64,000 bases of DNA, from positions 62,001 through 126,000 of the forward strand of contig NZ_ATDL01000003.1 in NCBI RefSeq assembly GCF_000416985.1, given 5' to 3'. Source of the DNA: Sphingobacterium paucimobilis HER1398. GTDB lineage: Bacteria; Bacteroidota; Bacteroidia; Sphingobacteriales; Sphingobacteriaceae. The position numbers and the translations under genes were made by a program. Positions 1-64,000 of the stretch are shown one piece after another (position 1 is the stretch's first letter; each line of letters opens with the position of its first letter). Under the pieces are notes generated by a model, which saw only the letters and a list, made by a program, of their open reading frames with translations, was not told where the DNA came from and searched no databases.

Positions 1-92
1 ACCTTGGTTATTATAAACCAAATTGCCAAACCTACAATACCGAACTTAATGCCGTAATTAAGATATTTTTTCTGTGTCTTTGTCAATTTCAA
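1..92 (-). CDS. 5' end of a membrane protein gene (partial)
   Basis: An open minus-strand frame runs off the left edge of the window. From a TTG at 92 (or 86) it reads a short Lys/Thr-rich start followed by a hydrophobic run, GIKFGIVGLAIWFIITKV, that looks like a first transmembrane helix after a positively charged N-terminus. No ATG is available in this frame and a stop lies just upstream, so the start would have to be TTG. The family cannot be named from about 30 residues; a flippase-like or other polytopic membrane protein is only a guess. The gene would be divergent from ruvC. Confidence 0.35.
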   Translation of the reverse strand, partial: MKLTKTQKKYLNYGIKFGIVGLAIWFIITK

Positions 93-316
93 AATTTTGA
101 AAGCACAATTTTAAGCATATTTTTTCAGTACCCCTATTTTTTACAGCTTGTTTAAAATTTTCGAGACATTTTTATTATATCCAATAAATACATAAAACAG
201 CATCACTAGTCTATATGGTAATAAGCGGCATGTATGATTCCTGTTCTCTAACAGGCCTACGAAGATCAAAACTAACCACAGTCAAAAGCAAACAAATAAT
301 TACTTAGTTTTGTACC
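93..316. other. Intergenic region upstream of ruvC
   Basis: This AT-rich stretch has no convincing open frame. It contains a short perfect hairpin, CCTGTT/AACAGG with a 4-nt loop (240-255), with no T-run after it, and the ruvC -7 box at its right end. Confidence 0.5.
305..312 (+). promoter_or_regulatory. TAnnTTTG (-7) box of ruvC
   Basis: TAGTTTTG matches the Bacteroidota -7 consensus TAnnTTTG and ends four bases before the ruvC ATG at 317, which implies a leaderless or almost leaderless transcript. No clear -33 TTG lies at the usual distance, so this is a motif match only. Confidence 0.4.
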
Positions 317-880
317 ATGCAAAAGGAAAAGGCCAAAGAAAGAATTATTTTGGGAATTGACCCAGGGACCATCGTTTTGGGATATGGAGTCATAAAAGAA
401 GTCGGAAAAAAAATAACTTTGGAAACGCTGGGCGTTGTAAAGATGGGACATCTTGACGACCATGGCCTGAAACTGCAGCGTATATTTAAAAAAACCTTAG
501 CCTTAATTGAAGAGTATAAACCGGACTGTGTCGCTTTAGAAGCTCCCTTTTACGGTAAAAACATTCAGGTCATGCTAAAACTAGGGAGAGCACAAGGAGT
601 AGCCATGGCTGCAGCTCTCAGTCAGGATATCCCCATTTTTGAATATGCTCCACGAAAAATAAAACAATCTGTAACGGGCAATGGAAGTGCAAGTAAAGAA
701 CAGGTTGCGGCTATGCTGCAGAGTTTGTTGGGTTTTAAAGAAACTCCGGAGTTTCTAGATGCTACAGATGGTCTAGCCGTGGCAGTATGTCACTCTTTTC
801 AACAGAACACCACTACAGGTAGTAAAAGCTACTCCACCTGGTCAGCGTTCATTAAAGACAATCAAGATCGGATCCGCTAG
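317..880 (+). CDS. ruvC: Crossover junction endodeoxyribonuclease RuvC
   Basis: RuvC resolves Holliday junctions by paired nicks during recombinational repair, working with RuvAB. The 187-residue protein has the usual family length. The first acidic residue is Asp15 in IIL-GIDPGT. Glu75 lies in CVALEAPF, and Asp148 and Asp151 lie in FLDATDGLAVAVCH, giving the complete RNase H-like catalytic tetrad. The K/R-rich segment APRKIKQSVTGNGSASKEQV is the typical RuvC C-terminal region. The ATG at 317 leaves about ten residues before the first beta strand, which is normal. The stop codon overlaps the stop of the convergent gene. Confidence 0.95.
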   Translation: MQKEKAKERIILGIDPGTIVLGYGVIKEVGKKITLETLGVVKMGHLDDHGLKLQRIFKKTLALIEEYKPDCVALEAPFYGKNIQVMLKLGRAQGVAMAAALSQDIPIFEYAPRKIKQSVTGNGSASKEQVAAMLQSLLGFKETPEFLDATDGLAVAVCHSFQQNTTTGSKSYSTWSAFIKDNQDRIR

Positions 881-1920
881 AGCTGCACCTGTCTGATGAC
901 ATTTTTAACATTTAGCTCTACAATATCCGTCATACTCTTACATCGATAATAATTGTCATTATTATAATATCCTGCATATCCTTCTCGAAGCTGAATGATA
1001 TTTTCAACGGTTGATAACTGCTGAGTTTGAGAAGCATCTCTCAAATCTTTTATGCGATGACGCTCACTCCGCACACGATGTACAATAGAAGACCGTTCTT
1101 CCTGTTGATACTGCAAGACTGTCCTATCATTCAAGTGTTCCATACAGAGTTTGACATAAGGAAAATTTTCCTTAAAAAACTGAGGCATATATACCTTTGG
1201 ATTACCTTCATAAAACTGTTGGTCAAAGTCAATTGCTCTTATCCTGAACTGAAAATCGTCAAAATCTGGAGTTATTTGCATGACAAAGTTGTAGGCCCGC
1301 ATATCGCCCAACAACGATATAATACAACGCTCATTAAACTTAACAAACTCCTTGGCAATTCTTGTCTGATTGTAATCGGGATTTTCGATTCTCCCCTTAC
1401 TAAAAACATCGCCCGGAATGCCTACGATATGCTCCTCTACCAAAGTGTCACGATCATAGACATAGTTCACTTGGTTGGGAGAAAGAATCTCCTCTAATTC
1501 AAGCCCATAAATTCGAGAAGCATCGGCTTGTTTAATATAAAAATAATCATAGACATCATTCAATCGATTTACTATCCGAATTCTAAATGGCTTTGTATTA
1601 CCAAATGCACAGTACTCAATCCTATCTATAATTTTATGCTGTACTATTCGTGTATTTCCAGACGCCTTAAGCACCGCATAAACGACCTTCAATCCTTCGT
1701 ACAATTGATCCTGCAAATGCGGCGGATATAGCGGAGTCTCCCAAAAGGTATCGTTACCATTCTTATCCATCACAGGCACTGTCTCTTGGAAATGTAATAA
1801 ATCATAGTAAGAAATCGGCAATTTGGCTTCCCGTTGATACATTTTAAGGTATTTCAACAAACCAATACCAACCGAAAATATCGGCTTCTTGCGTGAAATC
1901 TTTACATCATCAATCTCCAT
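877..1920 (-). CDS. Conserved protein with a protein-kinase-like motif layout
   Basis: I do not recognise a named family for this 347-residue cytoplasmic protein, which has no signal peptide or membrane helix. Its motifs line up with a kinase fold. YFYIKQ (Lys130) could be the ATP-binding lysine strand, and GLELEE (Glu141/143) the helix-C glutamate. VEEHIVGIPG (161-170) could be the hinge. GDMRAYN has Asp206 and Asn211 with the catalytic-loop spacing D-x4-N, and AIDFDQ (Asp231) resembles the metal-binding DFG/DFD motif. The 20-residue gap between Asn211 and Asp231 also fits. Function as a small-molecule or protein kinase is inferred. The C-terminus is charged and ends in a Tyr/Asn-rich stretch. 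The gene converges on ruvC, sharing the palindromic stop CTAG, and stands alone. Confidence 0.8.
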   Translation of the reverse strand: MEIDDVKISRKKPIFSVGIGLLKYLKMYQREAKLPISYYDLLHFQETVPVMDKNGNDTFWETPLYPPHLQDQLYEGLKVVYAVLKASGNTRIVQHKIIDRIEYCAFGNTKPFRIRIVNRLNDVYDYFYIKQADASRIYGLELEEILSPNQVNYVYDRDTLVEEHIVGIPGDVFSKGRIENPDYNQTRIAKEFVKFNERCIISLLGDMRAYNFVMQITPDFDDFQFRIRAIDFDQQFYEGNPKVYMPQFFKENFPYVKLCMEHLNDRTVLQYQQEERSSIVHRVRSERHRIKDLRDASQTQQLSTVENIIQLREGYAGYYNNDNYYRCKSMTDIVELNVKNVIRQVQL

Positions 1921-2202
1921 AAATAGTTACTTAATTCTTTAATTTTTATAAAGATAAAGAAAAGCGGCAGTGTAAAAAAACAGAACTATTATTAAAATAT
2001 CACAAAATACAATTCATTTTTTTCAAAAAATAAAAATACAATATGATTTTTTGTTATTAATTTTGAAAAATATTAAACAGAAAAAAAGTCATCGTTTCAG
2101 TGCGCTGATCTATTAAAAACGTATTTTAAGATCAAGCAATAAGAAACCTGATATTTATTATTGACAAACACAATAAAAGAAACAGTATAATTTTTACATT
2201 CT
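1921..2202. other. AT-rich intergenic region between divergent genes
   Basis: The 282 bases between the kinase-like gene (minus) and the AsnC-type regulator (plus) are very A/T-rich and hold no credible open frame or long hairpin. They must carry the promoters of both genes. Confidence 0.5.
2161..2191 (+). promoter_or_regulatory. Possible promoter of the AsnC-family gene
   Basis: TTGACA (2161-2166) and TATAAT (2186-2191) are separated by 19 bases and lie 11 bases before the ATG at 2203. This resembles a classical sigma-70 promoter more than the usual TAnnTTTG type, and it could be chance in such AT-rich DNA. Confidence 0.3.
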
Positions 2203-2673
2203 ATGGAAAAAAACTATTCAAATTACGATCTAGATAATCTTGACGTTCAGATTTTATCCATTTTAATGGAAGATGCATCTATTCCATATACAGAAATAGC
2301 AAAGAAATTAATTGTCTCTGGAGGAACCATACATGTCCGTATGAAAAAAATGGAGGAACTTGGTATCATACATGGTTCCAACCTTATTATAAACCCGCAG
2401 AAAGTTGGTTTTGATATAACAGCATTTTTAGGGATCTACCTAGAAAAGGGATCTCAGTATGCTGATGCAGTAGAGCAACTGAGACAAGTCAAGGAGGTCG
2501 TTGAATTGCATTACTGTACAGGTCAGTACAGTATGTTTGCCAAAATCATATGCAAGGATACTGCACATCTCCGTAAAGTTCTTAATGAAGACATACAAGG
2601 ACTAAAAGGAATACAACGTACAGAAACCATTATCTCTTTAGAAGAGAGCATAAAAAGGCAAATCACATTATAA
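2203..2673 (+). CDS. Lrp/AsnC family transcriptional regulator
   Basis: The 156-residue protein has the standard two-domain build of the feast/famine regulators. The N-terminal winged helix-turn-helix reads LDVQILSILMED...YTEIAKKL...GTIHVRMKKMEELGII (about residues 12-60). The alpha/beta RAM ligand-binding domain follows (about 70-150), with the usual LGIYLEKGSQYADAVEQLRQ start and VVELHYCTGQYSMFAKI core. Such proteins bind amino acids and regulate amino-acid metabolism or transport as dimers to octamers. No metabolic gene is adjacent, so the target is unknown. The gene is monocistronic and followed by two hairpins. Confidence 0.93.
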   Translation: MEKNYSNYDLDNLDVQILSILMEDASIPYTEIAKKLIVSGGTIHVRMKKMEELGIIHGSNLIINPQKVGFDITAFLGIYLEKGSQYADAVEQLRQVKEVVELHYCTGQYSMFAKIICKDTAHLRKVLNEDIQGLKGIQRTETIISLEESIKRQITL

Positions 2674-2682
2674 GAAAGAGTT

Positions 2683-2744
2683 ACTTATGGCAGGCCAGGA
2701 TCTGCCATAAGTAAAAAGCCTATGGCTGCTAGGTAAAAGCCATA
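2683..2744. repeat. Two adjacent hairpins sharing a TATGGC stem
   Basis: A perfect 11-bp inverted repeat, ACTTATGGCAG (2683-2693) and CTGCCATAAGT (2702-2712), has an 8-base loop. It is followed by a second one, TATGGCT (2721-2727) and AGCCATA (2738-2744). The first could end transcription of the AsnC-type gene, but no T-run follows it. Because both hairpins contain TATGGC and GCCATA, alternative pairings are possible. Confidence 0.6.
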
Positions 2745-2772
2745 ATTGATATCACACATAAAGGTTTTTTCG

Positions 2773-2780
2773 TAACTTCG
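2773..2780 (+). promoter_or_regulatory. Probable -7 box of mutL
   Basis: TAACTTCG differs from TAnnTTTG at one base and ends six bases before the mutL ATG at 2787, so the transcript would start at or next to the start codon. Confidence 0.35.
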
Positions 2781-2786
2781 CAACGT

Positions 2787-4661
2787 ATGTCTGATATTAT
2801 ACAATTACTCCCAGATTCCGTTGCCAATCAGATCGCCGCAGGTGAAGTGGTCCAAAGACCTTCCTCTGCTGTGAAAGAACTCATAGAGAATGCTATCGAT
2901 GCTGGAGCAGACCGTATCAAGTTGATCGTTAAAGATGCCGGCAAAACCCTAATTCAGGTCATAGACAATGGATGTGGGATGAGTATTACCGATGCACGCT
3001 TATGCTTTGAGCGACACGCTACCAGTAAGATTAGAAAAGCAGAAGACTTATTTGCGATCCGCACGATGGGATTCCGTGGTGAAGCAATGGCATCTATCGC
3101 CGCAATCGCTCACGTAGAACTAAAGAGCAAACGTGTAGAGGATGAACTGGGTACCATTGTTGAGATAGAAGGCTCTAAGGTAATTGACCAACGCCCGGAA
3201 GCACTGCCTGCTGGAACAAGCATAGCAGTAAAAAATCTCTTCTATAATATTCCAGCTCGACGCAACTTTTTAAAGAGCAACTCCGTCGAAATGCGTCATA
3301 TTATTGACGAATTTCAGCGGATCTCACTAGCCCATCCTGATATTTTTTTCAGCTTACACAGTGACAACAATGAGCTCTTTCATCTCTCACCAGGTAGCTT
3401 AAAACAACGAATAGTTCATCTCTTCGGAAATAATTATAATCAAAAATTAGTACCGGTAGAAGAAGAAACAACAATCATCAATATTCAAGGGTTTATTGGC
3501 AAGCCCGAATATGCAAAAAAAACAAGAGGGGAACAGTTTTTTTTCGTCAACAAGCGATTCATAAAAGACCCTTATTTAAATCATGCGCTCATGAATGCGT
3601 ATGAAGAAGTCTTACCTACGGACAGCTTCCCTCTATATGTCTTATTTATAGAGATTGATCCTTCAAAAATAGACATCAATGTCCATCCCACAAAGACTGA
3701 GATCAAATACGAAGATGACAAAGCGATATATGCTATTTTAAGATCCGCAGTAAAGAGATCACTAGGTCGATATAATATCACTCCTTCTTTGGACTTTGAC
3801 CAAGAGACAAGCTTTAGTAATTTAATATCCACCAAACCGTTGGATGAAATACAAGCGCCAACAATTTCTTTTAACCCGAATTTTAACCCCTTTGAGGACG
3901 GAAGTGATTTCCCGACATCCTCCAAAACCTCGAGATCGGAAAGCTATTCGAAAGGTTTAGAAAAGAAAATAGGTATGCCTCAAAATTGGGACACACTGTA
4001 TCAGATTACGGAACAGGAGGAGCACTCCCAACTGTCCCTTCATCCAGAACAGACCGAAACGGAAGAAACCTTTAAATACAAGAGCGAGGACAAAAAGCTT
4101 TTTTTTCAAATCCATAACAAATATATCATCTCTCAAATTCATTCAGGCTTCATGCTCATTGACCAACAAGCTGCGCATGAACGTATTTTATTTGAACAGT
4201 ACAAGGAGCATCTAGAAAATAATAAAGGATCCAGCCAACAAAGTCTATTTCCCAGTACGCTAGAGCTATCCGCTTCAGATTTCGCACTGATGGGAGAACT
4301 CCTTCCTGAACTACAGACATTAGGCTTTCAACTTCGTCCTTTCGGAAAAACTACTTATATTGTCGATGGAATTCCTGCTGATCTCGGAACGAATATTAAT
4401 GAAGCGAAAATTGTCGACCAGCTGTTAGAAGACTACAAGCATAATGCTTCGGAACTCACACTCAGCAAAAGAGAAAATTTGGCTAGGAGTTTAGCTAAAA
4501 ATGCCGCGATTAAACCGGGAACAGCATTAGATAACGAATCGATATCCGACTTAATCGACGCTTTATTTGCCTGTGAAAGCCCTAATGTTTCTATACATGG
4601 CCGGCCGACAATCATAACCATCACCCTGCAAGAATTGATGGAAAAATTTAATAAAATTTAG
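2787..4661 (+). CDS. mutL: DNA mismatch repair protein MutL
   Basis: MutL couples MutS mismatch recognition to strand removal. The 624-residue protein has the N-terminal GHKL ATPase with KELIENAIDAGA (31-41), DNGCGM and GFRGEA, a transducer domain to about residue 330, an acidic disordered linker, and a C-terminal dimerisation domain from about 440. The C-terminal endonuclease motif DQHA(x)2E(x)4E appears as DQQAAHERILFE (459-470), with His replaced by Gln. Elsewhere NAAIKPG (572-578) and SIHGRP (602-607) lack the Cys residues that bind zinc in nicking MutL proteins. Whether this MutL nicks DNA is therefore uncertain. Rhomboid genes follow directly and may be co-transcribed. Confidence 0.96.
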   Translation: MSDIIQLLPDSVANQIAAGEVVQRPSSAVKELIENAIDAGADRIKLIVKDAGKTLIQVIDNGCGMSITDARLCFERHATSKIRKAEDLFAIRTMGFRGEAMASIAAIAHVELKSKRVEDELGTIVEIEGSKVIDQRPEALPAGTSIAVKNLFYNIPARRNFLKSNSVEMRHIIDEFQRISLAHPDIFFSLHSDNNELFHLSPGSLKQRIVHLFGNNYNQKLVPVEEETTIINIQGFIGKPEYAKKTRGEQFFFVNKRFIKDPYLNHALMNAYEEVLPTDSFPLYVLFIEIDPSKIDINVHPTKTEIKYEDDKAIYAILRSAVKRSLGRYNITPSLDFDQETSFSNLISTKPLDEIQAPTISFNPNFNPFEDGSDFPTSSKTSRSESYSKGLEKKIGMPQNWDTLYQITEQEEHSQLSLHPEQTETEETFKYKSEDKKLFFQIHNKYIISQIHSGFMLIDQQAAHERILFEQYKEHLENNKGSSQQSLFPSTLELSASDFALMGELLPELQTLGFQLRPFGKTTYIVDGIPADLGTNINEAKIVDQLLEDYKHNASELTLSKRENLARSLAKNAAIKPGTALDNESISDLIDALFACESPNVSIHGRPTIITITLQELMEKFNKI

Positions 4662-4671
4662 AAAAGCATAC

Positions 4672-5385
4672 ATGAACAACTTATTTGATAATCTTACTCC
4701 AGTCGTAAAAAATCTATTGATCATAAATATCATATGCTTTATAGGTACTGTTATTTTTGAACCAGCAAGCAGGTGGTTTGGAGTATACTATCCAGATTCT
4801 CCGTTTTTTAAAATATGGCAACCCATTACGTATATGTTCATGCATGGGGGATTCAGTCATATTTTCTTCAATATGTTCGCTCTTGTTATGTTCGGACCGA
4901 TTATCGAACGTATGTTTGGATCAAAACGATTTTTAAACTACTACCTGATCTGTGCTCTTGGAGCACTGGTACTTCAATACGGTGTACAAGCTATAGAAGT
5001 AAAACAGATAGCAGGAAGCATTAGAGCCAGTACTTTTCTTAACTTTGATTTTGCATTGGATCGCGTCTCCACGTCCTTGCAACTCACACAGGATCAATTT
5101 GACACTTTAGTATCAATATATGGTACACCTATGGTAGGCGCATCTGGTGCAATATTCGGTTTATTGCTAGCCTTTGCCTATCTGTTTCCAAACATGCCTT
5201 TGTATTTCATGTTTATCCCTGTCCCTATCAAAGCAAAGTATTTCGTAGGGGCTTATATCTTGATTGAAGTATATCTTGGTTTTAACAACTCTGGCTCTTC
5301 CATTGCCCATCTCGCGCATGTAGGTGGAGCATTATTTGGCTATCTATTGATAAAAATCTGGAGAATAAAAAAAGGATATCATTAG
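4672..5385 (+). CDS. Rhomboid family intramembrane serine protease
   Basis: The protein has 237 residues and about six membrane segments. Rhomboids cleave membrane proteins inside the bilayer. The catalytic serine is Ser158 in VGASGAIFG and the catalytic histidine is His216 in AHLAHVGGALFGY. The oxyanion residues are visible in MHGGFSHIFFNMF (His58, Asn67). All active-site elements are therefore present. There is an extra soluble insertion of about 45 residues (roughly 107-150) between membrane segments 3 and 4. The gene starts 10 bases after mutL and is followed 50 bases later by a degenerate paralogue. The substrate is unknown. Confidence 0.95.
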   Translation: MNNLFDNLTPVVKNLLIINIICFIGTVIFEPASRWFGVYYPDSPFFKIWQPITYMFMHGGFSHIFFNMFALVMFGPIIERMFGSKRFLNYYLICALGALVLQYGVQAIEVKQIAGSIRASTFLNFDFALDRVSTSLQLTQDQFDTLVSIYGTPMVGASGAIFGLLLAFAYLFPNMPLYFMFIPVPIKAKYFVGAYILIEVYLGFNNSGSSIAHLAHVGGALFGYLLIKIWRIKKGYH

Positions 5386-5435
5386 TATGGTATCACTAAA
5401 GATTAAAGAATAAAAACATTTAATCTCGAAATGGC

Positions 5436-6314
5436 ATGAAGGAAAATGTCTTAAAATCATTTGTTAGGGATACCTATAAAAACACATCTGCTATTCCGTA
5501 CATTATTACAGGACAGGTCTTCATGTTTGTATTGATACATATTTTTGAGCTCCTGTCCTTTGATGAAGTTATAGCTATCGATCTGTTTCAATGGACTTAT
5601 CAGCATCTTAGCCTTCCGACCTCATTCAATACATTTATCCAACAACCCTGGTCTTTAATCACACACCCTTTTATCTACAAAGGTATTTTCAATATCCTCT
5701 TTGATTGCCTGTGGCTGTATTGGATAGGCAACATTTTTTTGAATTTCTTGAACAACAGACAGCTTCTTACCGTCTTTTTAGGAGGCTTGTTGATTGGAGG
5801 ACTGCTCTACATCGGAATGAGTTCATTCCCTTACTTCTCGAGTCAAGCAAAATATTGGAATACCACGACATTCGGCTTAGCTGCATTAGTGAGTAGCGTT
5901 ATTATACTTGTTCCGAATTTAGAAGTTAACATGTTTATCTTCGGAAATATTAAATTAAAGACAATCGCTATAGTTTACCTCGTTCTCCAATTTGTATTCC
6001 TAGCATTAGAGATACCAGCAGCTGCTGTAATTTATGTAATTATTTCATTCTTTGGACTATGTTTTATATGGCAACTTCAAAAAGGAAATGACTGGAGCCG
6101 GATGTTCAAAAAAAGTATGCGACCTAAACATTTAAGAGTCGTACAAGGAAAAAGTATTCATGATGCTATAAATTCAAATAGAAAACATCCTTCGGACTTA
6201 CCCAATCAAGAACTTATAGATCAAATATTGGACAAGATTTCGGTAAGTGGATATGAAAGTCTAAATTCGCTTGAGAAGGAGATTCTCTTCAAAGCTAGTA
6301 AACAGGACGAGTAA
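5436..6314 (+). CDS. Rhomboid-like pseudoprotease with C-terminal cytoplasmic domain
   Basis: This 292-residue protein has five or six hydrophobic segments in rhomboid order, but the catalytic site is gone. Where the active paralogue has GASG there is NTTT (142-145), and no conserved histidine is found in the following helices. A soluble tail from about residue 200 to the end contains the conserved-looking segment LDKISVSGYESLNSLEKEILFKAS, which I take to be the DUF6576 type found in Bacteroidota rhomboid-like proteins. A regulatory or chaperone role like that of iRhoms or derlins is inference. Its stop overlaps the next start (TAATG), so translation is probably coupled to the downstream hydrolase. 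Confidence 0.85.
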   Translation: MKENVLKSFVRDTYKNTSAIPYIITGQVFMFVLIHIFELLSFDEVIAIDLFQWTYQHLSLPTSFNTFIQQPWSLITHPFIYKGIFNILFDCLWLYWIGNIFLNFLNNRQLLTVFLGGLLIGGLLYIGMSSFPYFSSQAKYWNTTTFGLAALVSSVIILVPNLEVNMFIFGNIKLKTIAIVYLVLQFVFLALEIPAAAVIYVIISFFGLCFIWQLQKGNDWSRMFKKSMRPKHLRVVQGKSIHDAINSNRKHPSDLPNQELIDQILDKISVSGYESLNSLEKEILFKASKQDE

Positions 6315-7426
6315 TGAAAAAACGATCTTTTTTACAAAAGAGACTTGGCTACTTTAGCAGAACAGTGCTTGTGATAAATATCTTTGCTATCGCTGCCTTA
6401 TTGCTAAGTTACTCCGCTTCCTTTATCGATCCACAGCAATTTTGGCCTATCGCTTTCTTTGGCCTTGGGTTTCTCCCCATCCTAATTATCAACTTGGGAT
6501 TTATGGTCTATTGGTTTTTAAGGAAAAAGCGATATGCCTTATTAAGCCTATTTGCAATTTTAGCAGGATGGAGTCTACTGGGGAAGCATATCAACTTTAA
6601 GAACAATAAGGACAAGATTGTTGTAAAAGCGGATACCACACTTCGGGTGATGAGTTTTAATGTTCATCTTTTTGAAAAGTTCAATAGCCCTAAAGACAAT
6701 TTCAGGGAAGAAACTGCAGAATTGGTCAATACTGTAAATCCTGATATAATTTGTTTTCAAGAGTTTTACAGTCGTATTCGTGGATCAAAACAATTCACCA
6801 AACTACTAAAAGAGGAAGGCAAGTTTGAAGACTATTATTTCGAACCCGTTTCTAAGAATGATTATGAGGGGTACGGGCAAGCAATCTTTTCAAAATTCCC
6901 CATTATAGACCACGGAACTATATTCAAAAATGGGTATGGCATCAATAGGATTATCTTCGCAGATATCAAACGAGAAGCTGATACGATACGAGTATACAAT
7001 GTACACCTGCGCTCTTTTGCACTACAGGAAGAAGACAAAGAATTTATACAGCTTTCAGCTGCCGCTCAAGTAAAAGATGAGGAAAAGACGAAACAGGTCG
7101 GGCGCAAACTAAAAAGAGCATTCACCAATCGCAGTGAACAAGCCAAATCTCTCCGAAAGCATATCGAATCGTGTCCCTATCCTTATATTGTTATGGGAGA
7201 TTTCAACGATACCCCCATGTCCTACAGTGTCAATATAGTAGGACAAAATATGTATAATGCATTCGAAGAAAAGGGATTTGGATGGGGAGTTACCCACTTT
7301 GGAATGCTTCCACTATTTCAGATTGACTACATCCTATGCGATAAGGCAATTACTGTAGACAATTATGGTATTATCAAAGAGCGTCTATCTGATCATTATC
7401 CAATCTGGGCAGATCTTATTCACTAA
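6314..7426 (+). CDS. Membrane-anchored endonuclease/exonuclease/phosphatase (EEP) family protein
   Basis: The 370-residue protein has three N-terminal membrane helices (about residues 15-100) and then an EEP domain. Visible motifs are RVMSFNVHLFEKF with the first Asn, ICFQEF with the metal-binding Glu, VYNVHLRS, VMGDFNDTP and the final LSDHYPIWADL with the catalytic Asp-His. EEP enzymes hydrolyse phosphodiesters in nucleic acids, inositol phosphates or sphingomyelin. The substrate cannot be told from the sequence. The start overlaps the rhomboid-like gene by one base, making a mutL-rhomboid-rhomboid-EEP unit. The 3' end overlaps the convergent protease gene by 11 bases. Confidence 0.92.
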   Translation: MKKRSFLQKRLGYFSRTVLVINIFAIAALLLSYSASFIDPQQFWPIAFFGLGFLPILIINLGFMVYWFLRKKRYALLSLFAILAGWSLLGKHINFKNNKDKIVVKADTTLRVMSFNVHLFEKFNSPKDNFREETAELVNTVNPDIICFQEFYSRIRGSKQFTKLLKEEGKFEDYYFEPVSKNDYEGYGQAIFSKFPIIDHGTIFKNGYGINRIIFADIKREADTIRVYNVHLRSFALQEEDKEFIQLSAAAQVKDEEKTKQVGRKLKRAFTNRSEQAKSLRKHIESCPYPYIVMGDFNDTPMSYSVNIVGQNMYNAFEEKGFGWGVTHFGMLPLFQIDYILCDKAITVDNYGIIKERLSDHYPIWADLIH

Positions 7427-9041
7427 CTCCAATAGGATCTATGGCACGAGGCTGCAATAAATCTATAGCTCGCCTTACATATTCATCTCTTCTATTCTTG
7501 ACTTTAAAATATGCTTCCCTGCCAAAATAATAACGCCCCACAATAGCCTCGATATCAGATTGTATCAATTTCAAAAGATCTTTACTACGTCGTTCGTTTA
7601 CAATAATATCCCTTTCCCTCAAATAAAGAATAAATCGGTCGTACTCTGCCTGGGGCAGATGATATCCCTGGATAAAGTTTTCTATCGAATATGCTGGCAA
7701 TTGTTTAGTAAAGCGTTCGTAGACAAATTGCTCCAAATAACTAGACTTTACAATCTCCTGATAAAGTAAACTCAATGTATTAGAATCGATGGAAATCTTG
7801 ATATCAGGACTGATTCCGCCCCCGCTAAACAGTTCTCTACCAGCCAACGTTTTGTACATCTGGGCGTTCGCAAAGGTGGTATCAAGTACCCACAATCCTC
7901 TATACATACTCGCGTAATCTATCATATTAGACCAATTTGCCGTATACTTCTTCTGTATACTACGCCCTAACGGGGTATAATACCTAGAAATACTCAAGTT
8001 TATCCTCGAACCATCCAAAAAATCAAACTGTTCTTGCACAATTCCCTTTCCATACGACCTGCGTCCGACCACAGTAGCCCGGTCCCAATCCTGAACGGCT
8101 CCGGCCACAATCTCTGAAGCAGAGGCTGTTCCCTCGTTAATCAAAACGATCAATTTTCCATCCGTATACTCTCCTCCACCTTCAGAATAATACTCCCGTT
8201 TATTCTCGTGAGCCCCCTCCGTATAGACTAGCATCTTTCGATCCTTGAAAAATTCACTGGCCAAACGAATAGCAATATGGAAGTAACCTCCCCCATTATC
8301 TCGAAGGTCCAAAATAAGATTTTGAGCCCCCTGCTTTTTGAGCTCCTTAATAGTTGCTTTAAAATCTTCAGCCGTTTTCAACCCAAAACGTCTAATTCTT
8401 ACATAACCGATCGTTGGCTTTACCATATAAGAAACATCAATAGAACTTACGTTGACCTGATCCCGGATAATTTTAAACGGCTCACTTCTAACATCACTAT
8501 CCCGAAGAACATACATAGCAACACTAGAGCCTTTTTTCCCTCGCACCATTTTATCTACTGTCGATTGTGCAACTTTTCTCCCAGAAACATAAGTAGAATC
8601 TATCCTCAAGATTCGATCACCGACCTTCAATCCAGCTTTTTCGGCAGGCCCTCCACTTATGACCCCTACAACTAACAATGTATCATTGAGATTGAAAAAT
8701 TCTAATCCGATTCCTTCGAATGTACCTTCCAATGCTTCAGACTGAGCCTTAGACTCATTAGGCAATAAATAAGAAGAATAAGGATCAAGGTGAGCTACAA
8801 TATGATTGATAGCTCCATTTTGCAAGGAGTCCACATTTAGACTGTCCACATAACTATTAGAAAGGAGATCAAGTACCTGCTGAATTTTATACGAATTATC
8901 AGAGAGACCAATAGGTACTAAAGAGCTTCCTGGTTTATTACTCTGTTGGTCTACGTAATTTTGTCCAAGAATCAATCCTAAAAATAAGGTTGCCGCATAA
9001 GTAGCAGCTACAAAAATATTCCGTCCAGTACCTTTCTGCAT
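7416..9041 (-). CDS. S41 family C-terminal processing peptidase (CtpA/Prc-like)
   Basis: A 541-residue exported protease anchored by one N-terminal hydrophobic segment (about residues 8-26). A PDZ domain (about 103-175, starting GIGLEFFNLND) is followed by the S41 catalytic domain. The Ser/Lys dyad is Ser307 in EGTASASEIVAG and Lys332 in RRSYGKGIVQ, with the 25-residue spacing seen in Prc. These enzymes trim or degrade periplasmic proteins from the C-terminus. A helical tail of about 150 residues follows the protease core, as is common in Bacteroidota members. The gene appears monocistronic. Confidence 0.95.
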   Translation of the reverse strand: MQKGTGRNIFVAATYAATLFLGLILGQNYVDQQSNKPGSSLVPIGLSDNSYKIQQVLDLLSNSYVDSLNVDSLQNGAINHIVAHLDPYSSYLLPNESKAQSEALEGTFEGIGLEFFNLNDTLLVVGVISGGPAEKAGLKVGDRILRIDSTYVSGRKVAQSTVDKMVRGKKGSSVAMYVLRDSDVRSEPFKIIRDQVNVSSIDVSYMVKPTIGYVRIRRFGLKTAEDFKATIKELKKQGAQNLILDLRDNGGGYFHIAIRLASEFFKDRKMLVYTEGAHENKREYYSEGGGEYTDGKLIVLINEGTASASEIVAGAVQDWDRATVVGRRSYGKGIVQEQFDFLDGSRINLSISRYYTPLGRSIQKKYTANWSNMIDYASMYRGLWVLDTTFANAQMYKTLAGRELFSGGGISPDIKISIDSNTLSLLYQEIVKSSYLEQFVYERFTKQLPAYSIENFIQGYHLPQAEYDRFILYLRERDIIVNERRSKDLLKLIQSDIEAIVGRYYFGREAYFKVKNRRDEYVRRAIDLLQPRAIDPIGVSE

Positions 9042-9330
9042 GTAATTAATCCGTAGTATACACGTTTAACCAGGATATATGTGTTATACTGATGCTTATT
9101 TGATCAAAAAACACAATACACAAAGATACCAAAATAACTGCCAAACTATTTAATATCAACAAATAATTACGATTATTTACCTTTTTCAAACACGCTTAGA
9201 AGAGCGACAATCGGTACACGTTGATGGTTAAGTTCTACTTTTCGTGCCACACAAACTAGATAACGAAAGCACTTTTTTGCTTTCCTTGTCATGAATTCAA
9301 AGCTTTTTATTTAGGTTTGAAAAAAAATAT
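9042..9330. other. Intergenic region between divergent genes
   Basis: No gene is visible. The region holds a 7-bp hairpin, GAAAGCA/TGCTTTC (9265-9284), without a clear T-run, and a TAGGTTTG box at 9312-9319. Confidence 0.5.
9286..9319 (+). promoter_or_regulatory. Promoter with TAGGTTTG box
   Basis: TAGGTTTG (9312-9319) fits TAnnTTTG, with a TTG at 9286-9288 that is 23 bases upstream. It ends 11 bases before the ATG at 9331. The 12 bases TTTATTTAGGTT also occur before the oxygenase gene at 35905. Confidence 0.5.
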
Positions 9331-9900
9331 ATGCACGAGATCGAGCCTTACTATAAGTGGCGCCATGATTATATCTCATCCGAAGATGACAGATCACCTT
9401 TTTTTGGCGTTGTCTATAACGAATTTGAATTTGACAAACAGGTTTATAATTTTTTGCTCCATCCACAGTGGGATGACTTCGGCTCACAGACCTTGTACAT
9501 TAAGATATTATATGTTGATTATGATCATGGTTTTACAATCATGGAGCTGATAGGCGAATGGAATGATGCTATCTACAATGATATTATGCTATTAAAACGC
9601 GAGGTTATCGATATCTTAATACACCAAGGTATTACCAAATACATTCTTATTGGCGAAAACATATTGAATTTTCACACATCAGATGACGCATACTATGAAG
9701 AGTGGTTTCAAGACATAGAAGATGGTTGGATAGCAGGCCTACATTTCAGAGATCACGTCATACAAGAATTCCAAAATAGCAATATAGACTATTACATCAA
9801 TTTCGGAGGTCTTTTAAACGAAATACCTTGGCGCACACTAAAACCAAAGCAACTCTATTATCATATCCATGAACACCTACAAAGAAGATTGGGAGAATAG
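9331..9900 (+). CDS. Conserved hypothetical protein, unknown function
   Basis: This 189-residue soluble protein is rich in acidic and aromatic residues and has no signal peptide or membrane helix. I do not recognise a domain. The central segment ILIHQGITKYILIGENILNF looks like alternating strand and helix of an alpha/beta fold, and the C-terminus (PKQLYYHIHEHLQRRLGE) is helical. It has its own TAGGTTTG promoter and lies 94 bases before fumC, whose promoter overlaps its 3' end. The ATG at 9331 is preferred because it sits at the right distance from the promoter. Confidence 0.8.
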   Translation: MHEIEPYYKWRHDYISSEDDRSPFFGVVYNEFEFDKQVYNFLLHPQWDDFGSQTLYIKILYVDYDHGFTIMELIGEWNDAIYNDIMLLKREVIDILIHQGITKYILIGENILNFHTSDDAYYEEWFQDIEDGWIAGLHFRDHVIQEFQNSNIDYYINFGGLLNEIPWRTLKPKQLYYHIHEHLQRRLGE

Positions 9901-9920
9901 ATAAGCATTGAGTAACTTTG
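9889..9920 (+). promoter_or_regulatory. fumC promoter
   Basis: TTG (9889-9891), a 21-base spacer and TAACTTTG (9913-9920) match the Bacteroidota -33/-7 pattern. The predicted start of transcription leaves a leader of about 68 bases before the ATG at 9995. The -33 part lies inside the end of the upstream gene. Confidence 0.6.
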
Positions 9921-9994
9921 TACTAAGGATTTCTGTCCAAAGAAGATGGTTCAGAGATCTTATTTTTTGAGTTTAAACTTTTTACTTTAACATT

Positions 9995-11392
9995 ATGTCA
10001 TTCAGAATAGAAAAAGATACAATGGGTGAAGTTCAGGTACCAGCAGACAAATACTGGGGAGCCCAAACAGAACGTTCACGCAATAACTTCAAAATTGGAC
10101 CAGCAGCTTCTATGCCTCATGAAATAATAGAGGGTTTTGCTTATTTGAAAAAGGCAGCAGCTTATGCAAACCATGAATTAGGAGTACTTCCTATCGAAAA
10201 AAGAGATGCGATCGCTACTGTATGTGACGAAATATTAGCGGGTAAATTAGATGATCAATTTCCATTAGTTATTTGGCAGACGGGTTCAGGCACACAATCT
10301 AATATGAATGTGAATGAAGTTGTTGCAAATCGTGCACAAGTATTAGCTGGAGGTACTATTGGCGAAGGCGAGCCGGTTCTGAAAGCAAATGACGATGTAA
10401 ACAAATCTCAATCATCCAATGATACTTTTCCTACTGGGATGCATATTGCTGCCTATAAAGCTGTAGTAGAAGTTACGATCCCTGGAGTCGAAAAACTCCG
10501 CGACACGCTAAAGCGTAAGTCAGAAGAATTCATGAACGTGGTTAAAATAGGACGTACACATTTAATGGATGCTACACCTTTAACATTAGGTCAGGAGTTG
10601 TCGGGCTATGTGGCACAACTAAACTATGGAATTAAGGCTGTAAAAAACACATTAGCACATCTTTCAGAAGTTGCACTTGGAGGTACAGCCGTAGGCACGG
10701 GACTGAATACTCCTCAAGGATATGATGTTCTTGTTGCTAAATATATTGCTCAATTTACAGGCCATCCCTTTATTACTGCTGAGAATAAGTTTGAAGCCCT
10801 AGCCTCACACGATGCTATTGTCGAGACCCACGGAGCACTTAAACAACTTGCTGTTGCATTAAACAAAATAGCAAATGACATCCGTATGTTAGCTTCTGGC
10901 CCACGCTCAGGTATTGGAGAGATAATAATTCCGGAAAATGAACCAGGATCATCGATCATGCCAGGCAAAGTTAATCCAACACAATGTGAAGCATTGACAA
11001 TGGTTGCGGCACAGGTCATGGGCAATGATGTTGCTATTACAATCGGCGGTACACAGGGCCATTACGAACTCAATGTTTTTAAACCCGTAATGGCAGCTAA
11101 CTTTCTCCAATCTGCCCGTTTGATCGGTGATGCTTGTATTTCCTTTGAAGAACATTGTGCCGTTGGTATCGAACCGAATCACGCACGCATCAAAGAGCTC
11201 GTTGACAATTCGTTGATGTTAGTCACAGCATTGAATACTAAAATAGGCTATTATAAAGCAGCAGAAATTGCACAGACTGCACACAAAAACAACTCTACAC
11301 TGAAAGAGACTGCGATAGCTTTAGGCTACGTTACTGCAGAGCAGTTTGATGAATGGGTAAAACCAGAAGAAATGGTAGGTAGCTTAAAATAA
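9995..11392 (+). CDS. fumC: Fumarate hydratase, class II
   Basis: This enzyme interconverts fumarate and L-malate in the TCA cycle without an iron-sulfur cluster. The 465-residue length is typical. The fumarase/aspartase signature [11 protein letters not shown] is at 318-328, the second conserved region reads [16 protein letters not shown], and the N-terminal [12 protein letters not shown] and [15 protein letters not shown] segments are typical of FumC rather than aspartase. It is a homotetrameric cytoplasmic enzyme. A small lipoprotein gene starts four bases after the stop. Confidence 0.97.
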
Positions 11393-11396
11393 ATTA

Positions 11397-11930
11397 GTGC
11401 AGATACTTAAAAAAAAATATGCGAATAGATTGGTATACCTAGGAATATTTCTAGGTATACTTTTTGTATTTCCAAGATGTCAACGACATTCCGAAATGCA
11501 AACAGAGGGTGTTTCATTCCTTCAGGGCGTGTGGGTACAAGACAGTATACCTCAGCAGCAGCAAATGCTTAATTTTACATTACATGAATTTACTTTTACC
11601 TGTGATTCTTTATATAGTAAAATGTATGTGCATGCTCGGACAAAGACAATACCTGACAGCTGTTACAATAATGGTTCTTGGACAGAATATGCCAAGGCAG
11701 TTTACGTCCTAAGAGGAGACAGTATTATAGCAGAAGGGATATACACCAAAGAGAATGGAAAACAAAAAATATCTGGTTGCTACAAAAGCGGACAATATCT
11801 GCCCCGATTCAAATTAGTATACCATGACAAAGATTCCGTTGTATTAGAGAATAAATTTGATTCTCGCCCCATTATACTACGAAAGACCAAAGACATAACC
11901 TGTGTTCCTAAAAAACGTTGGGAAATGTAA
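11397..11930 (+). CDS. Small probable lipoprotein downstream of fumC
   Basis: The 177-residue protein has a GTG start at 11397. A basic N-terminus (QILKKKYANR) precedes a hydrophobic core and Cys28 in VFPRC, a poor but possible lipobox. The mature part resembles a small beta-sandwich or lipocalin-like fold, with strands such as LNFTLHEFTFTCDSLYSKMYVHA and LVYHDKDSVVLENKF. It is probably periplasmic or outer-membrane associated. The four-base gap to fumC indicates co-transcription, but no functional link to fumarase is evident. I do not recognise the family. Confidence 0.75.
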   Translation: MQILKKKYANRLVYLGIFLGILFVFPRCQRHSEMQTEGVSFLQGVWVQDSIPQQQQMLNFTLHEFTFTCDSLYSKMYVHARTKTIPDSCYNNGSWTEYAKAVYVLRGDSIIAEGIYTKENGKQKISGCYKSGQYLPRFKLVYHDKDSVVLENKFDSRPIILRKTKDITCVPKKRWEM

Positions 11931-11938
11931 CAATGAAA

Positions 11939-11988
11939 GGGCTTTGTCCTACATTTATATCAACCAAATGCAGGACACAGCCTCTTTT
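11939..11988. terminator. Bidirectional terminator between convergent genes
   Basis: A long hairpin pairs GGCTTTGTCCT (11939-11949 region) with AGGACACAGCC (11972-11982) with one mismatch, extended inward by ACATTT/AAATGC. It is followed by TCTTTTATTT on the plus strand. It lies between the fumC-linked lipoprotein and the TelA-type gene. Confidence 0.75.
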
Positions 11989-11990
11989 AT

Positions 11991-13097
11991 TTAATTTATC
12001 AGTTTCGAATCGTCAGAAGACTTTAAGAGATTCGTTTTCAGTTCATTTTCCGATTGCAACAACTCTTGCTCGACAACTTTCCGTTTCTCGCGACCATCTC
12101 GTTGTATTTGAAGGACTTGCTCAATGGTATTTATAATATCCGAGTTTGCCTTTTTGATTGTTTCAATATCTACAATTCCACGTTCGGTCTCCCGGGCAAC
12201 ATTAATTGTCGACTCTTTAAGCATCTCCGAATTTTTACGCAAGAGCTCATTGGTTGCGTCCGTGACAGCCTTTTGAGCCTCTAGCGCACGTTGTGCATGA
12301 GCTATTCCCAATGTAAGAACCATCTGATTCTTCCACAGCGGCAAGGTATTGACAATACTCGATTGTATTTTTTCCATCAAAGAACTACTATTGCTCTGTA
12401 TCATGCGAATCTGCGGAGCAGTTTGCAAAACAACCATACGTGTCAGCTTAAGATCGTGAATCTTACGCTCGAAACGAACAACATGCTGTTCCATATCTTT
12501 GTATGCCTGTATCTTATGCTGATCTCCCGAGTCCTCTGCCTCCTTTTTAAGCTCTGGCAAAGTAATGCGATGTACCTCATCTAACTTTTCCTCGCCTGCC
12601 GCGATGTGCAAAGACAACTCTTTAAAATAGTTTTGGTTTTCAACAAAAAGCTTATCAAAAATATTTACATCTTTCAGGAGATTTTTATAATGCCCCTCCA
12701 ACTTCAATTCAATCTGGTGAATATTTTTCTCGACAGAAGCATATTCAGTCCGCATACGTTGGATTTTTTTCTTTACCGTATCAAAAAAAGGGATGAGAGG
12801 CTTCTTATTTAGATTTTCATCAAAAGATTTGATATCCGAACGAAGATTCAACAGAATTTCCTCCGCTCCTCCCATATCTTTTGTGCGTACCTGCTTTAAT
12901 ATTTCGTTCGAAAAATTACTTACCTTCGTCTGGCTAGCGACACCAAACTGAATAATATCCGTTGTTGAGTGAAGGTTTATCTTATCTTTATATTGTTGAA
13001 CCAATGCCTTTTCTTCGGGTGAAAAACTCACCTGCATTTCTTTACTTTTATCTTGGTTATTATCTTCTTCGTTAATAGTCAGATCTATAGTAGCCAT
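11991..13097 (-). CDS. TelA/YaaN family protein (toxic anion resistance)
   Basis: This 368-residue soluble, almost wholly helical protein has long coiled-coil stretches. The segment FFDTVKKKIQRMRTEYASVEKNIHQIELKLEGHYKNLLKD and the C-terminal HAQRALEAQKAVTDATNELLRKNSEMLKESTINVARE fit the TelA family (PF05816). The family was named for tellurite resistance, and its biochemical role is not settled; in Bacilli it is tied to envelope stress. It starts six bases after an upstream gene that resembles XpaC, the same pairing as xpaC-yaaN in Bacillus. Confidence 0.88.
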   Translation of the reverse strand: MATIDLTINEEDNNQDKSKEMQVSFSPEEKALVQQYKDKINLHSTTDIIQFGVASQTKVSNFSNEILKQVRTKDMGGAEEILLNLRSDIKSFDENLNKKPLIPFFDTVKKKIQRMRTEYASVEKNIHQIELKLEGHYKNLLKDVNIFDKLFVENQNYFKELSLHIAAGEEKLDEVHRITLPELKKEAEDSGDQHKIQAYKDMEQHVVRFERKIHDLKLTRMVVLQTAPQIRMIQSNSSSLMEKIQSSIVNTLPLWKNQMVLTLGIAHAQRALEAQKAVTDATNELLRKNSEMLKESTINVARETERGIVDIETIKKANSDIINTIEQVLQIQRDGREKRKVVEQELLQSENELKTNLLKSSDDSKLIN

Positions 13098-13103
13098 ATT
13101 TTC

Positions 13104-13880
13104 TTAATCTTTTAAAAGGTTCTTATTCTTTAAGGTTTGTAAATACACATCAGATTCTGCTGAAACATCCAACAACCGCGCCTTAATCAAATTAGTAACG
13201 TCGAGCTCAATCGCAGTAGCAGCTTGAGCAAGTACCGCCTCCAATTTATTTTTTGAGTCCAGCGTTACCTGATTATTCAGCCTGGTATTTTCGAGATCAT
13301 CATACTCTCGGAGGACATTGACAACTGTGCCATGTCTTACCAAGAATTTCTCGGCTTCCTGAATATCTCTCTGCTCCAGCAAATGAAAAAGCCGAACAAT
13401 CTTATCTACATATTGCTGTATATTTCTATTATCCACCTCTTTCTGAAAATAGAGCAGCTTCGTAACAAAGGACTGCGGAGTCTCTATCTGGGCCTGCGCC
13501 AGTTCCAAACGGCGTTGATCCGCCAAAGTATTAATCCATGTCAATGAGCGTACTTCGCCCAGTTCCAGTCTTTGTAAATAGGATTTTGATTGGTTTAACA
13601 AGAGTCCATTTCCAATAATATAAGAAGATATATATCCACAGACTGTTAACAACATACCTTGCGACATAGCTCCGGCAAAAACATAGAAAGAATAAAAAAG
13701 CCCAAATTGTACAAAAAGCAATAGCCAGGATAACAGATACCATGACCTTACTTTACTCTTAGACGCCTGAGACATCATCACAAAAGGATGAATAGGCGGA
13801 GCAAACATCAAAATAGACAAAAACGTCCACTTTAATTGTCCTAACTCCCAACGTTTACTCTTTTTTGTGGCCCAACCCAT
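13104..13880 (-). CDS. XpaC-like membrane protein, partner of TelA
   Basis: A 258-residue protein with two or three hydrophobic segments near the N-terminus (about residues 18-95: LKWTFLSILMFAPPIHPFV, WYLLSWLLLFVQFGLF, GYISSYIIGNGLLL). A cytoplasmic helical domain of about 150 residues follows, with FVTKLLYFQKEVDNRNIQQYVDKIVRLFHLLEQRDI. This build, and the position directly upstream of a TelA gene, match the XpaC (5-bromo-4-chloroindolyl phosphate hydrolysis) family. The family assignment rests partly on context. The start is the ATG at 13880. Confidence 0.7.
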   Translation of the reverse strand: MGWATKKSKRWELGQLKWTFLSILMFAPPIHPFVMMSQASKSKVRSWYLLSWLLLFVQFGLFYSFYVFAGAMSQGMLLTVCGYISSYIIGNGLLLNQSKSYLQRLELGEVRSLTWINTLADQRRLELAQAQIETPQSFVTKLLYFQKEVDNRNIQQYVDKIVRLFHLLEQRDIQEAEKFLVRHGTVVNVLREYDDLENTRLNNQVTLDSKNKLEAVLAQAATAIELDVTNLIKARLLDVSAESDVYLQTLKNKNLLKD

Positions 13881-13988
13881 AATGCAATTTAATTATTTTT
13901 TTTGGTAAACATTAATAATTCACCTACACTCAACATCTATATTACGTGGATACCCAATTCTTGTTCCAATTATATATATTTTTACATC

Positions 13989-15002
13989 ATGGCAGAAAAA
14001 AACACCTACATTATTTACCTCCGTGTCATTGCGACAGTATTTGTAGTATTGATACATGCTTCAACAGGTTTTCTATACCATGTGGACACAACGACATTTG
14101 ATTGGAACTATGCCAATTGGATCAATGCTGCGACTAGGTGCTCTGTCCCCCTATTTGTCGTAATATCAGGTGCATTGTTACTACAGAAGGATGAAAACAT
14201 AGGGGAATTTTATAAAAGACGTCTTCCCAAACTCATCTATCCCTTTATATTTTGGACGATAATTTATATTATATATTATTTCTACCGTTACACCAACTTT
14301 GCAACACTGTCATTTGAAAAAATATGGGATATAACATGGGATAAAATATTGCATGGAGCTAATGCCCATTTATGGTATCTATATATGATCATTGGACTCT
14401 ACCTAACAATACCCTTCTTAAGAAAGATATTGGTCCAATGTAATCTTAAAGAGATCGAACTTTTCTTATTACTATGGTTCTCAAGCATGTTTATATCGAA
14501 CCGTGAATTCTATTCCATCATGCCTAAATTCGACCTTACTTTCTTCTCTGGATATATAGGCTATTTAGTACTGGGCTACTACATCACTACAGTGGATTTC
14601 AAGTGGCACAAGTTAGCCGCCCCAATCGGCTACATTACAGTCACCCTAATCACCGCTATAGGCACTTATCTATTGAATAAAAAAGGAGCGAAACTAAACA
14701 CTCTACTTTACAACTATGTATTTCCTACCACAGCGACGTCAGCAGCATTTTTATTTCTTTGGGTTAGACAAAGTGTCACGAAAACAGGAACCGTACCTAG
14801 ATGGATATTAATCATCGACAAGTACAGTTTTGCCATCTACCTAAGTCATATTCTACCTCTTAACTTCTTACACCCCGTATTTTCACGCCACATGAGTACC
14901 GGTTGGGTTATCCCTTTAGCAACAATCAGTACGATAATAACTTCTATCCTTTTAACCTTTATCCTCCGTAAGATGCCCTACGGTAGATATATCAGCGGAT
15001 AA
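13989..15002 (+). CDS. Acyltransferase 3 family membrane protein
   Basis: A 337-residue polytopic protein with about ten membrane segments. The family signature is in the first helix, YLRVIATVFVVLIHAS with the conserved Arg and His, followed by RCSVPLFVVISGALLL and RRLPKLIYPFIFW. Members O-acetylate or O-succinylate extracellular polysaccharides, peptidoglycan or lipids, using a cytoplasmic acyl donor. The start at 13989 (MAEKNTYIIYLR) is preferred over an in-frame ATG at 13902, whose extra 29 residues are polar and not family-like. It is a lone gene that ends two bases from the convergent ROK gene. The acceptor is unknown. Confidence 0.92.
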   Translation: MAEKNTYIIYLRVIATVFVVLIHASTGFLYHVDTTTFDWNYANWINAATRCSVPLFVVISGALLLQKDENIGEFYKRRLPKLIYPFIFWTIIYIIYYFYRYTNFATLSFEKIWDITWDKILHGANAHLWYLYMIIGLYLTIPFLRKILVQCNLKEIELFLLLWFSSMFISNREFYSIMPKFDLTFFSGYIGYLVLGYYITTVDFKWHKLAAPIGYITVTLITAIGTYLLNKKGAKLNTLLYNYVFPTTATSAAFLFLWVRQSVTKTGTVPRWILIIDKYSFAIYLSHILPLNFLHPVFSRHMSTGWVIPLATISTIITSILLTFILRKMPYGRYISG

Positions 15003-15004
15003 GC

Positions 15005-16237
15005 TTAATTTGTTGTCAACAAATCATTGTCAAAACAATTAATAATGAAGTAACGAGCCAATCCAAATGTTATGTCATTTTCGCTCAAAGTAGAGAGCAC
15101 AACCTCACAGTTATTTAAAATCCGTCCCATCGCATAGGTCTGTATTTGTTGTTGAATAGGATTCGTAATCAATGTTGCTGCTTTAGCAAAGTTACCACCT
15201 AGAACAACGCGTTCTGGATTAAAAATCTGTACAAACAAAGCGATTGCCTTGCCTAGATTTTTCCCTAGTTCTGTGATCAACTCAATTGCATATTGATCTC
15301 CTTCCAAGGCAGCATCTATAATATGTTGTGGCTGTATATTTTCACTATTAAACTTTTTGGCAAGTAATGTAGGGACGTTATTTTTAATATCTTGTCCTGC
15401 TTTCTTGACCAATGATATCCCTGAAGCAACAGTCTCTAAACACCCCCTCTTTCCACAGTAACAGAGTTCCCCATCTTCAACAAAGCTCATATGCCCCATC
15501 TCTCCGGAAAAACCATTTTTCCCCATATAAATTTCACCTTGCGCAACAATACCTAAAGCCATACCCCAATCCATCAAAATTGTCAGCCCATTTTCAATAT
15601 TCTTTAGTGCCCCAAAGTTCTGTTCGGCATAAGTTGTCAATTTGACATCATTGACAATATATACTTTCTTGGAAAAAGTTTTTTCCAGGTGATTCTTTAA
15701 ATCAAAATCTGACTCAAAGAAAAAAGAATAGTTTTTGCCTTTCGATTTATCGATCAGGCCGGGCATAGAAATAGCGAGTCCAGATATATCTGACCAATCT
15801 AAACAATGATGAAGAACATATTCTTTAATGACCTTTTGAAACTGTTCCAAACCGCCTAGGTCGACAGATAAATCACAATCATACGATGTTGAAGGCACTA
15901 GAATTCTACTATTATTATCTATATAAGAAATTTTTACAGAAAATCGATTCACTTCGACACATAACACCTTGAAAATACCATCATTTAGTTGGTACAAATT
16001 AGGCTTGCGTCCTCCTATCGACTCACCTCTTTCCTTTTGAAGAAGTAACTTCTGATCTATCAGCTCAACAATTAAAGCATTTAAGGTTGGAAAACTTATC
16101 CCCAAAGCTTTCATGAGTTCGTTGACGGAAATCGTTTCCTTATCATACACGGCACGCAACAACCTGTTTTTCCGTTGCATAGCACGGATATATTTGGCGT
16201 CGGATGAACTTGACAAAAGATTTTCTAAAATACTCAT
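15005..16237 (-). CDS. ROK family transcriptional regulator (NagC/Mlc/XylR type)
   Basis: The 410-residue protein has an N-terminal winged helix-turn-helix (about residues 20-85: ISVNELMKALGISFPTLNALIVELIDQKLL). A ROK sugar-kinase-like domain follows. The ROK zinc site is GHMSF...CYCGKRGCLETVAS, and IVNDVKLTTYAEQ retains the Asn-Asp of the sugar site. Such proteins sense a sugar or sugar phosphate and repress uptake and catabolic genes. No sugar gene is adjacent, so the regulon is elsewhere, possibly including the distant sugar locus. A short perfect dyad lies 23 bases upstream of the start and could be an autoregulatory operator. Confidence 0.93.
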   Translation of the reverse strand: MSILENLLSSSSDAKYIRAMQRKNRLLRAVYDKETISVNELMKALGISFPTLNALIVELIDQKLLLQKERGESIGGRKPNLYQLNDGIFKVLCVEVNRFSVKISYIDNNSRILVPSTSYDCDLSVDLGGLEQFQKVIKEYVLHHCLDWSDISGLAISMPGLIDKSKGKNYSFFFESDFDLKNHLEKTFSKKVYIVNDVKLTTYAEQNFGALKNIENGLTILMDWGMALGIVAQGEIYMGKNGFSGEMGHMSFVEDGELCYCGKRGCLETVASGISLVKKAGQDIKNNVPTLLAKKFNSENIQPQHIIDAALEGDQYAIELITELGKNLGKAIALFVQIFNPERVVLGGNFAKAATLITNPIQQQIQTYAMGRILNNCEVVLSTLSENDITFGLARYFIINCFDNDLLTTN

Positions 16238-16259
16238 AAAACAGGTTTCTTAATGAAAA

Positions 16260-16274
16260 TTGATACGATATCAA
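16260..16274. promoter_or_regulatory. Possible operator upstream of the ROK regulator
   Basis: TTGATA-CGA-TATCAA is a perfect 6-bp inverted repeat with a 3-base centre, 23 bases upstream of the ROK start codon at 16237. Autoregulation is common in the family, but the repeat is short. Confidence 0.35.
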
Positions 16275-16391
16275 CGATCGCTCCTAAGATACAACTTAAA
16301 ACAAATAATAATAAATATTACCTTAAAAATGAAAGTTTATTAAAATGTTGAGCCATAACACCCTTTCATTTGTTAAAAAATACAAAAACAA

Positions 16392-16418
16392 AAAAGCTAT
16401 TCCGTTGGAATAGCTTTT
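16392..16418 (-). terminator. Terminator of the DUF3127 gene
   Basis: A perfect 12-bp stem, AAAAGCTATTCC/GGAATAGCTTTT, has a 3-base loop. On the minus strand it runs into a T-rich tail, 23 bases after the stop of the DUF3127 gene. It is a classical intrinsic terminator. Confidence 0.88.
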
Positions 16419-16441
16419 CTATATTGACTGAATGGAATTGA

Positions 16442-16819
16442 CTAGAACGGCAAATCGTCATCATCAGCACCTGAAGAGCTGATATCAACAGGCGCAGGCA
16501 TATCTGCATACCCTGGAGTAGCTGCTCCACTACCTGTATTAGCTAATTTGGTCACGCGCCATGCAACTAATGAGTTGAAGTATGTAGTCACCCCTTCTTT
16601 GTTAGTCCAAGGACGTCCGCGAAGGTTAAACGATACTTCGACTTCTTCTCCAACAGCCAAGTTATCAAAGATATTAACTCTATCTTGTGTCGCTTCGAAG
16701 CGAATATACTCTACAAATTGTGGGTTCTCGGCGTATGCAACAATAAGATCTCTTTTCTTAAAAGACTCTGTAACCTGCTGTAAAGCACCGACTTCATGTA
16801 CTTTTCCTCTGATTTCCAT
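16442..16819 (-). CDS. DUF3127 protein with SSB-like C-terminal tail
   Basis: A 125-residue protein, counted from the ATG at 16819 (a TTG six bases upstream is less likely). The N-terminal ~90 residues, from MEIRGKVHEV through LIVAYAENPQFVEYIRFEATQDRVNIF to EVEVSFNLRGRPWTN, read like a five-strand OB fold and match DUF3127. A Gly/Ala/Pro-rich linker follows, then the acidic tail ADDDDLPF. That tip closely resembles the DDDIPF tip with which single-stranded DNA-binding protein recruits its partners. A role in DNA replication or repair is therefore likely but unproven. The gene is divergent from the THUMP methyltransferase gene. Confidence 0.9.
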   Translation of the reverse strand: MEIRGKVHEVGALQQVTESFKKRDLIVAYAENPQFVEYIRFEATQDRVNIFDNLAVGEEVEVSFNLRGRPWTNKEGVTTYFNSLVAWRVTKLANTGSGAATPGYADMPAPVDISSSGADDDDLPF

Positions 16820-16822
16820 ATT

Positions 16823-16830
16823 CAAAATTA
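16823..16830 (-). promoter_or_regulatory. TAnnTTTG box of the DUF3127 gene
   Basis: On the minus strand TAATTTTG ends three bases before the ATG at 16819, again implying a leaderless transcript if used. Confidence 0.3.
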
Positions 16831-16871
16831 TTAAACCATAAAATTACACATTTTTTGCGTTCTAGATTAAC

Positions 16872-16879
16872 TAACTTTG
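16872..16879 (+). promoter_or_regulatory. TAnnTTTG box of the THUMP methyltransferase gene
   Basis: TAACTTTG ends seven bases before the ATG at 16887. This predicts transcription starting at or within two bases of the start codon. A TTTG at 16854-16857 is only 14 bases upstream, shorter than the usual spacer. Confidence 0.5.
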
Positions 16880-16886
16880 CACAAAT

Positions 16887-18050
16887 ATGAAGGAAGTTTT
16901 CAACACCCCAAAAAAGGTGATCATCACATGCAATAAAAGACTATCACCTTACTTGCAAGAAGAAGTAGTAGCCTTAGGCTTCGATATTAAACGAGCATTC
17001 AACACCGGAGTTGAGTTATATGCCTCTGTAAACGAATGTATCAAACTTAATTTGAACCTACGTACTGCCAGTCAAGTACTGTATGAGTTAGGTTCTTTTA
17101 GAGCCAATAATCCTCAGGAACTCTATGAAGGTCTTCTAAAAATAGACTGGGAAAATATTATTCCTTTTGATGGATATTTTTCTGTAACATCCAATGTACA
17201 CAACGAAACCATAACTACACCACTATTTGCAAATGTCAAAGTAAAAGATGCTATCGTAGATCGAATAAAAGATAAAAAAGGTGTACGGCCCAATTCGGGT
17301 CCTGATTTTTTTAAATCCGTCATACACTTACATTGGATGGAAGATCGAGCAGAGATATTTTTGGATACTTCTGGCGAGACCTTGGCTAAGCATGGCTATA
17401 GAAAACACCCTGGAAAGGCTCCTATGCTTGAAGCTTTAGCGACATCCACCATATTAGCTACCAAATGGGACGGAAAATCACCTTTTGTCAATCCCATGTG
17501 TGGTTCTGGTACCCTAGCCATAGAAGCGGCACTAATTGCCCAAAATAGAATGCCTGGTCTACAGCGCATGAACTATTCCTTCATGCATTTCATCGGTTAT
17601 GACGAAAACGTCTTCTTTAGTGAAAGGAAGCTCTTGAAAGAGAAGGCTGACAAATCACAAACTCCTCCAATCATAGCCTCCGATATTTCTGAGCAAGCTG
17701 TAGAAATAGCAAAGATCAATGCGAAAACCGCAGGAGTAGAACATTTAATCACTTTTCAAGTTTGCGATTTTGCGGACACCACCGTTCCAAATGTACCTGG
17801 AGTTATTATGTTCAACCCAGAATACGGCGAACGACTAGGTACACATACCAAATTGGAAATCACTTACAAAAGAATAGGAGATTTCATGAAACAAGAATGT
17901 AAAGGCTATCGCGGTTATGTATTCACTGGTAATCCTGACTTAGCAAAAAAAATCGGCCTAAAAGCATCTAGACGCTTCGAATTTTTTAACGGTAAACTTG
18001 ATTGCAGGTTATTGCAATACGAGTTGTATGATGGCTCTAAAGACAGTTAA
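16887..18050 (+). CDS. THUMP-domain class I SAM-dependent RNA methyltransferase (RlmL/YpsC-like)
   Basis: A 387-residue protein with an N-terminal ferredoxin-like and THUMP RNA-binding part (about 1-160) and a Rossmann methyltransferase domain. The SAM-binding motif I is NPMCGSGTLAIEAALIA, and the catalytic motif IV reads FNPEYGERLG, a variant of NPPYGERL. It also has the conserved LDTSGETLAKHGYRKHPGKAP segment. By similarity to the N-terminal module of E. coli RlmKL it probably makes m2G in 23S rRNA. An HD-domain gene starts one base after its stop. Confidence 0.94.
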   Translation: MKEVFNTPKKVIITCNKRLSPYLQEEVVALGFDIKRAFNTGVELYASVNECIKLNLNLRTASQVLYELGSFRANNPQELYEGLLKIDWENIIPFDGYFSVTSNVHNETITTPLFANVKVKDAIVDRIKDKKGVRPNSGPDFFKSVIHLHWMEDRAEIFLDTSGETLAKHGYRKHPGKAPMLEALATSTILATKWDGKSPFVNPMCGSGTLAIEAALIAQNRMPGLQRMNYSFMHFIGYDENVFFSERKLLKEKADKSQTPPIIASDISEQAVEIAKINAKTAGVEHLITFQVCDFADTTVPNVPGVIMFNPEYGERLGTHTKLEITYKRIGDFMKQECKGYRGYVFTGNPDLAKKIGLKASRRFEFFNGKLDCRLLQYELYDGSKDS

Positions 18051-18051
18051 G

Positions 18052-18699
18052 ATGCAAGACATCATCGATCGTACGGTAATTTTTGTACAGAAGACATTAG
18101 AGGGGGCCGAAGCAGGACATGATTGGTGGCATATTCAGCGTGTATGGAACAATACAAAGCTGATTTTAGAAACAGAACAAGCTGACCGGCTGATATGTGA
18201 ACTTACCGCACTATTGCATGATATAGCCGACAGTAAGTTTCACAATGGAGACGAACATCTAGGCCCGCGTATAGCTGGTGAGTTTCTAACCTCTATCGGC
18301 GTAGACGAAACTACAATTTTGCATATACAGAATATTATTCTCAACATGTCTTTTAAAGCGTCTTTAGGTAAAATAGAATTCAACTCTAAAGAACTGGAAA
18401 TCGTTCAAGATGCGGATCGTTTAGATGCCATTGGAGCGATAGGAATAGCCCGAGCATTTACATACGGTGGATTTAAGAACAGAGAAATCCATAATCCCGA
18501 TATACCAATTCAATCGAATTTGGACAAGGAGTCTTATAAAAATACAACTGCCCCTACAATCAATCACTTTTATGAAAAGTTACTTTTATTAAAAGATAAA
18601 ATGAATACCCCTACTGCAAGACAAATAGCAGAAGACCGGCATGAATACATGAAGAGCTTTCTGCAACAATTTCATAGCGAATGGAATGGTTTAAAGTAA
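18052..18699 (+). CDS. HD domain phosphohydrolase
   Basis: A 215-residue cytoplasmic protein from the ATG at 18052, one base after the previous stop. Longer in-frame starts at 17998 or 18028 would overlap the upstream gene. The HD metal site is complete: the first His in DWWHIQRVW, His-Asp in LLHDIADSKFH, and the distal Asp in VQDADRLDAIGAIGIARAF. The set DWWH...HDIAD...DADRLDA is typical of the YedJ/YpgQ-like HD hydrolases, which act on nucleotides or related phosphate esters. The substrate is not known. It is probably co-transcribed with the methyltransferase. Confidence 0.92.
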   Translation: MQDIIDRTVIFVQKTLEGAEAGHDWWHIQRVWNNTKLILETEQADRLICELTALLHDIADSKFHNGDEHLGPRIAGEFLTSIGVDETTILHIQNIILNMSFKASLGKIEFNSKELEIVQDADRLDAIGAIGIARAFTYGGFKNREIHNPDIPIQSNLDKESYKNTTAPTINHFYEKLLLLKDKMNTPTARQIAEDRHEYMKSFLQQFHSEWNGLK

Positions 18700-18739
18700 G
18701 TTAACCATTTATTAACAAAAGTTTCCTAAATTAGGCAGT

Positions 18740-19585
18740 ATGAACTCTAAACATACTGTCTTTTTATTTTTAACAACCATCTTATTAACAATACTTTACA
18801 ATAACAGCTATAGCCAAAGAAGGGACTCTATTACCTTCGCCGGAATACAATGGAACACCTCTGCAGTCAGTAAAGGAATCCATTGGAAACAGGCCAATAT
18901 AAGCGATATCTTTAACAGTCGACAAGAAATAAACATCATAGAAATAGATCTAAAAAAACACAAAAACTCACTTCGTCTAGCAGCTCTTCCAAGGAGTTTA
19001 GAAAAAACGTCTGTACTAGCAGAAAAATCCCATGCGCGGGTAGCCATCAATGGAGGATTCTTTGACATGAAAAATGGAGGAGCCATAGATTTCATCAAGG
19101 CAGATAATCATGTGATTAATACTACAGCAAATCCTTCTATACGGGCCAATGCTTATTTTGTCTTCAACTCTAAAAAAGTGGAGATAACAACAGATTCAAC
19201 GCTGGCCTTCCATTACCCCAATGCTTTATTATCTGGGCCTCTCTTACTCGAAAAAAGCTTACAACAGAGACTTCCTAAAAACTCTTTTAATGACCACAGA
19301 CATCCAAGGACGGCTATAGCACTGAAGGATGACAAGCTGATTTTTATCACCGTAGACGGTCGAAATTCAAATTCGCAAGGTCTCAATCTAGAAGAACTCA
19401 GCAAAATCTTGCGATGGTATGGCTGTGAGGATGCTATGAACCTAGACGGTGGCGGTAGCACAACAATGTATATTAAAGGCCAACCAAATCGGGGAATAGT
19501 CAACTATCCAAGTGACAACAAGCAATTTGACCACCTGGGAGAACGCTCTGTTGCGAACATCATCTATTTGTTTTCAAAAAAATAA
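18740..19585 (+). CDS. Exported phosphodiester glycosidase (NAGPA/DUF2233 family)
   Basis: A 281-residue protein with a signal peptide (hydrophobic core LFLFLTTILLTIL, likely cut after the NNSYS region). The family motifs are ARVAINGGFFDMKNGG, HPRTAIALKDDKLIFITVDGR, and the C-terminal LEELSKILRWYG...AMNLDGGGSTTMYI. NAGPA removes GlcNAc from GlcNAc-1-P-6-mannose, and bacterial relatives cleave sugar phosphodiesters. It heads three consecutive exported genes (NAGPA-like, GDPD, EEP) with gaps of 21 and 1 bases, all predicted to attack phosphodiesters in the periplasm. Confidence 0.93.
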   Translation: MNSKHTVFLFLTTILLTILYNNSYSQRRDSITFAGIQWNTSAVSKGIHWKQANISDIFNSRQEINIIEIDLKKHKNSLRLAALPRSLEKTSVLAEKSHARVAINGGFFDMKNGGAIDFIKADNHVINTTANPSIRANAYFVFNSKKVEITTDSTLAFHYPNALLSGPLLLEKSLQQRLPKNSFNDHRHPRTAIALKDDKLIFITVDGRNSNSQGLNLEELSKILRWYGCEDAMNLDGGGSTTMYIKGQPNRGIVNYPSDNKQFDHLGERSVANIIYLFSKK

Positions 19586-19606
19586 TCAACCTTAAATCAA
19601 AAATAC

Positions 19607-20371
19607 ATGAAAAATCTAACCACATTACTTTTATCAATGTTGTTTATCAACTTAGTAGCCGCACAAGAAAGTAAGATTATAGCGCATCGTGGCGCCTGGA
19701 AAAATACCAATGCTCCACAAAACAGTATTGCCTCTCTGCAAGAAGCAATCAAACAAAAGGTATGGGGAAGTGAGTTTGATGTACATATGACCAAGGACGG
19801 AATACTTGTAGTAAATCATGATAATGATTTTTATGGCATTGATATAGCTACTTCTACCTATGAGCAACTCCTAGCAAAGAAGCATCCTAATGGAGAAAAT
19901 ATAGCTACTGCAGAAGAATATCTAAAAGAGGGGCTGAGACAAAAAAAAACAAAATTAATTTACGAGCTCAAAACCAACCGTCTTGGCCTTGAAGAAACAT
20001 TAAAATCTGCAGAGCTCTCCCTCGCTCTACTGAAACGATTAAAGACAAAAAATAAAGTTGAAATAATCGCATTCAGCTGGGATGCTTGCTTAAAACTACG
20101 ATCACTTGACAAAGCACTAAAAATACACTATTTAAATGGAGACAAAACTCCACAAGCTCTAAAAGAAGCATCTCTATCCGGGTTCGACTACAACACAAAT
20201 ACTCTTAAAAAAAGCCCCAATTGGATAAAAGAAGCCCAATCTTTAGGATTGAAGACTAATGTCTGGACTGTCAACACACAGGACGATATGGAATATTTTA
20301 TAGGTCACAAGATACATTATATTACTACTGACGAACCAGAGTTATTAAATACCACATTACATAAAAAATAA
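19607..20371 (+). CDS. Exported glycerophosphodiester phosphodiesterase family protein
   Basis: A 254-residue protein with a signal peptide (LTTLLLSMLFINLVAAQ, cleavage near residue 18). The GDPD TIM barrel shows IIAHRGAW, SEFDVHMTKDG and LVVNHDNDF, and ends with LKTNVWTVNTQDDMEYFI. The usual PENT motif reads PQNS, so a metal-ligand Glu is replaced by Gln. This may define a subfamily or alter the metal site. Family members split glycerophosphodiesters to glycerol-3-phosphate and an alcohol, and some attack teichoic acids. It is the middle gene of the phosphodiester trio. Confidence 0.92.
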   Translation: MKNLTTLLLSMLFINLVAAQESKIIAHRGAWKNTNAPQNSIASLQEAIKQKVWGSEFDVHMTKDGILVVNHDNDFYGIDIATSTYEQLLAKKHPNGENIATAEEYLKEGLRQKKTKLIYELKTNRLGLEETLKSAELSLALLKRLKTKNKVEIIAFSWDACLKLRSLDKALKIHYLNGDKTPQALKEASLSGFDYNTNTLKKSPNWIKEAQSLGLKTNVWTVNTQDDMEYFIGHKIHYITTDEPELLNTTLHKK

Positions 20372-20372
20372 C

Positions 20373-21206
20373 ATGAAAAGAACGATTATACTCTTATTCT
20401 TCTTGGGTTACCTTTGCCAGACGATCGCACAGGAAATACGAGCAGCGAGTTTCAATATCAGATTAAAAACAAGCAATGATGTCGGAAATCTATGGGACGA
20501 CCGTAAAGATGCACTCTGCAATTTGATCCGGTTTCACGAGTTCGAGATCTTTGGGATCCAAGAAGGCTTCATCGAACAACTAAAAGATATGCAGCAGCGG
20601 TTGAGCAATTATTCATACATAGGTGTTGGCCGAGATGACGGTGCCGAAAAAGGTGAACATTCGGCAATTTTCTATGATAACACTCGTTTTAAAGCATTGA
20701 AAAGCGGAACGTTTTGGCTGTCGGACACGAACACCGAAGTACCCAATAAAGGATGGGATGCAGCACTGCCAAGAATCTGCACATGGGGAATCTTTCAAGA
20801 TAAAAAGAATAGAAAAAAGTTTATTTTCATGAATACACATTTTGATCATGTCGGTACGGTAGCGAGACGGGAAAGTGCCAAGCAAATACTTGACAAGGCC
20901 AAAGAATTTGCACGAGATTTGCCCCTCATCTTAACAGGCGACTTTAATGTGGATGAAAACAGCGATGCATACCTTACTCTAGCAAATAGCGGAATAGTAC
21001 AAGACACCTATACACTAGCTCCATTAAAATACGCACCGAACTCAACCTTTAATGGGTGGGGCAAAAGGCTAAAAACCAGTGAGCGGATTGATCATATATT
21101 TATTACCAAACCTTTCAAGGTTGTGAAGTATGGCATACTTACGGATACGTATATGAACAAATTTCCATCGGATCATTTCCCCGTACTTAGCGTATTGAAG
21201 TGGTAG
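20373..21206 (+). CDS. Exported endonuclease/exonuclease/phosphatase family protein
   Basis: The 277-residue protein has a signal peptide (TIILLFFLGYLCQTIAQ). The EEP motifs are all present: AASFNIRLKTSND, FGIQEG with the metal Glu, FIFMNTHFDHVG, LILTGDFNVDENSDAY, and ERIDHIFI...PSDHFPVLSVL at the end. It belongs to the sphingomyelinase/DNase I-like phosphodiesterases common in Bacteroidota secretomes. It starts one base after the GDPD gene, so the two are translationally close. The likely role is release of phosphate or sugar from a phosphodiester substrate outside the inner membrane. Confidence 0.93.
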   Translation: MKRTIILLFFLGYLCQTIAQEIRAASFNIRLKTSNDVGNLWDDRKDALCNLIRFHEFEIFGIQEGFIEQLKDMQQRLSNYSYIGVGRDDGAEKGEHSAIFYDNTRFKALKSGTFWLSDTNTEVPNKGWDAALPRICTWGIFQDKKNRKKFIFMNTHFDHVGTVARRESAKQILDKAKEFARDLPLILTGDFNVDENSDAYLTLANSGIVQDTYTLAPLKYAPNSTFNGWGKRLKTSERIDHIFITKPFKVVKYGILTDTYMNKFPSDHFPVLSVLKW

Positions 21207-21226
21207 GTTTCTAGCATATACTTTCG

Positions 21227-21234
21227 TATTTTTG
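21227..21234 (+). promoter_or_regulatory. TAnnTTTG box of the DUF4197 gene
   Basis: TATTTTTG fits the -7 consensus and lies 12 and 18 bases before the two candidate ATG codons (21247, 21253). It supports a start downstream of the in-frame TTG at 21232. Confidence 0.45.
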
Positions 21235-21252
21235 CATCTTAATACGATGTAC

Positions 21253-22038
21253 ATGAAAACGAGAAATATTCTAGTCTTAAGCTTAATTTCTATCCCTCTT
21301 TTCTGGGGGATAGAAGCTTCTGGGCAAACAAAAAATCCACTATCTTCACTAGGTCGCATTTTGGGCACCAAGTCTCCATCCAACACCAAGCAGCAAGGCA
21401 CGACCAACACGATAACGCAGACTGAAGCGATTACTGGAATAAAACAGGCGTTGAGCAATGGCCTTACGAACAGCATAAATACCCTCTCTGTTAAAGATGG
21501 TTTTCTAGGAAATGCAGCTGTAAAGATTTTAATGCCAAAGGAAGCACAACAAATAGAAAAAACATTACGCTCCCTAGGCATGGGCAGTCTTTGCGACAAA
21601 TTTGTAGTTAGTTTGAACAGAGCAGCCGAGTCAGCCGTGAAAGAAGCTGCGCCCGTATTTGTCAGTGCTTTATCACAAATGACGGTAACCGACGCATTTA
21701 ATATTCTATTAGGTTCTGAACAAGATGCAGCGACTTCATTTTTCAAGCGTACAACTTCGACAGCACTTGCTTCCAAATTCAGCCCTATTGTCGAATCGGC
21801 CCTAGGCAAAAATAATGTAAGTGGCTACTGGACACAATTAACATCCGCTTACAATAACCTACCCCTCTCTCGCGAAAAAGTCAATACCGATCTTAATGCA
21901 TATGTAACCCAAAGGGCCATAGAAGGCTTATTTGTACAGGTCGCCACAGAAGAAATAAAAATCAGGCAAAATATAGTAGGATCGAGAAACTCAAACATTT
22001 TAAATGATGTTTTTGGCTGGGTAGACAAACAGAAATAG
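21253..22038 (+). CDS. DUF4197 domain-containing exported protein
   Basis: A 261-residue protein counted from the ATG at 21253; 21247 is an alternative. A signal peptide (ILVLSLISIPLFWGIEASG) precedes a helical domain. TQTEAITGIKQALSNGLTNSINTLSVKDGFLGNAAVKILMP is the typical DUF4197 start, and ALSQMTVTDAFNILLG and TTSTALASKFSPIVESAL are also family-like. The function is unknown and the protein is expected in the periplasm. It has its own promoter and is followed 21 bases later by pepT, so the two may be co-transcribed. Confidence 0.92.
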   Translation: MKTRNILVLSLISIPLFWGIEASGQTKNPLSSLGRILGTKSPSNTKQQGTTNTITQTEAITGIKQALSNGLTNSINTLSVKDGFLGNAAVKILMPKEAQQIEKTLRSLGMGSLCDKFVVSLNRAAESAVKEAAPVFVSALSQMTVTDAFNILLGSEQDAATSFFKRTTSTALASKFSPIVESALGKNNVSGYWTQLTSAYNNLPLSREKVNTDLNAYVTQRAIEGLFVQVATEEIKIRQNIVGSRNSNILNDVFGWVDKQK

Positions 22039-22059
22039 ACAGATAATAAACATTAACAT

Positions 22060-23325
22060 ATGGATCATTCAACTATAAACACAATAAAAGACTTCAAAGT
22101 TGCAGACCACTTTATACGTTACGTACAGATAGATACGCAGTCTGATGCGAGCTCCGCTACTTTCCCTTCCACCTCAAAACAACTTAACTTAAGCAAGCTC
22201 TTGGTCGAAGAGCTCTTAGCTATCGGAGTAAAGGATGCCCAGCTGGATGAGAATGGTTATGTATACGGTACCATCCCTTCAAACACAGACAAAAATGTTC
22301 CTGTGATCTGTTTTTGTTCGCACGTAGATACCTCACCTGATTGTTCTGGCAAAGACGTTAAACCCGTAATACACCATAACTATCAAGGCCAAGATCTTGT
22401 CTTACCGGATGATAATAGTGTCGTTATTAGATATACTGAACACAAAGATTTGGCTGAACAGATAGGCAATGACATCATCACAGCATCAGGGACTACTCTT
22501 TTAGGAGCAGACGATAAAGCTGGAGTTGCCGAAATTATGGATGCAGCAAGACTGTTAATAGCAAATCCCCAAATCAAACACGGCGACATCAAAATTCTCT
22601 TTACACCAGACGAAGAAATTGGTCGAGGAGTTGATTTTGTCAATTTAAAGCACCTCGGAGCCCAGTTCGCCTATACAATGGATGGCGAAAAAGCGGGTAC
22701 TATAGAAGATGAGACCTTCTCTGCTGACGCAGCAAAAGTGACGATACATGGTGTATCCGTACATCCTGGATTTGCAAAAAACAAAATGCAGAGTGCCATT
22801 AAAATTGCAGCTAAAATCATTGAAACCTTGCCTGTGGACCGATTGTCTCCGGAAAGCACTTCAGGCAAACAAGGATTCGTACACCCCACCAATATATCAG
22901 GTACGGTAGAAAAAGCAACGATAGATTTCATTGTGAGAGATCACCTGACCAGTAATCTTCAACAACATGAAGCCGAACTAGAAAAGATCGCTCAGGAAGT
23001 AGTCTCCCGATACCCAGGCTGCACCTACACTTTTGAGACCAAAGAACAGTACAGAAACATGAAAGAGGTTTTGGATCAGTACCCGCAAATCATGGAAATC
23101 GGTCTAGAAGCAATAGAACGTGCTGGTATGAAAGCAGAAAAACGCAGTATACGCGGCGGTACAGATGGCTCTCGACTATCTTTTATGGGATTACCTTGTC
23201 CAAATGTATTTGCAGGAGGGCATGCCTTCCACGGAAAAATGGAATGGGTCAGCATACAAGACATGGAAAAAGCAGTCAAAACTATCTTACATATCGCAGC
23301 ATTGTGGGAAGAGAAATCAAATTAA
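22060..23325 (+). CDS. pepT: Peptidase T (tripeptidase)
   Basis: A 421-residue M20B metallopeptidase that removes the N-terminal residue of tripeptides in the cytoplasm. Zinc and catalytic motifs are clear: CFCSHVDTSPD (His, Asp), LLGADDKAGVAEI (Asp), FTPDEEIGRG (catalytic Glu-Glu), YTMDGEKAG, and SIRGGTDGSRLSFMGLP...AGGHAFHGKMEW (final His). The dimerisation insert lies between about 210 and 330. Length is slightly above the 408 residues of the E. coli enzyme. Confidence 0.97.
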   Translation: MDHSTINTIKDFKVADHFIRYVQIDTQSDASSATFPSTSKQLNLSKLLVEELLAIGVKDAQLDENGYVYGTIPSNTDKNVPVICFCSHVDTSPDCSGKDVKPVIHHNYQGQDLVLPDDNSVVIRYTEHKDLAEQIGNDIITASGTTLLGADDKAGVAEIMDAARLLIANPQIKHGDIKILFTPDEEIGRGVDFVNLKHLGAQFAYTMDGEKAGTIEDETFSADAAKVTIHGVSVHPGFAKNKMQSAIKIAAKIIETLPVDRLSPESTSGKQGFVHPTNISGTVEKATIDFIVRDHLTSNLQQHEAELEKIAQEVVSRYPGCTYTFETKEQYRNMKEVLDQYPQIMEIGLEAIERAGMKAEKRSIRGGTDGSRLSFMGLPCPNVFAGGHAFHGKMEWVSIQDMEKAVKTILHIAALWEEKSN

Positions 23326-23344
23326 CCAATATATTTTTAATAAC

Positions 23345-23671
23345 ATGAAAAAAGCAGCAAGCATACTCTCATTTCTATTTTGCCTTGTAGGTTCTTTATT
23401 TGCACAAGAGCAACTCGAACTCCAAGGAAAAGTTACCGATGGGAACAATGGATCTATAAAAAACATAACAATCACGATCAAAGGGAAGGAAGAAACTATC
23501 CAGACAAATGATGTCGGATCGTATCGTACAACAATTCCAGAAGGAAAGCAGGTCGTCAAATTTTCAGCTCCAGGATATGCTTCCAAAACTATCATTATAG
23601 AAGTCGTCGACAATACACAATTAGACGTTCAGCTGGATAAAATTCAAAATTCAAAATCATCTCGTTTATAA
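23345..23671 (+). CDS. Small exported protein with CarboxypepD_reg-like domain
   Basis: A 108-residue protein from the ATG at 23345; the longer open frame upstream overlaps pepT and does not look coding. A signal peptide (AASILSFLFCLVGSLFAQ) is followed by one carboxypeptidase regulatory-like beta-sandwich (ELQGKVTDGNNGSIKNITIT through GYASKTIIIEVVDNTQLDVQL). This domain normally sits at the N-terminus of TonB-dependent receptors, but here it stands alone and there is no barrel. Function is unknown. The 19-base gaps on both sides suggest it is in the pepT-nitroreductase unit. Confidence 0.85.
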   Translation: MKKAASILSFLFCLVGSLFAQEQLELQGKVTDGNNGSIKNITITIKGKEETIQTNDVGSYRTTIPEGKQVVKFSAPGYASKTIIIEVVDNTQLDVQLDKIQNSKSSRL

Positions 23672-23690
23672 GCAATCAACAAACAATATC

Positions 23691-24260
23691 ATGAAGAAAA
23701 AAAACGATGTCTTAGAGGCAATCCACTTTAGAAGAACGGTAAATCAGAATAGCTTTACCTCGGAAGAAGTAAGTAAAGAGGACATCTTGACCATACTAGA
23801 AGCCGCAAATGCAGCTCCAACGCACAAACGTACCCAACCATGGCGATATGTAATATTTAGAAAAGAAGGACTACAACGCTTAGGTACTGAACTGGCACGA
23901 ATTTATAAATCCATTACACCTACGGAGAAATATACCGAGGTAACGGAGCAAAACATGGCAAAAAAGGCTACTATGTCTAATGTTGCCATCGCTATCGTTG
24001 TAAACTATACAGGGGATGTTCCAGAATGGGAAGAGCTTGCCGCTACAGCATGTTCTGTAGAAAACTTATGGTTAGCCGCCCACTCTTTAAATATTGGAGG
24101 ATATTGGGCAACTCCAGGATTAATAAATCATCTTGGCGGATTTTTAAACCTAGAAGAAAATCAAAAATGTATTGGGATCTTCTACTTAGGACATCATCAG
24201 GCTGAATCACGTGAACCTGTACGAACACCGATCGAAGACAAAATCCGTTGGGAAGAATAA
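23691..24260 (+). CDS. Nitroreductase family protein
   Basis: A 189-residue FMN-dependent oxidoreductase. Typical elements are the N-terminal IHFRRTVNQNSF with the FMN-phosphate arginines, ANAAPTHKRTQPWRYVIF, the helical dimer part, and GGYWATPGLINH and CIGIFYLGHH near the C-terminus. The short length resembles the YdjA/minimal nitroreductase group. Such enzymes reduce nitro compounds, quinones or enones with NAD(P)H; the natural substrate is unknown. A strong terminator follows. Confidence 0.93.
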   Translation: MKKKNDVLEAIHFRRTVNQNSFTSEEVSKEDILTILEAANAAPTHKRTQPWRYVIFRKEGLQRLGTELARIYKSITPTEKYTEVTEQNMAKKATMSNVAIAIVVNYTGDVPEWEELAATACSVENLWLAAHSLNIGGYWATPGLINHLGGFLNLEENQKCIGIFYLGHHQAESREPVRTPIEDKIRWEE

Positions 24261-24266
24261 AAAGCG

Positions 24267-24298
24267 AAAGAGCAAAGACTAATAATCTTTGCTCTTTT
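24267..24298. terminator. Bidirectional terminator
   Basis: A perfect 12-bp stem, AAAGAGCAAAGA/TCTTTGCTCTTT, has a 7-base loop and is followed by Ts on the plus strand. It lies between the nitroreductase gene and the convergent anti-sigma-like gene and can serve both. Confidence 0.88.
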
Positions 24299-24299
24299 A

Positions 24300-24950
24300 C
24301 TACATCTTCAATTGATGTAAATCGATACGCATCTCCACCTCCCCTCCTCGCCATTTCGGACCATTTTCCAACAAATTCACCAGTTCGGCATATAGTTTTA
24401 CATCTTTGTTCCCATCAATGGATAACTGATATGGCCTTCCCTTTTCATCAATTTTAAAACGGACTAAAACCTCACCTTCTCTATGAGATACTCCCGTATA
24501 ATCATGGGACAAATAAAGTTCATACTTGCTCCATCCAATCATTGGCTCTCCATCAAATTTTCCCGTGTTGGTCACTGTAATGGAGAACACTTGATCCTGC
24601 ATAACTTCCACCTCGGCTAAGCTGGACTTAGGCTGAGGAAAGTAGCGCAACAACAACAGTGTACAGACAGCTACAAACATAACCGCAGCCGTAGCGCCTA
24701 TTGCCAGACGCTGCCAACTATAAAATCGTCTATTCTTACCAATAGATTGTTCTGCTATTCGTGTAGTCAACCGCTGTTGTAGTAAACTCAACTGTTTAGC
24801 GTCCACGCCTTCCTGCAATTTATAGCCATCAATAGCATCTTGTAGAAATGGGTCATCTAGCGCCTCACGCTCCAGTGCATACATTTCCTCACGGCTCATT
24901 AAACCATTTACGTAGTTATGAATTCGCGATAATTGATACTTATTTTCCAT
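24300..24950 (-). CDS. Anti-sigma-factor-like protein with TonB-like C-terminal domain
   Basis: The 216-residue protein has an N-terminal cytoplasmic part with the anti-sigma-like helix NYVNGLMSREEMYALEREALDDPFLQDAIDGY (about 12-43). A single membrane helix follows (about 84-103, GATAAVMFVAVCTLLLL). The periplasmic domain resembles the TonB C-terminus: EVLVRFKIDEKGRPYQLSI...NGPKWRGGEVEMRIDL. The first 11 bases overlap the end of the ECF sigma gene, so the two are coupled. It probably holds the sigma factor inactive and may respond to outer-membrane events. The TonB-like reading is inferred from pattern only. Confidence 0.82.
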   Translation of the reverse strand: MENKYQLSRIHNYVNGLMSREEMYALEREALDDPFLQDAIDGYKLQEGVDAKQLSLLQQRLTTRIAEQSIGKNRRFYSWQRLAIGATAAVMFVAVCTLLLLRYFPQPKSSLAEVEVMQDQVFSITVTNTGKFDGEPMIGWSKYELYLSHDYTGVSHREGEVLVRFKIDEKGRPYQLSIDGNKDVKLYAELVNLLENGPKWRGGEVEMRIDLHQLKM

Positions 24951-25488
24951 TTCCTTTACTTTCCATACAGATCTTCAGATTGCGTTTACCGTTTTGGATT
25001 GCACTCTTGACCTTATTCAAATCATACCCTGTTCCATCAGCGATGTCTTTATAACACATCTGCTCCAAATAGAACAAACGTACGCACTCTCTTTGTTCAA
25101 CATTCAATTTTTGTAAACAAGAATCCAATTTGTCAAAATCATCATCGTTCCATTTAAATTCTTCCTCCTGCACCAATCTCTGTTCGCTTTCAAAAAGATT
25201 GTCGTCAATATCTAAATGTATAGCCCGCTTATCTTTCCTCAATTGCATAAGACAAAAATTTCTGGCATATACATGTAACCAACTTTTGAAATTCTCGACT
25301 TCATGTAATCGAAGTTTAGCAATCAGTTCTTCAAAAATATGCATCACAGCATCCTGGCTACGATCTGCATCTTGTAGATACTTGAAACAGACCCCATAAA
25401 GAAGAGACATATAAGGCGTATACAGTTTCCCCAGAACATCTAAGTTCCCGGTAATCTTATACTCCTGAAGCAACTCCTTTTCATTCAT
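24940..25488 (-). CDS. ECF-type RNA polymerase sigma factor
   Basis: A 182-residue sigma-70 family protein. Region 2 reads SLLYGVCFKYLQDADRSQDAVMHIFEELI, with the -10-binding part KSWLHVYARNFCLMQLRK. Region 4 reads LDSCLQKLNVEQRECVRLFYLEQMCYKDIADGTGYDLNKVKSAIQNGKRNLKI. The linker is short and acidic, as in ECF factors. It overlaps an anti-sigma-like gene downstream. No SusC/SusD pair is beside it, so it is probably not a classical FecI-like nutrient regulator. Confidence 0.94.
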   Translation of the reverse strand: MNEKELLQEYKITGNLDVLGKLYTPYMSLLYGVCFKYLQDADRSQDAVMHIFEELIAKLRLHEVENFKSWLHVYARNFCLMQLRKDKRAIHLDIDDNLFESEQRLVQEEEFKWNDDDFDKLDSCLQKLNVEQRECVRLFYLEQMCYKDIADGTGYDLNKVKSAIQNGKRNLKICMESKGNGK

Positions 25489-25584
25489 TCTTCGTTGTTT
25501 ACTATACTAAAGATGCTTTAAGATACATAATTCCATAAACAAAATATCAAAGCAAAAAGGCCTCTATATTAAAGTGTCCCCAGT

Positions 25585-26838
25585 TTATCGGAACAACAAC
25601 AGAGCAATCACCAAAGTAACGAGGACGTTAAAAGTCTGCGCAATAAGAAATGCATACAGAGGCTTTTTGTTCTCTTGCTTGAATAGATCTTTAAAATTGG
25701 TTTCTAGACCAATGGAAGTAAATGCTAATGCAAACCACAGTCCCTGAAGGCTTTTTAAACTGCCTTTTACCATTTCATTGGTCTCATTTGATACAACAAA
25801 TGAAAAAAGCAGCGAAGCAAAAACGAATCCAAGAACAAACTTTGGAAAGCGTTCCCATATCACCTTTAAAGTAGGCTTCTCTCGCATTGTTTCCTCGTCT
25901 ACCGATTTCGAATAGGTCCAGTAAATACTAATAAAAAATGCCGCGATTCCCAACAAGACATTTTGTGAGAATTTCACAATTGTACTTACTTTTAACGCTT
26001 CGTCACCTACCAAAGTCCCAGAAGCGGCGACAGCACCAGAAGTGTCTATGGAACCGCCCAACCAAGCTCCAGTAACTGCCTGAGAAAGCCCCATCTTATC
26101 AGCGAGATAAGGCATAAATATCATCATAGGTATAGCTGTGATAAGCACCAAAGAAATCACATAAGACAATTTCTTGTTGTCTCCTTTGATTGCTCCAGAC
26201 GTTGCAATAGCGGCGGATACACCACAAATCGATACGGCACTGGACAACATCAACGACATTTCCTTGTCTATTTTCAGTTTCTTACATACCCAGAAGGCGA
26301 AATACCAAACAGAAACAACCACAACAAGTGCTTGGATAAGTCCACGAGATCCAGCCTCCAATATATCACCAAATATAACGGTTGTCCCTAAAAGGATAAG
26401 ACCAATCTTAACATATAATTCGGTACTTAAAGCATTTTTAAACCATTCTGGAAGATTAAAAAAATTACTGATAACTAGACCTATCCCTAGACTGAAGATA
26501 ACAGCCTCTAAATTATATTCTTTAACAAAAGAGTTCCCTGCAAGGATGACAGCGACAATAGTTAAAAAATAAACCATTGGGAACACAAACAGTAAGGCTT
26601 TAACACTTTTCTTAAGCAACCAGGCTCCAATTATAGCGATGCTATACACCATCGCAAACTGACAGAGCACAGCAAATACATTTTCAGAAGAGAAAACTTT
26701 GCTTTCCAGCTCTCCAAAATTAGTCCACGTAAAACTAGGCACAGGAACAATGAGTCCGGATAGAGCTAAAAATGTAATAGCTAAGCCAAGTATAACCACG
26801 ACCCAGTCTTCTGTAAATGTAATTTTTTTCGACAACAT
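25585..26838 (-). CDS. YeiH family putative anion (sulfate) exporter
   Basis: A 417-residue inner-membrane protein with ten or more hydrophobic segments. Conserved stretches include SLGIGLVISNFF, VKIGLILLGTTVIF, SAVSICGVSAAIATSGAIKGDN and TGAWLGGSIDTSGAVAASG, which match PF03601 (Cons_hypoth698). The family is annotated as putative sulfate exporters on thin evidence. A hydrophilic insert of about 30 residues (YSKSVDEETMREKPTLKV) divides the last helices. It lies three bases after the TIGR01777 gene, so they form an operon with the oxidoreductase. Confidence 0.9.
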   Translation of the reverse strand: MLSKKITFTEDWVVVILGLAITFLALSGLIVPVPSFTWTNFGELESKVFSSENVFAVLCQFAMVYSIAIIGAWLLKKSVKALLFVFPMVYFLTIVAVILAGNSFVKEYNLEAVIFSLGIGLVISNFFNLPEWFKNALSTELYVKIGLILLGTTVIFGDILEAGSRGLIQALVVVVSVWYFAFWVCKKLKIDKEMSLMLSSAVSICGVSAAIATSGAIKGDNKKLSYVISLVLITAIPMMIFMPYLADKMGLSQAVTGAWLGGSIDTSGAVAASGTLVGDEALKVSTIVKFSQNVLLGIAAFFISIYWTYSKSVDEETMREKPTLKVIWERFPKFVLGFVFASLLFSFVVSNETNEMVKGSLKSLQGLWFALAFTSIGLETNFKDLFKQENKKPLYAFLIAQTFNVLVTLVIALLLFR

Positions 26839-26841
26839 AGT

Positions 26842-27759
26842 TTAAGTTGATTTTATAAGTTGCGCCAAGGCGCTGTGAAGATAGTTATATTTGAATTTAA
26901 AACCATCCTCTATTGTCTGTTTTGTCGTAGCGGGAACCGTTTGCAATAGGAGACTCACATCAACTCCTTTCAAAAAAGAACCTACATACGCCATAAAAAC
27001 AGGCACGGGCAGTCCCAAGGAAATCTTAGCCTCTTCTCTAAATACCCGCATAAAATCCTTATTGCTCCTAGTATCCGAGCTACAAGCATGATATACAGGC
27101 GCAGGCTCTTTCGATTCCATAACCCACTTTACCATTTGAACAAAATCATGTTCATGGATCCAACTGACCATCTGCTTTCCGTCCCCTACTTTTCCGCCCA
27201 AGCCCATCTTCACCAAAGGATGTAATTCGGCAAACATTCCTGAACCCTTGCTTAAAACGGGACTGATACGCAATATCACTTTCTGGGTATTCCGCAATGG
27301 AATGTCTACAAAAGCAGCCTCCCATTCTTGTGCCAAAACACTTAGAAAATCGACTCCATAATCTGTACTATCCTCTGCATGCAAATTCTCTTTCCCACCG
27401 AAAATTGAAATACCAGAGAAATTAATCCATAACCGAGGAGGTCGCCTTAGAGATCGAAGAGCTTCACCCAAAAGCTTGGTCGGGACGACCCGGGAATTGG
27501 TCAAAGTCTGTTGATTCTCTTTTGTAAAACGACATTGTATACTTTTTCCACAAAGGTTAATCAGTGTATCTGCATCCTCTAATTCTCCCACCCAATCACC
27601 GAGTGTCTCTCCATCCCAATAAACATAGTCAACCTTTTCCATTGTCTTATCCACTTTACTCCGGGAAAAGACTACAACTTTCATCCCAGCTTTTATTAAC
27701 AGCTCAGCCAGCAACCTTCCCAGGTGGCCACTGCCTCCTGCCAACACTACTTTTTTCAT
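26842..27759 (-). CDS. TIGR01777 family NAD-dependent epimerase/oxidoreductase
   Basis: A 305-residue atypical short-chain dehydrogenase (YfcH/SDR39U1 group). The dinucleotide motif VVLAGGSGHLGRLLAELL starts the protein. ADTLINLCGKSIQCRF, RLWINFSGISIFG and ILRISPVLSKGSGMF are typical, and a C-terminal DUF1731-like segment is present (LGLPVPVFMAYVGSFLKGVD). The catalytic function of the family is not established. Its ATG overlaps the stop of the upstream FAD oxidoreductase gene (ATGA), which indicates translational coupling. Confidence 0.94.
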   Translation of the reverse strand: MKKVVLAGGSGHLGRLLAELLIKAGMKVVVFSRSKVDKTMEKVDYVYWDGETLGDWVGELEDADTLINLCGKSIQCRFTKENQQTLTNSRVVPTKLLGEALRSLRRPPRLWINFSGISIFGGKENLHAEDSTDYGVDFLSVLAQEWEAAFVDIPLRNTQKVILRISPVLSKGSGMFAELHPLVKMGLGGKVGDGKQMVSWIHEHDFVQMVKWVMESKEPAPVYHACSSDTRSNKDFMRVFREEAKISLGLPVPVFMAYVGSFLKGVDVSLLLQTVPATTKQTIEDGFKFKYNYLHSALAQLIKST

Positions 27760-29222
27760 TCATTTCCTCCTCTTAAGAAATTAAGTTTCAAATCTTGTTC
27801 TTTAATCCCGTAATGATCTTTTAATACAGTCTTTGCGGCCGCATAACCACACATTCCATGTACTCCACCGCCAGGAGGCGTAGCCGATGAACAGATATAT
27901 GTGGATGGATCAGAGGTCCTATAGGGTGTCAATGAACGGATCGGCCGCGTATACAACTGTCTTATATCCATTAATCCTCCATTAATATCTCCTCCACTAT
28001 AATTAGGGTTATAGCGTTCCATATCCATAGCATTCATCGAAGAACGAGCTATAATTGTGTCTTTAAATCCTGGCGCAAAACGCTCGATCTGCGTCTCAAT
28101 AGCCTCTGTTCTATCGACCTCCACCCCATTAGGAACGTGACAATATGCCCATCCGGTATGCTTACCCTCGGGAGCTCGCGTGCGATCAAAAGAACTCTGC
28201 TGTGCAAACAAAACAAAAGGCTCTGTCAATAGCTTGCCGCAATGTGTCATCTTTTCATAATGTGCTATCTCTTCGTAAGTATTTCCGAGATGTACCGTTG
28301 CAGCTTGATTACATTCACTATTTATAAACGGCGTAGGATCAGAAAGAGCCCAATCTATTTTAAACACCCCCATTCCTTGTCTATACTTCTCCAACTGTTT
28401 TTTATAGCTCTTTGCCCATTCTATTCCTTTCAATCCGAGCAATTGTCGTGGCGTGAGATCCAACAATAAAACCCGATGTTGCGGTATATCACGAATATCT
28501 TCCACCCAACAATCACACTGTATTGTACCGCCGAGAGAAAGATAATAACTTTTTAAAGCATTAGCTATAGATTGAGACCCTCCCACCGGAATTGGCCAGC
28601 CATACCGATTTCCAACCGCCATCAATACCATGCCGATCGCCGATGTCCCCCAATTGGACAGCGGTTGTATACCATGTGCAGCCATTCCTCCGAATAGAGC
28701 TCTCCCTGTTATCGTCTTAAAACGATGTACCAACCAATCGGCAGGCATGAGACCATCCAGCCCAAAACCCATCATCTGACCAGGATGCTCCGGAAAGCGC
28801 AAAGGCCCCATGATATCCAACGACAAAGTCTCCCATTGCTCCACCACAGGTTCGATAAGATCTTTATATTTTTTACCGTCAGCACCAAGAAAGGCGACAG
28901 TTTCATCCACAGATTTACATAGGCGTGCTACCTCTCCATTTTTCAACGGATGCGCTGCCGCATATGGAGCCTGAACAAAGTGCAATCCGTGCGCTTCCAG
29001 CGGCAAGGAACGCAAAAAGGGAGAGGCCATCGCCATAGGATGTATCGCAGAGCAGACGTCATGGCGGTAACCTGGTAACGTCAATTCCTTTGTACGCATT
29101 CCGCCGCCAATAGTATCAGCACCCTCCATAATCAGTGTGCTTAAACCCTGCTGTTGCAAAGTGATTGCCGCAGCAAAACCATTCGGACCAGAACCAATTA
29201 CTATTGCATCGTATGTAGTCAT
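27756..29222 (-). CDS. FAD-dependent oxidoreductase, phytoene desaturase-like
   Basis: A 488-residue flavoprotein. The ADP-binding motif is at the N-terminus, YDAIVIGSGPNGFAAAITLQQQG, followed by TIGGGMRTKE. The C-terminal FAD contact is ICSSATPPGGGVHGMCGYAAAK. The build matches the NAD(P)/FAD-dependent amine-oxidase/phytoene dehydrogenase superfamily, in the group close to pyridine nucleotide-disulphide domain protein 2. No carotenoid genes are adjacent, so the substrate is not inferred. It is the first gene of a three-gene operon ending in the YeiH transporter. Confidence 0.9.
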   Translation of the reverse strand: MTTYDAIVIGSGPNGFAAAITLQQQGLSTLIMEGADTIGGGMRTKELTLPGYRHDVCSAIHPMAMASPFLRSLPLEAHGLHFVQAPYAAAHPLKNGEVARLCKSVDETVAFLGADGKKYKDLIEPVVEQWETLSLDIMGPLRFPEHPGQMMGFGLDGLMPADWLVHRFKTITGRALFGGMAAHGIQPLSNWGTSAIGMVLMAVGNRYGWPIPVGGSQSIANALKSYYLSLGGTIQCDCWVEDIRDIPQHRVLLLDLTPRQLLGLKGIEWAKSYKKQLEKYRQGMGVFKIDWALSDPTPFINSECNQAATVHLGNTYEEIAHYEKMTHCGKLLTEPFVLFAQQSSFDRTRAPEGKHTGWAYCHVPNGVEVDRTEAIETQIERFAPGFKDTIIARSSMNAMDMERYNPNYSGGDINGGLMDIRQLYTRPIRSLTPYRTSDPSTYICSSATPPGGGVHGMCGYAAAKTVLKDHYGIKEQDLKLNFLRGGNE

Positions 29223-29386
29223 ACTAAAATATAAAGTACAGCTAAGTTACTTACTTTAACGCAAAGACCACCCGAACAGCACATATAGTTACAACTTACA
29301 TAAAAAATGAGTATTCGGAAAATGGAGATTTCTCCCGAACTAATCGATATAGAGAGCGCCACGATACCATCAATATAAATGCAAAA

Positions 29387-29411
29387 AAGCCTGTGCAATT
29401 TGCACAGGCTT
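29387..29411 (-). terminator. Terminator of the beta-oxidation operon
   Basis: The perfect 11-bp stem AAGCCTGTGCA/TGCACAGGCTT has a 3-base loop. On the minus strand it is followed by six Ts. It lies 26 bases after the stop of the acyl-CoA dehydrogenase gene. Confidence 0.88.
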
Positions 29412-29436
29412 CCTTTTCTACAAAAATAAACCTCGC

Positions 29437-31221
29437 TTAGAAGCAATATCTGTTCTCTTCGATCAGCTTGCGTGCAATACGCTGGCGAGCTTCCTTCACA
29501 TTGAAAGGTTGTGCTTTTGTAAAACGTCGCAAACCAACCAACATCATATTCAACTCATCCCCTTCTCCAAATGAGTAGAGAGCCTCTTTACCTGCCACAT
29601 TCACCTTATCTATAGCCGAGTACAAGTATACACGAGCCATATCCGCTTGTAGACCTGTTGCCTCTTCACCCAATGTATGGTACAGTTTTTCAGTTCTTAA
29701 TAAGACAGACTCCGCTACATATACATAACCTATAATATCTGCTATATTCATCAGTATCTCCTGCTCTTTAGAAAGTGACATCATCAACTTCTGCACAGCC
29801 GCCCCTGCTACCATTAACCCCGCTTTCTTCAGATTAGCGATAATTTTCTTTTCCGCTGCAAAAGGTGCAGTATCCTCATCTGCAAAATCAGGAATAGCCA
29901 TCAATTCGCCCACGACAGCCTGAGCAGGCCCCATTAAATCCAGCTCTCCTTTCATGGCACGCTTTAACAACATATCGACAACTAACAGGCGATTAACCTC
30001 ATTCGTACCTTCAAAAATACGATTGATACGAGAATCCCGATACGCACGTTCCATAGGAGCCTCGGCTGAATACCCCATACCACCGTAAATCTGCACCCCC
30101 TCATCGACAACATAATCCAGCATCTCTGAACACCACACTTTGATGATAGCACACTCTATCGCAAACTGTTCTACAGATTTTAATTTTGCTTTGGCTTCGT
30201 CCATACCTCCAGCTATCAATGCCTCATAAGTATCATCAATATTCTGTCCGGCCCGATAAGCTGCCGATTCCGTTGCAAACAAACGAATAGCAGATTCCGC
30301 CAGCTTATAACGGATTGCTCCAAACTTAGAGATAGGCAGATTGAATTGCACACGTTCATTCGCATAATTTACTGCTGTCGAAATTACAGCACGAGCAGAA
30401 CCAATCGTAGCAGCCCCTAGCTTGATACGTCCAATATTCAATATATTCACGGCGATCTTGAATCCATTCTCACGTTCCGAAAGCATATTTTCAACAGGCA
30501 CAGCACAATCATTAAAGAAAATCTGCCGTGTAGAAGATCCTTTTATCCCTAATTTGTGTTCTTCAGGATTCATGGTAATACCGCCAAAATCTTTCTCTAC
30601 GATAAATGCCGTCAAGTTTTTGTCATCTCCAATTTTGGCAAATACAATATAGATATCTGCAAAACCTCCATTGGTAATCCACATCTTTTGACCATTGATC
30701 AAATAATGGGTGCCTTCTGCATTTAATTTGGCAGAAGTACGTCCTGAATTGGCATCCGAACCTGAATTCGGTTCTGTCAAACAATAAGCAGCCTTCCACT
30801 CACCAGTCGCCAATTTCGGTATATATTTAGCCTTTTGTTCGGCATTTCCATAATATAAAATAGGCAATGTACCAATTCCCGTATGAGCAGATAACGCTAC
30901 TGCAAAAGAAAAGCCTCCACCTACCGCATCAGCGACCAGCATTGACGTGTTAAAGTTTTTACCAAAACCTCCGTATTCCTCAGGGATAGACACCCCCAGC
31001 ATCCCCAATTCGCCAGCCTTATCCATCAATTGTTGCATCAGACCTTCTTCCTGAGCATCTATTCTATCGAGTTTATTCAAGACCTCGGTATCCAAGAAAT
31101 CGAGACAGGTCTGACGAATCATCTTCGCTTCTTCATCAAACTCTTCAGGGATAAATACTTCGTTATAGGGCGTTTCTTTGATTACGAATTCACCACCTTT
31201 GATTGCTATTTTATTTGTCAT
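29437..31221 (-). CDS. Acyl-CoA dehydrogenase family protein (FadE-like)
   Basis: A 594-residue FAD enzyme for the first oxidation step of fatty acyl-CoA breakdown. The catalytic core (about 30-410) shows AYCLTEPNSGSDANSG and MWITNGGFADIYIVFA for FAD binding, and VQIYGGMGYSAEAPMERAYRD and INRIFEGTNEVNRLLV at the active-site end. A helical C-terminal extension of about 180 residues follows, as in Bacillus FadE, which has the same length. It is the last gene of the operon and is followed by a strong terminator. The thiolase gene ends 25 bases upstream. Confidence 0.95.
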   Translation of the reverse strand: MTNKIAIKGGEFVIKETPYNEVFIPEEFDEEAKMIRQTCLDFLDTEVLNKLDRIDAQEEGLMQQLMDKAGELGMLGVSIPEEYGGFGKNFNTSMLVADAVGGGFSFAVALSAHTGIGTLPILYYGNAEQKAKYIPKLATGEWKAAYCLTEPNSGSDANSGRTSAKLNAEGTHYLINGQKMWITNGGFADIYIVFAKIGDDKNLTAFIVEKDFGGITMNPEEHKLGIKGSSTRQIFFNDCAVPVENMLSERENGFKIAVNILNIGRIKLGAATIGSARAVISTAVNYANERVQFNLPISKFGAIRYKLAESAIRLFATESAAYRAGQNIDDTYEALIAGGMDEAKAKLKSVEQFAIECAIIKVWCSEMLDYVVDEGVQIYGGMGYSAEAPMERAYRDSRINRIFEGTNEVNRLLVVDMLLKRAMKGELDLMGPAQAVVGELMAIPDFADEDTAPFAAEKKIIANLKKAGLMVAGAAVQKLMMSLSKEQEILMNIADIIGYVYVAESVLLRTEKLYHTLGEEATGLQADMARVYLYSAIDKVNVAGKEALYSFGEGDELNMMLVGLRRFTKAQPFNVKEARQRIARKLIEENRYCF

Positions 31222-31246
31222 TTTATTAAAATTTGAGATTACTAAC

Positions 31247-32422
31247 CTAGTCCATCATTTCAAATATCCCTGCAGCACCCTGACCGGTACCCACACACAT
31301 CGTTACCATACCGTACTTTTTACCACGACGCTTCAACTCATTGAGAACCTGCACTGTCAGTTTTGCACCTGTACATCCTAACGGATGCCCCAGCGCAATA
31401 GCACCACCATTTACATTGACCTTCTCTTCATCCAATCCCAGTGTCCGGATAACAGCCAATGACTGCGATGCAAATGCCTCGTTCAACTCAATAAGATCAA
31501 TATCTTCTTTTTTCAACCCAGCCTGTGCTAATGCTTTTGGAATAGCCTCAATAGGACCTATTCCCATGATCCGTGGAGGTACGCCTGCTACAGCATAAGA
31601 AATCAACTTAGCAATTGGCTTCAAACCAAGTTCCTTCATTTTACGCTCTGACATTACCATCACAAAAGCCGCCCCATCGGACGTCTGCGAGGAGTTACCC
31701 GCTGTCACCATGCCATCTGCCGCAAACACAGGTCTTAATTTGCTCAACGCTTCTATTGTCGTATCTCCACGAGGTCCCTCATCCGTATCAACGACATATT
31801 CACGTGTAGCCATCTTACCATCTTTAACATAGTTCTCTTTGATTGTAATCGGCACCACTCCGTCTTTAAGATGTCCATTTTTAATGGCTTCAATAGCTTT
31901 TTGGTGAGACTTCAAAGCAAATGCATCTTGATCAGCACGCGATACCTTATACTCCTGAGCCACGGCCTCTGCTGTCAGGCCCATGCCCCAATACCAGTCT
32001 GCATGGTCTTTTGCAACTTTCGGGTTAGGCACGATCTTCCAACCACCAAATGGCATACCCGACATCACTTCAGCTCCTCCGGCAATAATAATATCAGCCA
32101 TTCCCGCTTTGATCCTAGCTGTGGCGGTTGCAATCGTATCCAAACCAGAAGCACAATAACGGTTGACCGTTACCCCGGGCACCTTGTCCGTGTCTAGTCC
32201 CATTAACGAGATAAAACGGCCCATGTTCATCCCTTGTTCTGCCTCTGGCATCGCATTCCCTACGATGACATCATCAATTTCTTCTTTATTTAAATGAGGA
32301 ATCGAACCTACCAAGTGCTTGATAACCTCGGCGGCTAGATCATCTGCCCGCATAAAACGAAAACCACCTCTAGGCGCCTTGCCTACGGCTGTACGATATC
32401 CTGCTACAATGTATGCTTCCAT
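31247..32422 (-). CDS. Acetyl-CoA C-acyltransferase (thiolase, FadA-like)
   Basis: A 391-residue thiolase that splits 3-ketoacyl-CoA with CoA in beta-oxidation. The acyl-accepting cysteine is Cys90 in [12 protein letters not shown]. The base histidine is in [18 protein letters not shown], and the second catalytic Cys is in [18 protein letters not shown]. Length equals that of Bacillus FadA. The 230-base gap on its 5' side, unlike the tight spacing elsewhere in the operon, holds the remnant of a four-helix-bundle element. Confidence 0.96.
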
Positions 32423-32429
32423 ATTTTTT

Positions 32430-32650
32430 TAGTATTAAGTAGTTAGATATTAGTATTTAGATTTCAGCTTCTGCTGAAAAACGTAATTCATTTTCTGCAA
32501 TTCCGCAACCTTATCTAACATCGCTTCTAAATTATCATCTAATAAATAACCTAAGTTTTTTGATAGGATTAACTGTATTTCGACCTCATATGTAGACACG
32601 CATGCGCTATCGCGAGAAATTGTCTAAATACTAAGTACTAAATACTTTTA
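32430..32650. repeat. Intergenic element with inverted-repeat ends
   Basis: TAGTATTTAGA (32451-32461) is matched by its perfect inverted copy TCTAAATACTA (32623-32633). The right arm repeats CTAAATACT directly (32624-32632 and 32638-32646), and the left arm has a related AGTATTAAGTAGTTAG. A further TTTCAGC/GCTGAAA hairpin is at 32462-32479. The arms bracket a truncated four-helix-bundle reading frame, which suggests a small mobile or spread intergenic element. Confidence 0.65.
32450..32623 (-). pseudogene. Truncated four-helix-bundle (23S IVS-type) protein remnant
   Basis: The minus-strand frame that ends with TAA at 32450 encodes about 57 residues: YEVEIQLILSKNLGYL, then LDDNLEAMLDKVAELQKM and a final QQKLKSKY. 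This matches the C-terminal half of the four helix bundle (S23/IVP) family, whose hallmark is ELETQLxLAxxLGY followed by a KML-like helix. The N-terminal half is missing: a TAG in the right terminal repeat closes the frame just upstream, and there is no start codon of the usual kind. The family's cellular role is unclear; relatives occur inside 23S rRNA genes and in scattered intergenic copies. Confidence 0.7.
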
Positions 32651-32652
32651 AT

Positions 32653-35079
32653 CTAATTCCGCAACGCCTTTCCTTTCGTCAACATATGCTGAATCCGCTC
32701 TAAGGTCTTTCGTTCAGCACAGAGCTCCAAAAATGCTTTACGTTCCAAGTCCAACAAATACTGTTCAGATACTTCAGTAGGAGCTGAAAGATCACCTCCA
32801 CACATCACCCATCCCAGCTTTTCCGATATTTTCTTATCATGATCAGAAATATAATTGCCAGCTCTCATCGAAGAAGCACCAACATAGACAATACCTAATC
32901 CCTGATTGCCCAAAACTTTAATATCGTGGCGCGGTACAGGCTGTACATAACCAGCATCCGCCAATTCGATGGCTTTCGCTTTGGCATCAGCTAATAATCG
33001 AGCCCGATTCATCGTAATAGCGTACTTACCTTCTTGCAAGTAACCAAGCTCATAAGCCTCCACAGCGGACGTAGAAACTTTTGCCTGTCCTATCGTCAGA
33101 AACTTATCTTTTAATGTATTTTGTGTAATCTGATCCTCTTTAAATTCGTCCGAAGCACGTAACGCAAACTCTTTAGAGCCACCTCCACCGGGGATCACTC
33201 CAACACCAAACTCCACTAACCCCATATAGGTCTCCGCATGTAACTGTACAAAATCGGCATGCATAGAAAACTCACATCCACCTCCCAGTGCCAATTGGAA
33301 CGGTGCCACAACAACAGGGATAGCAGAGTAGCGTATACGCATAGATGTATTTTGGAACATACGCACGGCCATATTTAACTCATCATAATCCTGTTCTACA
33401 GCCATCATAAAAATCATTCCGATATTGGCTCCTGCCGAGAAGTTCTTGCCGTCGTTAGAAATCACCAGACCACGATAGTCCTTCTCTGCAATATCTATGG
33501 CCTTATTGATACCCTGAATCACATCCCCTCCGACAGTATTCATCTTCGTATGGAACTCACAGTTAATAATACCATCGCCAAGATCTATAATGGATACACC
33601 AGAATTCTTCCAGATGGTCTTTGCCTCCCGGATATGATCCAGCACGATAAGATCCTCCGTCCCTGGTATCGCTTTATAAGACTTAGAATTTATATCATAA
33701 TACTGACGGACGCCATTTTCTATTTTATAGAAAGACTCACATCCTGCAGCTAGCATATCGTGTACCCACTGCGCTACCTCACCACGTTGCCCTGGAAGCC
33801 GCTTTTCTTCTTTTTTAATCTTTTCTAATGTCTCCCGCACCCCTAGAGCATCCCAGACTTCAAAAGGACCGATTTCCCAACCAAATCCAGCGCGCATCGC
33901 ATCATCGATACGGAAAAAATCATCCGTAATCTCAGGCACTCTATTCGAAACATATTCAAACAAAGGATAATGCATAGCTCGGAACAACTCACCAGCCTTA
34001 TCCGTTCCCTGCTCATATACCTTCATCCGCTTACGAATATCTTCGACCTGTTTGGTTGCTTCTAAAGTAGCAGACTTCACCTTTGACTGAGAACCATATT
34101 CCAGCGTTTTAAGATTCAGGGATAATATTTCAGAAGTTCCATCTGCTCCTTTTACTTTTTCATAAAATCCCTTTTTCGTCTTTTCACCCAACCACTTATT
34201 AGACACCATCTGTGTAATGAAACCAGGCAAAGTAAACACCCCTTTAGCTTCATCATCAGGAGCATTCTGATCAAGACCGTTAGCCACATTAACCAATGTG
34301 TCCAATCCGACGACATCAGCAGTACGGAAAGTTGCAGATTTAGGGTGTCCCATCGCTGGCCCCGTATATTTATCCACTTCTTCTACAGTCAATCCCAATT
34401 GATCCACAAGATGAGTCAACGCTAACATAGAGTAGACACCGATACGATTGCCTATAAATGCAGGCGTATCCTTACACAGCACGACGGTTTTACCCAACAT
34501 TTTATCACCATAGTGCACTAGAAAGTCAACGACATCCCGCTTAGTATGAGGGGTAGGTATAATCTCCAAAAGCTGTAGATAGCGAGGTGGATTGAAAAAG
34601 TGTGTCCCACAAAAATGAGCAATAAAATCGTCGGACCGGCCTTCTGTCATCAAATGAATGGGGATACCAGAAGTATTAGACGTAATCAATGTCCCTGGCT
34701 TTCGGAACTGTTCGACCTTATCAAAAACGGACTTCTTAATATCCAATCGCTCGACCACAACTTCTATAATCCAGTCTACATCAGCAATCTTGGACATATC
34801 ATCTTCAAAATTTCCGGTACTTATCCGTTTAGCAAAAGACTTGCTAAATAAGGGCGCGGGATTGGACTTGATCGCCGTATCAAGTGATGCGTTTACGATA
34901 CGATTACGTACGGCCGAATCCGTCAACTGAAGTCCTTTTGCTTCTTCTATAGAAATTAATTCTTTCGGTGGAATATCCAATAACAATACTTCCACGCCTA
35001 TATTGGCAAAATGACAGGCAATACGAGACCCCATCACTCCGGACCCCAATACGGCTACCTTTTTAATGTTTCTGTTCAT
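32653..35079 (-). CDS. 3-hydroxyacyl-CoA dehydrogenase/enoyl-CoA hydratase fusion (FadN-like)
   Basis: A large enzyme of 808 residues from the ATG at 35079 (an ATG at 35091 is also in frame). The N-terminal NAD-dependent dehydrogenase has KVAVLGSGVMGSRIACHFA and FCGTHFFNPPRYLQLLEIIP, and a helical C-terminal dehydrogenase domain follows. The C-terminal third is a crotonase domain with NDGKNFSAGANI, ALGGGCEFSMHAD and GVIPGGGGSKEFALR. It performs hydration and oxidation of the beta-oxidation cycle. The dehydrogenase-first order is that of FadN rather than E. coli FadB. It lies 90 bases after marR. Confidence 0.95.
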   Translation of the reverse strand: MNRNIKKVAVLGSGVMGSRIACHFANIGVEVLLLDIPPKELISIEEAKGLQLTDSAVRNRIVNASLDTAIKSNPAPLFSKSFAKRISTGNFEDDMSKIADVDWIIEVVVERLDIKKSVFDKVEQFRKPGTLITSNTSGIPIHLMTEGRSDDFIAHFCGTHFFNPPRYLQLLEIIPTPHTKRDVVDFLVHYGDKMLGKTVVLCKDTPAFIGNRIGVYSMLALTHLVDQLGLTVEEVDKYTGPAMGHPKSATFRTADVVGLDTLVNVANGLDQNAPDDEAKGVFTLPGFITQMVSNKWLGEKTKKGFYEKVKGADGTSEILSLNLKTLEYGSQSKVKSATLEATKQVEDIRKRMKVYEQGTDKAGELFRAMHYPLFEYVSNRVPEITDDFFRIDDAMRAGFGWEIGPFEVWDALGVRETLEKIKKEEKRLPGQRGEVAQWVHDMLAAGCESFYKIENGVRQYYDINSKSYKAIPGTEDLIVLDHIREAKTIWKNSGVSIIDLGDGIINCEFHTKMNTVGGDVIQGINKAIDIAEKDYRGLVISNDGKNFSAGANIGMIFMMAVEQDYDELNMAVRMFQNTSMRIRYSAIPVVVAPFQLALGGGCEFSMHADFVQLHAETYMGLVEFGVGVIPGGGGSKEFALRASDEFKEDQITQNTLKDKFLTIGQAKVSTSAVEAYELGYLQEGKYAITMNRARLLADAKAKAIELADAGYVQPVPRHDIKVLGNQGLGIVYVGASSMRAGNYISDHDKKISEKLGWVMCGGDLSAPTEVSEQYLLDLERKAFLELCAERKTLERIQHMLTKGKALRN

Positions 35080-35169
35080 ATGTAAATACATTTTTCCGTT
35101 TATAACTTTAAGCCACTCTACCTAGAAATGTCCCACATCTATCTTTGTAAAGTCACTCATCTCAACACC

Positions 35170-35625
35170 TTATTTCAGTTCCAACACATTCATCGGTTCA
35201 GCTTCATAATCACCAGCCAGATCATTCACCTTAGCAAGCATCTTGATCAACTGTACCCGCTCCTTCTCCGTGAGCTGAGCCTCCAAGTATTCATTGAAGC
35301 CACGCACAACACCCTTCGCTACCCTTCGCTTTTCCACGCCAAGCGGGGTTAAGTACACCTTTACAGACCGCTTATCTGTCGTGCTTGTTTCCCTATAGAT
35401 AAAACCAAGCGCCTCTAGGTTATTTAACACCCGAGACAGAGAAGTGGTTTTCACTCCTGTAGAATTTGCTATTTGAGAAACAGGAGTACCATCTTTATGG
35501 ATATTAATCAATATATATCCGGCAGCCTGCGTAAACCCATGTTGTGAAGCAATATTGTTATATTTGTTCGCAACAGTCTGCCACGCAGCTTTTAAAAAAT
35601 AATCAATTGTATTATCTTGGTTCAT
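35170..35625 (-). CDS. MarR family transcriptional regulator of the beta-oxidation operon
   Basis: A 151-residue winged helix-turn-helix protein with the MarR layout: QHGFTQAAGYILINIHKDGTPVSQIANSTG, the recognition helix KTTSLSRVLNNLEALGFIYRE, and the wing STTDKRSVKVYLTPLG. Helices at both ends form the dimer interface. It is the first gene of the operon with fadN-, fadA- and fadE-like genes, so it most likely represses beta-oxidation until acyl-CoA or a fatty acid binds. A perfect dyad over its own predicted transcription start supports autoregulation. Confidence 0.93.
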   Translation of the reverse strand: MNQDNTIDYFLKAAWQTVANKYNNIASQHGFTQAAGYILINIHKDGTPVSQIANSTGVKTTSLSRVLNNLEALGFIYRETSTTDKRSVKVYLTPLGVEKRRVAKGVVRGFNEYLEAQLTEKERVQLIKMLAKVNDLAGDYEAEPMNVLELK

Positions 35626-35655
35626 TGTTGATTTTTGTGACCTACTTGTATTTTA

Positions 35656-35669
35656 TTATGCAAGCATAA
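35656..35669. promoter_or_regulatory. Candidate MarR operator dyad
   Basis: TTATGC-AA-GCATAA is a perfect 14-base dyad directly downstream of the -7 box of marR and over the expected start of transcription, which is where a repressor would block RNA polymerase. Confidence 0.55.
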
Positions 35670-35701
35670 CAAATCTAATAGTTTAACTTGTATATTCCAA
35701 A
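35670..35701 (-). promoter_or_regulatory. marR-fadN operon promoter
   Basis: On the minus strand TTTG (35698-35701), a 20-base spacer and TAGATTTG (35670-35677) match the Bacteroidota housekeeping promoter at every conserved base. Transcription should start about 38 bases before the marR ATG. Confidence 0.75.
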
Positions 35702-35874
35702 TACTTGTAAAAAAATATAACACCCACACAAAGAACCATAACAATCTGTTTTAAAACCTCTTATTCTTAACGAATCAAGTAAAAAAAGTATTTCCCAGAA
35801 GTCAACAGTTAACTAGATGCAGCCAATAGCTAGCATTTATAATAGGGTATAAATGGAATCATAAAACTTTTATT

Positions 35875-35882
35875 TAGGTTTG
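35875..35882 (+). promoter_or_regulatory. TAGGTTTG box of the oxygenase gene
   Basis: TAGGTTTG fits TAnnTTTG and ends 22 bases before the ATG at 35905. The flanking TTTATTTAGGTTTG is shared with the promoter at 9312. No -33 TTG is visible at the right distance. Confidence 0.5.
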
Positions 35883-35904
35883 TATCAGGTTTAAAAAAAA
35901 TAAT

Positions 35905-36867
35905 ATGGCACTCGTAAACATTCCACGTCTAGACTTGCAGCACTATACCCAGGGCAATGTCGACCAACGCAAACAGTTTGTTCAAGATATTGGCAAAGCA
36001 TTTAACGAAACAGGCTTCGTTACCATTGCAAATCATGGATTAAGTGAGGAATTAATATCCGAATTATATCAAACAGTAAAGGCATTCTTTGACCTTCCTC
36101 AGGAGACTAAGGATAAATATGAATTCCCAGAACTTGCCGGACAGCGAGGCTACACAACAAAAGGCAGAGAAAAAGCCAAAGATTCCAAAACGCCAGATCT
36201 AAAAGAGTTTTGGCAACGCGGACAGACTATTGTTGGAGAAGAGTATTCCAAAAAGGACTTTCCTGACAATCCACTCGTAGAAGAGCTACCCAGATTTGAA
36301 GCAGTTACTGCTGAGATCTACAAAAAACTAGAGAATGCCGGTCGTAATCTATTGAAAGCCATTGCAACTTATCTCGATCTTGACGAAGATTATTTTGAAA
36401 AGTATGTTATCAATGGCAACTCTATATTGAGAGCAATCCATTACTTTCCTATCGAAAATCCAGAATCATTAGCACCCGATGCCGTACGTGCTGGTGCACA
36501 TGAGGACATCAATCTCATCACCCTATTGATAGGAGCATCCGCAGATGGATTAGAGGTACTGACAAAAGATGGAGAATGGTTTCCCATTAAGGCTAAAGGA
36601 GAAGATATCGTTGTCAATGTTGGGGATATGCTACAACGACTAACGAACAACAAACTGAAATCGACGACACATCGTGTAGTAAACCCACCAATCGAGTTGA
36701 TGAAGACTTCTCGTTATTCAGTACCTTTCTTTTTGCATCCTAAAGCTCAAATGAGCTTGGCATCCTTAGATTCTTGTATAGATACAGCTCACCCTAAAGT
36801 ATATGAGGATTATACTGCAGGACAGTACCTAGACGAACGTTTACGTGAAATTGGATTGAAGATGTAA
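35905..36867 (+). CDS. 2-oxoglutarate/Fe(II)-dependent oxygenase (isopenicillin N synthase family)
   Basis: A 320-residue cytoplasmic oxygenase. The N-terminal DIOX_N domain includes NETGFVTIANHGLSEELI and the family motif AGQRGYTT. The jelly-roll core carries the iron triad His199, Asp201 (AHEDINLITLL) and His256 (STTHRVVNP), and the cosubstrate-binding Arg270-x-Ser272 (RYS). The substrate is not predictable; bacterial members act on amino acids, peptides or small metabolites. It is a single gene with its own promoter and a strong terminator, divergent from marR. Confidence 0.93.
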   Translation: MALVNIPRLDLQHYTQGNVDQRKQFVQDIGKAFNETGFVTIANHGLSEELISELYQTVKAFFDLPQETKDKYEFPELAGQRGYTTKGREKAKDSKTPDLKEFWQRGQTIVGEEYSKKDFPDNPLVEELPRFEAVTAEIYKKLENAGRNLLKAIATYLDLDEDYFEKYVINGNSILRAIHYFPIENPESLAPDAVRAGAHEDINLITLLIGASADGLEVLTKDGEWFPIKAKGEDIVVNVGDMLQRLTNNKLKSTTHRVVNPPIELMKTSRYSVPFFLHPKAQMSLASLDSCIDTAHPKVYEDYTAGQYLDERLREIGLKM

Positions 36868-36892
36868 TCTCTAATACAGATCCTTAATATAG

Positions 36893-36922
36893 AAAAGGCG
36901 GATCTATACGGATCCGCCTTTT
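36893..36922. terminator. Bidirectional terminator
   Basis: A perfect 12-bp stem, AAAAGGCGGATC/GATCCGCCTTTT, has a 6-base loop and sits between the oxygenase gene and the convergent barrel gene. Ts follow on the plus strand. Confidence 0.88.
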
Positions 36923-36946
36923 CTATTAATTAAATACTGATATCAT

Positions 36947-37699
36947 CTATTTTAGCGTATAGCCTATTCCAACATTCATGAAGATATTGTGCATACCAAA
37001 ACTAATACTCTCAAACCCTGTTTTCATAATGTTGTTAAAACCATAGTCAAATTGAGCTAAGGCAGAAAACTTATTATTGATCTCATATTTTGCACCTAAA
37101 CTCATACCAACATCGATATTACGCACACTCTCTGAAAAATCATAATCAGCTTTATCAATATTAATCTTATCTCCTGTAGGAGTCTCATGTCTCAAATATC
37201 CATCAAACGCTTCTCCGTAGAATTTTTTCCTAACAGCAAATGCCACATAAGGGCCTGCTTGAACATTCCATCTTTCAGACACCTGATAGGTAGCCTGCAC
37301 CGGAACAGAAATATAGAGATTATGAACCTTAGTCGTAATATCTCCAGTATAATATCCACGAAGCTTGCCTTCGGAATCATTTATAGCACTAAATGTTGTT
37401 TTATAACCTTTAACTCTGGCCTTCGCATCCATTCCCTTTCCTTCGAAAATAGCTCCAACAGCTACCCCCCATTTTGAATCTATAGCATAATTAGCTTTAG
37501 CACCTACATAGAACGGTAAGTTAGGATTATAACTTTTTATCTTTCTGATTTCCACAGGTAGAGATAATGGAGCAGCTCCTCCAATCTTCCCTCCTAAAAT
37601 AAAATCAACGCTAATATCTCCAATCTCCTGTGCATTACCTTTAGTAATGAAAAGGAATACCGCAGAGAGAACAACAATATATTTACTAATTTTTCTCAT
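36947..37699 (-). CDS. Outer-membrane beta-barrel (porin-like) protein
   Basis: The 250-residue protein has a signal peptide (ISKYIVVLSAVFLFITKGNAQ). Amphipathic strands end in the aromatic C-terminus IFMNVGIGYTLK, as in small eight-strand barrels of the OMP_b-brl_2/PorT type. The repeated pattern WGVAVGAIFEGKGMD, WNVQAGPYVAFAV and FSALAQFDYGFNN supports strands and turns. Its start overlaps the stop of the upstream PCMD lipoprotein gene by one base, so the pair is likely co-translated and may act together at the cell surface. Confidence 0.85.
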   Translation of the reverse strand: MRKISKYIVVLSAVFLFITKGNAQEIGDISVDFILGGKIGGAAPLSLPVEIRKIKSYNPNLPFYVGAKANYAIDSKWGVAVGAIFEGKGMDAKARVKGYKTTFSAINDSEGKLRGYYTGDITTKVHNLYISVPVQATYQVSERWNVQAGPYVAFAVRKKFYGEAFDGYLRHETPTGDKINIDKADYDFSESVRNIDVGMSLGAKYEINNKFSALAQFDYGFNNIMKTGFESISFGMHNIFMNVGIGYTLK

Positions 37700-38883
37700 T
37701 ACTTAGTTACAATTTTTAAATCATCAACAATCAACTTACTTCCTACGGCCCCGATAAAACTATCTCCTCGTTTACTTGAACTCATTACAATCGCAATGTT
37801 ATAATCCAATCCGGCAACTGCCCCCATATCCACCTTAGTACGATATTCGAACGGCAAGCTAAACTTAACAAATCCATCTCCAGTTGTTGCTGAACCATCC
37901 TTAATTTTAGCAATTGCCACAATACTTGGATCAGTAAGGATATTATGTCCTGTCAAATAAGGTACTTTTTTCTTCGGGTCACTCACCGATTCCATTAATT
38001 GTTTACGATTATAAAAAACAGCATAAATATCACAGGAATCCTTCATATTCACTGGATTCATATTTTCATCTGTAACTTTATCGGCAGGTTGATACTTGTA
38101 ATACCCCTCTAGTGCGGCAGGAACCTTATTAAATGGTAATCCAAATTGCGTAGCAGAGAGGGCATCCGTTAACACTGGTCCTGTATCAAATGCACCAATA
38201 AACAAATTTCCTGCGGCTATTGGTTTTTTTAATTTTGCCACGAAATCAGCTGTAGCTTTCGTCTCTAAAAGCAACGCTCTTTCCCCCGAATATGCATCAG
38301 TCGTTGTTGTAGTGGGATATGCATCGGGCTCAAGTTTTCCTCCCCCAAACATTAAAGAAAGAGAGTAACCAATATTTCCTGATGACCAATTGTAAAAATC
38401 CTGATTATCTATACGATTGAAGAATTCAGTATATTGTTGATCCTTATTAATGACAATTTCTTCAAAGCCATATTCTGTAGGGACAAATCCGTCTTTTGTA
38501 TTTATAATTTTTAACAGATATTGCTTAGAATACTGCTTGTCTTGGGAGATTGTTTTAACAGAGACTCCTTCTGTTTGCATACGCTCAGCTAACTCCCTAT
38601 CTACTTTAAGAACATTATTATCCATCACCTGTCCATCTTCCGCTTGTAACTGAGCGCCTTCGGTCAAAGTAAATTTGATATCGAACTCTAGGGTTTCTTC
38701 TTGATCAGGTTTTAAATACAACACTATACTACCTCCTGAAACTACAGGCTCTAATAAAAAGACATCATTTTCAGTTTCAGCTTTAATAATATCAGCCTCC
38801 ATATTTGGAGCCTCGTCCTTTATACAGGACGACAAAAACAGGAGCAGCGCTCCGTAAAAAAACAATAAACCACGTAACTTCAT
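37699..38883 (-). CDS. PCMD domain lipoprotein
   Basis: A 394-residue lipoprotein with a clear lipobox, LLFLSSC (Cys20). Residues 30-130 look like beta-sandwich repeats. The C-terminal half (from NRIDNQDFYNWSSGNIGYSL through GERALLLETKA, AGNLFIGAFDTGP and GYYKYQPADK to FVKFSLPFEY and KLIVDDLKIV) matches the PCMD (putative carbohydrate metabolism) domain, a carbohydrate-binding-module-like jelly roll. Surface glycan binding is likely. The gene is upstream of, and overlaps, the barrel gene. A TAGCTTTG box lies at 38907-38914. Confidence 0.87.
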   Translation of the reverse strand: MKLRGLLFFYGALLLFLSSCIKDEAPNMEADIIKAETENDVFLLEPVVSGGSIVLYLKPDQEETLEFDIKFTLTEGAQLQAEDGQVMDNNVLKVDRELAERMQTEGVSVKTISQDKQYSKQYLLKIINTKDGFVPTEYGFEEIVINKDQQYTEFFNRIDNQDFYNWSSGNIGYSLSLMFGGGKLEPDAYPTTTTTDAYSGERALLLETKATADFVAKLKKPIAAGNLFIGAFDTGPVLTDALSATQFGLPFNKVPAALEGYYKYQPADKVTDENMNPVNMKDSCDIYAVFYNRKQLMESVSDPKKKVPYLTGHNILTDPSIVAIAKIKDGSATTGDGFVKFSLPFEYRTKVDMGAVAGLDYNIAIVMSSSKRGDSFIGAVGSKLIVDDLKIVTK

Positions 38884-38906
38884 AAACTTTCAATTTTTAA
38901 GCAGGG

Positions 38907-38914
38907 CAAAGCTA
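38907..38914 (-). promoter_or_regulatory. TAnnTTTG box of the PCMD-barrel operon
   Basis: On the minus strand TAGCTTTG ends 23 bases before the ATG at 38883. No -33 TTG is seen at the usual distance. Confidence 0.4.
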
Positions 38915-39006
38915 GTCTTATTATCACGTTAAAAGAGCATTGGATAAGGTATAATCAACTATATCTACTAAATCTTTACATTACCTTGTTTTAATGCATG
39001 GAAATA

Positions 39007-39372
39007 TCAGCTGACGCTCTCAATTTCTTCACGCACCTTTTTTGGCAAACTATCAAAAACAAGCTGATAACTGTGGTCGACCAATTCAAACAATACGGCA
39101 TCCGACAATTCCCGATTGGCATATACCGTGTTCCAATGTTTCTTGTTCATATGGTATCCAGGAAACACTGTATTGTCATAGCACTCTCTAAGCTCTACCG
39201 CATATTCTGGATCACATTTCACATTAAAGCTCAACTGATCCACCTGATCCAACCCCACCAATAAAAACACTTTACCTGCTACCTTGAACACTAGCGTCTG
39301 GGGTCCAAAAGGCAACTCCTCAGAGGCCCCCTGTTGGCTTAAACAATATTCCCGAAGTTCCTCAATATGCAT
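39007..39372 (-). CDS. MmcQ/YjbR family DNA-binding-like protein
   Basis: A 121-residue protein with the YjbR (CyaY-like) fold. Visible motifs are EELREYCLSQQGASEELPFGPQTLVFKVAGKVFLLV, the DPEYAVELRECY strand-helix, and PGYHMNKKHWNTVYA with the conserved HWNT. The family was named for DNA binding of one member, but the general role is not known. It lies 26 bases after a thioredoxin-like gene on the same strand. Confidence 0.93.
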   Translation of the reverse strand: MHIEELREYCLSQQGASEELPFGPQTLVFKVAGKVFLLVGLDQVDQLSFNVKCDPEYAVELRECYDNTVFPGYHMNKKHWNTVYANRELSDAVLFELVDHSYQLVFDSLPKKVREEIESVS

Positions 39373-39398
39373 GATCCTAATGTCTAGAGTCCCAAATC

Positions 39399-39965
39399 TT
39401 ATTTCTTTTCTACTCCGCTCAACAATGCCACAAGTTCATGCTGCAATTCAATACCTTTGTCGGCATTGTACCAGGTTTGAAAATAAGTCTTGATATCTTC
39501 AAACTCTTTGCCTTCAGCTTTCATTTCATCAAAGATCTGTTGTAATGCTGCAGGCCTAGGTCCCCAGATCGCTATATCTTTCCCCTGCTCATTTCTAATA
39601 ATTAATTTAGGAATAGACTTGCCCCCGTTTGTCAAGTACTTATCGATCAGAAAAGGTTCGGAATCCCGCAATTGGATATCCAAGATAATATTAGGGTTAT
39701 CCTTGATCAAAGTATGAATTTGAGGAACACTATGTGCAGCATCACCACACCAGGGCTCTGTTATCAAAATCCAAGTCTGCTTTTCGGTAGATGTAGAGAA
39801 AAATGTGCGGACATCCTCATTAATCTCAAATTTCTTCAACCATCGATTCATCCGAGACCAATTGAGCTTGGCATAGTTAAAATATTCAGGATCGTTGTAA
39901 GTAGGATAATTTGATGGATGCGTCAACACATCTTCAAAATAGTTCAAATAAGCTTCGAAAGTCAT
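39399..39965 (-). CDS. Thioredoxin-like family protein with a single active-site Cys
   Basis: A 188-residue cytoplasmic protein whose central region (about 63-150) has the thioredoxin fold: TWILITEPWCGDAAHSVPQIHTLI, IQLRDSEPFLIDKYLTNGGKSIPKLII with the cis-Pro, and GPRPAALQQIFDEM. It matches the Thioredoxin_9 (PF14595) group. Where thioredoxin has CxxC, this protein has Cys73-Gly-Asp-Ala, so it cannot do normal dithiol chemistry and may act in glutathionylation-like or structural roles. No signal peptide is present. The YjbR-like gene follows. Confidence 0.9.
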   Translation of the reverse strand: MTFEAYLNYFEDVLTHPSNYPTYNDPEYFNYAKLNWSRMNRWLKKFEINEDVRTFFSTSTEKQTWILITEPWCGDAAHSVPQIHTLIKDNPNIILDIQLRDSEPFLIDKYLTNGGKSIPKLIIRNEQGKDIAIWGPRPAALQQIFDEMKAEGKEFEDIKTYFQTWYNADKGIELQHELVALLSGVEKK

Positions 39966-40163
39966 ATAATTTATTTTATCAAACGGCCATCAATAGGCCC
40001 ATATTCATTGCTCAATATCACATAAGCTATCAATTATTACTTTATGCGATAGCAGTATTTCATAGTTGGACATTATTTCTGCACAAAAATAGGCATAATA
40101 CCTCAACAAAACAGTCATCAAAATGTTGCAATCCATTTAACATTATTTAATAGTTGTTCACTC

Positions 40164-40171
40164 TATCTTTG
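40164..40171 (+). promoter_or_regulatory. TAnnTTTG box before the barrel gene
   Basis: TATCTTTG ends 22 bases before the ATG at 40194. No -33 element is evident. Confidence 0.4.
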
Positions 40172-40193
40172 ATCAGTCTTTTAAACCAATTGA

Positions 40194-42893
40194 ATGAAAA
40201 GATTTATATTCAGCATCCTTATTTTAGTTGCCACAAACTTTGTTTATGGACAACATGCGCTATCCGGCAAAGTCATAGACAAATCGGATAACAAACCCCT
40301 TATCAATGCATCTATAGTCTTGCTCGATCAGGACTCTATCATGCAACAGTTCACAAGAGCAGATGAAGATGGAAGATTTTCATTTAAGAATTTGAGAGAC
40401 TCCTCCTATCTACTTATTGTATCCTATCCAAAATTTGAACTCGTTTCTAAGAAGATAAAGACAGAGGGCACCAGTTCAACATTAGCTCCAATAGCATTAA
40501 ATTCACAGGCCAACTTGATTGAAGAGGTTGTCATCCAGCAGCGTCTTCCTATTCGCATCAAGGGCGATACATTAGAATACGATGCTGGCAGCTTCGAGAC
40601 AGAGAAGAACGCCAAACTAGAAGACCTGCTAAGACGTCTTCCTGGCCTGTCGGTCTCCGGCGATGGCAAAATAACAGCAAATGGGAAATCAGTATCCAAG
40701 GTATTGATCGATGGTGAAGAATTTTTCGGTTACGATCCTAAAATCGCCATTCGAAATATTCGGGCAGATGCTGTCGACAAAGTACAGGTCTTTGAAAAAA
40801 AATCCAAGGAAGCTGAACTCACAGGTATAGATGACGGCGTAAGAGAAGTTACCGTCAATGCGGTATTAAAAGAAGAAGCACGAAAAGGTATTTTTGGTAA
40901 TGCGGAAGCACTCGCCGGAAGCAGTGACCTCTACACGGGCAGCTTATTTGCAGCAAAATTCAACAAGACAGAACGTATGGGCGTGACAGCCAACACCAAC
41001 AATATGGGAGCTGGCATGGGACGAGAAGGAGGTTTACGCATGAACAGCCAGATTACAGGAAACCCTGTCAGTACGTCCGTAGGAGCTAATTATGAAAATC
41101 AGTTTTTTCAAAAGAAAGTCAATTTCAATGGAAATTACAACTTCAACACAAACAGTAACAACAATGAGCGTCAATCCTTTAACAAACAGTTATTGGCAGA
41201 AAATGTAATTGAAGAATCAGAAAGCAAGTCAAAGACTGCAAACTCGTCAGACGCACATGGTATACGATCAGAAATAAGATATAGAATAGACTCTACATCC
41301 AATATGGAGATCAACTTGGGAGCCAACTTTGCCAATAACTATAGCAGTAGCCAGTCCAATAACTATACTACCCAAAATGGAGAAGCTTTCAGCAGAATGG
41401 GAGACACAACAACAACCAACGGACAAACTCGTTCTAACGATATACGAATCAATTATAGAAAACGGCTGAACAAAAAAGGAAGCTCACTAAACCTACACTT
41501 TAACAACAGCTATAATAAAAATAATTCCGAGAGCATTGTCAACCAAATTGCGATGTATCATGTAAAAGGAGATACCACTTACATCAATCAAAATAGGCTG
41601 AACAACAATAACGGCAATAACATCTCTGGGCAGATTCAATATTCAGATCGTATTTCTGACAAGCTCAACTATTCACTTGGTTATAATATCAGTAATGCTA
41701 CCAACGAAACCCTATTAAATGCATTCGAAAGAGGCAACAACACCGCTCCAGTCTTAGATTCTTTATATTCGCAAGATCAAAGAACGGTTAATACCAGCCA
41801 TGGAATGGTTGCCAACCTTAATTACTTTACAGAAAAGCTTTCGGTGAACCTATCCAACCGTACAAATTTTAGGGATCAATCTCTGACAGATGAGTATAGA
41901 AATATTAATCTCGATCGTACATTTTGGGATAACGACATTAACATGAATGCAAACTACAGGCTTTCAAATAGAAAAAACGTAGGAATATCTTACCAAAACA
42001 GCTTTAACATCCCTACGTTTGCGCAGTTACAACGATTACAGCCTCAGACCAATCCCTTATTCAAACAAGAAGGGAATCCGGATCTGAAGCGATCAAACAA
42101 CAATTCTTTCCGGCTAAATTATCACACCATGAGTCTCTTAAAAGGAACTAACTGGAACCTCAATGCGGACATTTCGTTTACCACAGACCCGATAGTCAAT
42201 CAAAGAGTAATAGACACTCTAACCGGTGTGACAACCAGTTCATACATCAATGTTATTGGTAAATCCAGCTGGCGGGCAGGGATGAACAGCAACTTTAATA
42301 AACCTGTATTTGACAAAAACACACAATTCAATATATTTAGTGGGCTCAATTACAACAATGGTTTCAGCTACATTAAGTACGGCGATGACATTAAAACGCA
42401 GCAATATCAGCTTAACAATGAACAGACCACAAGCCTATCCACAGGTATCGGTCTTAATGAACAAAACTCTAAAGGTCTAGATTATGATTTCAATTGGAGA
42501 ATCAGCGTCGATAATCAAAGAAACAGCTTACAAAAAAGCTATAATTACACGAGTTTCAATATGGCAGGTTCTGGATATTTTAAATATTTCTTACCTAAGA
42601 AATTCAATGTCAGCAGTAACGTAAATTATTCTTTAGAAGGACCTACCAAGTTTTATAACAAAAGCTTGCATCAATTCTATGTTAATGCCGAGATCAGCAA
42701 AAAATTATTGAGCAATGAAAGTCTTACGGCCAGCATCAAAGGCTTTGATATATTCAACACTTACAATAACATCAATAGATCATCCTCTGAGACCGGTTTC
42801 AATGAATCTACCCAGCAAATATTGACACGTTATATACTGGTTGGACTAAAATGGGATTTCAATAAAAATTTGGGCAAGAAAAAAACAGATTAA
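40194..42893 (+). CDS. OMP_b-brl_3 outer-membrane protein (TonB-dependent-receptor-like)
   Basis: An 899-residue exported protein (signal RFIFSILILVATNFVYG). An N-terminal carboxypeptidase-regulatory domain, HALSGKVIDKSDNKPLINASIVLL (about 20-105), is followed by a plug-like domain with LEDLLRRLPGLSVSGDGKITANGKSVSKVLIDGEEFFG. A large Asn/Ser-rich beta barrel of PF14905 type follows and ends in TRYILVGLKWDFNKNLGKKKTD. No SusD partner is adjacent. Instead a GLPGLI protein gene follows 46 bases later, a pairing common in Bacteroidota. It probably imports an unidentified ligand or metal. Confidence 0.93.
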   Translation: MKRFIFSILILVATNFVYGQHALSGKVIDKSDNKPLINASIVLLDQDSIMQQFTRADEDGRFSFKNLRDSSYLLIVSYPKFELVSKKIKTEGTSSTLAPIALNSQANLIEEVVIQQRLPIRIKGDTLEYDAGSFETEKNAKLEDLLRRLPGLSVSGDGKITANGKSVSKVLIDGEEFFGYDPKIAIRNIRADAVDKVQVFEKKSKEAELTGIDDGVREVTVNAVLKEEARKGIFGNAEALAGSSDLYTGSLFAAKFNKTERMGVTANTNNMGAGMGREGGLRMNSQITGNPVSTSVGANYENQFFQKKVNFNGNYNFNTNSNNNERQSFNKQLLAENVIEESESKSKTANSSDAHGIRSEIRYRIDSTSNMEINLGANFANNYSSSQSNNYTTQNGEAFSRMGDTTTTNGQTRSNDIRINYRKRLNKKGSSLNLHFNNSYNKNNSESIVNQIAMYHVKGDTTYINQNRLNNNNGNNISGQIQYSDRISDKLNYSLGYNISNATNETLLNAFERGNNTAPVLDSLYSQDQRTVNTSHGMVANLNYFTEKLSVNLSNRTNFRDQSLTDEYRNINLDRTFWDNDINMNANYRLSNRKNVGISYQNSFNIPTFAQLQRLQPQTNPLFKQEGNPDLKRSNNNSFRLNYHTMSLLKGTNWNLNADISFTTDPIVNQRVIDTLTGVTTSSYINVIGKSSWRAGMNSNFNKPVFDKNTQFNIFSGLNYNNGFSYIKYGDDIKTQQYQLNNEQTTSLSTGIGLNEQNSKGLDYDFNWRISVDNQRNSLQKSYNYTSFNMAGSGYFKYFLPKKFNVSSNVNYSLEGPTKFYNKSLHQFYVNAEISKKLLSNESLTASIKGFDIFNTYNNINRSSSETGFNESTQQILTRYILVGLKWDFNKNLGKKKTD

Positions 42894-42939
42894 TAGCGAG
42901 AGGATAATTTCTGACTACGTCGTAAAACAAGAACTTAAC

Positions 42940-43827
42940 ATGAACAAGATATTAATATTAACTATAGGCCTCTTACTCGGTATTACTGTACAGGCACAGT
43001 ATGCCTACTTCGGCACTAGAGGCACCATTTCTTTTGACAGAATAACATACACACGTGCGCAGACTAGAGAGATGATGAAAAAATTTGACGATATGTCGCC
43101 AGGTGGAATGGGAGGTAGACACTTTTGGGGAGGAGATATCAATACGATGCCCGACTCTCGGACCGAGCGCATGACTATGTATTTTGACGAATATGGCAGT
43201 TTACTAGTACCAGAAATAAATGAGGAAGAAAACAAAGACGCACGCAATCAGCCTAGAATAAGTGGAGCTAGAGGCGGTAGAGGCACAGGCTCCATGGGAG
43301 CAGTAACCATGCGAGGCGGTGGTGGTGCAATGGTAATGCGCAGCGCTCGAACTCGAGGAAACACCTCCAAAGTACTTTATCAAAACTTAAAATCAAACAC
43401 GGCAGAAGTACAAGTTGAACTAGACGACAAATATATCCTCAAAGATTCCCTAACACAGGTAACATGGCGCTTTACAGACGAATACCGCAACATCGCCGGT
43501 TTCGAATGTCGTAGAGTAAACGGTGCTACTGCAGACTCTTTGTACCTAGTCGCTTTCTATACCGATCAAATACCCGTATCGGCAGGCCCAGCGTTAAGCC
43601 ATGGTTTACCAGGTATGATCCTAGGCCTTGCGATTCCCGAAATGCATATACAGTATTGGGCAACAAAAATAGACTATCACAATGAGGCCCTACCAACCGA
43701 TTGGCGCGATAAAAAATCAAAAGCCATGACATTAGATGACTTCTCCAACTCGCTTGGCAGATTCTTTCAACGAGGCAGTGACAGTGGATCCGCAAAAAAG
43801 AAGATTCTAGAGCAAATAATTTACTAA
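42940..43827 (+). CDS. GLPGLI family protein
   Basis: A 295-residue exported protein (signal LILTIGLLLGITVQAQ). The family signature appears as SHGLPGMILGLAIPEMHIQYWATKI. The N-terminal half has a Gly/Arg-rich disordered segment (ISGARGGRGTGSMGAVTMRGGGGAMVM). Most GLPGLI genes follow TonB-dependent-receptor-like genes, as here. The function is not known. Confidence 0.92.
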   Translation: MNKILILTIGLLLGITVQAQYAYFGTRGTISFDRITYTRAQTREMMKKFDDMSPGGMGGRHFWGGDINTMPDSRTERMTMYFDEYGSLLVPEINEEENKDARNQPRISGARGGRGTGSMGAVTMRGGGGAMVMRSARTRGNTSKVLYQNLKSNTAEVQVELDDKYILKDSLTQVTWRFTDEYRNIAGFECRRVNGATADSLYLVAFYTDQIPVSAGPALSHGLPGMILGLAIPEMHIQYWATKIDYHNEALPTDWRDKKSKAMTLDDFSNSLGRFFQRGSDSGSAKKKILEQIIY

Positions 43828-43908
43828 AAAAAGACATTTTGTCATTGAATGGTGTCACATTACCGCCATTTTGTTGTTCTTATTCGCTTTTTTGGGGCAA
43901 ACATTTTG

Positions 43909-43925
43909 TTGGCATAAGGGTTGTT
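43909..43925 (+). promoter_or_regulatory. Sigma-54-like promoter upstream of dnaK
   Basis: TTGGCATA-AGGG-TTGTT matches the sigma-54 -24/-12 consensus TTGGCACR-N4-TTGCW except T for C in the -12 element. The spacing is exact. It lies 47 bases before the dnaK ATG. No CIRCE inverted repeat was seen, so the control of dnaK would differ from HrcA systems. Confidence 0.45.
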
Positions 43926-43972
43926 ATAGTACAATCAAGAATTAATAACTCGTAAAAACAATACATAAGAAT

Positions 43973-45877
43973 ATGTCTAAAATTATAGGAATCGACTTAG
44001 GAACTACAAACTCATGTGTAGCCGTTATGGAAGGTAATGAGCCAGTAGTAATTGCAAACAATGAAGGTAAACGTACAACTCCTTCAATTGTGGCATTTGT
44101 AGATGGTGGTGAGCGTAAGGTAGGAGATCCTGCTAAACGTCAAGCTATCACTAACCCACATAAAACAATTTACTCTATCAAACGCTTTATGGGTACTTCA
44201 TATGATGAGGCTTCTAAAGAGCTTTCACACGTACCTTATAAAATAGTAAAAGGCGACAACAATACGCCTCGTGTAGAGATAGATGATCGTAAATACACAC
44301 CACAAGAAATCTCCGCAATGACACTTCAGAAAATGAAGAAAACTGCTGAAGACTACTTAGGTCAAGAGGTAAGCCGTGCTGTAATTACTGTACCTGCTTA
44401 TTTTAATGATGCACAACGTCAAGCAACCAAAGAAGCTGGTGAAATCGCAGGTCTAAAAGTAGAGCGTATCATTAACGAACCTACAGCTGCAGCTTTGGCT
44501 TATGGCCTTGATAAAGCAAATAAGGACATGAAAATCGTTGTATTTGACTGTGGTGGTGGTACACATGACGTTTCTGTTCTTGAATTAGGTGACGGGGTAT
44601 TCGAAGTTAAAGCTACCGATGGTGATACTCACCTAGGTGGTGACGATTTTGACAATGCCATCATCAACTGGTTGAACGATGAGTTCAAAGCAGAGAACAA
44701 TGGTTTCGACTTGAAAAAAGACGCCATGGCTTTACAACGTTTGAAAGAAGCTGCTGAAAAAGCTAAAATTGAACTTTCAAGCACTTCATCTACAGAGATC
44801 AACCTACCATACATTACAGCTGATGCTACAGGCCCTAAGCACTTGGTACGCACATTGTCACGTGCTAAATTCGAAAGTTTAGTAGCTGACTTAGTCAAAC
44901 GCACAATCGAACCGTGCCGCACAGCATTGAAAAATGCAGGCTTCAGCACTTCTGACATTGATGAAATCATCTTAGTAGGTGGTTCTACACGTATCCCTGC
45001 GGTAGTGGACGCAGTAAAAGAATTCTTTGGCAAAGAGCCTTCTAAAGGAGTAAACCCAGATGAGGTTGTAGCATTAGGTGCTGCTATCCAAGGTGGTGTA
45101 TTGACTGGTGAAGTAAAAGATGTATTATTATTAGATGTTACTCCTCTTTCATTAGGTATTGAGACTATGGGTGGTGTAATGACTAAATTGATCGAAGCGA
45201 ACACCACTATCCCTACTAAAAAATCAGAGGTATTTTCTACGGCATCAGACAATCAACCATCAGTAGAGATTCACGTATTACAAGGCGAGCGTCCAATGGC
45301 TGCACAAAACCGCACTTTAGGCCGTTTCCAATTGGCAGACATTCCGCCTGCACCACGCGGTATACCTCAGATCGAAGTAATATTCGATATCGATGCCAAT
45401 GGTATCATCAAAGTATCGGCTAAAGATAAAGCAACAGGAAAAGAGCAAAATATCCGTATTGAGGCTTCTTCAGGTCTTTCAGACGAAGAAATCCAAAAAA
45501 TGAAACAAGAAGCAGAAGCTAATGCAGAAGCGGACAAAAAGATAAAAGAAGAAGCAGATAAAATCAATGCTGCAGATGCCTTAGTATTCTCTACAGAGAA
45601 ACAATTGAAAGAATATGGGGATAAAATTTCTGCAGACAAAAAAGCTCCGATTGAAGCAGGCTTAGAGAAATTGAAAGCAGCGCATGCGGCAAGAAATTTT
45701 GCAGATATCGACACTGCTTCCGAAGAGTTACAAAACGCATGGAATGCAGCTTCTGAAGAAATGTACGCAGCTTCGCAGCAAGGTCAACCTCAAGGTGGAG
45801 AGCAAGCTGGACAATCTGGAGGTAACCAAGGTGGTGCTGATGACGTTCAGGATGTAGACTTTGAAGAAGTAAAATAA
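43973..45877 (+). CDS. dnaK: Molecular chaperone DnaK (Hsp70)
   Basis: A 634-residue ATP-dependent chaperone of the cytoplasm, working with DnaJ and GrpE. The ATPase domain (1-380) has [32 protein letters not shown] and [12 protein letters not shown]. The phosphate-2 loop reads [18 protein letters not shown]. The substrate-binding domain starts at [23 protein letters not shown], and the lid ends in a Gly/Gln-rich tail with [11 protein letters not shown]. dnaJ and grpE are not in the window. The gene is monocistronic with a terminator after it. Confidence 0.98.
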
Positions 45878-45898
45878 AAAAATAATAAATAATCAATA

Positions 45899-45928
45899 AA
45901 AAAGAGGGACGATGTCCCTCTTTTTTTA
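45899..45928. terminator. dnaK terminator, bidirectional
   Basis: AAAGAGGGAC (45901-45910) and GTCCCTCTTT (45914-45923), extended by flanking A/T, form a 10-12 bp stem with a 3-base loop and a T-run on both strands. It sits between dnaK and the convergent Gre-like gene. Confidence 0.9.
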
Positions 45929-45929
45929 A

Positions 45930-46376
45930 TTACAGAATATTCAATATTTTATACTTCTTACTGTTAAAAACAATCTCATCGCCAACTTCAGCACCATCTA
46001 AAGCCTTATAAATCGGAGCCTCAACATTTACACCGATATAGCTCTGCCCTTCATAATCAAATGCTATAGATGCAATTCCAATCATAAAACCGAAAGAGTC
46101 TGTCATAACCAATGCCCCTGGCGTAACTTTAGATTTAGGGCCAAAGTCTAGTTGCAAAAATGCTTTGAGGATTGCTTCTGCCCTATCGATACGAAAAGAA
46201 AGACTTCTTGCAGACTCCCGGCTCTCGTCCTGCTTAGCGAAGTCCTCATGCCCTAAGGAAGACTCTTCATCCAGATCAGCAGCCCCTGCGTAGATTTCAT
46301 ACATTCCTTTTAAAGCCTCCAGGTCCTTCCGTTCATTTTCTAAAATCTGATTTTTAATAGTTTCTTTTAATGACAT
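45930..46376 (-). CDS. GreA/GreB family transcription elongation factor-like protein
   Basis: A 148-residue protein from the ATG at 46376; the upstream in-frame ATG at 46421 would add a hydrophobic, non-family stretch. The N-terminal helical hairpin (about 1-80) carries an acidic tip, AADLDEESSLGHEDF. The C-terminal domain (about 85-148), from VTPGALVMTDSFGFMIGIA to GAEVGDEIVFNSKKYKILNI, matches the Gre C-terminal FKBP-like fold. Gre factors restart backtracked RNA polymerase by stimulating cleavage. The protein is slightly shorter than classical GreA (about 158), and whether it does the same is inferred. Confidence 0.85.
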   Translation of the reverse strand: MSLKETIKNQILENERKDLEALKGMYEIYAGAADLDEESSLGHEDFAKQDESRESARSLSFRIDRAEAILKAFLQLDFGPKSKVTPGALVMTDSFGFMIGIASIAFDYEGQSYIGVNVEAPIYKALDGAEVGDEIVFNSKKYKILNIL

Positions 46377-46472
46377 AATGTTCTCATTTTTAAGGTATGA
46401 TATTACTTTAAATATAAGCAATTAAAAAAGCAAAAAAAAGAACTGTAACAGTCTGGCAGATTAAATAAAAAA

Positions 46473-46498
46473 AGGCCCTAAGAAAATACTTAAGGCCT
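46473..46498 (-). terminator. Terminator of the nucleotidyltransferase gene
   Basis: AGGCCCTAAG/CTTAAGGCCT pair with one mismatch around a 6-base loop and run into a T-rich tail on the minus strand, 25 bases after the stop at 46523. Confidence 0.75.
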
Positions 46499-46522
46499 CA
46501 ATAGATAGTAGAAACAATGTTT

Positions 46523-47437
46523 CTAAAAAAGCTTTTCAGGATAAGCTCCCTCAGCCACCAGCTTAGAGATACTTTCTTGCACAATCGGCTTATCTTCTGA
46601 ATAAGTCACTCCAAACCATTTAGAAGAAGTCGGAATCACCTTGAAATTCGCTAAACCATGCCTTACCATATAATCTGGCACAGAAGGAATAAAAAACTCA
46701 GCTTTAAGATTGTCTGCATTTTCTTCCACAAATTTAGGGAACATAGACAAGGCAACCTCAAATACTTTTGGTGTGAATCCCCAAAAATTCATAGAAACAC
46801 GTGTATCGGGAGCAAGCTCAGTTTCAACTCCACCTTCCTCGTATACAATTTTCTTACCGCCCGCTCCATCTTCTTTATAATAGATGTTCGTACGTTCAGT
46901 AACGCTATCCATATTACCGTCAGTTGACACTTCACAGACCCCCCTAGAAACATAGCCATAGTCTGACATCGTATTTCCGACCTCAAAGCCCATCAATGAC
47001 ATATGCGTATCAGACACTTCATTATTCAAGAAATCGGCCATTTTCACAAAAGAATCTGTCCCATAAAAATCATCCGCATTAATTACACAGAAAGGCTCAT
47101 TGATCAAATCTTTTGCACTGAGCACAGCATGAGCAGTACCCCAAGGTTTGGTACGTTCGATAACACGGTCCACGCCAAACTTCGTCAAGTCAAAATCTTG
47201 AAAAGCGTAGTCCACATCGATTAATCCATCAAATTTGGAATCAAATTTTTCCCGCATGACATCTTCAAATTCCTTACGGATGATAAAGATTACTTTTCCA
47301 AATCCAGCATGTATAGCGTCATATATAGAATAATCGATAATAGTCTCACCATGAGGGCCAAAACTATCTACCTGTTTCAAAGATCCATAACGACTTGCCA
47401 TCCCAGCTGCTAAAACTAACAAAGTAGGTTTTCTCAT
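46523..47437 (-). CDS. Sugar-phosphate nucleotidyltransferase family protein
   Basis: A 304-residue protein of the NTP_transferase fold. The nucleotide-binding motif is LLVLAAGMASRYGSLKQVDSFGPHGETIIDYSIYDA. The metal/active-site strand is FCVINADDFYGTDSFVKMADFL. Typical enzymes charge a sugar phosphate with UTP, CTP or dTTP for cell-envelope glycan synthesis. No nearby sugar-biosynthesis genes narrow the choice. The start is the ATG at 47437 and the gene has its own good promoter. Confidence 0.9.
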   Translation of the reverse strand: MRKPTLLVLAAGMASRYGSLKQVDSFGPHGETIIDYSIYDAIHAGFGKVIFIIRKEFEDVMREKFDSKFDGLIDVDYAFQDFDLTKFGVDRVIERTKPWGTAHAVLSAKDLINEPFCVINADDFYGTDSFVKMADFLNNEVSDTHMSLMGFEVGNTMSDYGYVSRGVCEVSTDGNMDSVTERTNIYYKEDGAGGKKIVYEEGGVETELAPDTRVSMNFWGFTPKVFEVALSMFPKFVEENADNLKAEFFIPSVPDYMVRHGLANFKVIPTSSKWFGVTYSEDKPIVQESISKLVAEGAYPEKLF

Positions 47438-47477
47438 AATATATAATAGAGTTATATGCTTATTTTCAAATTGTGCA

Positions 47478-47508
47478 CAAACCTACATAAATTCATCTTC
47501 ATGTGCAA
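47478..47508 (-). promoter_or_regulatory. Promoter of the nucleotidyltransferase gene
   Basis: On the minus strand TTG (47506-47508), a 20-base spacer and TAGGTTTG (47478-47485) give the Bacteroidota -33/-7 pattern with standard spacing, 40 bases before the ATG. Confidence 0.65.
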
Positions 47509-47581
47509 TACAATGGACTCGTATTAATCAATTTATGCAGTTACTTTCAAACACTTAAGACCTTGAAATTAAAGCACAATA

Positions 47582-49129
47582 CTATTTCTTTTTAAAAAAG
47601 GCATTCAATAAACCATTAGCCAATTTGCCGATTAACTTCACTCCCTCACGAGCCAATGTACGACTGGCTTGAGCTTGGGCCGCTTCCATAGGAGTTTGTC
47701 GCCTAGATCGTGTCGCTGCAGGCCGAGCCGCTTGTTTCTCCGCCTGTTGCCGATTCTTTTCTTCCTCCTTTATCCGATTAGCTGTCGATATCCGCTCCTC
47801 CAATATTTCAGAAGCCGTACGTCTCTCGATGCGTTCCTGATACTTAGTAAAGAAAGAAGAACCTCGGATCAATTCTTCATACAGTGAGGGAGAACAAGGC
47901 CCCATTATCGCTCGGGCAGGCACCAGATGCGTAGCCACGACCTCCGTTGGGATCCCCTTATCATTCAATACCGTTACCAGTGCTTGACCTGTACCCAGAG
48001 ATGTTAGTATCTTATCGATCTGATAAAATTCCGAAGTCGGATACGTCTTCACCGTCTTTCTCAGATTCTCCGCATCATTGGGCGTGAAAGCCCGCAGTGC
48101 ATGTTGTATACGATTACCCAATTGCCCCAACACACTCTCGGGAATATCCGTAGCCGCCTGCGTACAGAAGAACACCCCTACCCCTTTTGAACGGATCAAA
48201 CGAACGATCTGTTCAATCTGCGTTAAAAACGCCTTAGAGGCACCGTTAAACAACAAATGTGCCTCATCAAAGAAAAAGACCAATTTGGGCTTATCCAAAT
48301 CACCCACTTCTGGCAATTTCTTAAACAACTGCGCCAATAGGCTCAACAGAAAAGTAGAAAAAAGTAAAGGTTGATCCTGAATATCAGAAATGTTCAAAAG
48401 CGAAATAATACCTTTGCCATCCACCTTTCCAAAAAGATCATTAATATCAAATTCCCGCTCTCCAAAGATATGTGATACCCCTTGTTGTTCAATCGCTACG
48501 ATCTTTCGCAATATAGCCCCCGAACTAGCGGTACTGATCCGACCATAATCTTCTTTGATTTCATCAGCTCCCGGTCCATCAGAAAGATAACTCAACAGCC
48601 TCTTCAAATCAGTAAAGTCAACCACAGGCAACTGCGTGTCTTCCGCATACTTAAAAATCGCGCTCAGCACTCCAGATTGCGTATCGTTTAAATCCAAAAT
48701 CCTTGACAACAGTACTGGCCCAAAATCTTCCACAGTCATCCGCATAGGCGCTCCTAGCTTTCCGCTCAGTGAAAACAGCTCTATTGGAAATTCAGACGGC
48801 TCAAAAGGTATCCCTACAGCGAGCCCACGTTCTAGCAGCGCATCATTCGTCTTACCAGCTTCAGCCAACCCCGAAAGATCGCCTTTGACATCCAACATAA
48901 AAACAGGTACCCCTGCGTCTGACAGCTGCTCGGCCATCAGTTGCAACGTACGTGTCTTTCCGGTTCCAGTCGCTCCGGCAATTAGACCATGACGATTCAT
49001 CATCTTCAAAGCCAGATTAACCCTTGCATCCGTCACAACCTCACCATCCAGCAAGCCCGAACCCAGTTGAATAAAGGCTCCTTTAGGATTGTAAGAAGCT
49101 AAGATCTTATCAATAAACGGTTGTTTCAT
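47582..49129 (-). CDS. HerA-like/DUF853 family ATPase (YjgR-like)
   Basis: A 515-residue P-loop ATPase of the HerA-FtsK superfamily. Walker A is GATGTGKTRTLQLM and Walker B is KLVFFFDEAHLLFNG. VGVFFCTQAATDIPESVLGQLGNRIQHALRAF is the typical sensor and arginine-finger region. The C-terminal ~80 residues are basic and Gln/Ala-rich (EEKNRQQAEKQAARPAATRSRRQTP), likely disordered. E. coli YjgR belongs to the same family; its role in DNA or other processing is not settled. It is a lone gene, and no NurA nuclease is beside it. Confidence 0.93.
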   Translation of the reverse strand: MKQPFIDKILASYNPKGAFIQLGSGLLDGEVVTDARVNLALKMMNRHGLIAGATGTGKTRTLQLMAEQLSDAGVPVFMLDVKGDLSGLAEAGKTNDALLERGLAVGIPFEPSEFPIELFSLSGKLGAPMRMTVEDFGPVLLSRILDLNDTQSGVLSAIFKYAEDTQLPVVDFTDLKRLLSYLSDGPGADEIKEDYGRISTASSGAILRKIVAIEQQGVSHIFGEREFDINDLFGKVDGKGIISLLNISDIQDQPLLFSTFLLSLLAQLFKKLPEVGDLDKPKLVFFFDEAHLLFNGASKAFLTQIEQIVRLIRSKGVGVFFCTQAATDIPESVLGQLGNRIQHALRAFTPNDAENLRKTVKTYPTSEFYQIDKILTSLGTGQALVTVLNDKGIPTEVVATHLVPARAIMGPCSPSLYEELIRGSSFFTKYQERIERRTASEILEERISTANRIKEEEKNRQQAEKQAARPAATRSRRQTPMEAAQAQASRTLAREGVKLIGKLANGLLNAFFKKK

Positions 49130-49311
49130 CGTATCAACAAATTAGTGTTTGTGTTACCTAATTTATAAATAATTCGCTCAATATCTCAATAAAATTATCT
49201 CTGCCTCAATCTAGACACATCACACAACAACGAAAACAAGCTTTATATGTATATTTTGTAATATTTTTATAATAAAATTTCAAAAAACATACTGTTTGCC
49301 ATTTTTTATTT

Positions 49312-49319
49312 TATTTTTG
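49312..49319 (+). promoter_or_regulatory. TAnnTTTG box of the small exported protein gene
   Basis: TATTTTTG fits the -7 consensus and ends 29 bases before the ATG at 49349, in very AT-rich surroundings, so the match is weak. Confidence 0.3.
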
Positions 49320-49348
49320 TTCAAGTGAAACACACAGAGAACATAGAT

Positions 49349-49693
49349 ATGTTTAGTAAAGCAAAGCGAATCCTAGCTGCTAAGATTTGCTTTCTAGTCT
49401 TCTTTACAAAGATGCTTATCTCTGCCACCCCTATATTTATAGATGTTTTAGACAAAGGAACCATTCTACAGGTCGTCATGCAGCTCGAAGTTGAACAGAC
49501 TTCAAGCGGAGCTAACAGCAATAATGAAGACCTACACGAACATGGTGTCAAGATTTTTAAACCGGACGCCATAGATTACCTCGCATTTAACCCTTCCGTC
49601 GAAAACAACGGAAAACAACGTAACTATCTCCGTAACGAGAAGGACATCTGCAGTTACCACCCTTCTGCCCCCACCCCGCCTCCTAACTGTTAA
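49349..49693 (+). CDS. Small hypothetical exported or membrane protein
   Basis: A 114-residue protein from the ATG at 49349; a GTG at 49325 is also in frame. After a basic start (MFSKAKR) there is a hydrophobic run, ILAAKICFLVFFTKMLISATPIF, that could be a signal or membrane segment. The mature part is acidic (EVEQTSSGANSNNEDLHEHG), and the protein ends in a His/Pro-rich tail, YHPSAPTPPPNC. I do not recognise a family. It lies 106 bases before the SulP gene on the same strand. It may be a real short gene because the hydrophobic start and codon use look natural, but this is not certain. Confidence 0.55.
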   Translation: MFSKAKRILAAKICFLVFFTKMLISATPIFIDVLDKGTILQVVMQLEVEQTSSGANSNNEDLHEHGVKIFKPDAIDYLAFNPSVENNGKQRNYLRNEKDICSYHPSAPTPPPNC

Positions 49694-49799
49694 ATCCATT
49701 CGTCCAAAGCTATACCTCTCCTCTATCCCACTACAGATAGCGTACAGTATATAGCTTACAATCGATTTAACACAACACAGTAAACATTATTGAATTTTT

Positions 49800-51374
49800 A
49801 TGTTAGGAACACGTATGTCCGCTTTTCTCAAACTATCGAAAAGGGACTTAAAATATGACTTCCCTGCAAGTATTGTGGTTTTCCTAGTCGCTTTGCCGTT
49901 ATGTCTAGGCATTGCAATGGCCTCTGGAGCTCCCCTATTCGCAGGTGTATTAACAGGAATAATTGGCGGCATTGTAGTCGCTTCCATCTCAGGATCACAA
50001 CTCAGTGTAAGTGGACCTGCAGCAGGTCTCACTACCATTGTCTATGGAGCTATCCAACAGCTCGGAGCTTATGAGACTTTTCTCTTGGCTGTCGTTATCG
50101 CAGGTATTGTACAGCTACTCCTTGGGATCATCAAAGCCGGAATGATTGGAAATTTTTTTCCTTCGGCTGTCATTTTAGGAATGCTGACCGCTATTGGTAT
50201 CACCATTATACTAAAACAATTGCCATTAGCTTTAGGGATGACAGAATCACACGCATTTGAAATTGAAAACGGAGGTGGCATAGGCGCATTTACAGACACA
50301 GTCTTTTCCACGGTCAATATAGGAGCTACGATTATCTGTCTACTTTCACTGGCCATATTGATATATTGGCCAACTTTAAGAGGGCTCAACAAGCTTCCGG
50401 CTCCACTTGCAGTGGTTGTACTGGGCCTAGGCTTGGGCTATGCTTTCCAAGGGACTTCTTTTGCACTCATCAACGGATCCACACACTTTGTAGCGATTCC
50501 TACCGTATCCTCCTTTCAAGAGTTTACGAGATTATTCATCTTTCCCGACTTCAGTCAAATTACTAATGCAGAGGTATGGACAGTAGCGATAACCATTGCA
50601 ATAGTAGCAAGCTTAGAGACCCTGCTCAGTATCGAAGCCGTCGACAAATTAGACCCTTTGAAAAGAGTGTCTCCAACTAATAGAGAGCTCGTCGCCCAAG
50701 GAGTAGGAAACATGACTTCAGGATTTCTGGGTGGCATTCCTTTGACCTCTGTTATCGTACGGTCATCTGCTAATGCAAATTCCGGAGGACGTACGCGTCA
50801 ATCCGCTATTTTACATGGTATTTGGTTACTATTGGCTGTATTAGCCATTCCCTTCGTCATCAACTTGATACCACTTGCCTGCTTGGCAGCCATCCTACTG
50901 CATACTGGATATAAATTGGCCAAGCCAGCACTGTTCAAATCCATGTACAACAAAGGTCTCGATCAATTTATTCCTTTCATCATCACCGTTGTCGCCATCG
51001 TGGCCACCGACTTACTAAAAGGCGTAGGTATAGGTATCCTTGTAGCTATGTTCTATATTTTTAGAGCGAACATACAGAATGCGTTTATCTTCAACTTCAC
51101 CAAAGATTCCGAAGCGGATAAAGCCGAAACCACCAAAGTAGTCATTACCCTCGCCGAAGAAGTGACTTTTCTCAACAAAGCAGCTATACAAAAACAGCTA
51201 TATGACTTACCAAAGGCGGTAAAATCGGTCACTATAGATGGACGAAACAGCAAGTTCCTAGACAAAGATGTCATAGAGGTTATTAAGGACTACGAACAAC
51301 ATGCACTCAACAAGGGGGTGGAAATAGCACTCGTAGACATTACATACAAAAAACAACCACAGGAACAGTTTTAA
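49800..51374 (+). CDS. SulP family inorganic anion transporter with STAS domain
   Basis: A 524-residue inner-membrane protein with about 14 hydrophobic segments. Typical stretches are KYDFPASIVVFLVALPLCLGIAMASGAPLFAGVLTGIIGG, SGPAAGLTTIVYGA, and ASLETLLSIEAVDKLDP...ELVAQGVGNMTSGFLGGIP. The C-terminal ~100 residues, from VVITLAEEVTFLNKAAIQKQLYDLP, form a STAS domain. SulP members carry sulfate, bicarbonate or dicarboxylates. The adjacent beta-carbonic anhydrase gene points to bicarbonate or CO2 handling. An ATG at 49815 is an alternative start. Confidence 0.94.
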   Translation: MLGTRMSAFLKLSKRDLKYDFPASIVVFLVALPLCLGIAMASGAPLFAGVLTGIIGGIVVASISGSQLSVSGPAAGLTTIVYGAIQQLGAYETFLLAVVIAGIVQLLLGIIKAGMIGNFFPSAVILGMLTAIGITIILKQLPLALGMTESHAFEIENGGGIGAFTDTVFSTVNIGATIICLLSLAILIYWPTLRGLNKLPAPLAVVVLGLGLGYAFQGTSFALINGSTHFVAIPTVSSFQEFTRLFIFPDFSQITNAEVWTVAITIAIVASLETLLSIEAVDKLDPLKRVSPTNRELVAQGVGNMTSGFLGGIPLTSVIVRSSANANSGGRTRQSAILHGIWLLLAVLAIPFVINLIPLACLAAILLHTGYKLAKPALFKSMYNKGLDQFIPFIITVVAIVATDLLKGVGIGILVAMFYIFRANIQNAFIFNFTKDSEADKAETTKVVITLAEEVTFLNKAAIQKQLYDLPKAVKSVTIDGRNSKFLDKDVIEVIKDYEQHALNKGVEIALVDITYKKQPQEQF

Positions 51375-51533
51375 AAAAAGAAAACAATTGATATCCTCAA
51401 ACAACTGAACAGCAAAAAGATACACAACACAACATCACCAAGAGGAGAAAATATAAGGTGGTACATAATAGAATTAAATCGAAAATACTGTAACTTGGAC
51501 TCGTTTAAACAGTCCATACATTAAAACAATAAC

Positions 51534-52181
51534 ATGGAAAATAAAGAACTAGAACTAGGTTTTCAAAGAATAAAACAGGGTAATAAAGATTGGGTAGACT
51601 TTGTAAGTAAAGACACGACAGGGCGATTCCAGCAATTGGCCAAAGGACAGAACCCAGAGATTCTATGGATCGGCTGTGCCGATAGCCGAGTTCCTGCCAA
51701 TGAAATCACAGGAACCAAACCAGGAGAGGTTTTTGTACACCGTAATATAGCCAACATGGTTATCCATGCGGACATGAGCATGTTATCCGTTCTGGATTAT
51801 GCTGTAAACGTTTTAAAGATAAAACAAGTCATCATAGCAGGCCACTATGGTTGCGGAGGAGTAGCCGCGGCCCTAAGCCGTCAGCAATTTGGCATTATAG
51901 ACAACTGGCTGTGTCATATTAAAGATGTATACCGTATCCATGCTGCTGAAATCGATGCTATCGACGAGCATGAAAAAAAAGTAGACCGATTGATCGAGCT
52001 AAATGTTAAAGAACAAGTTTTCAACCTCTGCACGACATCCATCATACAGAATGCGTGGAAAGAACGCAATGATCTAGCGGTCCACGGGATGGTTATCAAC
52101 ATCGGTACTGGCGAATTGACAGACTTAGGCTGCACCTTTACCAGCAACGATGATCTAGGAGACGTCTTTGCTTATAAATAG
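51534..52181 (+). CDS. Beta-carbonic anhydrase
   Basis: A 215-residue zinc enzyme that interconverts CO2 and bicarbonate in the cytoplasm. Zinc ligands are visible: Cys48 and Asp50 in WIGCADSRVPANEITG, and His104 and Cys107 in IAGHYGCGGV. The Asp-Arg pair (D50, R52) of plant-type beta enzymes is present. The C-terminus KERNDLAVHGMVINIGTGELTDLG matches the Can/CynT group. It lies 160 bases after the SulP gene on the same strand, a pairing consistent with bicarbonate uptake. A terminator follows. Confidence 0.96.
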   Translation: MENKELELGFQRIKQGNKDWVDFVSKDTTGRFQQLAKGQNPEILWIGCADSRVPANEITGTKPGEVFVHRNIANMVIHADMSMLSVLDYAVNVLKIKQVIIAGHYGCGGVAAALSRQQFGIIDNWLCHIKDVYRIHAAEIDAIDEHEKKVDRLIELNVKEQVFNLCTTSIIQNAWKERNDLAVHGMVINIGTGELTDLGCTFTSNDDLGDVFAYK

Positions 52182-52201
52182 GAGACTGACCTCTAAAAGA
52201 A

Positions 52202-52229
52202 AAGCCATATAACAGTTGTTATATGGCTT
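52202..52229. terminator. Bidirectional terminator
   Basis: A perfect 12-bp stem, AAGCCATATAAC/GTTATATGGCTT, has a 4-base loop. A GTTTGTTTT tail follows on the plus strand. It separates the carbonic anhydrase gene from the convergent end of the sugar-utilisation operon. Confidence 0.82.
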
Positions 52230-52246
52230 GTTTGTTTTACCAGAAA

Positions 52247-53494
52247 CTATATCGACACAACCTCTTCTGCATTTTTCTTACCAACGGTCAGGCCAAACCA
52301 CATAATCACTATATAAGCTAATACACAAGGTAAAAAAGCGATTTCCCAAGAATAGAGATCTCTCAATACGCCCTGGACGTATGTTAAGATCGCTCCTCCT
52401 ACTATTGCCGTAGAAAGCATTCCTGAGGCAGTTCCCGTATGAGCCCCCAATCCTCTAACAGATAGCGAAAAAATTGTAGCAAACATTATTGCATTACATA
52501 ACCCCACAGCTACCATGGCCCATATAGAAAAAACTCCTGTGCTCCAAGTCGACAATAAGACCAAAGATGTAGACAACAACGCCATAATAAAAAGGATCCG
52601 ATGACTCGCAAATCGCTGTAGGAAAAAAGCTCCTAAAAACCGACCGACCAACATCCCTCCCCAATAATACGTCAGGTAAAAATTTGCAGCACTCTCCGAA
52701 ATCTCCAGTCTATCCGCTATATAATTCGTCAGATAAGTCCCTATACTCACTTCAGCACCGACATACATAAACAATGCAATAATTCCGAATCGGAGATTCG
52801 GGAATTTCTTGAGTAGGCCAAGCAAATTAACTTTCTCCTTTTCTTCATCTGCGCTATGCTCCCTTGATTCTACCACTGGCAACTTGATCCAAAAGACCAA
52901 CAGACCAATCAACAGCAGCCCCGTACCGATAAACAAATAAGGCTTAACCAGCGCCTCAGAACCACTGGATTCTGAAATCTTAGCCAGAATGAAGTGCGCA
53001 CCAAAGACAGGAGCCAATGTAGTCCCCATAGATCCTACCCCTTGTATTAAAGTCAATCGAGATGCAGCACTACTTGCTGGCCCCAGTACCGTGATATAAG
53101 GATTCGCAGACACCTGCAATAAGACAATACCGATAGCTACGATAAAAAGAGAAATCAAGAACAAGAAATACTCGTGAAAAATTGAGGCAGGATAAAACAA
53201 GAATGCCCCTACAGCAGCAATAGAGAATCCTGCCACCATCCCATTTTTATAACCGATCCTATCGACCATCCTCCCTGCCGGAATAGAGATCAATCCATAA
53301 GTTAAATAAAAATAGAATTGGACAAGAGAAGATTGAGAATAACTAAGATTAAACCCCTCTTTAAAAAATGGGACCAGCGTATCATTCAATACGGTAATAA
53401 ATCCCAACATAAAATAAAGAATCGCTAGAACGAGCAGAGCGACCTTATAAGAGGTACCAGCATCCTGTCCGTTAGCTTGAACTGATTTTGTCAT
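52247..53494 (-). CDS. FucP/GluP-type sugar MFS transporter
   Basis: A 415-residue inner-membrane symporter with 12 predicted helices. The N-terminal half has LAILYFMLGFITVLNDTLVPFFKEGFNLSYSQSSLVQFYFYLTYG, and VSANPYITVLGPASSAASRLTLIQGVGSMG is the hallmark of the FucP (FHS) family. Members carry fucose, glucose, galactose or mannose-type sugars with protons. It is the last gene of the SusC/SusD operon, 14 bases after the AGE-family epimerase gene, so it most likely brings the locus's monosaccharide product into the cytoplasm. Confidence 0.94.
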   Translation of the reverse strand: MTKSVQANGQDAGTSYKVALLVLAILYFMLGFITVLNDTLVPFFKEGFNLSYSQSSLVQFYFYLTYGLISIPAGRMVDRIGYKNGMVAGFSIAAVGAFLFYPASIFHEYFLFLISLFIVAIGIVLLQVSANPYITVLGPASSAASRLTLIQGVGSMGTTLAPVFGAHFILAKISESSGSEALVKPYLFIGTGLLLIGLLVFWIKLPVVESREHSADEEKEKVNLLGLLKKFPNLRFGIIALFMYVGAEVSIGTYLTNYIADRLEISESAANFYLTYYWGGMLVGRFLGAFFLQRFASHRILFIMALLSTSLVLLSTWSTGVFSIWAMVAVGLCNAIMFATIFSLSVRGLGAHTGTASGMLSTAIVGGAILTYVQGVLRDLYSWEIAFLPCVLAYIVIMWFGLTVGKKNAEEVVSI

Positions 53495-53508
53495 ATTTCT
53501 AAGGGGTA

Positions 53509-54702
53509 TTAATCTTGTTTTTCAAGTAAAGTCTGTTTATTATGAATTTTTTCGGCAAGGCGAGCCAACTGGTACAAAGCCCTTGGGACGTGAAAACAAC
53601 CTTTCCATTTCCCTCCCTTTAAATTTAACAGCACCTCACCCCGTCTGTTTAAATAGCCGTACATTTCTCCGTATTCTTGATCCACAAAGTTCGTCCATAT
53701 ATAATCATGCAGTTTTTCATACCATACCAGACACTCCTCATTACCAGTCAACTGATAACCCTTTAACATAGCAATAGCCGCTTCTAAATGAACCCACCAC
53801 AACTTTTGATCCCATTCTAATTGTTGAACGGGAACTCCCTTTCGATCTAGAAAATAAAATATTCCACCAAATTTCTCATCCCATCCATACTTTATCGTAC
53901 GAAGGCCGATCTGCACACACCGATTGATCAAATCACGATCACCCCATTTTTCAGCAATGTCCATAACAAACCACATCGCCTCCAACCCATGTCCTGGGTT
54001 GACCAACCTTCCTTCAAAAGTATCACTAAGACGGCCTTCCTGATCCACATTTTCTAAAATAATCCCCAAATCTTCCTTATAAAAGACATTCATGACTTCA
54101 TTTACACCAAACCGAAGTGTACTTTCCACCAACTCATCCGGAAGAAGAGACTCTATTTCCAAAACCAAGTTACACAATATCATAGGAAGGGAAAATCCTT
54201 TCAAAGCCCTATGATCACCTATCAACTTGGAATATTTTCCCTTAGGATCCTTTTGACGTTCTAAGATATTATGAAAAGTCTGCAATGCTATATCACGGTA
54301 CACCTCTTCTCCGCTTGCTTTAAATAATTGAGCGTAGCCCATAGTGGCAAAGCAGTCTGAGAAAATACTATGAGGCTGCACAATAGGATTTCCTGCTCTA
54401 TCCAATGCAAAGAACCAATTCCCATCTTTGTCCCTGCCATTCTTCAAAAGAAAATCCGCTCCCTTCTTTGCTACACGCAAATAAGTTTCGTCAGCCTTAT
54501 AGTTGTTGTACAGCATCGCAAAGGTCCATACTTGACGATGCTGCAGCCACATAAACTTATCGGTGTCATAACACCGTCCCTCCCTATCAAGACAAGTATA
54601 AAACCCACCGTACTCCTCATCAATAGAGTGGTTTAACCAAAAAGGGATAACATTATCGCTCAGATAAGCGCTGTACAACTTCGCTCGTTTATCAAAATTC
54701 AT
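53509..54702 (-). CDS. AGE family epimerase/isomerase
   Basis: A 397-residue (alpha/alpha)6-barrel enzyme. Family motifs are KFMWLQHRQVWTFAMLYN, PHSIFSDCFATMGYAQL, LVNPGHGLEAMWFVMD (active-site His), QKLWWVHLEAAIAM (His) and GGKWKGCFHVPRALYQ (His). Family members include N-acylglucosamine 2-epimerase, cellobiose 2-epimerase and mannose isomerase. The sequence looks closest to the renin-binding-protein/ManNAc-2-epimerase type. No signal peptide, so it acts in the cytoplasm on the sugar brought in by the downstream MFS carrier. The substrate is inferred, not shown. Confidence 0.93.
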   Translation of the reverse strand: MNFDKRAKLYSAYLSDNVIPFWLNHSIDEEYGGFYTCLDREGRCYDTDKFMWLQHRQVWTFAMLYNNYKADETYLRVAKKGADFLLKNGRDKDGNWFFALDRAGNPIVQPHSIFSDCFATMGYAQLFKASGEEVYRDIALQTFHNILERQKDPKGKYSKLIGDHRALKGFSLPMILCNLVLEIESLLPDELVESTLRFGVNEVMNVFYKEDLGIILENVDQEGRLSDTFEGRLVNPGHGLEAMWFVMDIAEKWGDRDLINRCVQIGLRTIKYGWDEKFGGIFYFLDRKGVPVQQLEWDQKLWWVHLEAAIAMLKGYQLTGNEECLVWYEKLHDYIWTNFVDQEYGEMYGYLNRRGEVLLNLKGGKWKGCFHVPRALYQLARLAEKIHNKQTLLEKQD

Positions 54703-54723
54703 GATTAAATTTTAGGTTAGATA

Positions 54724-55572
54724 TTATTGATATTTTAACTCCATAATTACGGGTAAATGATCCGAAGCATATGTTTCAGGATAGGTAGCATAAGACTTAA
54801 CAGTAAACATATTTTCTGCAATCCCATTATATAACAGAAAATCAATAGCTGTAGTCGGTTTTGTGGCAGAATGCGTACTTGGACAATTCGTACAAGGTAC
54901 CCTAAAAGCCACCTTGAGTAAATCCCATACCGGGTTAGACTGGTTCATATTGAAATCTCCCCCAAGTACCATCGGATATTTTTGGTAGGATTTAAGTGCT
55001 TTTAAGACCTCTCTCGACTGCAATTCTCGATTAGCATCGGCAAGGTGATCCAAATGAGTTGAAGCAAACACAAAATCATTACCATCTTTCAATTTTACGC
55101 GTATCCATCCCAGCGTTCGCAGTTCCGCATTCGTACCCGGATTCACCGGGAGCGAAATATTGTGAAACTCCTCTATCGGATATTTTGATAAAATAGCCAC
55201 TCCATATTCACCATTTGAACGATTTATAGCTTTAAAAAACTGATAGTGCATACCTGTGAGTTCAGCCAATTTAGCAGCTTGATCCAAATCCTTACCCGAA
55301 CGGTCTGTAAAACGGTCCACTTCCTGCAAAGCAACAAAATCTGGCTTTGCTGTATTGATCACATTAGCAATTGCAGCCATATCGATCACCGTAGCAGGTT
55401 CTGACGGTGGATTACCGATATGAATATTATAAGACATAAATTTCAATACTTTTTCATTAGAGACACTTCCGCCCCCCTCTTCGTTTTTATCCTTACTGCA
55501 CGCCAAAAGCACGATACAAAAAGGAATCAAAAACAAGAACGATACACTTATAGCTTTAATATTTAATTTCAT
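54724..55572 (-). CDS. EEP-family phosphodiesterase lipoprotein in the SusC/SusD locus
   Basis: The 282-residue lipoprotein has the lipobox VLLACSKD (Cys25). The EEP domain follows with LKFMSYNIHIGN, FVALQEVDRFTDRSGKD, VFASTHLDHL, VLGGDFNMNQSNPVW and the final YASDHLPVIMEL. All metal and catalytic residues of the DNase I-like fold are present. In PUL-like loci such proteins remove phosphate or split phosphodiesters from glycans, but a nuclease role is possible. The gene begins three bases after susD stops. Confidence 0.92.
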   Translation of the reverse strand: MKLNIKAISVSFLFLIPFCIVLLACSKDKNEEGGGSVSNEKVLKFMSYNIHIGNPPSEPATVIDMAAIANVINTAKPDFVALQEVDRFTDRSGKDLDQAAKLAELTGMHYQFFKAINRSNGEYGVAILSKYPIEEFHNISLPVNPGTNAELRTLGWIRVKLKDGNDFVFASTHLDHLADANRELQSREVLKALKSYQKYPMVLGGDFNMNQSNPVWDLLKVAFRVPCTNCPSTHSATKPTTAIDFLLYNGIAENMFTVKSYATYPETYASDHLPVIMELKYQ

Positions 55573-55575
55573 AGC

Positions 55576-57348
55576 TTACCAATTTGGGTTTTGTTTTAAA
55601 TTTGGGTTCATTAAATAATCACTTTCCGGAATAGGATATAGATACATGCGATCATGCCATACGCGGGGCACATGATTCATCCATAGTATTTCGCCTTTAT
55701 TTCCCTCCGACAGAATCATAGCATTAGGCTGACCATTGACCGTACCGGCAATATTCATATAGATCACACCACTTTCCGTTTGACTCGGAGTCGCTGTTAC
55801 GAATGCTACATCATTTTTTCCATCTCCATTCAGATCCATGGGGGTATTTAGCGTAGGCACATACATACCATTCCACTCATCTGTAAACAATTCGCCTCTC
55901 TTCCAACGAATGATATCATAAAACCGAAATCCCTCCAAGGCCAGTTCTATCCCTCTCTCTCGACGAACTTCCAAAATCACCGCATCATTTATCCCTGGAA
56001 AATATGCTTCCTTCAAATAAGCATCTACAATAACAGGCTTACTCGTTAAGCCCTGTGTTATCCCCCCTCGTTCCCGCAGCAGTCCAATACTCTTAGCCCA
56101 ATCTGCATCAGACAGATCACCCAACTCCGCTTTTGCCTCTGCAAAATTCAATAGTACCTCCGCATAACGTATCAATGGAATATGGTATGCATTTCTAGCC
56201 CCACCATCTAACGATTCATCCGGCTCGACCCATTTGATAGGTTGGTATCCCGTGTACGTATGAGAAAAACTAGGCGCAGTTAACACCGACTTTCCTCCAT
56301 TGACACGAGCATATCCCTCCGTCCGTATAGTCTGCTGCAAACGGCGGTCCCGATGTTGTGTCTCTTCTTGAAAAGTCTTCGTTCGATAATCTGTGGACGC
56401 CGTAAAGGAACTGCCATCCCTGTTCAGATATGTATGGATAAATTTTCTGGTGAAGCTAAGACGGTCCCCATACGAGGCACTCGTATAATACCAATTCGCA
56501 TCATGATATACGCCTAATTCCGTACTATAAGCAATATTCAATATCGTCTCATTCGTCACCCCTTGCTTCACAAACAAATCTCTATAGCTCGTTTCCTCAC
56601 CACTGTTATGCAATGAATACAGCTTGGAGTCCATCACAGCAGAGGCAGCTCCAGCCGCTTCTCTCAACCATTCATCCGCAGTTGATTGAAGTTTCAACTC
56701 CTCATGGTACTTGCGATAAGTCCCCTCAAATAAGCAGATTCTAGATTTAAGCGCCAAGGCAGCACTCTTGGTGATACGTGTTCGTGTTGGCTCGGATACA
56801 GCGCTGATATGTTGGATTGCAAAATCCAGATCTTTCAAGACGGAGTCCATGACCAATGCGCGCGAATCGCGCCCCCCATACAAGAGTTGATCCGTATTAC
56901 TTAACGTCTTGTTTATCCATGGCACATTTCCAAACCTTTTTACTTTTTCAAAATAAAAAAGAGCACGAAAAAGCCGGGCGATACCATTATAGTTGTTCCG
57001 CACTTCCTCACCAACCCCAGGGGAATTATTATTTTCCAAGAAGTAATTAATATTCCGCAAAGCGGTCCATGTCCATCCTGTACTCTGTCTAGGCCCAAAT
57101 GCTCCCGGGCGAAAGAAATCAGGCACATCTTTACGTGCCACGAAATCGCCCATATTATCTCCCCTCAGAATATCTGTTGCCGTAGGCAAAATGGAGTAAA
57201 AGGAATTAGAATACAACTTAAGGCCAGACTCTGTATTGAATACAGCTTCCTTACTAACCGTGGACTTTGGTTCTTGGTCCAGTTTATTACAGGATGACAT
57301 GCCCCCCAAGACCAATACAGTATATATAAAAAATCGAGTAAATTTCAT
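55576..57348 (-). CDS. RagB/SusD family nutrient uptake lipoprotein
   Basis: A 590-residue surface lipoprotein (lipobox GGMSSC, Cys20) that caps the SusC barrel and captures the ligand. SusD features include helical TPR-like repeats, such as NYFLENNNSPGVGEEVRNNYNGIARLFRALFYFEKVKRFGNVPWI. The C-terminal region reads EVRRERGIELALEGFRFYDIIRWKRGELF and ends YLYPIPESDYLMNPNLKQNPNW. The gene is directly downstream of susC with a three-base gap. The ligand is not predictable. Confidence 0.96.
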   Translation of the reverse strand: MKFTRFFIYTVLVLGGMSSCNKLDQEPKSTVSKEAVFNTESGLKLYSNSFYSILPTATDILRGDNMGDFVARKDVPDFFRPGAFGPRQSTGWTWTALRNINYFLENNNSPGVGEEVRNNYNGIARLFRALFYFEKVKRFGNVPWINKTLSNTDQLLYGGRDSRALVMDSVLKDLDFAIQHISAVSEPTRTRITKSAALALKSRICLFEGTYRKYHEELKLQSTADEWLREAAGAASAVMDSKLYSLHNSGEETSYRDLFVKQGVTNETILNIAYSTELGVYHDANWYYTSASYGDRLSFTRKFIHTYLNRDGSSFTASTDYRTKTFQEETQHRDRRLQQTIRTEGYARVNGGKSVLTAPSFSHTYTGYQPIKWVEPDESLDGGARNAYHIPLIRYAEVLLNFAEAKAELGDLSDADWAKSIGLLRERGGITQGLTSKPVIVDAYLKEAYFPGINDAVILEVRRERGIELALEGFRFYDIIRWKRGELFTDEWNGMYVPTLNTPMDLNGDGKNDVAFVTATPSQTESGVIYMNIAGTVNGQPNAMILSEGNKGEILWMNHVPRVWHDRMYLYPIPESDYLMNPNLKQNPNW

Positions 57349-57351
57349 GTC

Positions 57352-60300
57352 TTAAAAAGTTAAGGTAATACCAAAAGAATAACTCTTAATCATCGGATAG
57401 TTGAAACCATCACCTTGGTTAGAATCCCCTAAAAGCTTATCGGAGTCGCCCGTATTTTCAGGGTCAATATTTCCTTTGGTCACTTTAAACATAGGGGAGT
57501 AAGTAAATAGATTTTCACCCGAAAAATAAACGGCTAGAGATTTGACAGCATATTTATTCAAGAAACCAGTAGGTACGTTATAACCGACCTGCAAATTTTT
57601 CAATCGTGCATATGCAATATTTTGTAGATATCGAGTCTGTGTCTCTCGGAGCGTCCCACCTGCCGTCCAAGCCAAATACCCTGTATATCGAGGAAAATAA
57701 GCATCTGGATTATCTTCGGTCCAAATATTGCCCAGCTGAGAGACCAAAGGGTGCCCATAAGGAGCATTATATTGCCCCCAAAAAGTATTGGCGCCTCTGC
57801 TTGGATACCAGTCCTGCTTACCGACTCCTTGGATAAAAGCCGACATAAAAAAGTTGCTATAATCAAATGCAAGATTTAACCCAAATCGATACCTCGGCAT
57901 GCTATTGCCAATAATAACACGATCCCCGGAGTTGGTAGCCGTATTCTCTCCATTGTTGATCACCCCATCATTATTGATATCCTTAAACTTGATATCTCCG
58001 ACACGCCACACACCGGCAGCAGTAGTGCTAAACAAACTTTGATCAGCAGAAGTTTTTATTTGGTGTTGACTTGTATAAAAACCATCGGTCACATAACCCC
58101 ATATGTCACCCAACCTCTGTCCTTCATAATAGTCATTTAACAATTTGCGTTCGTTATTGAACTTCAAAATCTTAGCTTTATTATCAGAAAGAACCCCCTT
58201 TATACTAAAATTAAATGGCTTATCTGCAATATTGAACTTATCTGAATAAGAGACTGTTGCTTCAAATCCACGCGTCTCTAAATCTGCGTAATTGCCCTTA
58301 GGCGAACTTGCACCAAAAATAGCAGGCAATTCTTTACCGGCAGTAAACATATTGGTTGTTTTACGAACGTAATAATCCGCGTTGACCGTCAGCCTGTTCC
58401 TAAAAAAGCCAAGATCAACACCGTAGTTGGCTGTAGTCGATGTTTCCCACGTCAGACCATCCGGGAGCACAGCCGGTGCGCTTGTACTTGCCTGCTGTCT
58501 ACCTTCGAGAATACGCGTCATCTGCCCCAATGCCAGCTGCTCCTGAAAAATATAAGAAGCTATATTTCCATTTCCCAATGAGCCATAAGAAGCTCTAAAT
58601 TTAATATCAGAAACCTTATCCTTATTCCATGTCCAGAACGGTTCATTTGTAAGACGCCACCCAGCCGAAACCGATGGGAACAAAGCATAGCGCTCATGCT
58701 TAGGAAACTTAGAAGATCCATCATACCGTCCGTTAACTTCAAGCAGATAACGATCATCATACGCATAGTTCAATCGGAAGAAACCGCCCAAGATGTTCCA
58801 TTGCTCATAGCCACCAGTCGTAGCCATAGATTCTCCCAATGCCAGATTAATATCTTCCGCATCCTCATAAATCAACCCATTACGTTCCATACCGATACGC
58901 TTATACGTACTCAGTTCATAATTATAACCTACCAGCGCTTTGAAATAATGCTTGTCAGCAAACATTTTTTCGTAGTCAGCATACAGGTTGCTCGCCATGT
59001 ACTGTGTATTACGTTGTATTTCACGAATATCATTATACTGATTACCCAGATATTCGACACCCCCCTGTACCCTGCTATACGGAACAGGAACCCGTATACG
59101 GTTCTCATTGCTATTTGTATTCTGATACGTAAAATCTCCCTTTACATTAAGCGCATTATCCAAAAACTTAGCATGAAAACCTGAGGTAGTACGCAATACA
59201 TTTCGATCATAGTCCATACCATTCTTGCCATAAACGTAATCTCCAACAGTATATGCTGCCGATTGTGTCAATGTACCATCCGGATTAAACATAGGTACCA
59301 TAGGATGCCCCTCTGCCGCCATATTTCTCCAAATACCGCCACCCTCTCCAATATTCATCGGAATGTGAAACACATTTTTTGCAAAGTCCATATTGTTATA
59401 GACCTGTAGCCAATCGGTCAGTTCAATAGCACCTTTGGCCCGTATATTATACCTCTTAAAATCATCCGAATTATATTTAAACAAACCAGGTTGGTTTAAA
59501 TAATTTGCAGAGAATATATAACTTGTTTTTTTACTCTTCCCCGAAAGGCTCAAGTTTTGATCCAGAGCATGTGTATGCTTCTTATACAGATCATCCATCC
59601 AATTATGACTGTCATAATAGATATACTCGCCCGTATTAGGGTCGACCTCTACACGAGGGAGACTTGGATCCTCACTCCTTCTTTTCAGTTCTTGTAAATA
59701 CTCTTGCGAAAACTTCATCGTCTTATTAACATTCTGCGGATAGCTGGCATAATTGTTCCAACTGCCAAATGCCTCATTAAACATGGAAGCCCATAGGTAT
59801 CCGTCAGAAACAAATTCCGGAATATAGGTCGGATTTTTTATCGCATAGTTTCCTGTATAGTTAATTTGTATCTGATCATTCTTGGGGCTCTTCGTGGTGA
59901 TCAAGACAACACCAAATGCCCCTCTAGCACCATATATCGCCGCAGAAGCAGCGTCCTTGAGGACCGTAATAGACTCAATATCATGTGGATTTATCAGGGC
60001 TGGATTCCCTTCAACACCATCGATCAGGATCAAAGCAGAGCCTCCCTGTCCTATAGAAGTTGTACCACGGATATTAAAACCAGGTGATTGACTGGGTCTG
60101 CCATCCGCAGGCGTTATATTAAGGTTAGCCACAGCGCCTTGCAGACCCTGCGAAATATTAGTAATAGGCCTATTTTTGAAAGTCTCCTCACCGATATGTG
60201 CGACTGCACCCGTTAGGTTACCTTTCTTTTGAGTACCATATCCTACGACCACCACTTCTTCCAGATCCGTACTGCTTTTCGATAAGATCACAGTAACTTG

Positions 60301-60588
60301 AGACAGATCAGTAAAATTAACCTGCTGCCCCATATAACCAACAAGACTCACCGTCAGTACGCCCTCATCGGCAGTCACGGGCAATACAAACAGCCCCTTC
60401 TGTCCGGTCTGCACCTGAGTATCTCCCCCCTGTAGTCGCACTGTCGCACCGATCAAAGGTGACCGATCAGCATCCAGCACTACACCATGTAATTGCTTTT
60501 GCGTCTGCGCAAAAGAAGGGGAGCGCATACCAGCCAAAAACAATAGACTGATAAAAGATATAAATAATAGTTTTAGTTCCTTATTCAT
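57352..60588 (-). CDS. SusC/RagA family TonB-linked outer membrane protein
   Basis: The 1078-residue protein is exported (signal LKLLFISFISLLFLAGMRSPSFAQ). An N-terminal carboxypeptidase-regulatory domain, KQLHGVVLDADRSPLIGATVRL, is followed by LEEVVVVGYGTQKKGNLTGAV, the SusC TonB-box/plug signature. The plug contains GRPSQSPGFNIRGTTSIGQGGSALILIDG and IESITVLKDAASAAIYGARGAFGVVLITTK. A 22-strand barrel follows, ending YPMIKSYSFGITLTF. It imports oligomers across the outer membrane using TonB energy, in complex with the SusD partner. Confidence 0.97.
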   Translation of the reverse strand: MNKELKLLFISFISLLFLAGMRSPSFAQTQKQLHGVVLDADRSPLIGATVRLQGGDTQVQTGQKGLFVLPVTADEGVLTVSLVGYMGQQVNFTDLSQVTVILSKSSTDLEEVVVVGYGTQKKGNLTGAVAHIGEETFKNRPITNISQGLQGAVANLNITPADGRPSQSPGFNIRGTTSIGQGGSALILIDGVEGNPALINPHDIESITVLKDAASAAIYGARGAFGVVLITTKSPKNDQIQINYTGNYAIKNPTYIPEFVSDGYLWASMFNEAFGSWNNYASYPQNVNKTMKFSQEYLQELKRRSEDPSLPRVEVDPNTGEYIYYDSHNWMDDLYKKHTHALDQNLSLSGKSKKTSYIFSANYLNQPGLFKYNSDDFKRYNIRAKGAIELTDWLQVYNNMDFAKNVFHIPMNIGEGGGIWRNMAAEGHPMVPMFNPDGTLTQSAAYTVGDYVYGKNGMDYDRNVLRTTSGFHAKFLDNALNVKGDFTYQNTNSNENRIRVPVPYSRVQGGVEYLGNQYNDIREIQRNTQYMASNLYADYEKMFADKHYFKALVGYNYELSTYKRIGMERNGLIYEDAEDINLALGESMATTGGYEQWNILGGFFRLNYAYDDRYLLEVNGRYDGSSKFPKHERYALFPSVSAGWRLTNEPFWTWNKDKVSDIKFRASYGSLGNGNIASYIFQEQLALGQMTRILEGRQQASTSAPAVLPDGLTWETSTTANYGVDLGFFRNRLTVNADYYVRKTTNMFTAGKELPAIFGASSPKGNYADLETRGFEATVSYSDKFNIADKPFNFSIKGVLSDNKAKILKFNNERKLLNDYYEGQRLGDIWGYVTDGFYTSQHQIKTSADQSLFSTTAAGVWRVGDIKFKDINNDGVINNGENTATNSGDRVIIGNSMPRYRFGLNLAFDYSNFFMSAFIQGVGKQDWYPSRGANTFWGQYNAPYGHPLVSQLGNIWTEDNPDAYFPRYTGYLAWTAGGTLRETQTRYLQNIAYARLKNLQVGYNVPTGFLNKYAVKSLAVYFSGENLFTYSPMFKVTKGNIDPENTGDSDKLLGDSNQGDGFNYPMIKSYSFGITLTF

Positions 60589-60598
60589 GATTTAGGAT

Positions 60599-61801
60599 TT
60601 AAAAGTTAAAATGAACATCATCGATATTAATCCTTGGCCTATTGTTATTGGCAAACGGAAGCGATGTATTCACAATACGGAAGCGAACATTTTCACTAAA
60701 ACCAGCGTTTATCGGAAATTGTACCGTACTCAACACAGTCGACTTGTTATCGATTTCGGTAGTACCCACCAGGGTATAACTCGCCCCACCATCTTTGGAC
60801 ATCTCCAGAGCAAACACCGTCGGATTGACATTACCGGTTTCTGCTGCCGCAGGGTATATGCCGTAAGAAACAGCAATAGTCTTGACGCCTTTCAGGTCAA
60901 AATTCATCGCAATAATTCCATTACGCTTCGAGTTTCCAACGGTCCCCTGCAAACGTATACTCTGTTTGCCATTTTTCGGATCGGCTGTACTTGTAGCCGT
61001 AATTCCCCCATCGACAAGCCAAGATCCAGTTACGAAATTCATAGACTTCGCATCATAATTCGTATTCGAGCCCTGCTCGAAATCCTCTAGAAGTTCTTTC
61101 AGACCGACTTGAATATCCTCAAGATTACGAGGTACCAATACAACATTCTTTCCTTCCAATCTCGCTATACCAACCATAGCCTCCACAAACTCAGGATTGT
61201 CCTCCCCTTCAAAAACAGAGCCTTCCTTAAAGTCGGCCATAATCTCTACGATTTCATCATCGATCAATAATCTGCCTTTCAGTTTACCATCTTCCCCCAA
61301 AGCAATATTAACCTTATCCAGTTTTACCAGAATCGGCCCCCAATACCGCACGTTGGCAAGAAGAGTAGCCATACTGGTAGTTTTAGGACGTAACATATTG
61401 CCCGAACTTTCCACCTGGATTCGTTCACGTTCCAACTGCACAACGACCAACTCCCCCTCTATCTCTTTCAATGTAGCTCCTTCCAAATCCAATATCACCA
61501 CATCCCCCATCAATAGATCTGTATTTGCAAACCCCAACTGAACGACGATTGCAGCCTCTGAAACCAGATCCTGCACAATCAGCAGTGTATTATCGCTATT
61601 TTTTGCTCCTGCATCAGAAGTCACCATGCCACGAATTGCAGTTTTGCCAAACACAAGGCTCTCCTTTTGCTGTACCTTTCTCAGCGCCTGTATACTCGCA
61701 GGCATCGAGTATTCATAATTCGGTATCTTAACATCCTGTCGGCAGCCCTGCAACAGCGACAACAAGAGAGTCAAGAATAAAAGGTTCTTAAACAATTTCA
61801 T
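60599..61801 (-). CDS. DUF5689 domain lipoprotein of the SusC/SusD locus
   Basis: A 400-residue lipoprotein with lipobox LLSLLQGC (Cys20). The DUF5689 region (about 40-230) reads IRGMVTSDAGAKNSDNTLLIVQDLVSEAAIVVQL...GDVVILDLEGATLKEIEGELVV, an OB-like fold. The C-terminal half (about 240-400) is a jelly-roll with LLEDFEQGSNTNYD, GSWLVDGGITA, KQSIRLQGTVGNSKRNGIIAMNF and a final PRINIDDVHFNF, like a carbohydrate-binding module. It likely binds substrate at the surface next to SusC/SusD. It lies 10 bases upstream of susC. DUF5689 proteins often occur beside EEP or phosphatase proteins, as in this locus. Confidence 0.88.
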   Translation of the reverse strand: MKLFKNLLFLTLLLSLLQGCRQDVKIPNYEYSMPASIQALRKVQQKESLVFGKTAIRGMVTSDAGAKNSDNTLLIVQDLVSEAAIVVQLGFANTDLLMGDVVILDLEGATLKEIEGELVVVQLERERIQVESSGNMLRPKTTSMATLLANVRYWGPILVKLDKVNIALGEDGKLKGRLLIDDEIVEIMADFKEGSVFEGEDNPEFVEAMVGIARLEGKNVVLVPRNLEDIQVGLKELLEDFEQGSNTNYDAKSMNFVTGSWLVDGGITATSTADPKNGKQSIRLQGTVGNSKRNGIIAMNFDLKGVKTIAVSYGIYPAAAETGNVNPTVFALEMSKDGGASYTLVGTTEIDNKSTVLSTVQFPINAGFSENVRFRIVNTSLPFANNNRPRINIDDVHFNF

Positions 61802-61808
61802 TTTACAA

Positions 61809-63935
61809 TCAATTTAGTTTTAACATGCTATTTATTAATACATTAAATAATTCCACAAACTCCTTATCCTCTTTAAAGGAAGACGTCATTTCCCAAAAAT
61901 TCTGTTTATTAACCTGTGCAATCAAGGAATTGACGATCCAGCTCTGTGTCCATCCCGTCTGAGTGCCCCAAGGCCCCCACCCAGAATCGGCATTACTTGC
62001 CCAATAATCCCACCGTCCAAAATCAAACGCTCGGAACCAAGCGCCGTCCAGATCAGGATGTGCCTCACTTTTAACCTGACTTCTGACAAAAAAAGCATTG
62101 ATCTTTTGCAGGGCATCGCTATACTGTTGATCTTCTGTAGCCGCATATGCTTCACTTAGGCCAAAGGAGGCGTAGTTTAATGTATACAGCATATCCGTCA
62201 CCGGGTCGCCGTAATCCGATATTAATGGCGCCTCTTTCGACCCATACTCTTCGTTGCTTTTGACCTTATCATATCGCCCCAGCCCTGCTATCCCCAATCG
62301 CTCTTTAATAGCCCCCGAACTATCCAGATCCTGCAGCAGCGTATTCGCAACCAACTTCAACCAATAGCGATGCAACTCGGTATCCTCCACCCGAACCAGC
62401 CATGACAAGGGAAGTAACATGCGCGCATATTCCTGCTGAATACCGTTTGTCCATTTCCATAGTGGAAATGCATTCATCGTAAGCGTTATAGCTTTTATAG
62501 CCCGTTCTTTAAGCGGCTCATAACCTGTCTTATCATAGAGCCATAGATAGTTGGCCCACAACCAGGACTCATAGTGCGGATGTAAATTGACCAGATCTTT
62601 TTCATATAAGCTCTCCCATGTCAATGTCTGTAACTTTGCATCTCTAAACCAAGGACCGCGAAATCCCGACTTTCCAGTAGTACGAAAATTACCCAAAATA
62701 CCTTCAATGATATACGAGTGATAACGGCTGGTGTTCAGGTTGTGGCTGGCTCCAATAGTAGCCAATAAGGCCCTAGCGTTGTCATCTCCATAATAGGCAT
62801 CTGGATCCGTTGTGGCCCAACCTATCAAGCCAAATGAGGTACTTTTGGGATCATCTCTTTCTCCACTCCGAAGATTAGATTTGACATACAGAAACTCCAA
62901 AAGATTCTCAGCTATCACTTTGTAATCTGAATCGTGAGAAAGCAGTGCTCCCGAGCTCAGAGCGAAAGCAGTCTCCGCTTGACAATCCCCTCGAATCCAC
63001 CATCTGATAGGCTGCGATCCGTCAGCCTGTATATAAGAAGCATGTCCTTCCAAAATCCCTAGCGACCCATCCCCTACACGGTGCTGGAGTTCCGTCCTTG
63101 GAAATACCACCCCCTCTCCATTTTTCTTGGTATACTGTTGTAGGTAATCGGCCCAATCGGGATGCACAAGTAGTCCCGACTGCCTATACCATTCCACCCC
63201 TCTTCGTATCGCCTCACTATAATCATCAGCTTTAAGCACTTGACCCTTGGAAAAGCTAGGAGACACATCTGTCGAAGCTTCCAGCACACCAATATCTTCA
63301 ACGCCAACATGTTTCAGAATATATTGCCAAAGTTGATTCAGAACCTGATTAGGACCAAACCGAGAAATCACATAATCACTCAGTGCAGTGCTAGATACCA
63401 GAATCTGTCCTTCTCTATACAGACCAGGATAAGCGATGGTACCATCTAGGCCATACTCTGCAAAATCAAACCCTGCAACCTTCGCGATAGCCATAATCGG
63501 CTTATCATTTTTATATAAGTAGAAATTATGGTCGTTTAACGTGACAATGCTATTAGCAGGAACACCTATATCCTGAGCCTCAAGAAGAACACCTCGTTCC
63601 AACCCTATCTTTTTCACCTCAGGACGGCTCTCTCCCCAATAATAAGGGTATTCTAGATAGACCTTCAAACGTTTGCTCTCTATCACTCGTTTTTGACTCT
63701 CCTTTAATTGACCACTATCGTTTCTCGTGTTAGAAAGGAGCAGCACCCCATCTCCCACACCCGCACGATTTAAAACATCTTCCATATTTGGCCTTAGAAA
63801 AAAAGCCACGTTATTAGCCTTCAGAACTTGCAGAAAACGGTTACCACCTTCCGCCACAACCCAAAGACCACAAAAGGCTGACTTAAAGGACACAAAAAGG
63901 AGGGAAAGCAGCAGCTTATATTTTAAACTTTTCAT
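61809..63935 (-). CDS. Exported six-hairpin (alpha/alpha-barrel) protein, probable novel polysaccharide enzyme
   Basis: The 708-residue protein has a signal peptide (LKYKLLLSLLFVSFKSAFC). Residues 24-215 look like an alpha/beta domain of the class I amidotransferase-like kind (GVLLLSNTRNDSGQLKESQ; VYLEYPYYWGES). Residues 240-700 are helix-hairpin repeats typical of (alpha/alpha)6 glycosidases and lyases: WWIRGDCQAETAFA (312-325), YYGDDNARALLA (381-392), RGPWFRDAKL (426-435), HPHYESWLWANYLW (452-465) and DYWASNADSGWGPWGTQTG near the end. I could not assign it to a glycoside hydrolase or lyase family. As the first gene of the operon, it is probably the locus-specific depolymerising or debranching enzyme. 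A TAAATTTG box lies eight bases upstream of the ATG. Confidence 0.85.
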   Translation of the reverse strand: MKSLKYKLLLSLLFVSFKSAFCGLWVVAEGGNRFLQVLKANNVAFFLRPNMEDVLNRAGVGDGVLLLSNTRNDSGQLKESQKRVIESKRLKVYLEYPYYWGESRPEVKKIGLERGVLLEAQDIGVPANSIVTLNDHNFYLYKNDKPIMAIAKVAGFDFAEYGLDGTIAYPGLYREGQILVSSTALSDYVISRFGPNQVLNQLWQYILKHVGVEDIGVLEASTDVSPSFSKGQVLKADDYSEAIRRGVEWYRQSGLLVHPDWADYLQQYTKKNGEGVVFPRTELQHRVGDGSLGILEGHASYIQADGSQPIRWWIRGDCQAETAFALSSGALLSHDSDYKVIAENLLEFLYVKSNLRSGERDDPKSTSFGLIGWATTDPDAYYGDDNARALLATIGASHNLNTSRYHSYIIEGILGNFRTTGKSGFRGPWFRDAKLQTLTWESLYEKDLVNLHPHYESWLWANYLWLYDKTGYEPLKERAIKAITLTMNAFPLWKWTNGIQQEYARMLLPLSWLVRVEDTELHRYWLKLVANTLLQDLDSSGAIKERLGIAGLGRYDKVKSNEEYGSKEAPLISDYGDPVTDMLYTLNYASFGLSEAYAATEDQQYSDALQKINAFFVRSQVKSEAHPDLDGAWFRAFDFGRWDYWASNADSGWGPWGTQTGWTQSWIVNSLIAQVNKQNFWEMTSSFKEDKEFVELFNVLINSMLKLN

Positions 63936-63943
63936 AATTGATT

Positions 63944-63951
63944 CAAATTTA
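63944..63951 (-). promoter_or_regulatory. Possible -7 box of the sugar-utilisation operon
   Basis: On the minus strand TAAATTTG fits TAnnTTTG and ends eight bases before the ATG at 63935. The area is almost pure A/T, so chance is likely, and the window stops before any upstream regulator can be seen. Confidence 0.25.
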
Positions 63952-64000
63952 TTAAATTTAATTAATATATATGTTAAAATTAAATAAATTTTTAATAAAC

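Follow-up and report, generated by a model that had tools for sequence, protein, structure and literature searches.

A widespread family of two-domain proteins with a predicted (alpha/alpha)6 toroid and its possible role in releasing N-acetylmannosamine in Bacteroidota

The window analyzed in the present study is a 64,000-nucleotide stretch of DNA from Sphingobacterium paucimobilis HER1398, at the end of which lies a gene for a 708-residue protein (hereafter, the target) that represents a real and widespread protein family. We computed its domains (as predicted models), conserved residues, gene order, and recurrent neighbors. The target is very probably a glycan-active enzyme because its predicted C-terminal toroid resembles those of carbohydrate enzymes (Z of approximately 26), SusC and SusD lie near 49 of the 96 family members compared, and members fused to GH20 and GH2 domains exist. 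A glycosidase is favored over a lyase, and the genomic context suggests that the substrates are glycans containing N-acetylhexosamines. The proposal that this uncharacterized family cleaves glycans to yield N-acetylmannosamine (ManNAc) or a related sugar by the operon route described below appears to us nearly balanced, inclining slightly toward doubt.

The gene, its operon, and its neighbors in the window

The original prediction had described a gene heading a tight operon with SusC and SusD, and this description was borne out. The open reading frame is real and the first of seven on the minus strand, in the order target, DUF5689 protein, SusC, SusD, endonuclease/exonuclease/phosphatase (EEP) lipoprotein, AGE, and MFS transporter; these genes are separated by gaps of 3-21 bp, which point to their co-transcription. 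A divergent ROK-family gene (L107:2242-3471, plus strand) is located approximately 0.3 kb upstream, past the end of the window, and since it is transcribed in the opposite direction, the target is the head of the operon. The features are as follows.

61809..63935, minus strand: target, 708-aa secreted two-domain protein (open reading frame; ATG at 63935, stop codon ending at 61809)
63243..63878, minus strand: N-terminal domain of the target, residues ~20-231 (AF2 model of the isolated domain and fold search)
61866..63242, minus strand: C-terminal (alpha/alpha)6 toroid of the target, residues ~232-690, presumed catalytic (model and VIA)
62772..62786, minus strand: DDNAR motif, residues 384-388, opening toroid helix 383-400 (alignment)
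60599..61801, minus strand: DUF5689 protein, 400 aa, lipoprotein-like start by eye (PF18942 above cut-off)
57352..60588, minus strand: SusC/RagA TonB-dependent transporter (TIGR04056, 800.2 bits)
55576..57348, minus strand: SusD-family lipoprotein, lipoprotein-like start by eye (PF07980, 149.4 bits)
54724..55572, minus strand: EEP lipoprotein, lipoprotein-like start by eye (PF03372 above cut-off)
53509..54702, minus strand: AGE, N-acyl-D-glucosamine 2-epimerase (NF052547, 624.7 bits, cut-off 600)
52247..53494, minus strand: MFS sugar transporter, gluP/NagP type (TIGR01272 gluP, 243.5 bits, above cut-off)

With SusC and SusD encoded in the operon of the target, the locus qualifies as a polysaccharide utilization locus. 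The N terminus of the target, read by eye, is an apparent signal peptide without a lipobox, on which basis we propose a periplasmic location. The AGE is close to solved enzymes of this type in a search of PDB sequences (2gz6, 519.9 bits; 6f04, 517.5 bits), and the MFS transporter scored 166.3 bits against the NagP model, under its cut-off of 625. The EEP lipoprotein had three PDB matches, namely, 4ruw (E 2.4e-8), 4c1r, and 3mpr, and that to the mannosyl-6-phosphatase 4c1r (E 8.8e-5) covered a short stretch. Together with PF03372, this short match weakly suggests a candidate phosphatase or phosphodiesterase acting on glycan phosphates; a nuclease role was considered and dropped because a glycan phosphatase suits the locus better, despite the brevity of this match and the best match, 4ruw, being an unnamed EEP protein. 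The target had also been regarded as the likely enzyme that defines the substrate of the operon, a view that was not substantiated; the EEP lipoprotein and the epimerase are encoded there as well, the latter being the better clue to the sugar.

Regarding the region upstream, a cluster mate of the ROK gene in another genome had its best match to NagC at 206.9 bits, far under the cut-off of 650. An FAD oxidoreductase upstream of the operon was rejected as an orthologue of the usual FAD partner of the family because it falls into a separate cluster.

The family, its predicted fold, and its conserved residues

The target had not been placed in a known GH or PL family, and the searches agreed with this view: it matched no Pfam family at the cut-off, no NCBIfam family, and no PDB sequence up to E 10, while searching the PDB sequences with the protein or with the profiles of the family and of the N-terminal domain returned nothing or matches at the level of chance. 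Among the 26 homologues compared with Pfam, stray touches were obtained only; D-glucuronyl C5-epimerase was touched weakly by four of the 26 (best E 0.0026). One very divergent homologue matched GH88 below the cut-off (E 4.5e-4). A clear match to an established CAZy family thus emerged neither in Pfam nor in NCBIfam. The family is nameless and was accessible in the literature only through terms for its neighbors and topic; among the papers listed for such terms, none was attributable to the family, and the word mannosaminidase did not occur among the papers listed for one set of them.

Homologues were found in three of 59 relatives, four of 395 genomes of the phylum, and 20 of 400 genomes of the order, with the genome of the window counted in each tally and one of the 20 being a short broken remnant. 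GTDB contigs contained 307 stretches encoding the family, the best 80 of which (79 loci) were retained; judging from record titles, these best loci are mostly from Bacteroidota, and the remainder are from three Phycisphaerae, one other member of Planctomycetota, one member each of Verrucomicrobia, Lentisphaerae, and Latescibacterota, and a Bryobacterales MAG. In the phylum of one Phycisphaerae genome, five of 294 sampled genomes matched, including that genome itself and some partial matches. Two Phycisphaerae proteins are fusions, one of 1536 aa combining the target with GH20 (L076) and one of 1325 aa combining it with GH2 (L175), and a Leptobacterium protein of 2564 aa joins the target domain to FG-GAP repeats, Calx-beta domains, and a secretion-tail domain. 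Each fusion protein is a single uninterrupted frame, and an assembly error in all of them is possible, but unlikely.

The main alignment used below comprises 96 full-length rows, obtained from a 101-member cluster by dropping one fragment and four proteins longer than 800 aa. The window protein is counted twice in these rows (WIN_13 and L107_0) and some others are near-copies; 95 rows remain when the duplicate is removed. The broken remnant (L023) was left out of the 26-row alignment, and near-copies and short rows were removed from the 84-row alignment of the N-terminal domain.

The two-domain organization that had been proposed, an alpha/beta domain followed by a helical domain, was recovered with good confidence in structure prediction. 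AlphaFold modeled the whole protein from the 26-row alignment with a pLDDT of 85.8 and pTM of 0.89, and AF2 modeled the N-terminal domain alone with a pLDDT of 91.1. The N-terminal model gave VIA Z scores of 12.4-11.4 to 6tvk, 3rht, 6nwz, and 4jqs, and is predicted to resemble the class I glutamine-amidotransferase-like alpha/beta fold (Z ~10-12.4), which is also found in the class I glutamine amidotransferases, the ThuA-like protein 4jqs, 3rht, and the middle domains of GH42-type enzymes and 6tvk. In contrast to such domains, that of the target is fused to a toroid and is without a conserved cysteine; no Cys, and hence no candidate nucleophile of this type, was present in the columns kept in 97% of the 95 rows. 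The N-terminal domain is, thus, probably non-catalytic.

The comparison of folds assigned the C-terminal domain to the (alpha/alpha)6 toroids. Residues 232-678 gave VIA Z scores of 26.6 to the GH76 enzyme 4v1r (329 residues, 3.5 A, 10% identity), 26.2 to the heparin unsaturated glucuronyl hydrolase 3wiw, 25.6 to the mannose isomerase 5x32, and 25.0 to the polysaccharide lyase 5no8, and the best Foldseek rows belonged to the AGE superfamily. Since these Z scores are almost tied, the fold indicates the superfamily only. Based on order and spacing in the model, the inner helices appear to be those that start at residues 316, 383, 453, 499, 583, and 662.

Eleven residues, E296, R315, D317, D384, D385, N386, R388, E545, N561, Y564, and E568, were identical in all 96 rows. 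Among the motifs highlighted by the original prediction, the core of DDNAR (the Ala position varies, and some relatives have DDNSR), E456 of HPHYESW (94 of 96 rows), and several positions of DYWAS...GWG (W645 in 96 rows; N648, D650, and W653 in 95; S647 in 94) were conserved across the family, whereas RGPWFRDAKL is shared by near relatives only and is replaced by an RGxRLEE-like stretch in most others. In the C-terminal domain, 42 polar or aromatic positions were kept in at least 97% of the 95 rows, and 32 of them were on the presumed active-site side (the outer-to-inner loops and the starts of the inner helices), which accounts for 281 of 459 residues. This excess is modest (P 0.025; 290 of 20000 window permutations), and the finding that none of the 42 were in the opposite loops carries little weight because these loops comprise only 14 residues. 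A distant homologue from Mesobacillus, which is described below, keeps E296, R315, D317, D384, D385, N386, E545, Y564, R635, N648, D650, and W653, and is without E321, R388, E456, and N561, which narrows the set of candidate catalytic residues. In the model, the active site may lie on the side of the barrel on which the inner helices start, with E296, R315, D317, D384-D385-N386, E545, Y564, R635, N648, and D650 as its putative components.

In GH76 enzymes, the second inner helix begins with an Asp-Asp pair. The invariant D384 and D385 of the target open the presumed second inner helix and may occupy a comparable position, and for this reason an acid/base glycosidase mechanism would be the likeliest. 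The GH76 alpha-mannanases (BT2949, 4v1r) share the toroid, a fold common to many families, with the target; however, they lack its amidotransferase-like N-terminal domain, and the target has no match to PF03663 (Glyco_hydro_76). The GH88/GH105 unsaturated glucuronyl hydrolases (3wiw, 1vd5) also share the toroid (Z ~26), as does the AGE superfamily of GlcNAc 2-epimerase, cellobiose 2-epimerase, and mannose isomerase (Z ~24-25.6), from which the target differs in being secreted as judged by eye. Similar to PF03663, PF07470 (GH88/GH105) and PF07221 (AGE) had no match in the window protein, and none of the three was listed for the 26 members. When the profile of the toroid (96 rows) was compared by hhalign, the probabilities were 4.2% for GH76, 0.9% for GH88/105, and 28.7% for AGE, none of which is significant, while unrelated controls (SusD, GH172, GH20, and MFS) reached 0.2% at most. 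The positive controls were 90.0% for GH76-GH88, 37.1% for GH76-AGE, and 0.5% for AGE-GH88, and the last value implies that hhalign may overlook true kinship. As the profile comparison provided no significant match, the target was assigned to none of the known families, and we regard it as a candidate uncharacterized family on a known fold, set apart by Pfam, NCBIfam, and hhalign rather than by CAZy HMMs.

Recurrent neighbors and the N-acetylmannosamine clue

The neighborhoods of the family were compared using 1275 ORFs of at least 90 aa from 95 stretches, namely, 79 named loci, 14 unnamed stretches, and the end of the window with its upstream stretch, the last two being one locus; L110, L114-L116, and L119, five of 20 stretches, were omitted as duplicates of named loci. 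Within 10 kb of the 96 target rows, the following counts were obtained, all of which are lower bounds because many contigs end close by: SusC 49, SusD 49, AGE-family 30, MFS 24, GH172 17, histidinol-dehydrogenase homologue 15, ROK 13, EEP 11, DUF5689 10, FAD oxidoreductase 9, GH20 8, and MurQ 4 (three loci). On a FastTree phylogeny, the combination of the target with DUF5689 and EEP occurred in 10 rows, and these rows and the duplicate row of the window make up one supported clade. Rows with AGE and without those other marks numbered 22 and required 14 changes on the tree, the branch order of which is approximate, so AGE neighbors are scattered over it. The histidinol-dehydrogenase type (15 rows), on the same approximate branch order, required two changes and is close to one clade. 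The locus of a relative in Bacteroides finegoldii (PLSDB) also encodes AGE, MFS, SusC/SusD, and an alpha-N-acetylglucosaminidase.

The association with AGE was also examined by genome. An AGE copy of at least 300 bits was present within 10 kb of 14 of the 26 targets, a set from 22 genomes that excludes the remnant, and 12 of the 16 over-cut-off AGE copies in these genomes are near a target. GH88 places served as controls, taken among the matches listed in genomes also searched for AGE, and none of these 34 was near an AGE, while 18 of them, by a hand count, shared their genome with an AGE copy of at least 300 bits. Over-cut-off AGE was found in 18 of 44 genomes without a detected target versus 14 of 22 with a target. 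AGE is, thus, common without the target, and it is closeness rather than co-occurrence that ties the two together; the frequency of AGE in target-free genomes leaves the result on closeness, and the probabilities that we assign, unchanged.

A second clue comes from outside the phylum. A plasmid of Mesobacillus foraminis (PLSDB) encodes a homologue with 23% identity over target residues 234-650 (E 3e-21), the start of which showed no signal peptide by eye. It is surrounded by an ABC sugar importer, NanE (N-acetylmannosamine-6-phosphate 2-epimerase; 290.9 bits, cut-off 189), a ROK kinase that scores under the NanK cut-offs, an FAD oxidoreductase 51% identical to a Bacteroidota partner (cluster 13), and Gfo/Idh dehydrogenases. 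Across the first base of the plasmid are an SDR that is 61% identical to cluster 15 and a protein that is 68% identical to cluster 16 and named DHDPS-family in RefSeq. Both clusters adjoin Bacteroidota targets, and cluster 16, which is found in 13 Bacteroidota loci, could be an aldolase judging from this name, a designation that neither Pfam nor NCBIfam supported; the copy in the window genome matched the nanA model weakly (E 7e-4). NanE is also near the target, together with a DUF4855-ROK protein, in the Bacteroidetes MAG L071.

Two queries of the NanA/DapA type, taken from the window genome, detected nothing at E 0.001 among the 1275 ORFs around targets, a test that is weak for distant aldolases because cluster 16 escaped it. 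Among the seven operon genes, Pfam and NCBIfam recognized neither a neuraminate lyase nor a sialidase, and the five nanA-model matches of the window genome were all on other contigs and under the nanA cut-off. Although NanE and AGE are not related to each other, each has ManNAc or its phosphate as a substrate. The presence of both with the family and the null result of the NanA/DapA-type queries are the main ground on which ManNAc is proposed, and the reading of an N-acetylhexosamine is also based on the closeness of AGE, NanE beside two distant members, GH20 near eight rows, and MurQ near four. That the product is ManNAc or a related N-acylhexosamine is, therefore, plausible, but tentative. 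The absence of AGE near 66 of the 96 rows, some on contigs that end nearby, and the presence of GH172 and the histidinol-dehydrogenase homologue instead in 15 imply that the substrate may differ by clade or that this reading is wrong.

A somewhat unlikely alternative is that the target is a glycosidase of a new family that acts on N-acetylhexosamine or other glycans, with ManNAc not being its product and AGE serving sugars that are released along with it. The diversity of partners among clades is consistent with this possibility, with GH172 and the histidinol-dehydrogenase homologue, often with GH43, in 15 rows and GH20, MurQ, and GDSL proteins elsewhere, as is the frequency of AGE in target-free genomes (18 of 44). 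On the other hand, AGE reappears at separate places across the tree, and an unrelated NanE beside two distant members is difficult to explain without ManNAc.

A polysaccharide lyase or an enzyme acting on uronic acids that uses this toroid is improbable, and some other chemistry on the fold is also conceivable. Unsaturated glucuronyl hydrolases and the lyase 5no8 are among the fold neighbors, and the weak Pfam touches of D-glucuronyl C5-epimerase and GH88 described above point in the same direction; however, no uronate-pathway enzyme was recognized among the seven operon genes, the neighbors indicate N-acetylhexosamines, and the profile comparison with GH88 was negative (0.9%).

AGE-type enzymes rely on two catalytic His. 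A secreted epimerase or isomerase akin to AGE that does not cleave its substrate would agree with the AGE-superfamily structures among the top fold matches and with the highest hhalign value of the three families (28.7% for AGE), but is very improbable, given that no His was found in the columns kept in 97% of the 95 rows, GH20 and GH2 fusions exist, and the operon already has a dedicated AGE.

Bacteroidetes nan (sialic acid) operons have an AGE-type epimerase, MFS, SusC/D, and SASA esterases. Although the target operon resembles them in its AGE-type epimerase, MFS transporter, and SusC/SusD-type transporter, and the cluster-16 gene of 13 loci has a Mesobacillus homologue named DHDPS-family, a sialic acid locus with the target in place of a known sialidase step is just as improbable because the operon has the target and EEP and is without a recognized neuraminate lyase or sialidase, the two NanA/DapA-type queries were null, and the nanA-model matches of the window genome were below the cut-off and on other contigs.

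A proposed route and its meaning

Returning to the release of ManNAc or a related N-acylhexosamine, we infer catalysis, the roles of residues, which sugar is freed and from what linkage, and how the operon proteins share the work, as follows. SusC, SusD, and the DUF5689 protein would capture the glycan at the cell surface, and the EEP lipoprotein may strip a phosphate group. The target, with its N-terminal domain in a structural role, would cut the imported oligosaccharide to yield ManNAc or a related N-acylhexosamine; the MFS transporter would then take the released sugar in, and AGE would convert ManNAc to GlcNAc. This epimerase step has been described for Bacteroidetes nan operons (PMC3969230). 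In its narrowest form, in which the target founds a new GH family of dedicated N-acetylmannosaminidases that free ManNAc from microbial surface glycans, with AGE downstream in Bacteroidota and a kinase and NanE downstream in Bacillota, the proposal is possible, but distinctly speculative.

With its invariant acids, a fold common among carbohydrate enzymes, and neighbors that repeatedly point to amino-sugar metabolism, this widespread family is directly eligible as a candidate new CAZy family. The ManNAc prediction lends itself to a simple test for which one purified protein is sufficient. If ManNAc is released, this would explain why AGE or NanE is beside the target without a recognizable neuraminate lyase, and would suggest that ManNAc-containing microbial polysaccharides are a food source for Bacteroidota. 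If the N-acetylmannosaminidase reading is true, the family would open a route of ManNAc catabolism that bypasses sialic acid.

A putative catabolic gene set shared across phyla

The Mesobacillus foraminis plasmid, which carries a distant Bacillota homologue of the target protein, encodes three proteins that are 51-68% identical to those adjoining Bacteroidota targets.

L177 and L186, plasmid NZ_CP033045.1: SDR, DHDPS-family protein and FAD oxidoreductase

Based on these sequence comparisons, the set found in L177/L186 and in Bacteroidota is a putative cross-phylum catabolic module. A homologue of its DHDPS-family protein (59% identity) is also encoded in the HER1398 genome on contig 17 (2582-3619), away from the window operon. 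Another FAD-dependent oxidoreductase lies beyond the window, upstream of the divergent ROK gene, and is separated by clustering from the usual FAD partner of the target family.

L107:3544-4872, minus strand: FAD-dependent oxidoreductase (PF12831)

Recurring and unusual target loci

A locus type with the gene order SusC-SusD-GH172-SSF-GATase1-ceramidase-like-target-GH172-HisD homologue recurred, with variations, in 10 loci (L062, L066, L069, L074, L078, L080, L086, L106, L125, and L126), with GH43 and SASA as frequent extras. In the same-genus genome G678, locus L023 holds a target gene remnant with an internal stop (46% identity over 50 residues). The target domain was also found in a large protein, where a Por secretion tail and 14 FG-GAP stretches accompany it; a second target, AGE, and MFS adjoin this protein.

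L094:2209-9903: large target-domain protein, 2564 aa

Amino-sugar genes and a possible sialic-acid locus

On contig 19 of HER1398, a nanA-model match (91631-92491; 120.6 bits, below the cut-off) and the second AGE copy of the genome (97008-98147; 337.3 bits, also below the cut-off) are located approximately 4.5 kb apart, and possibly represent a separate sialic-acid locus. MurQ-cluster genes, one of which was confirmed as N-acetylmuramic acid 6-phosphate etherase, occur near the targets in L049, L092, and L123, accompanied in some of these loci by GH20 or a BadF-family kinase, which hints at the use of muramic acid.
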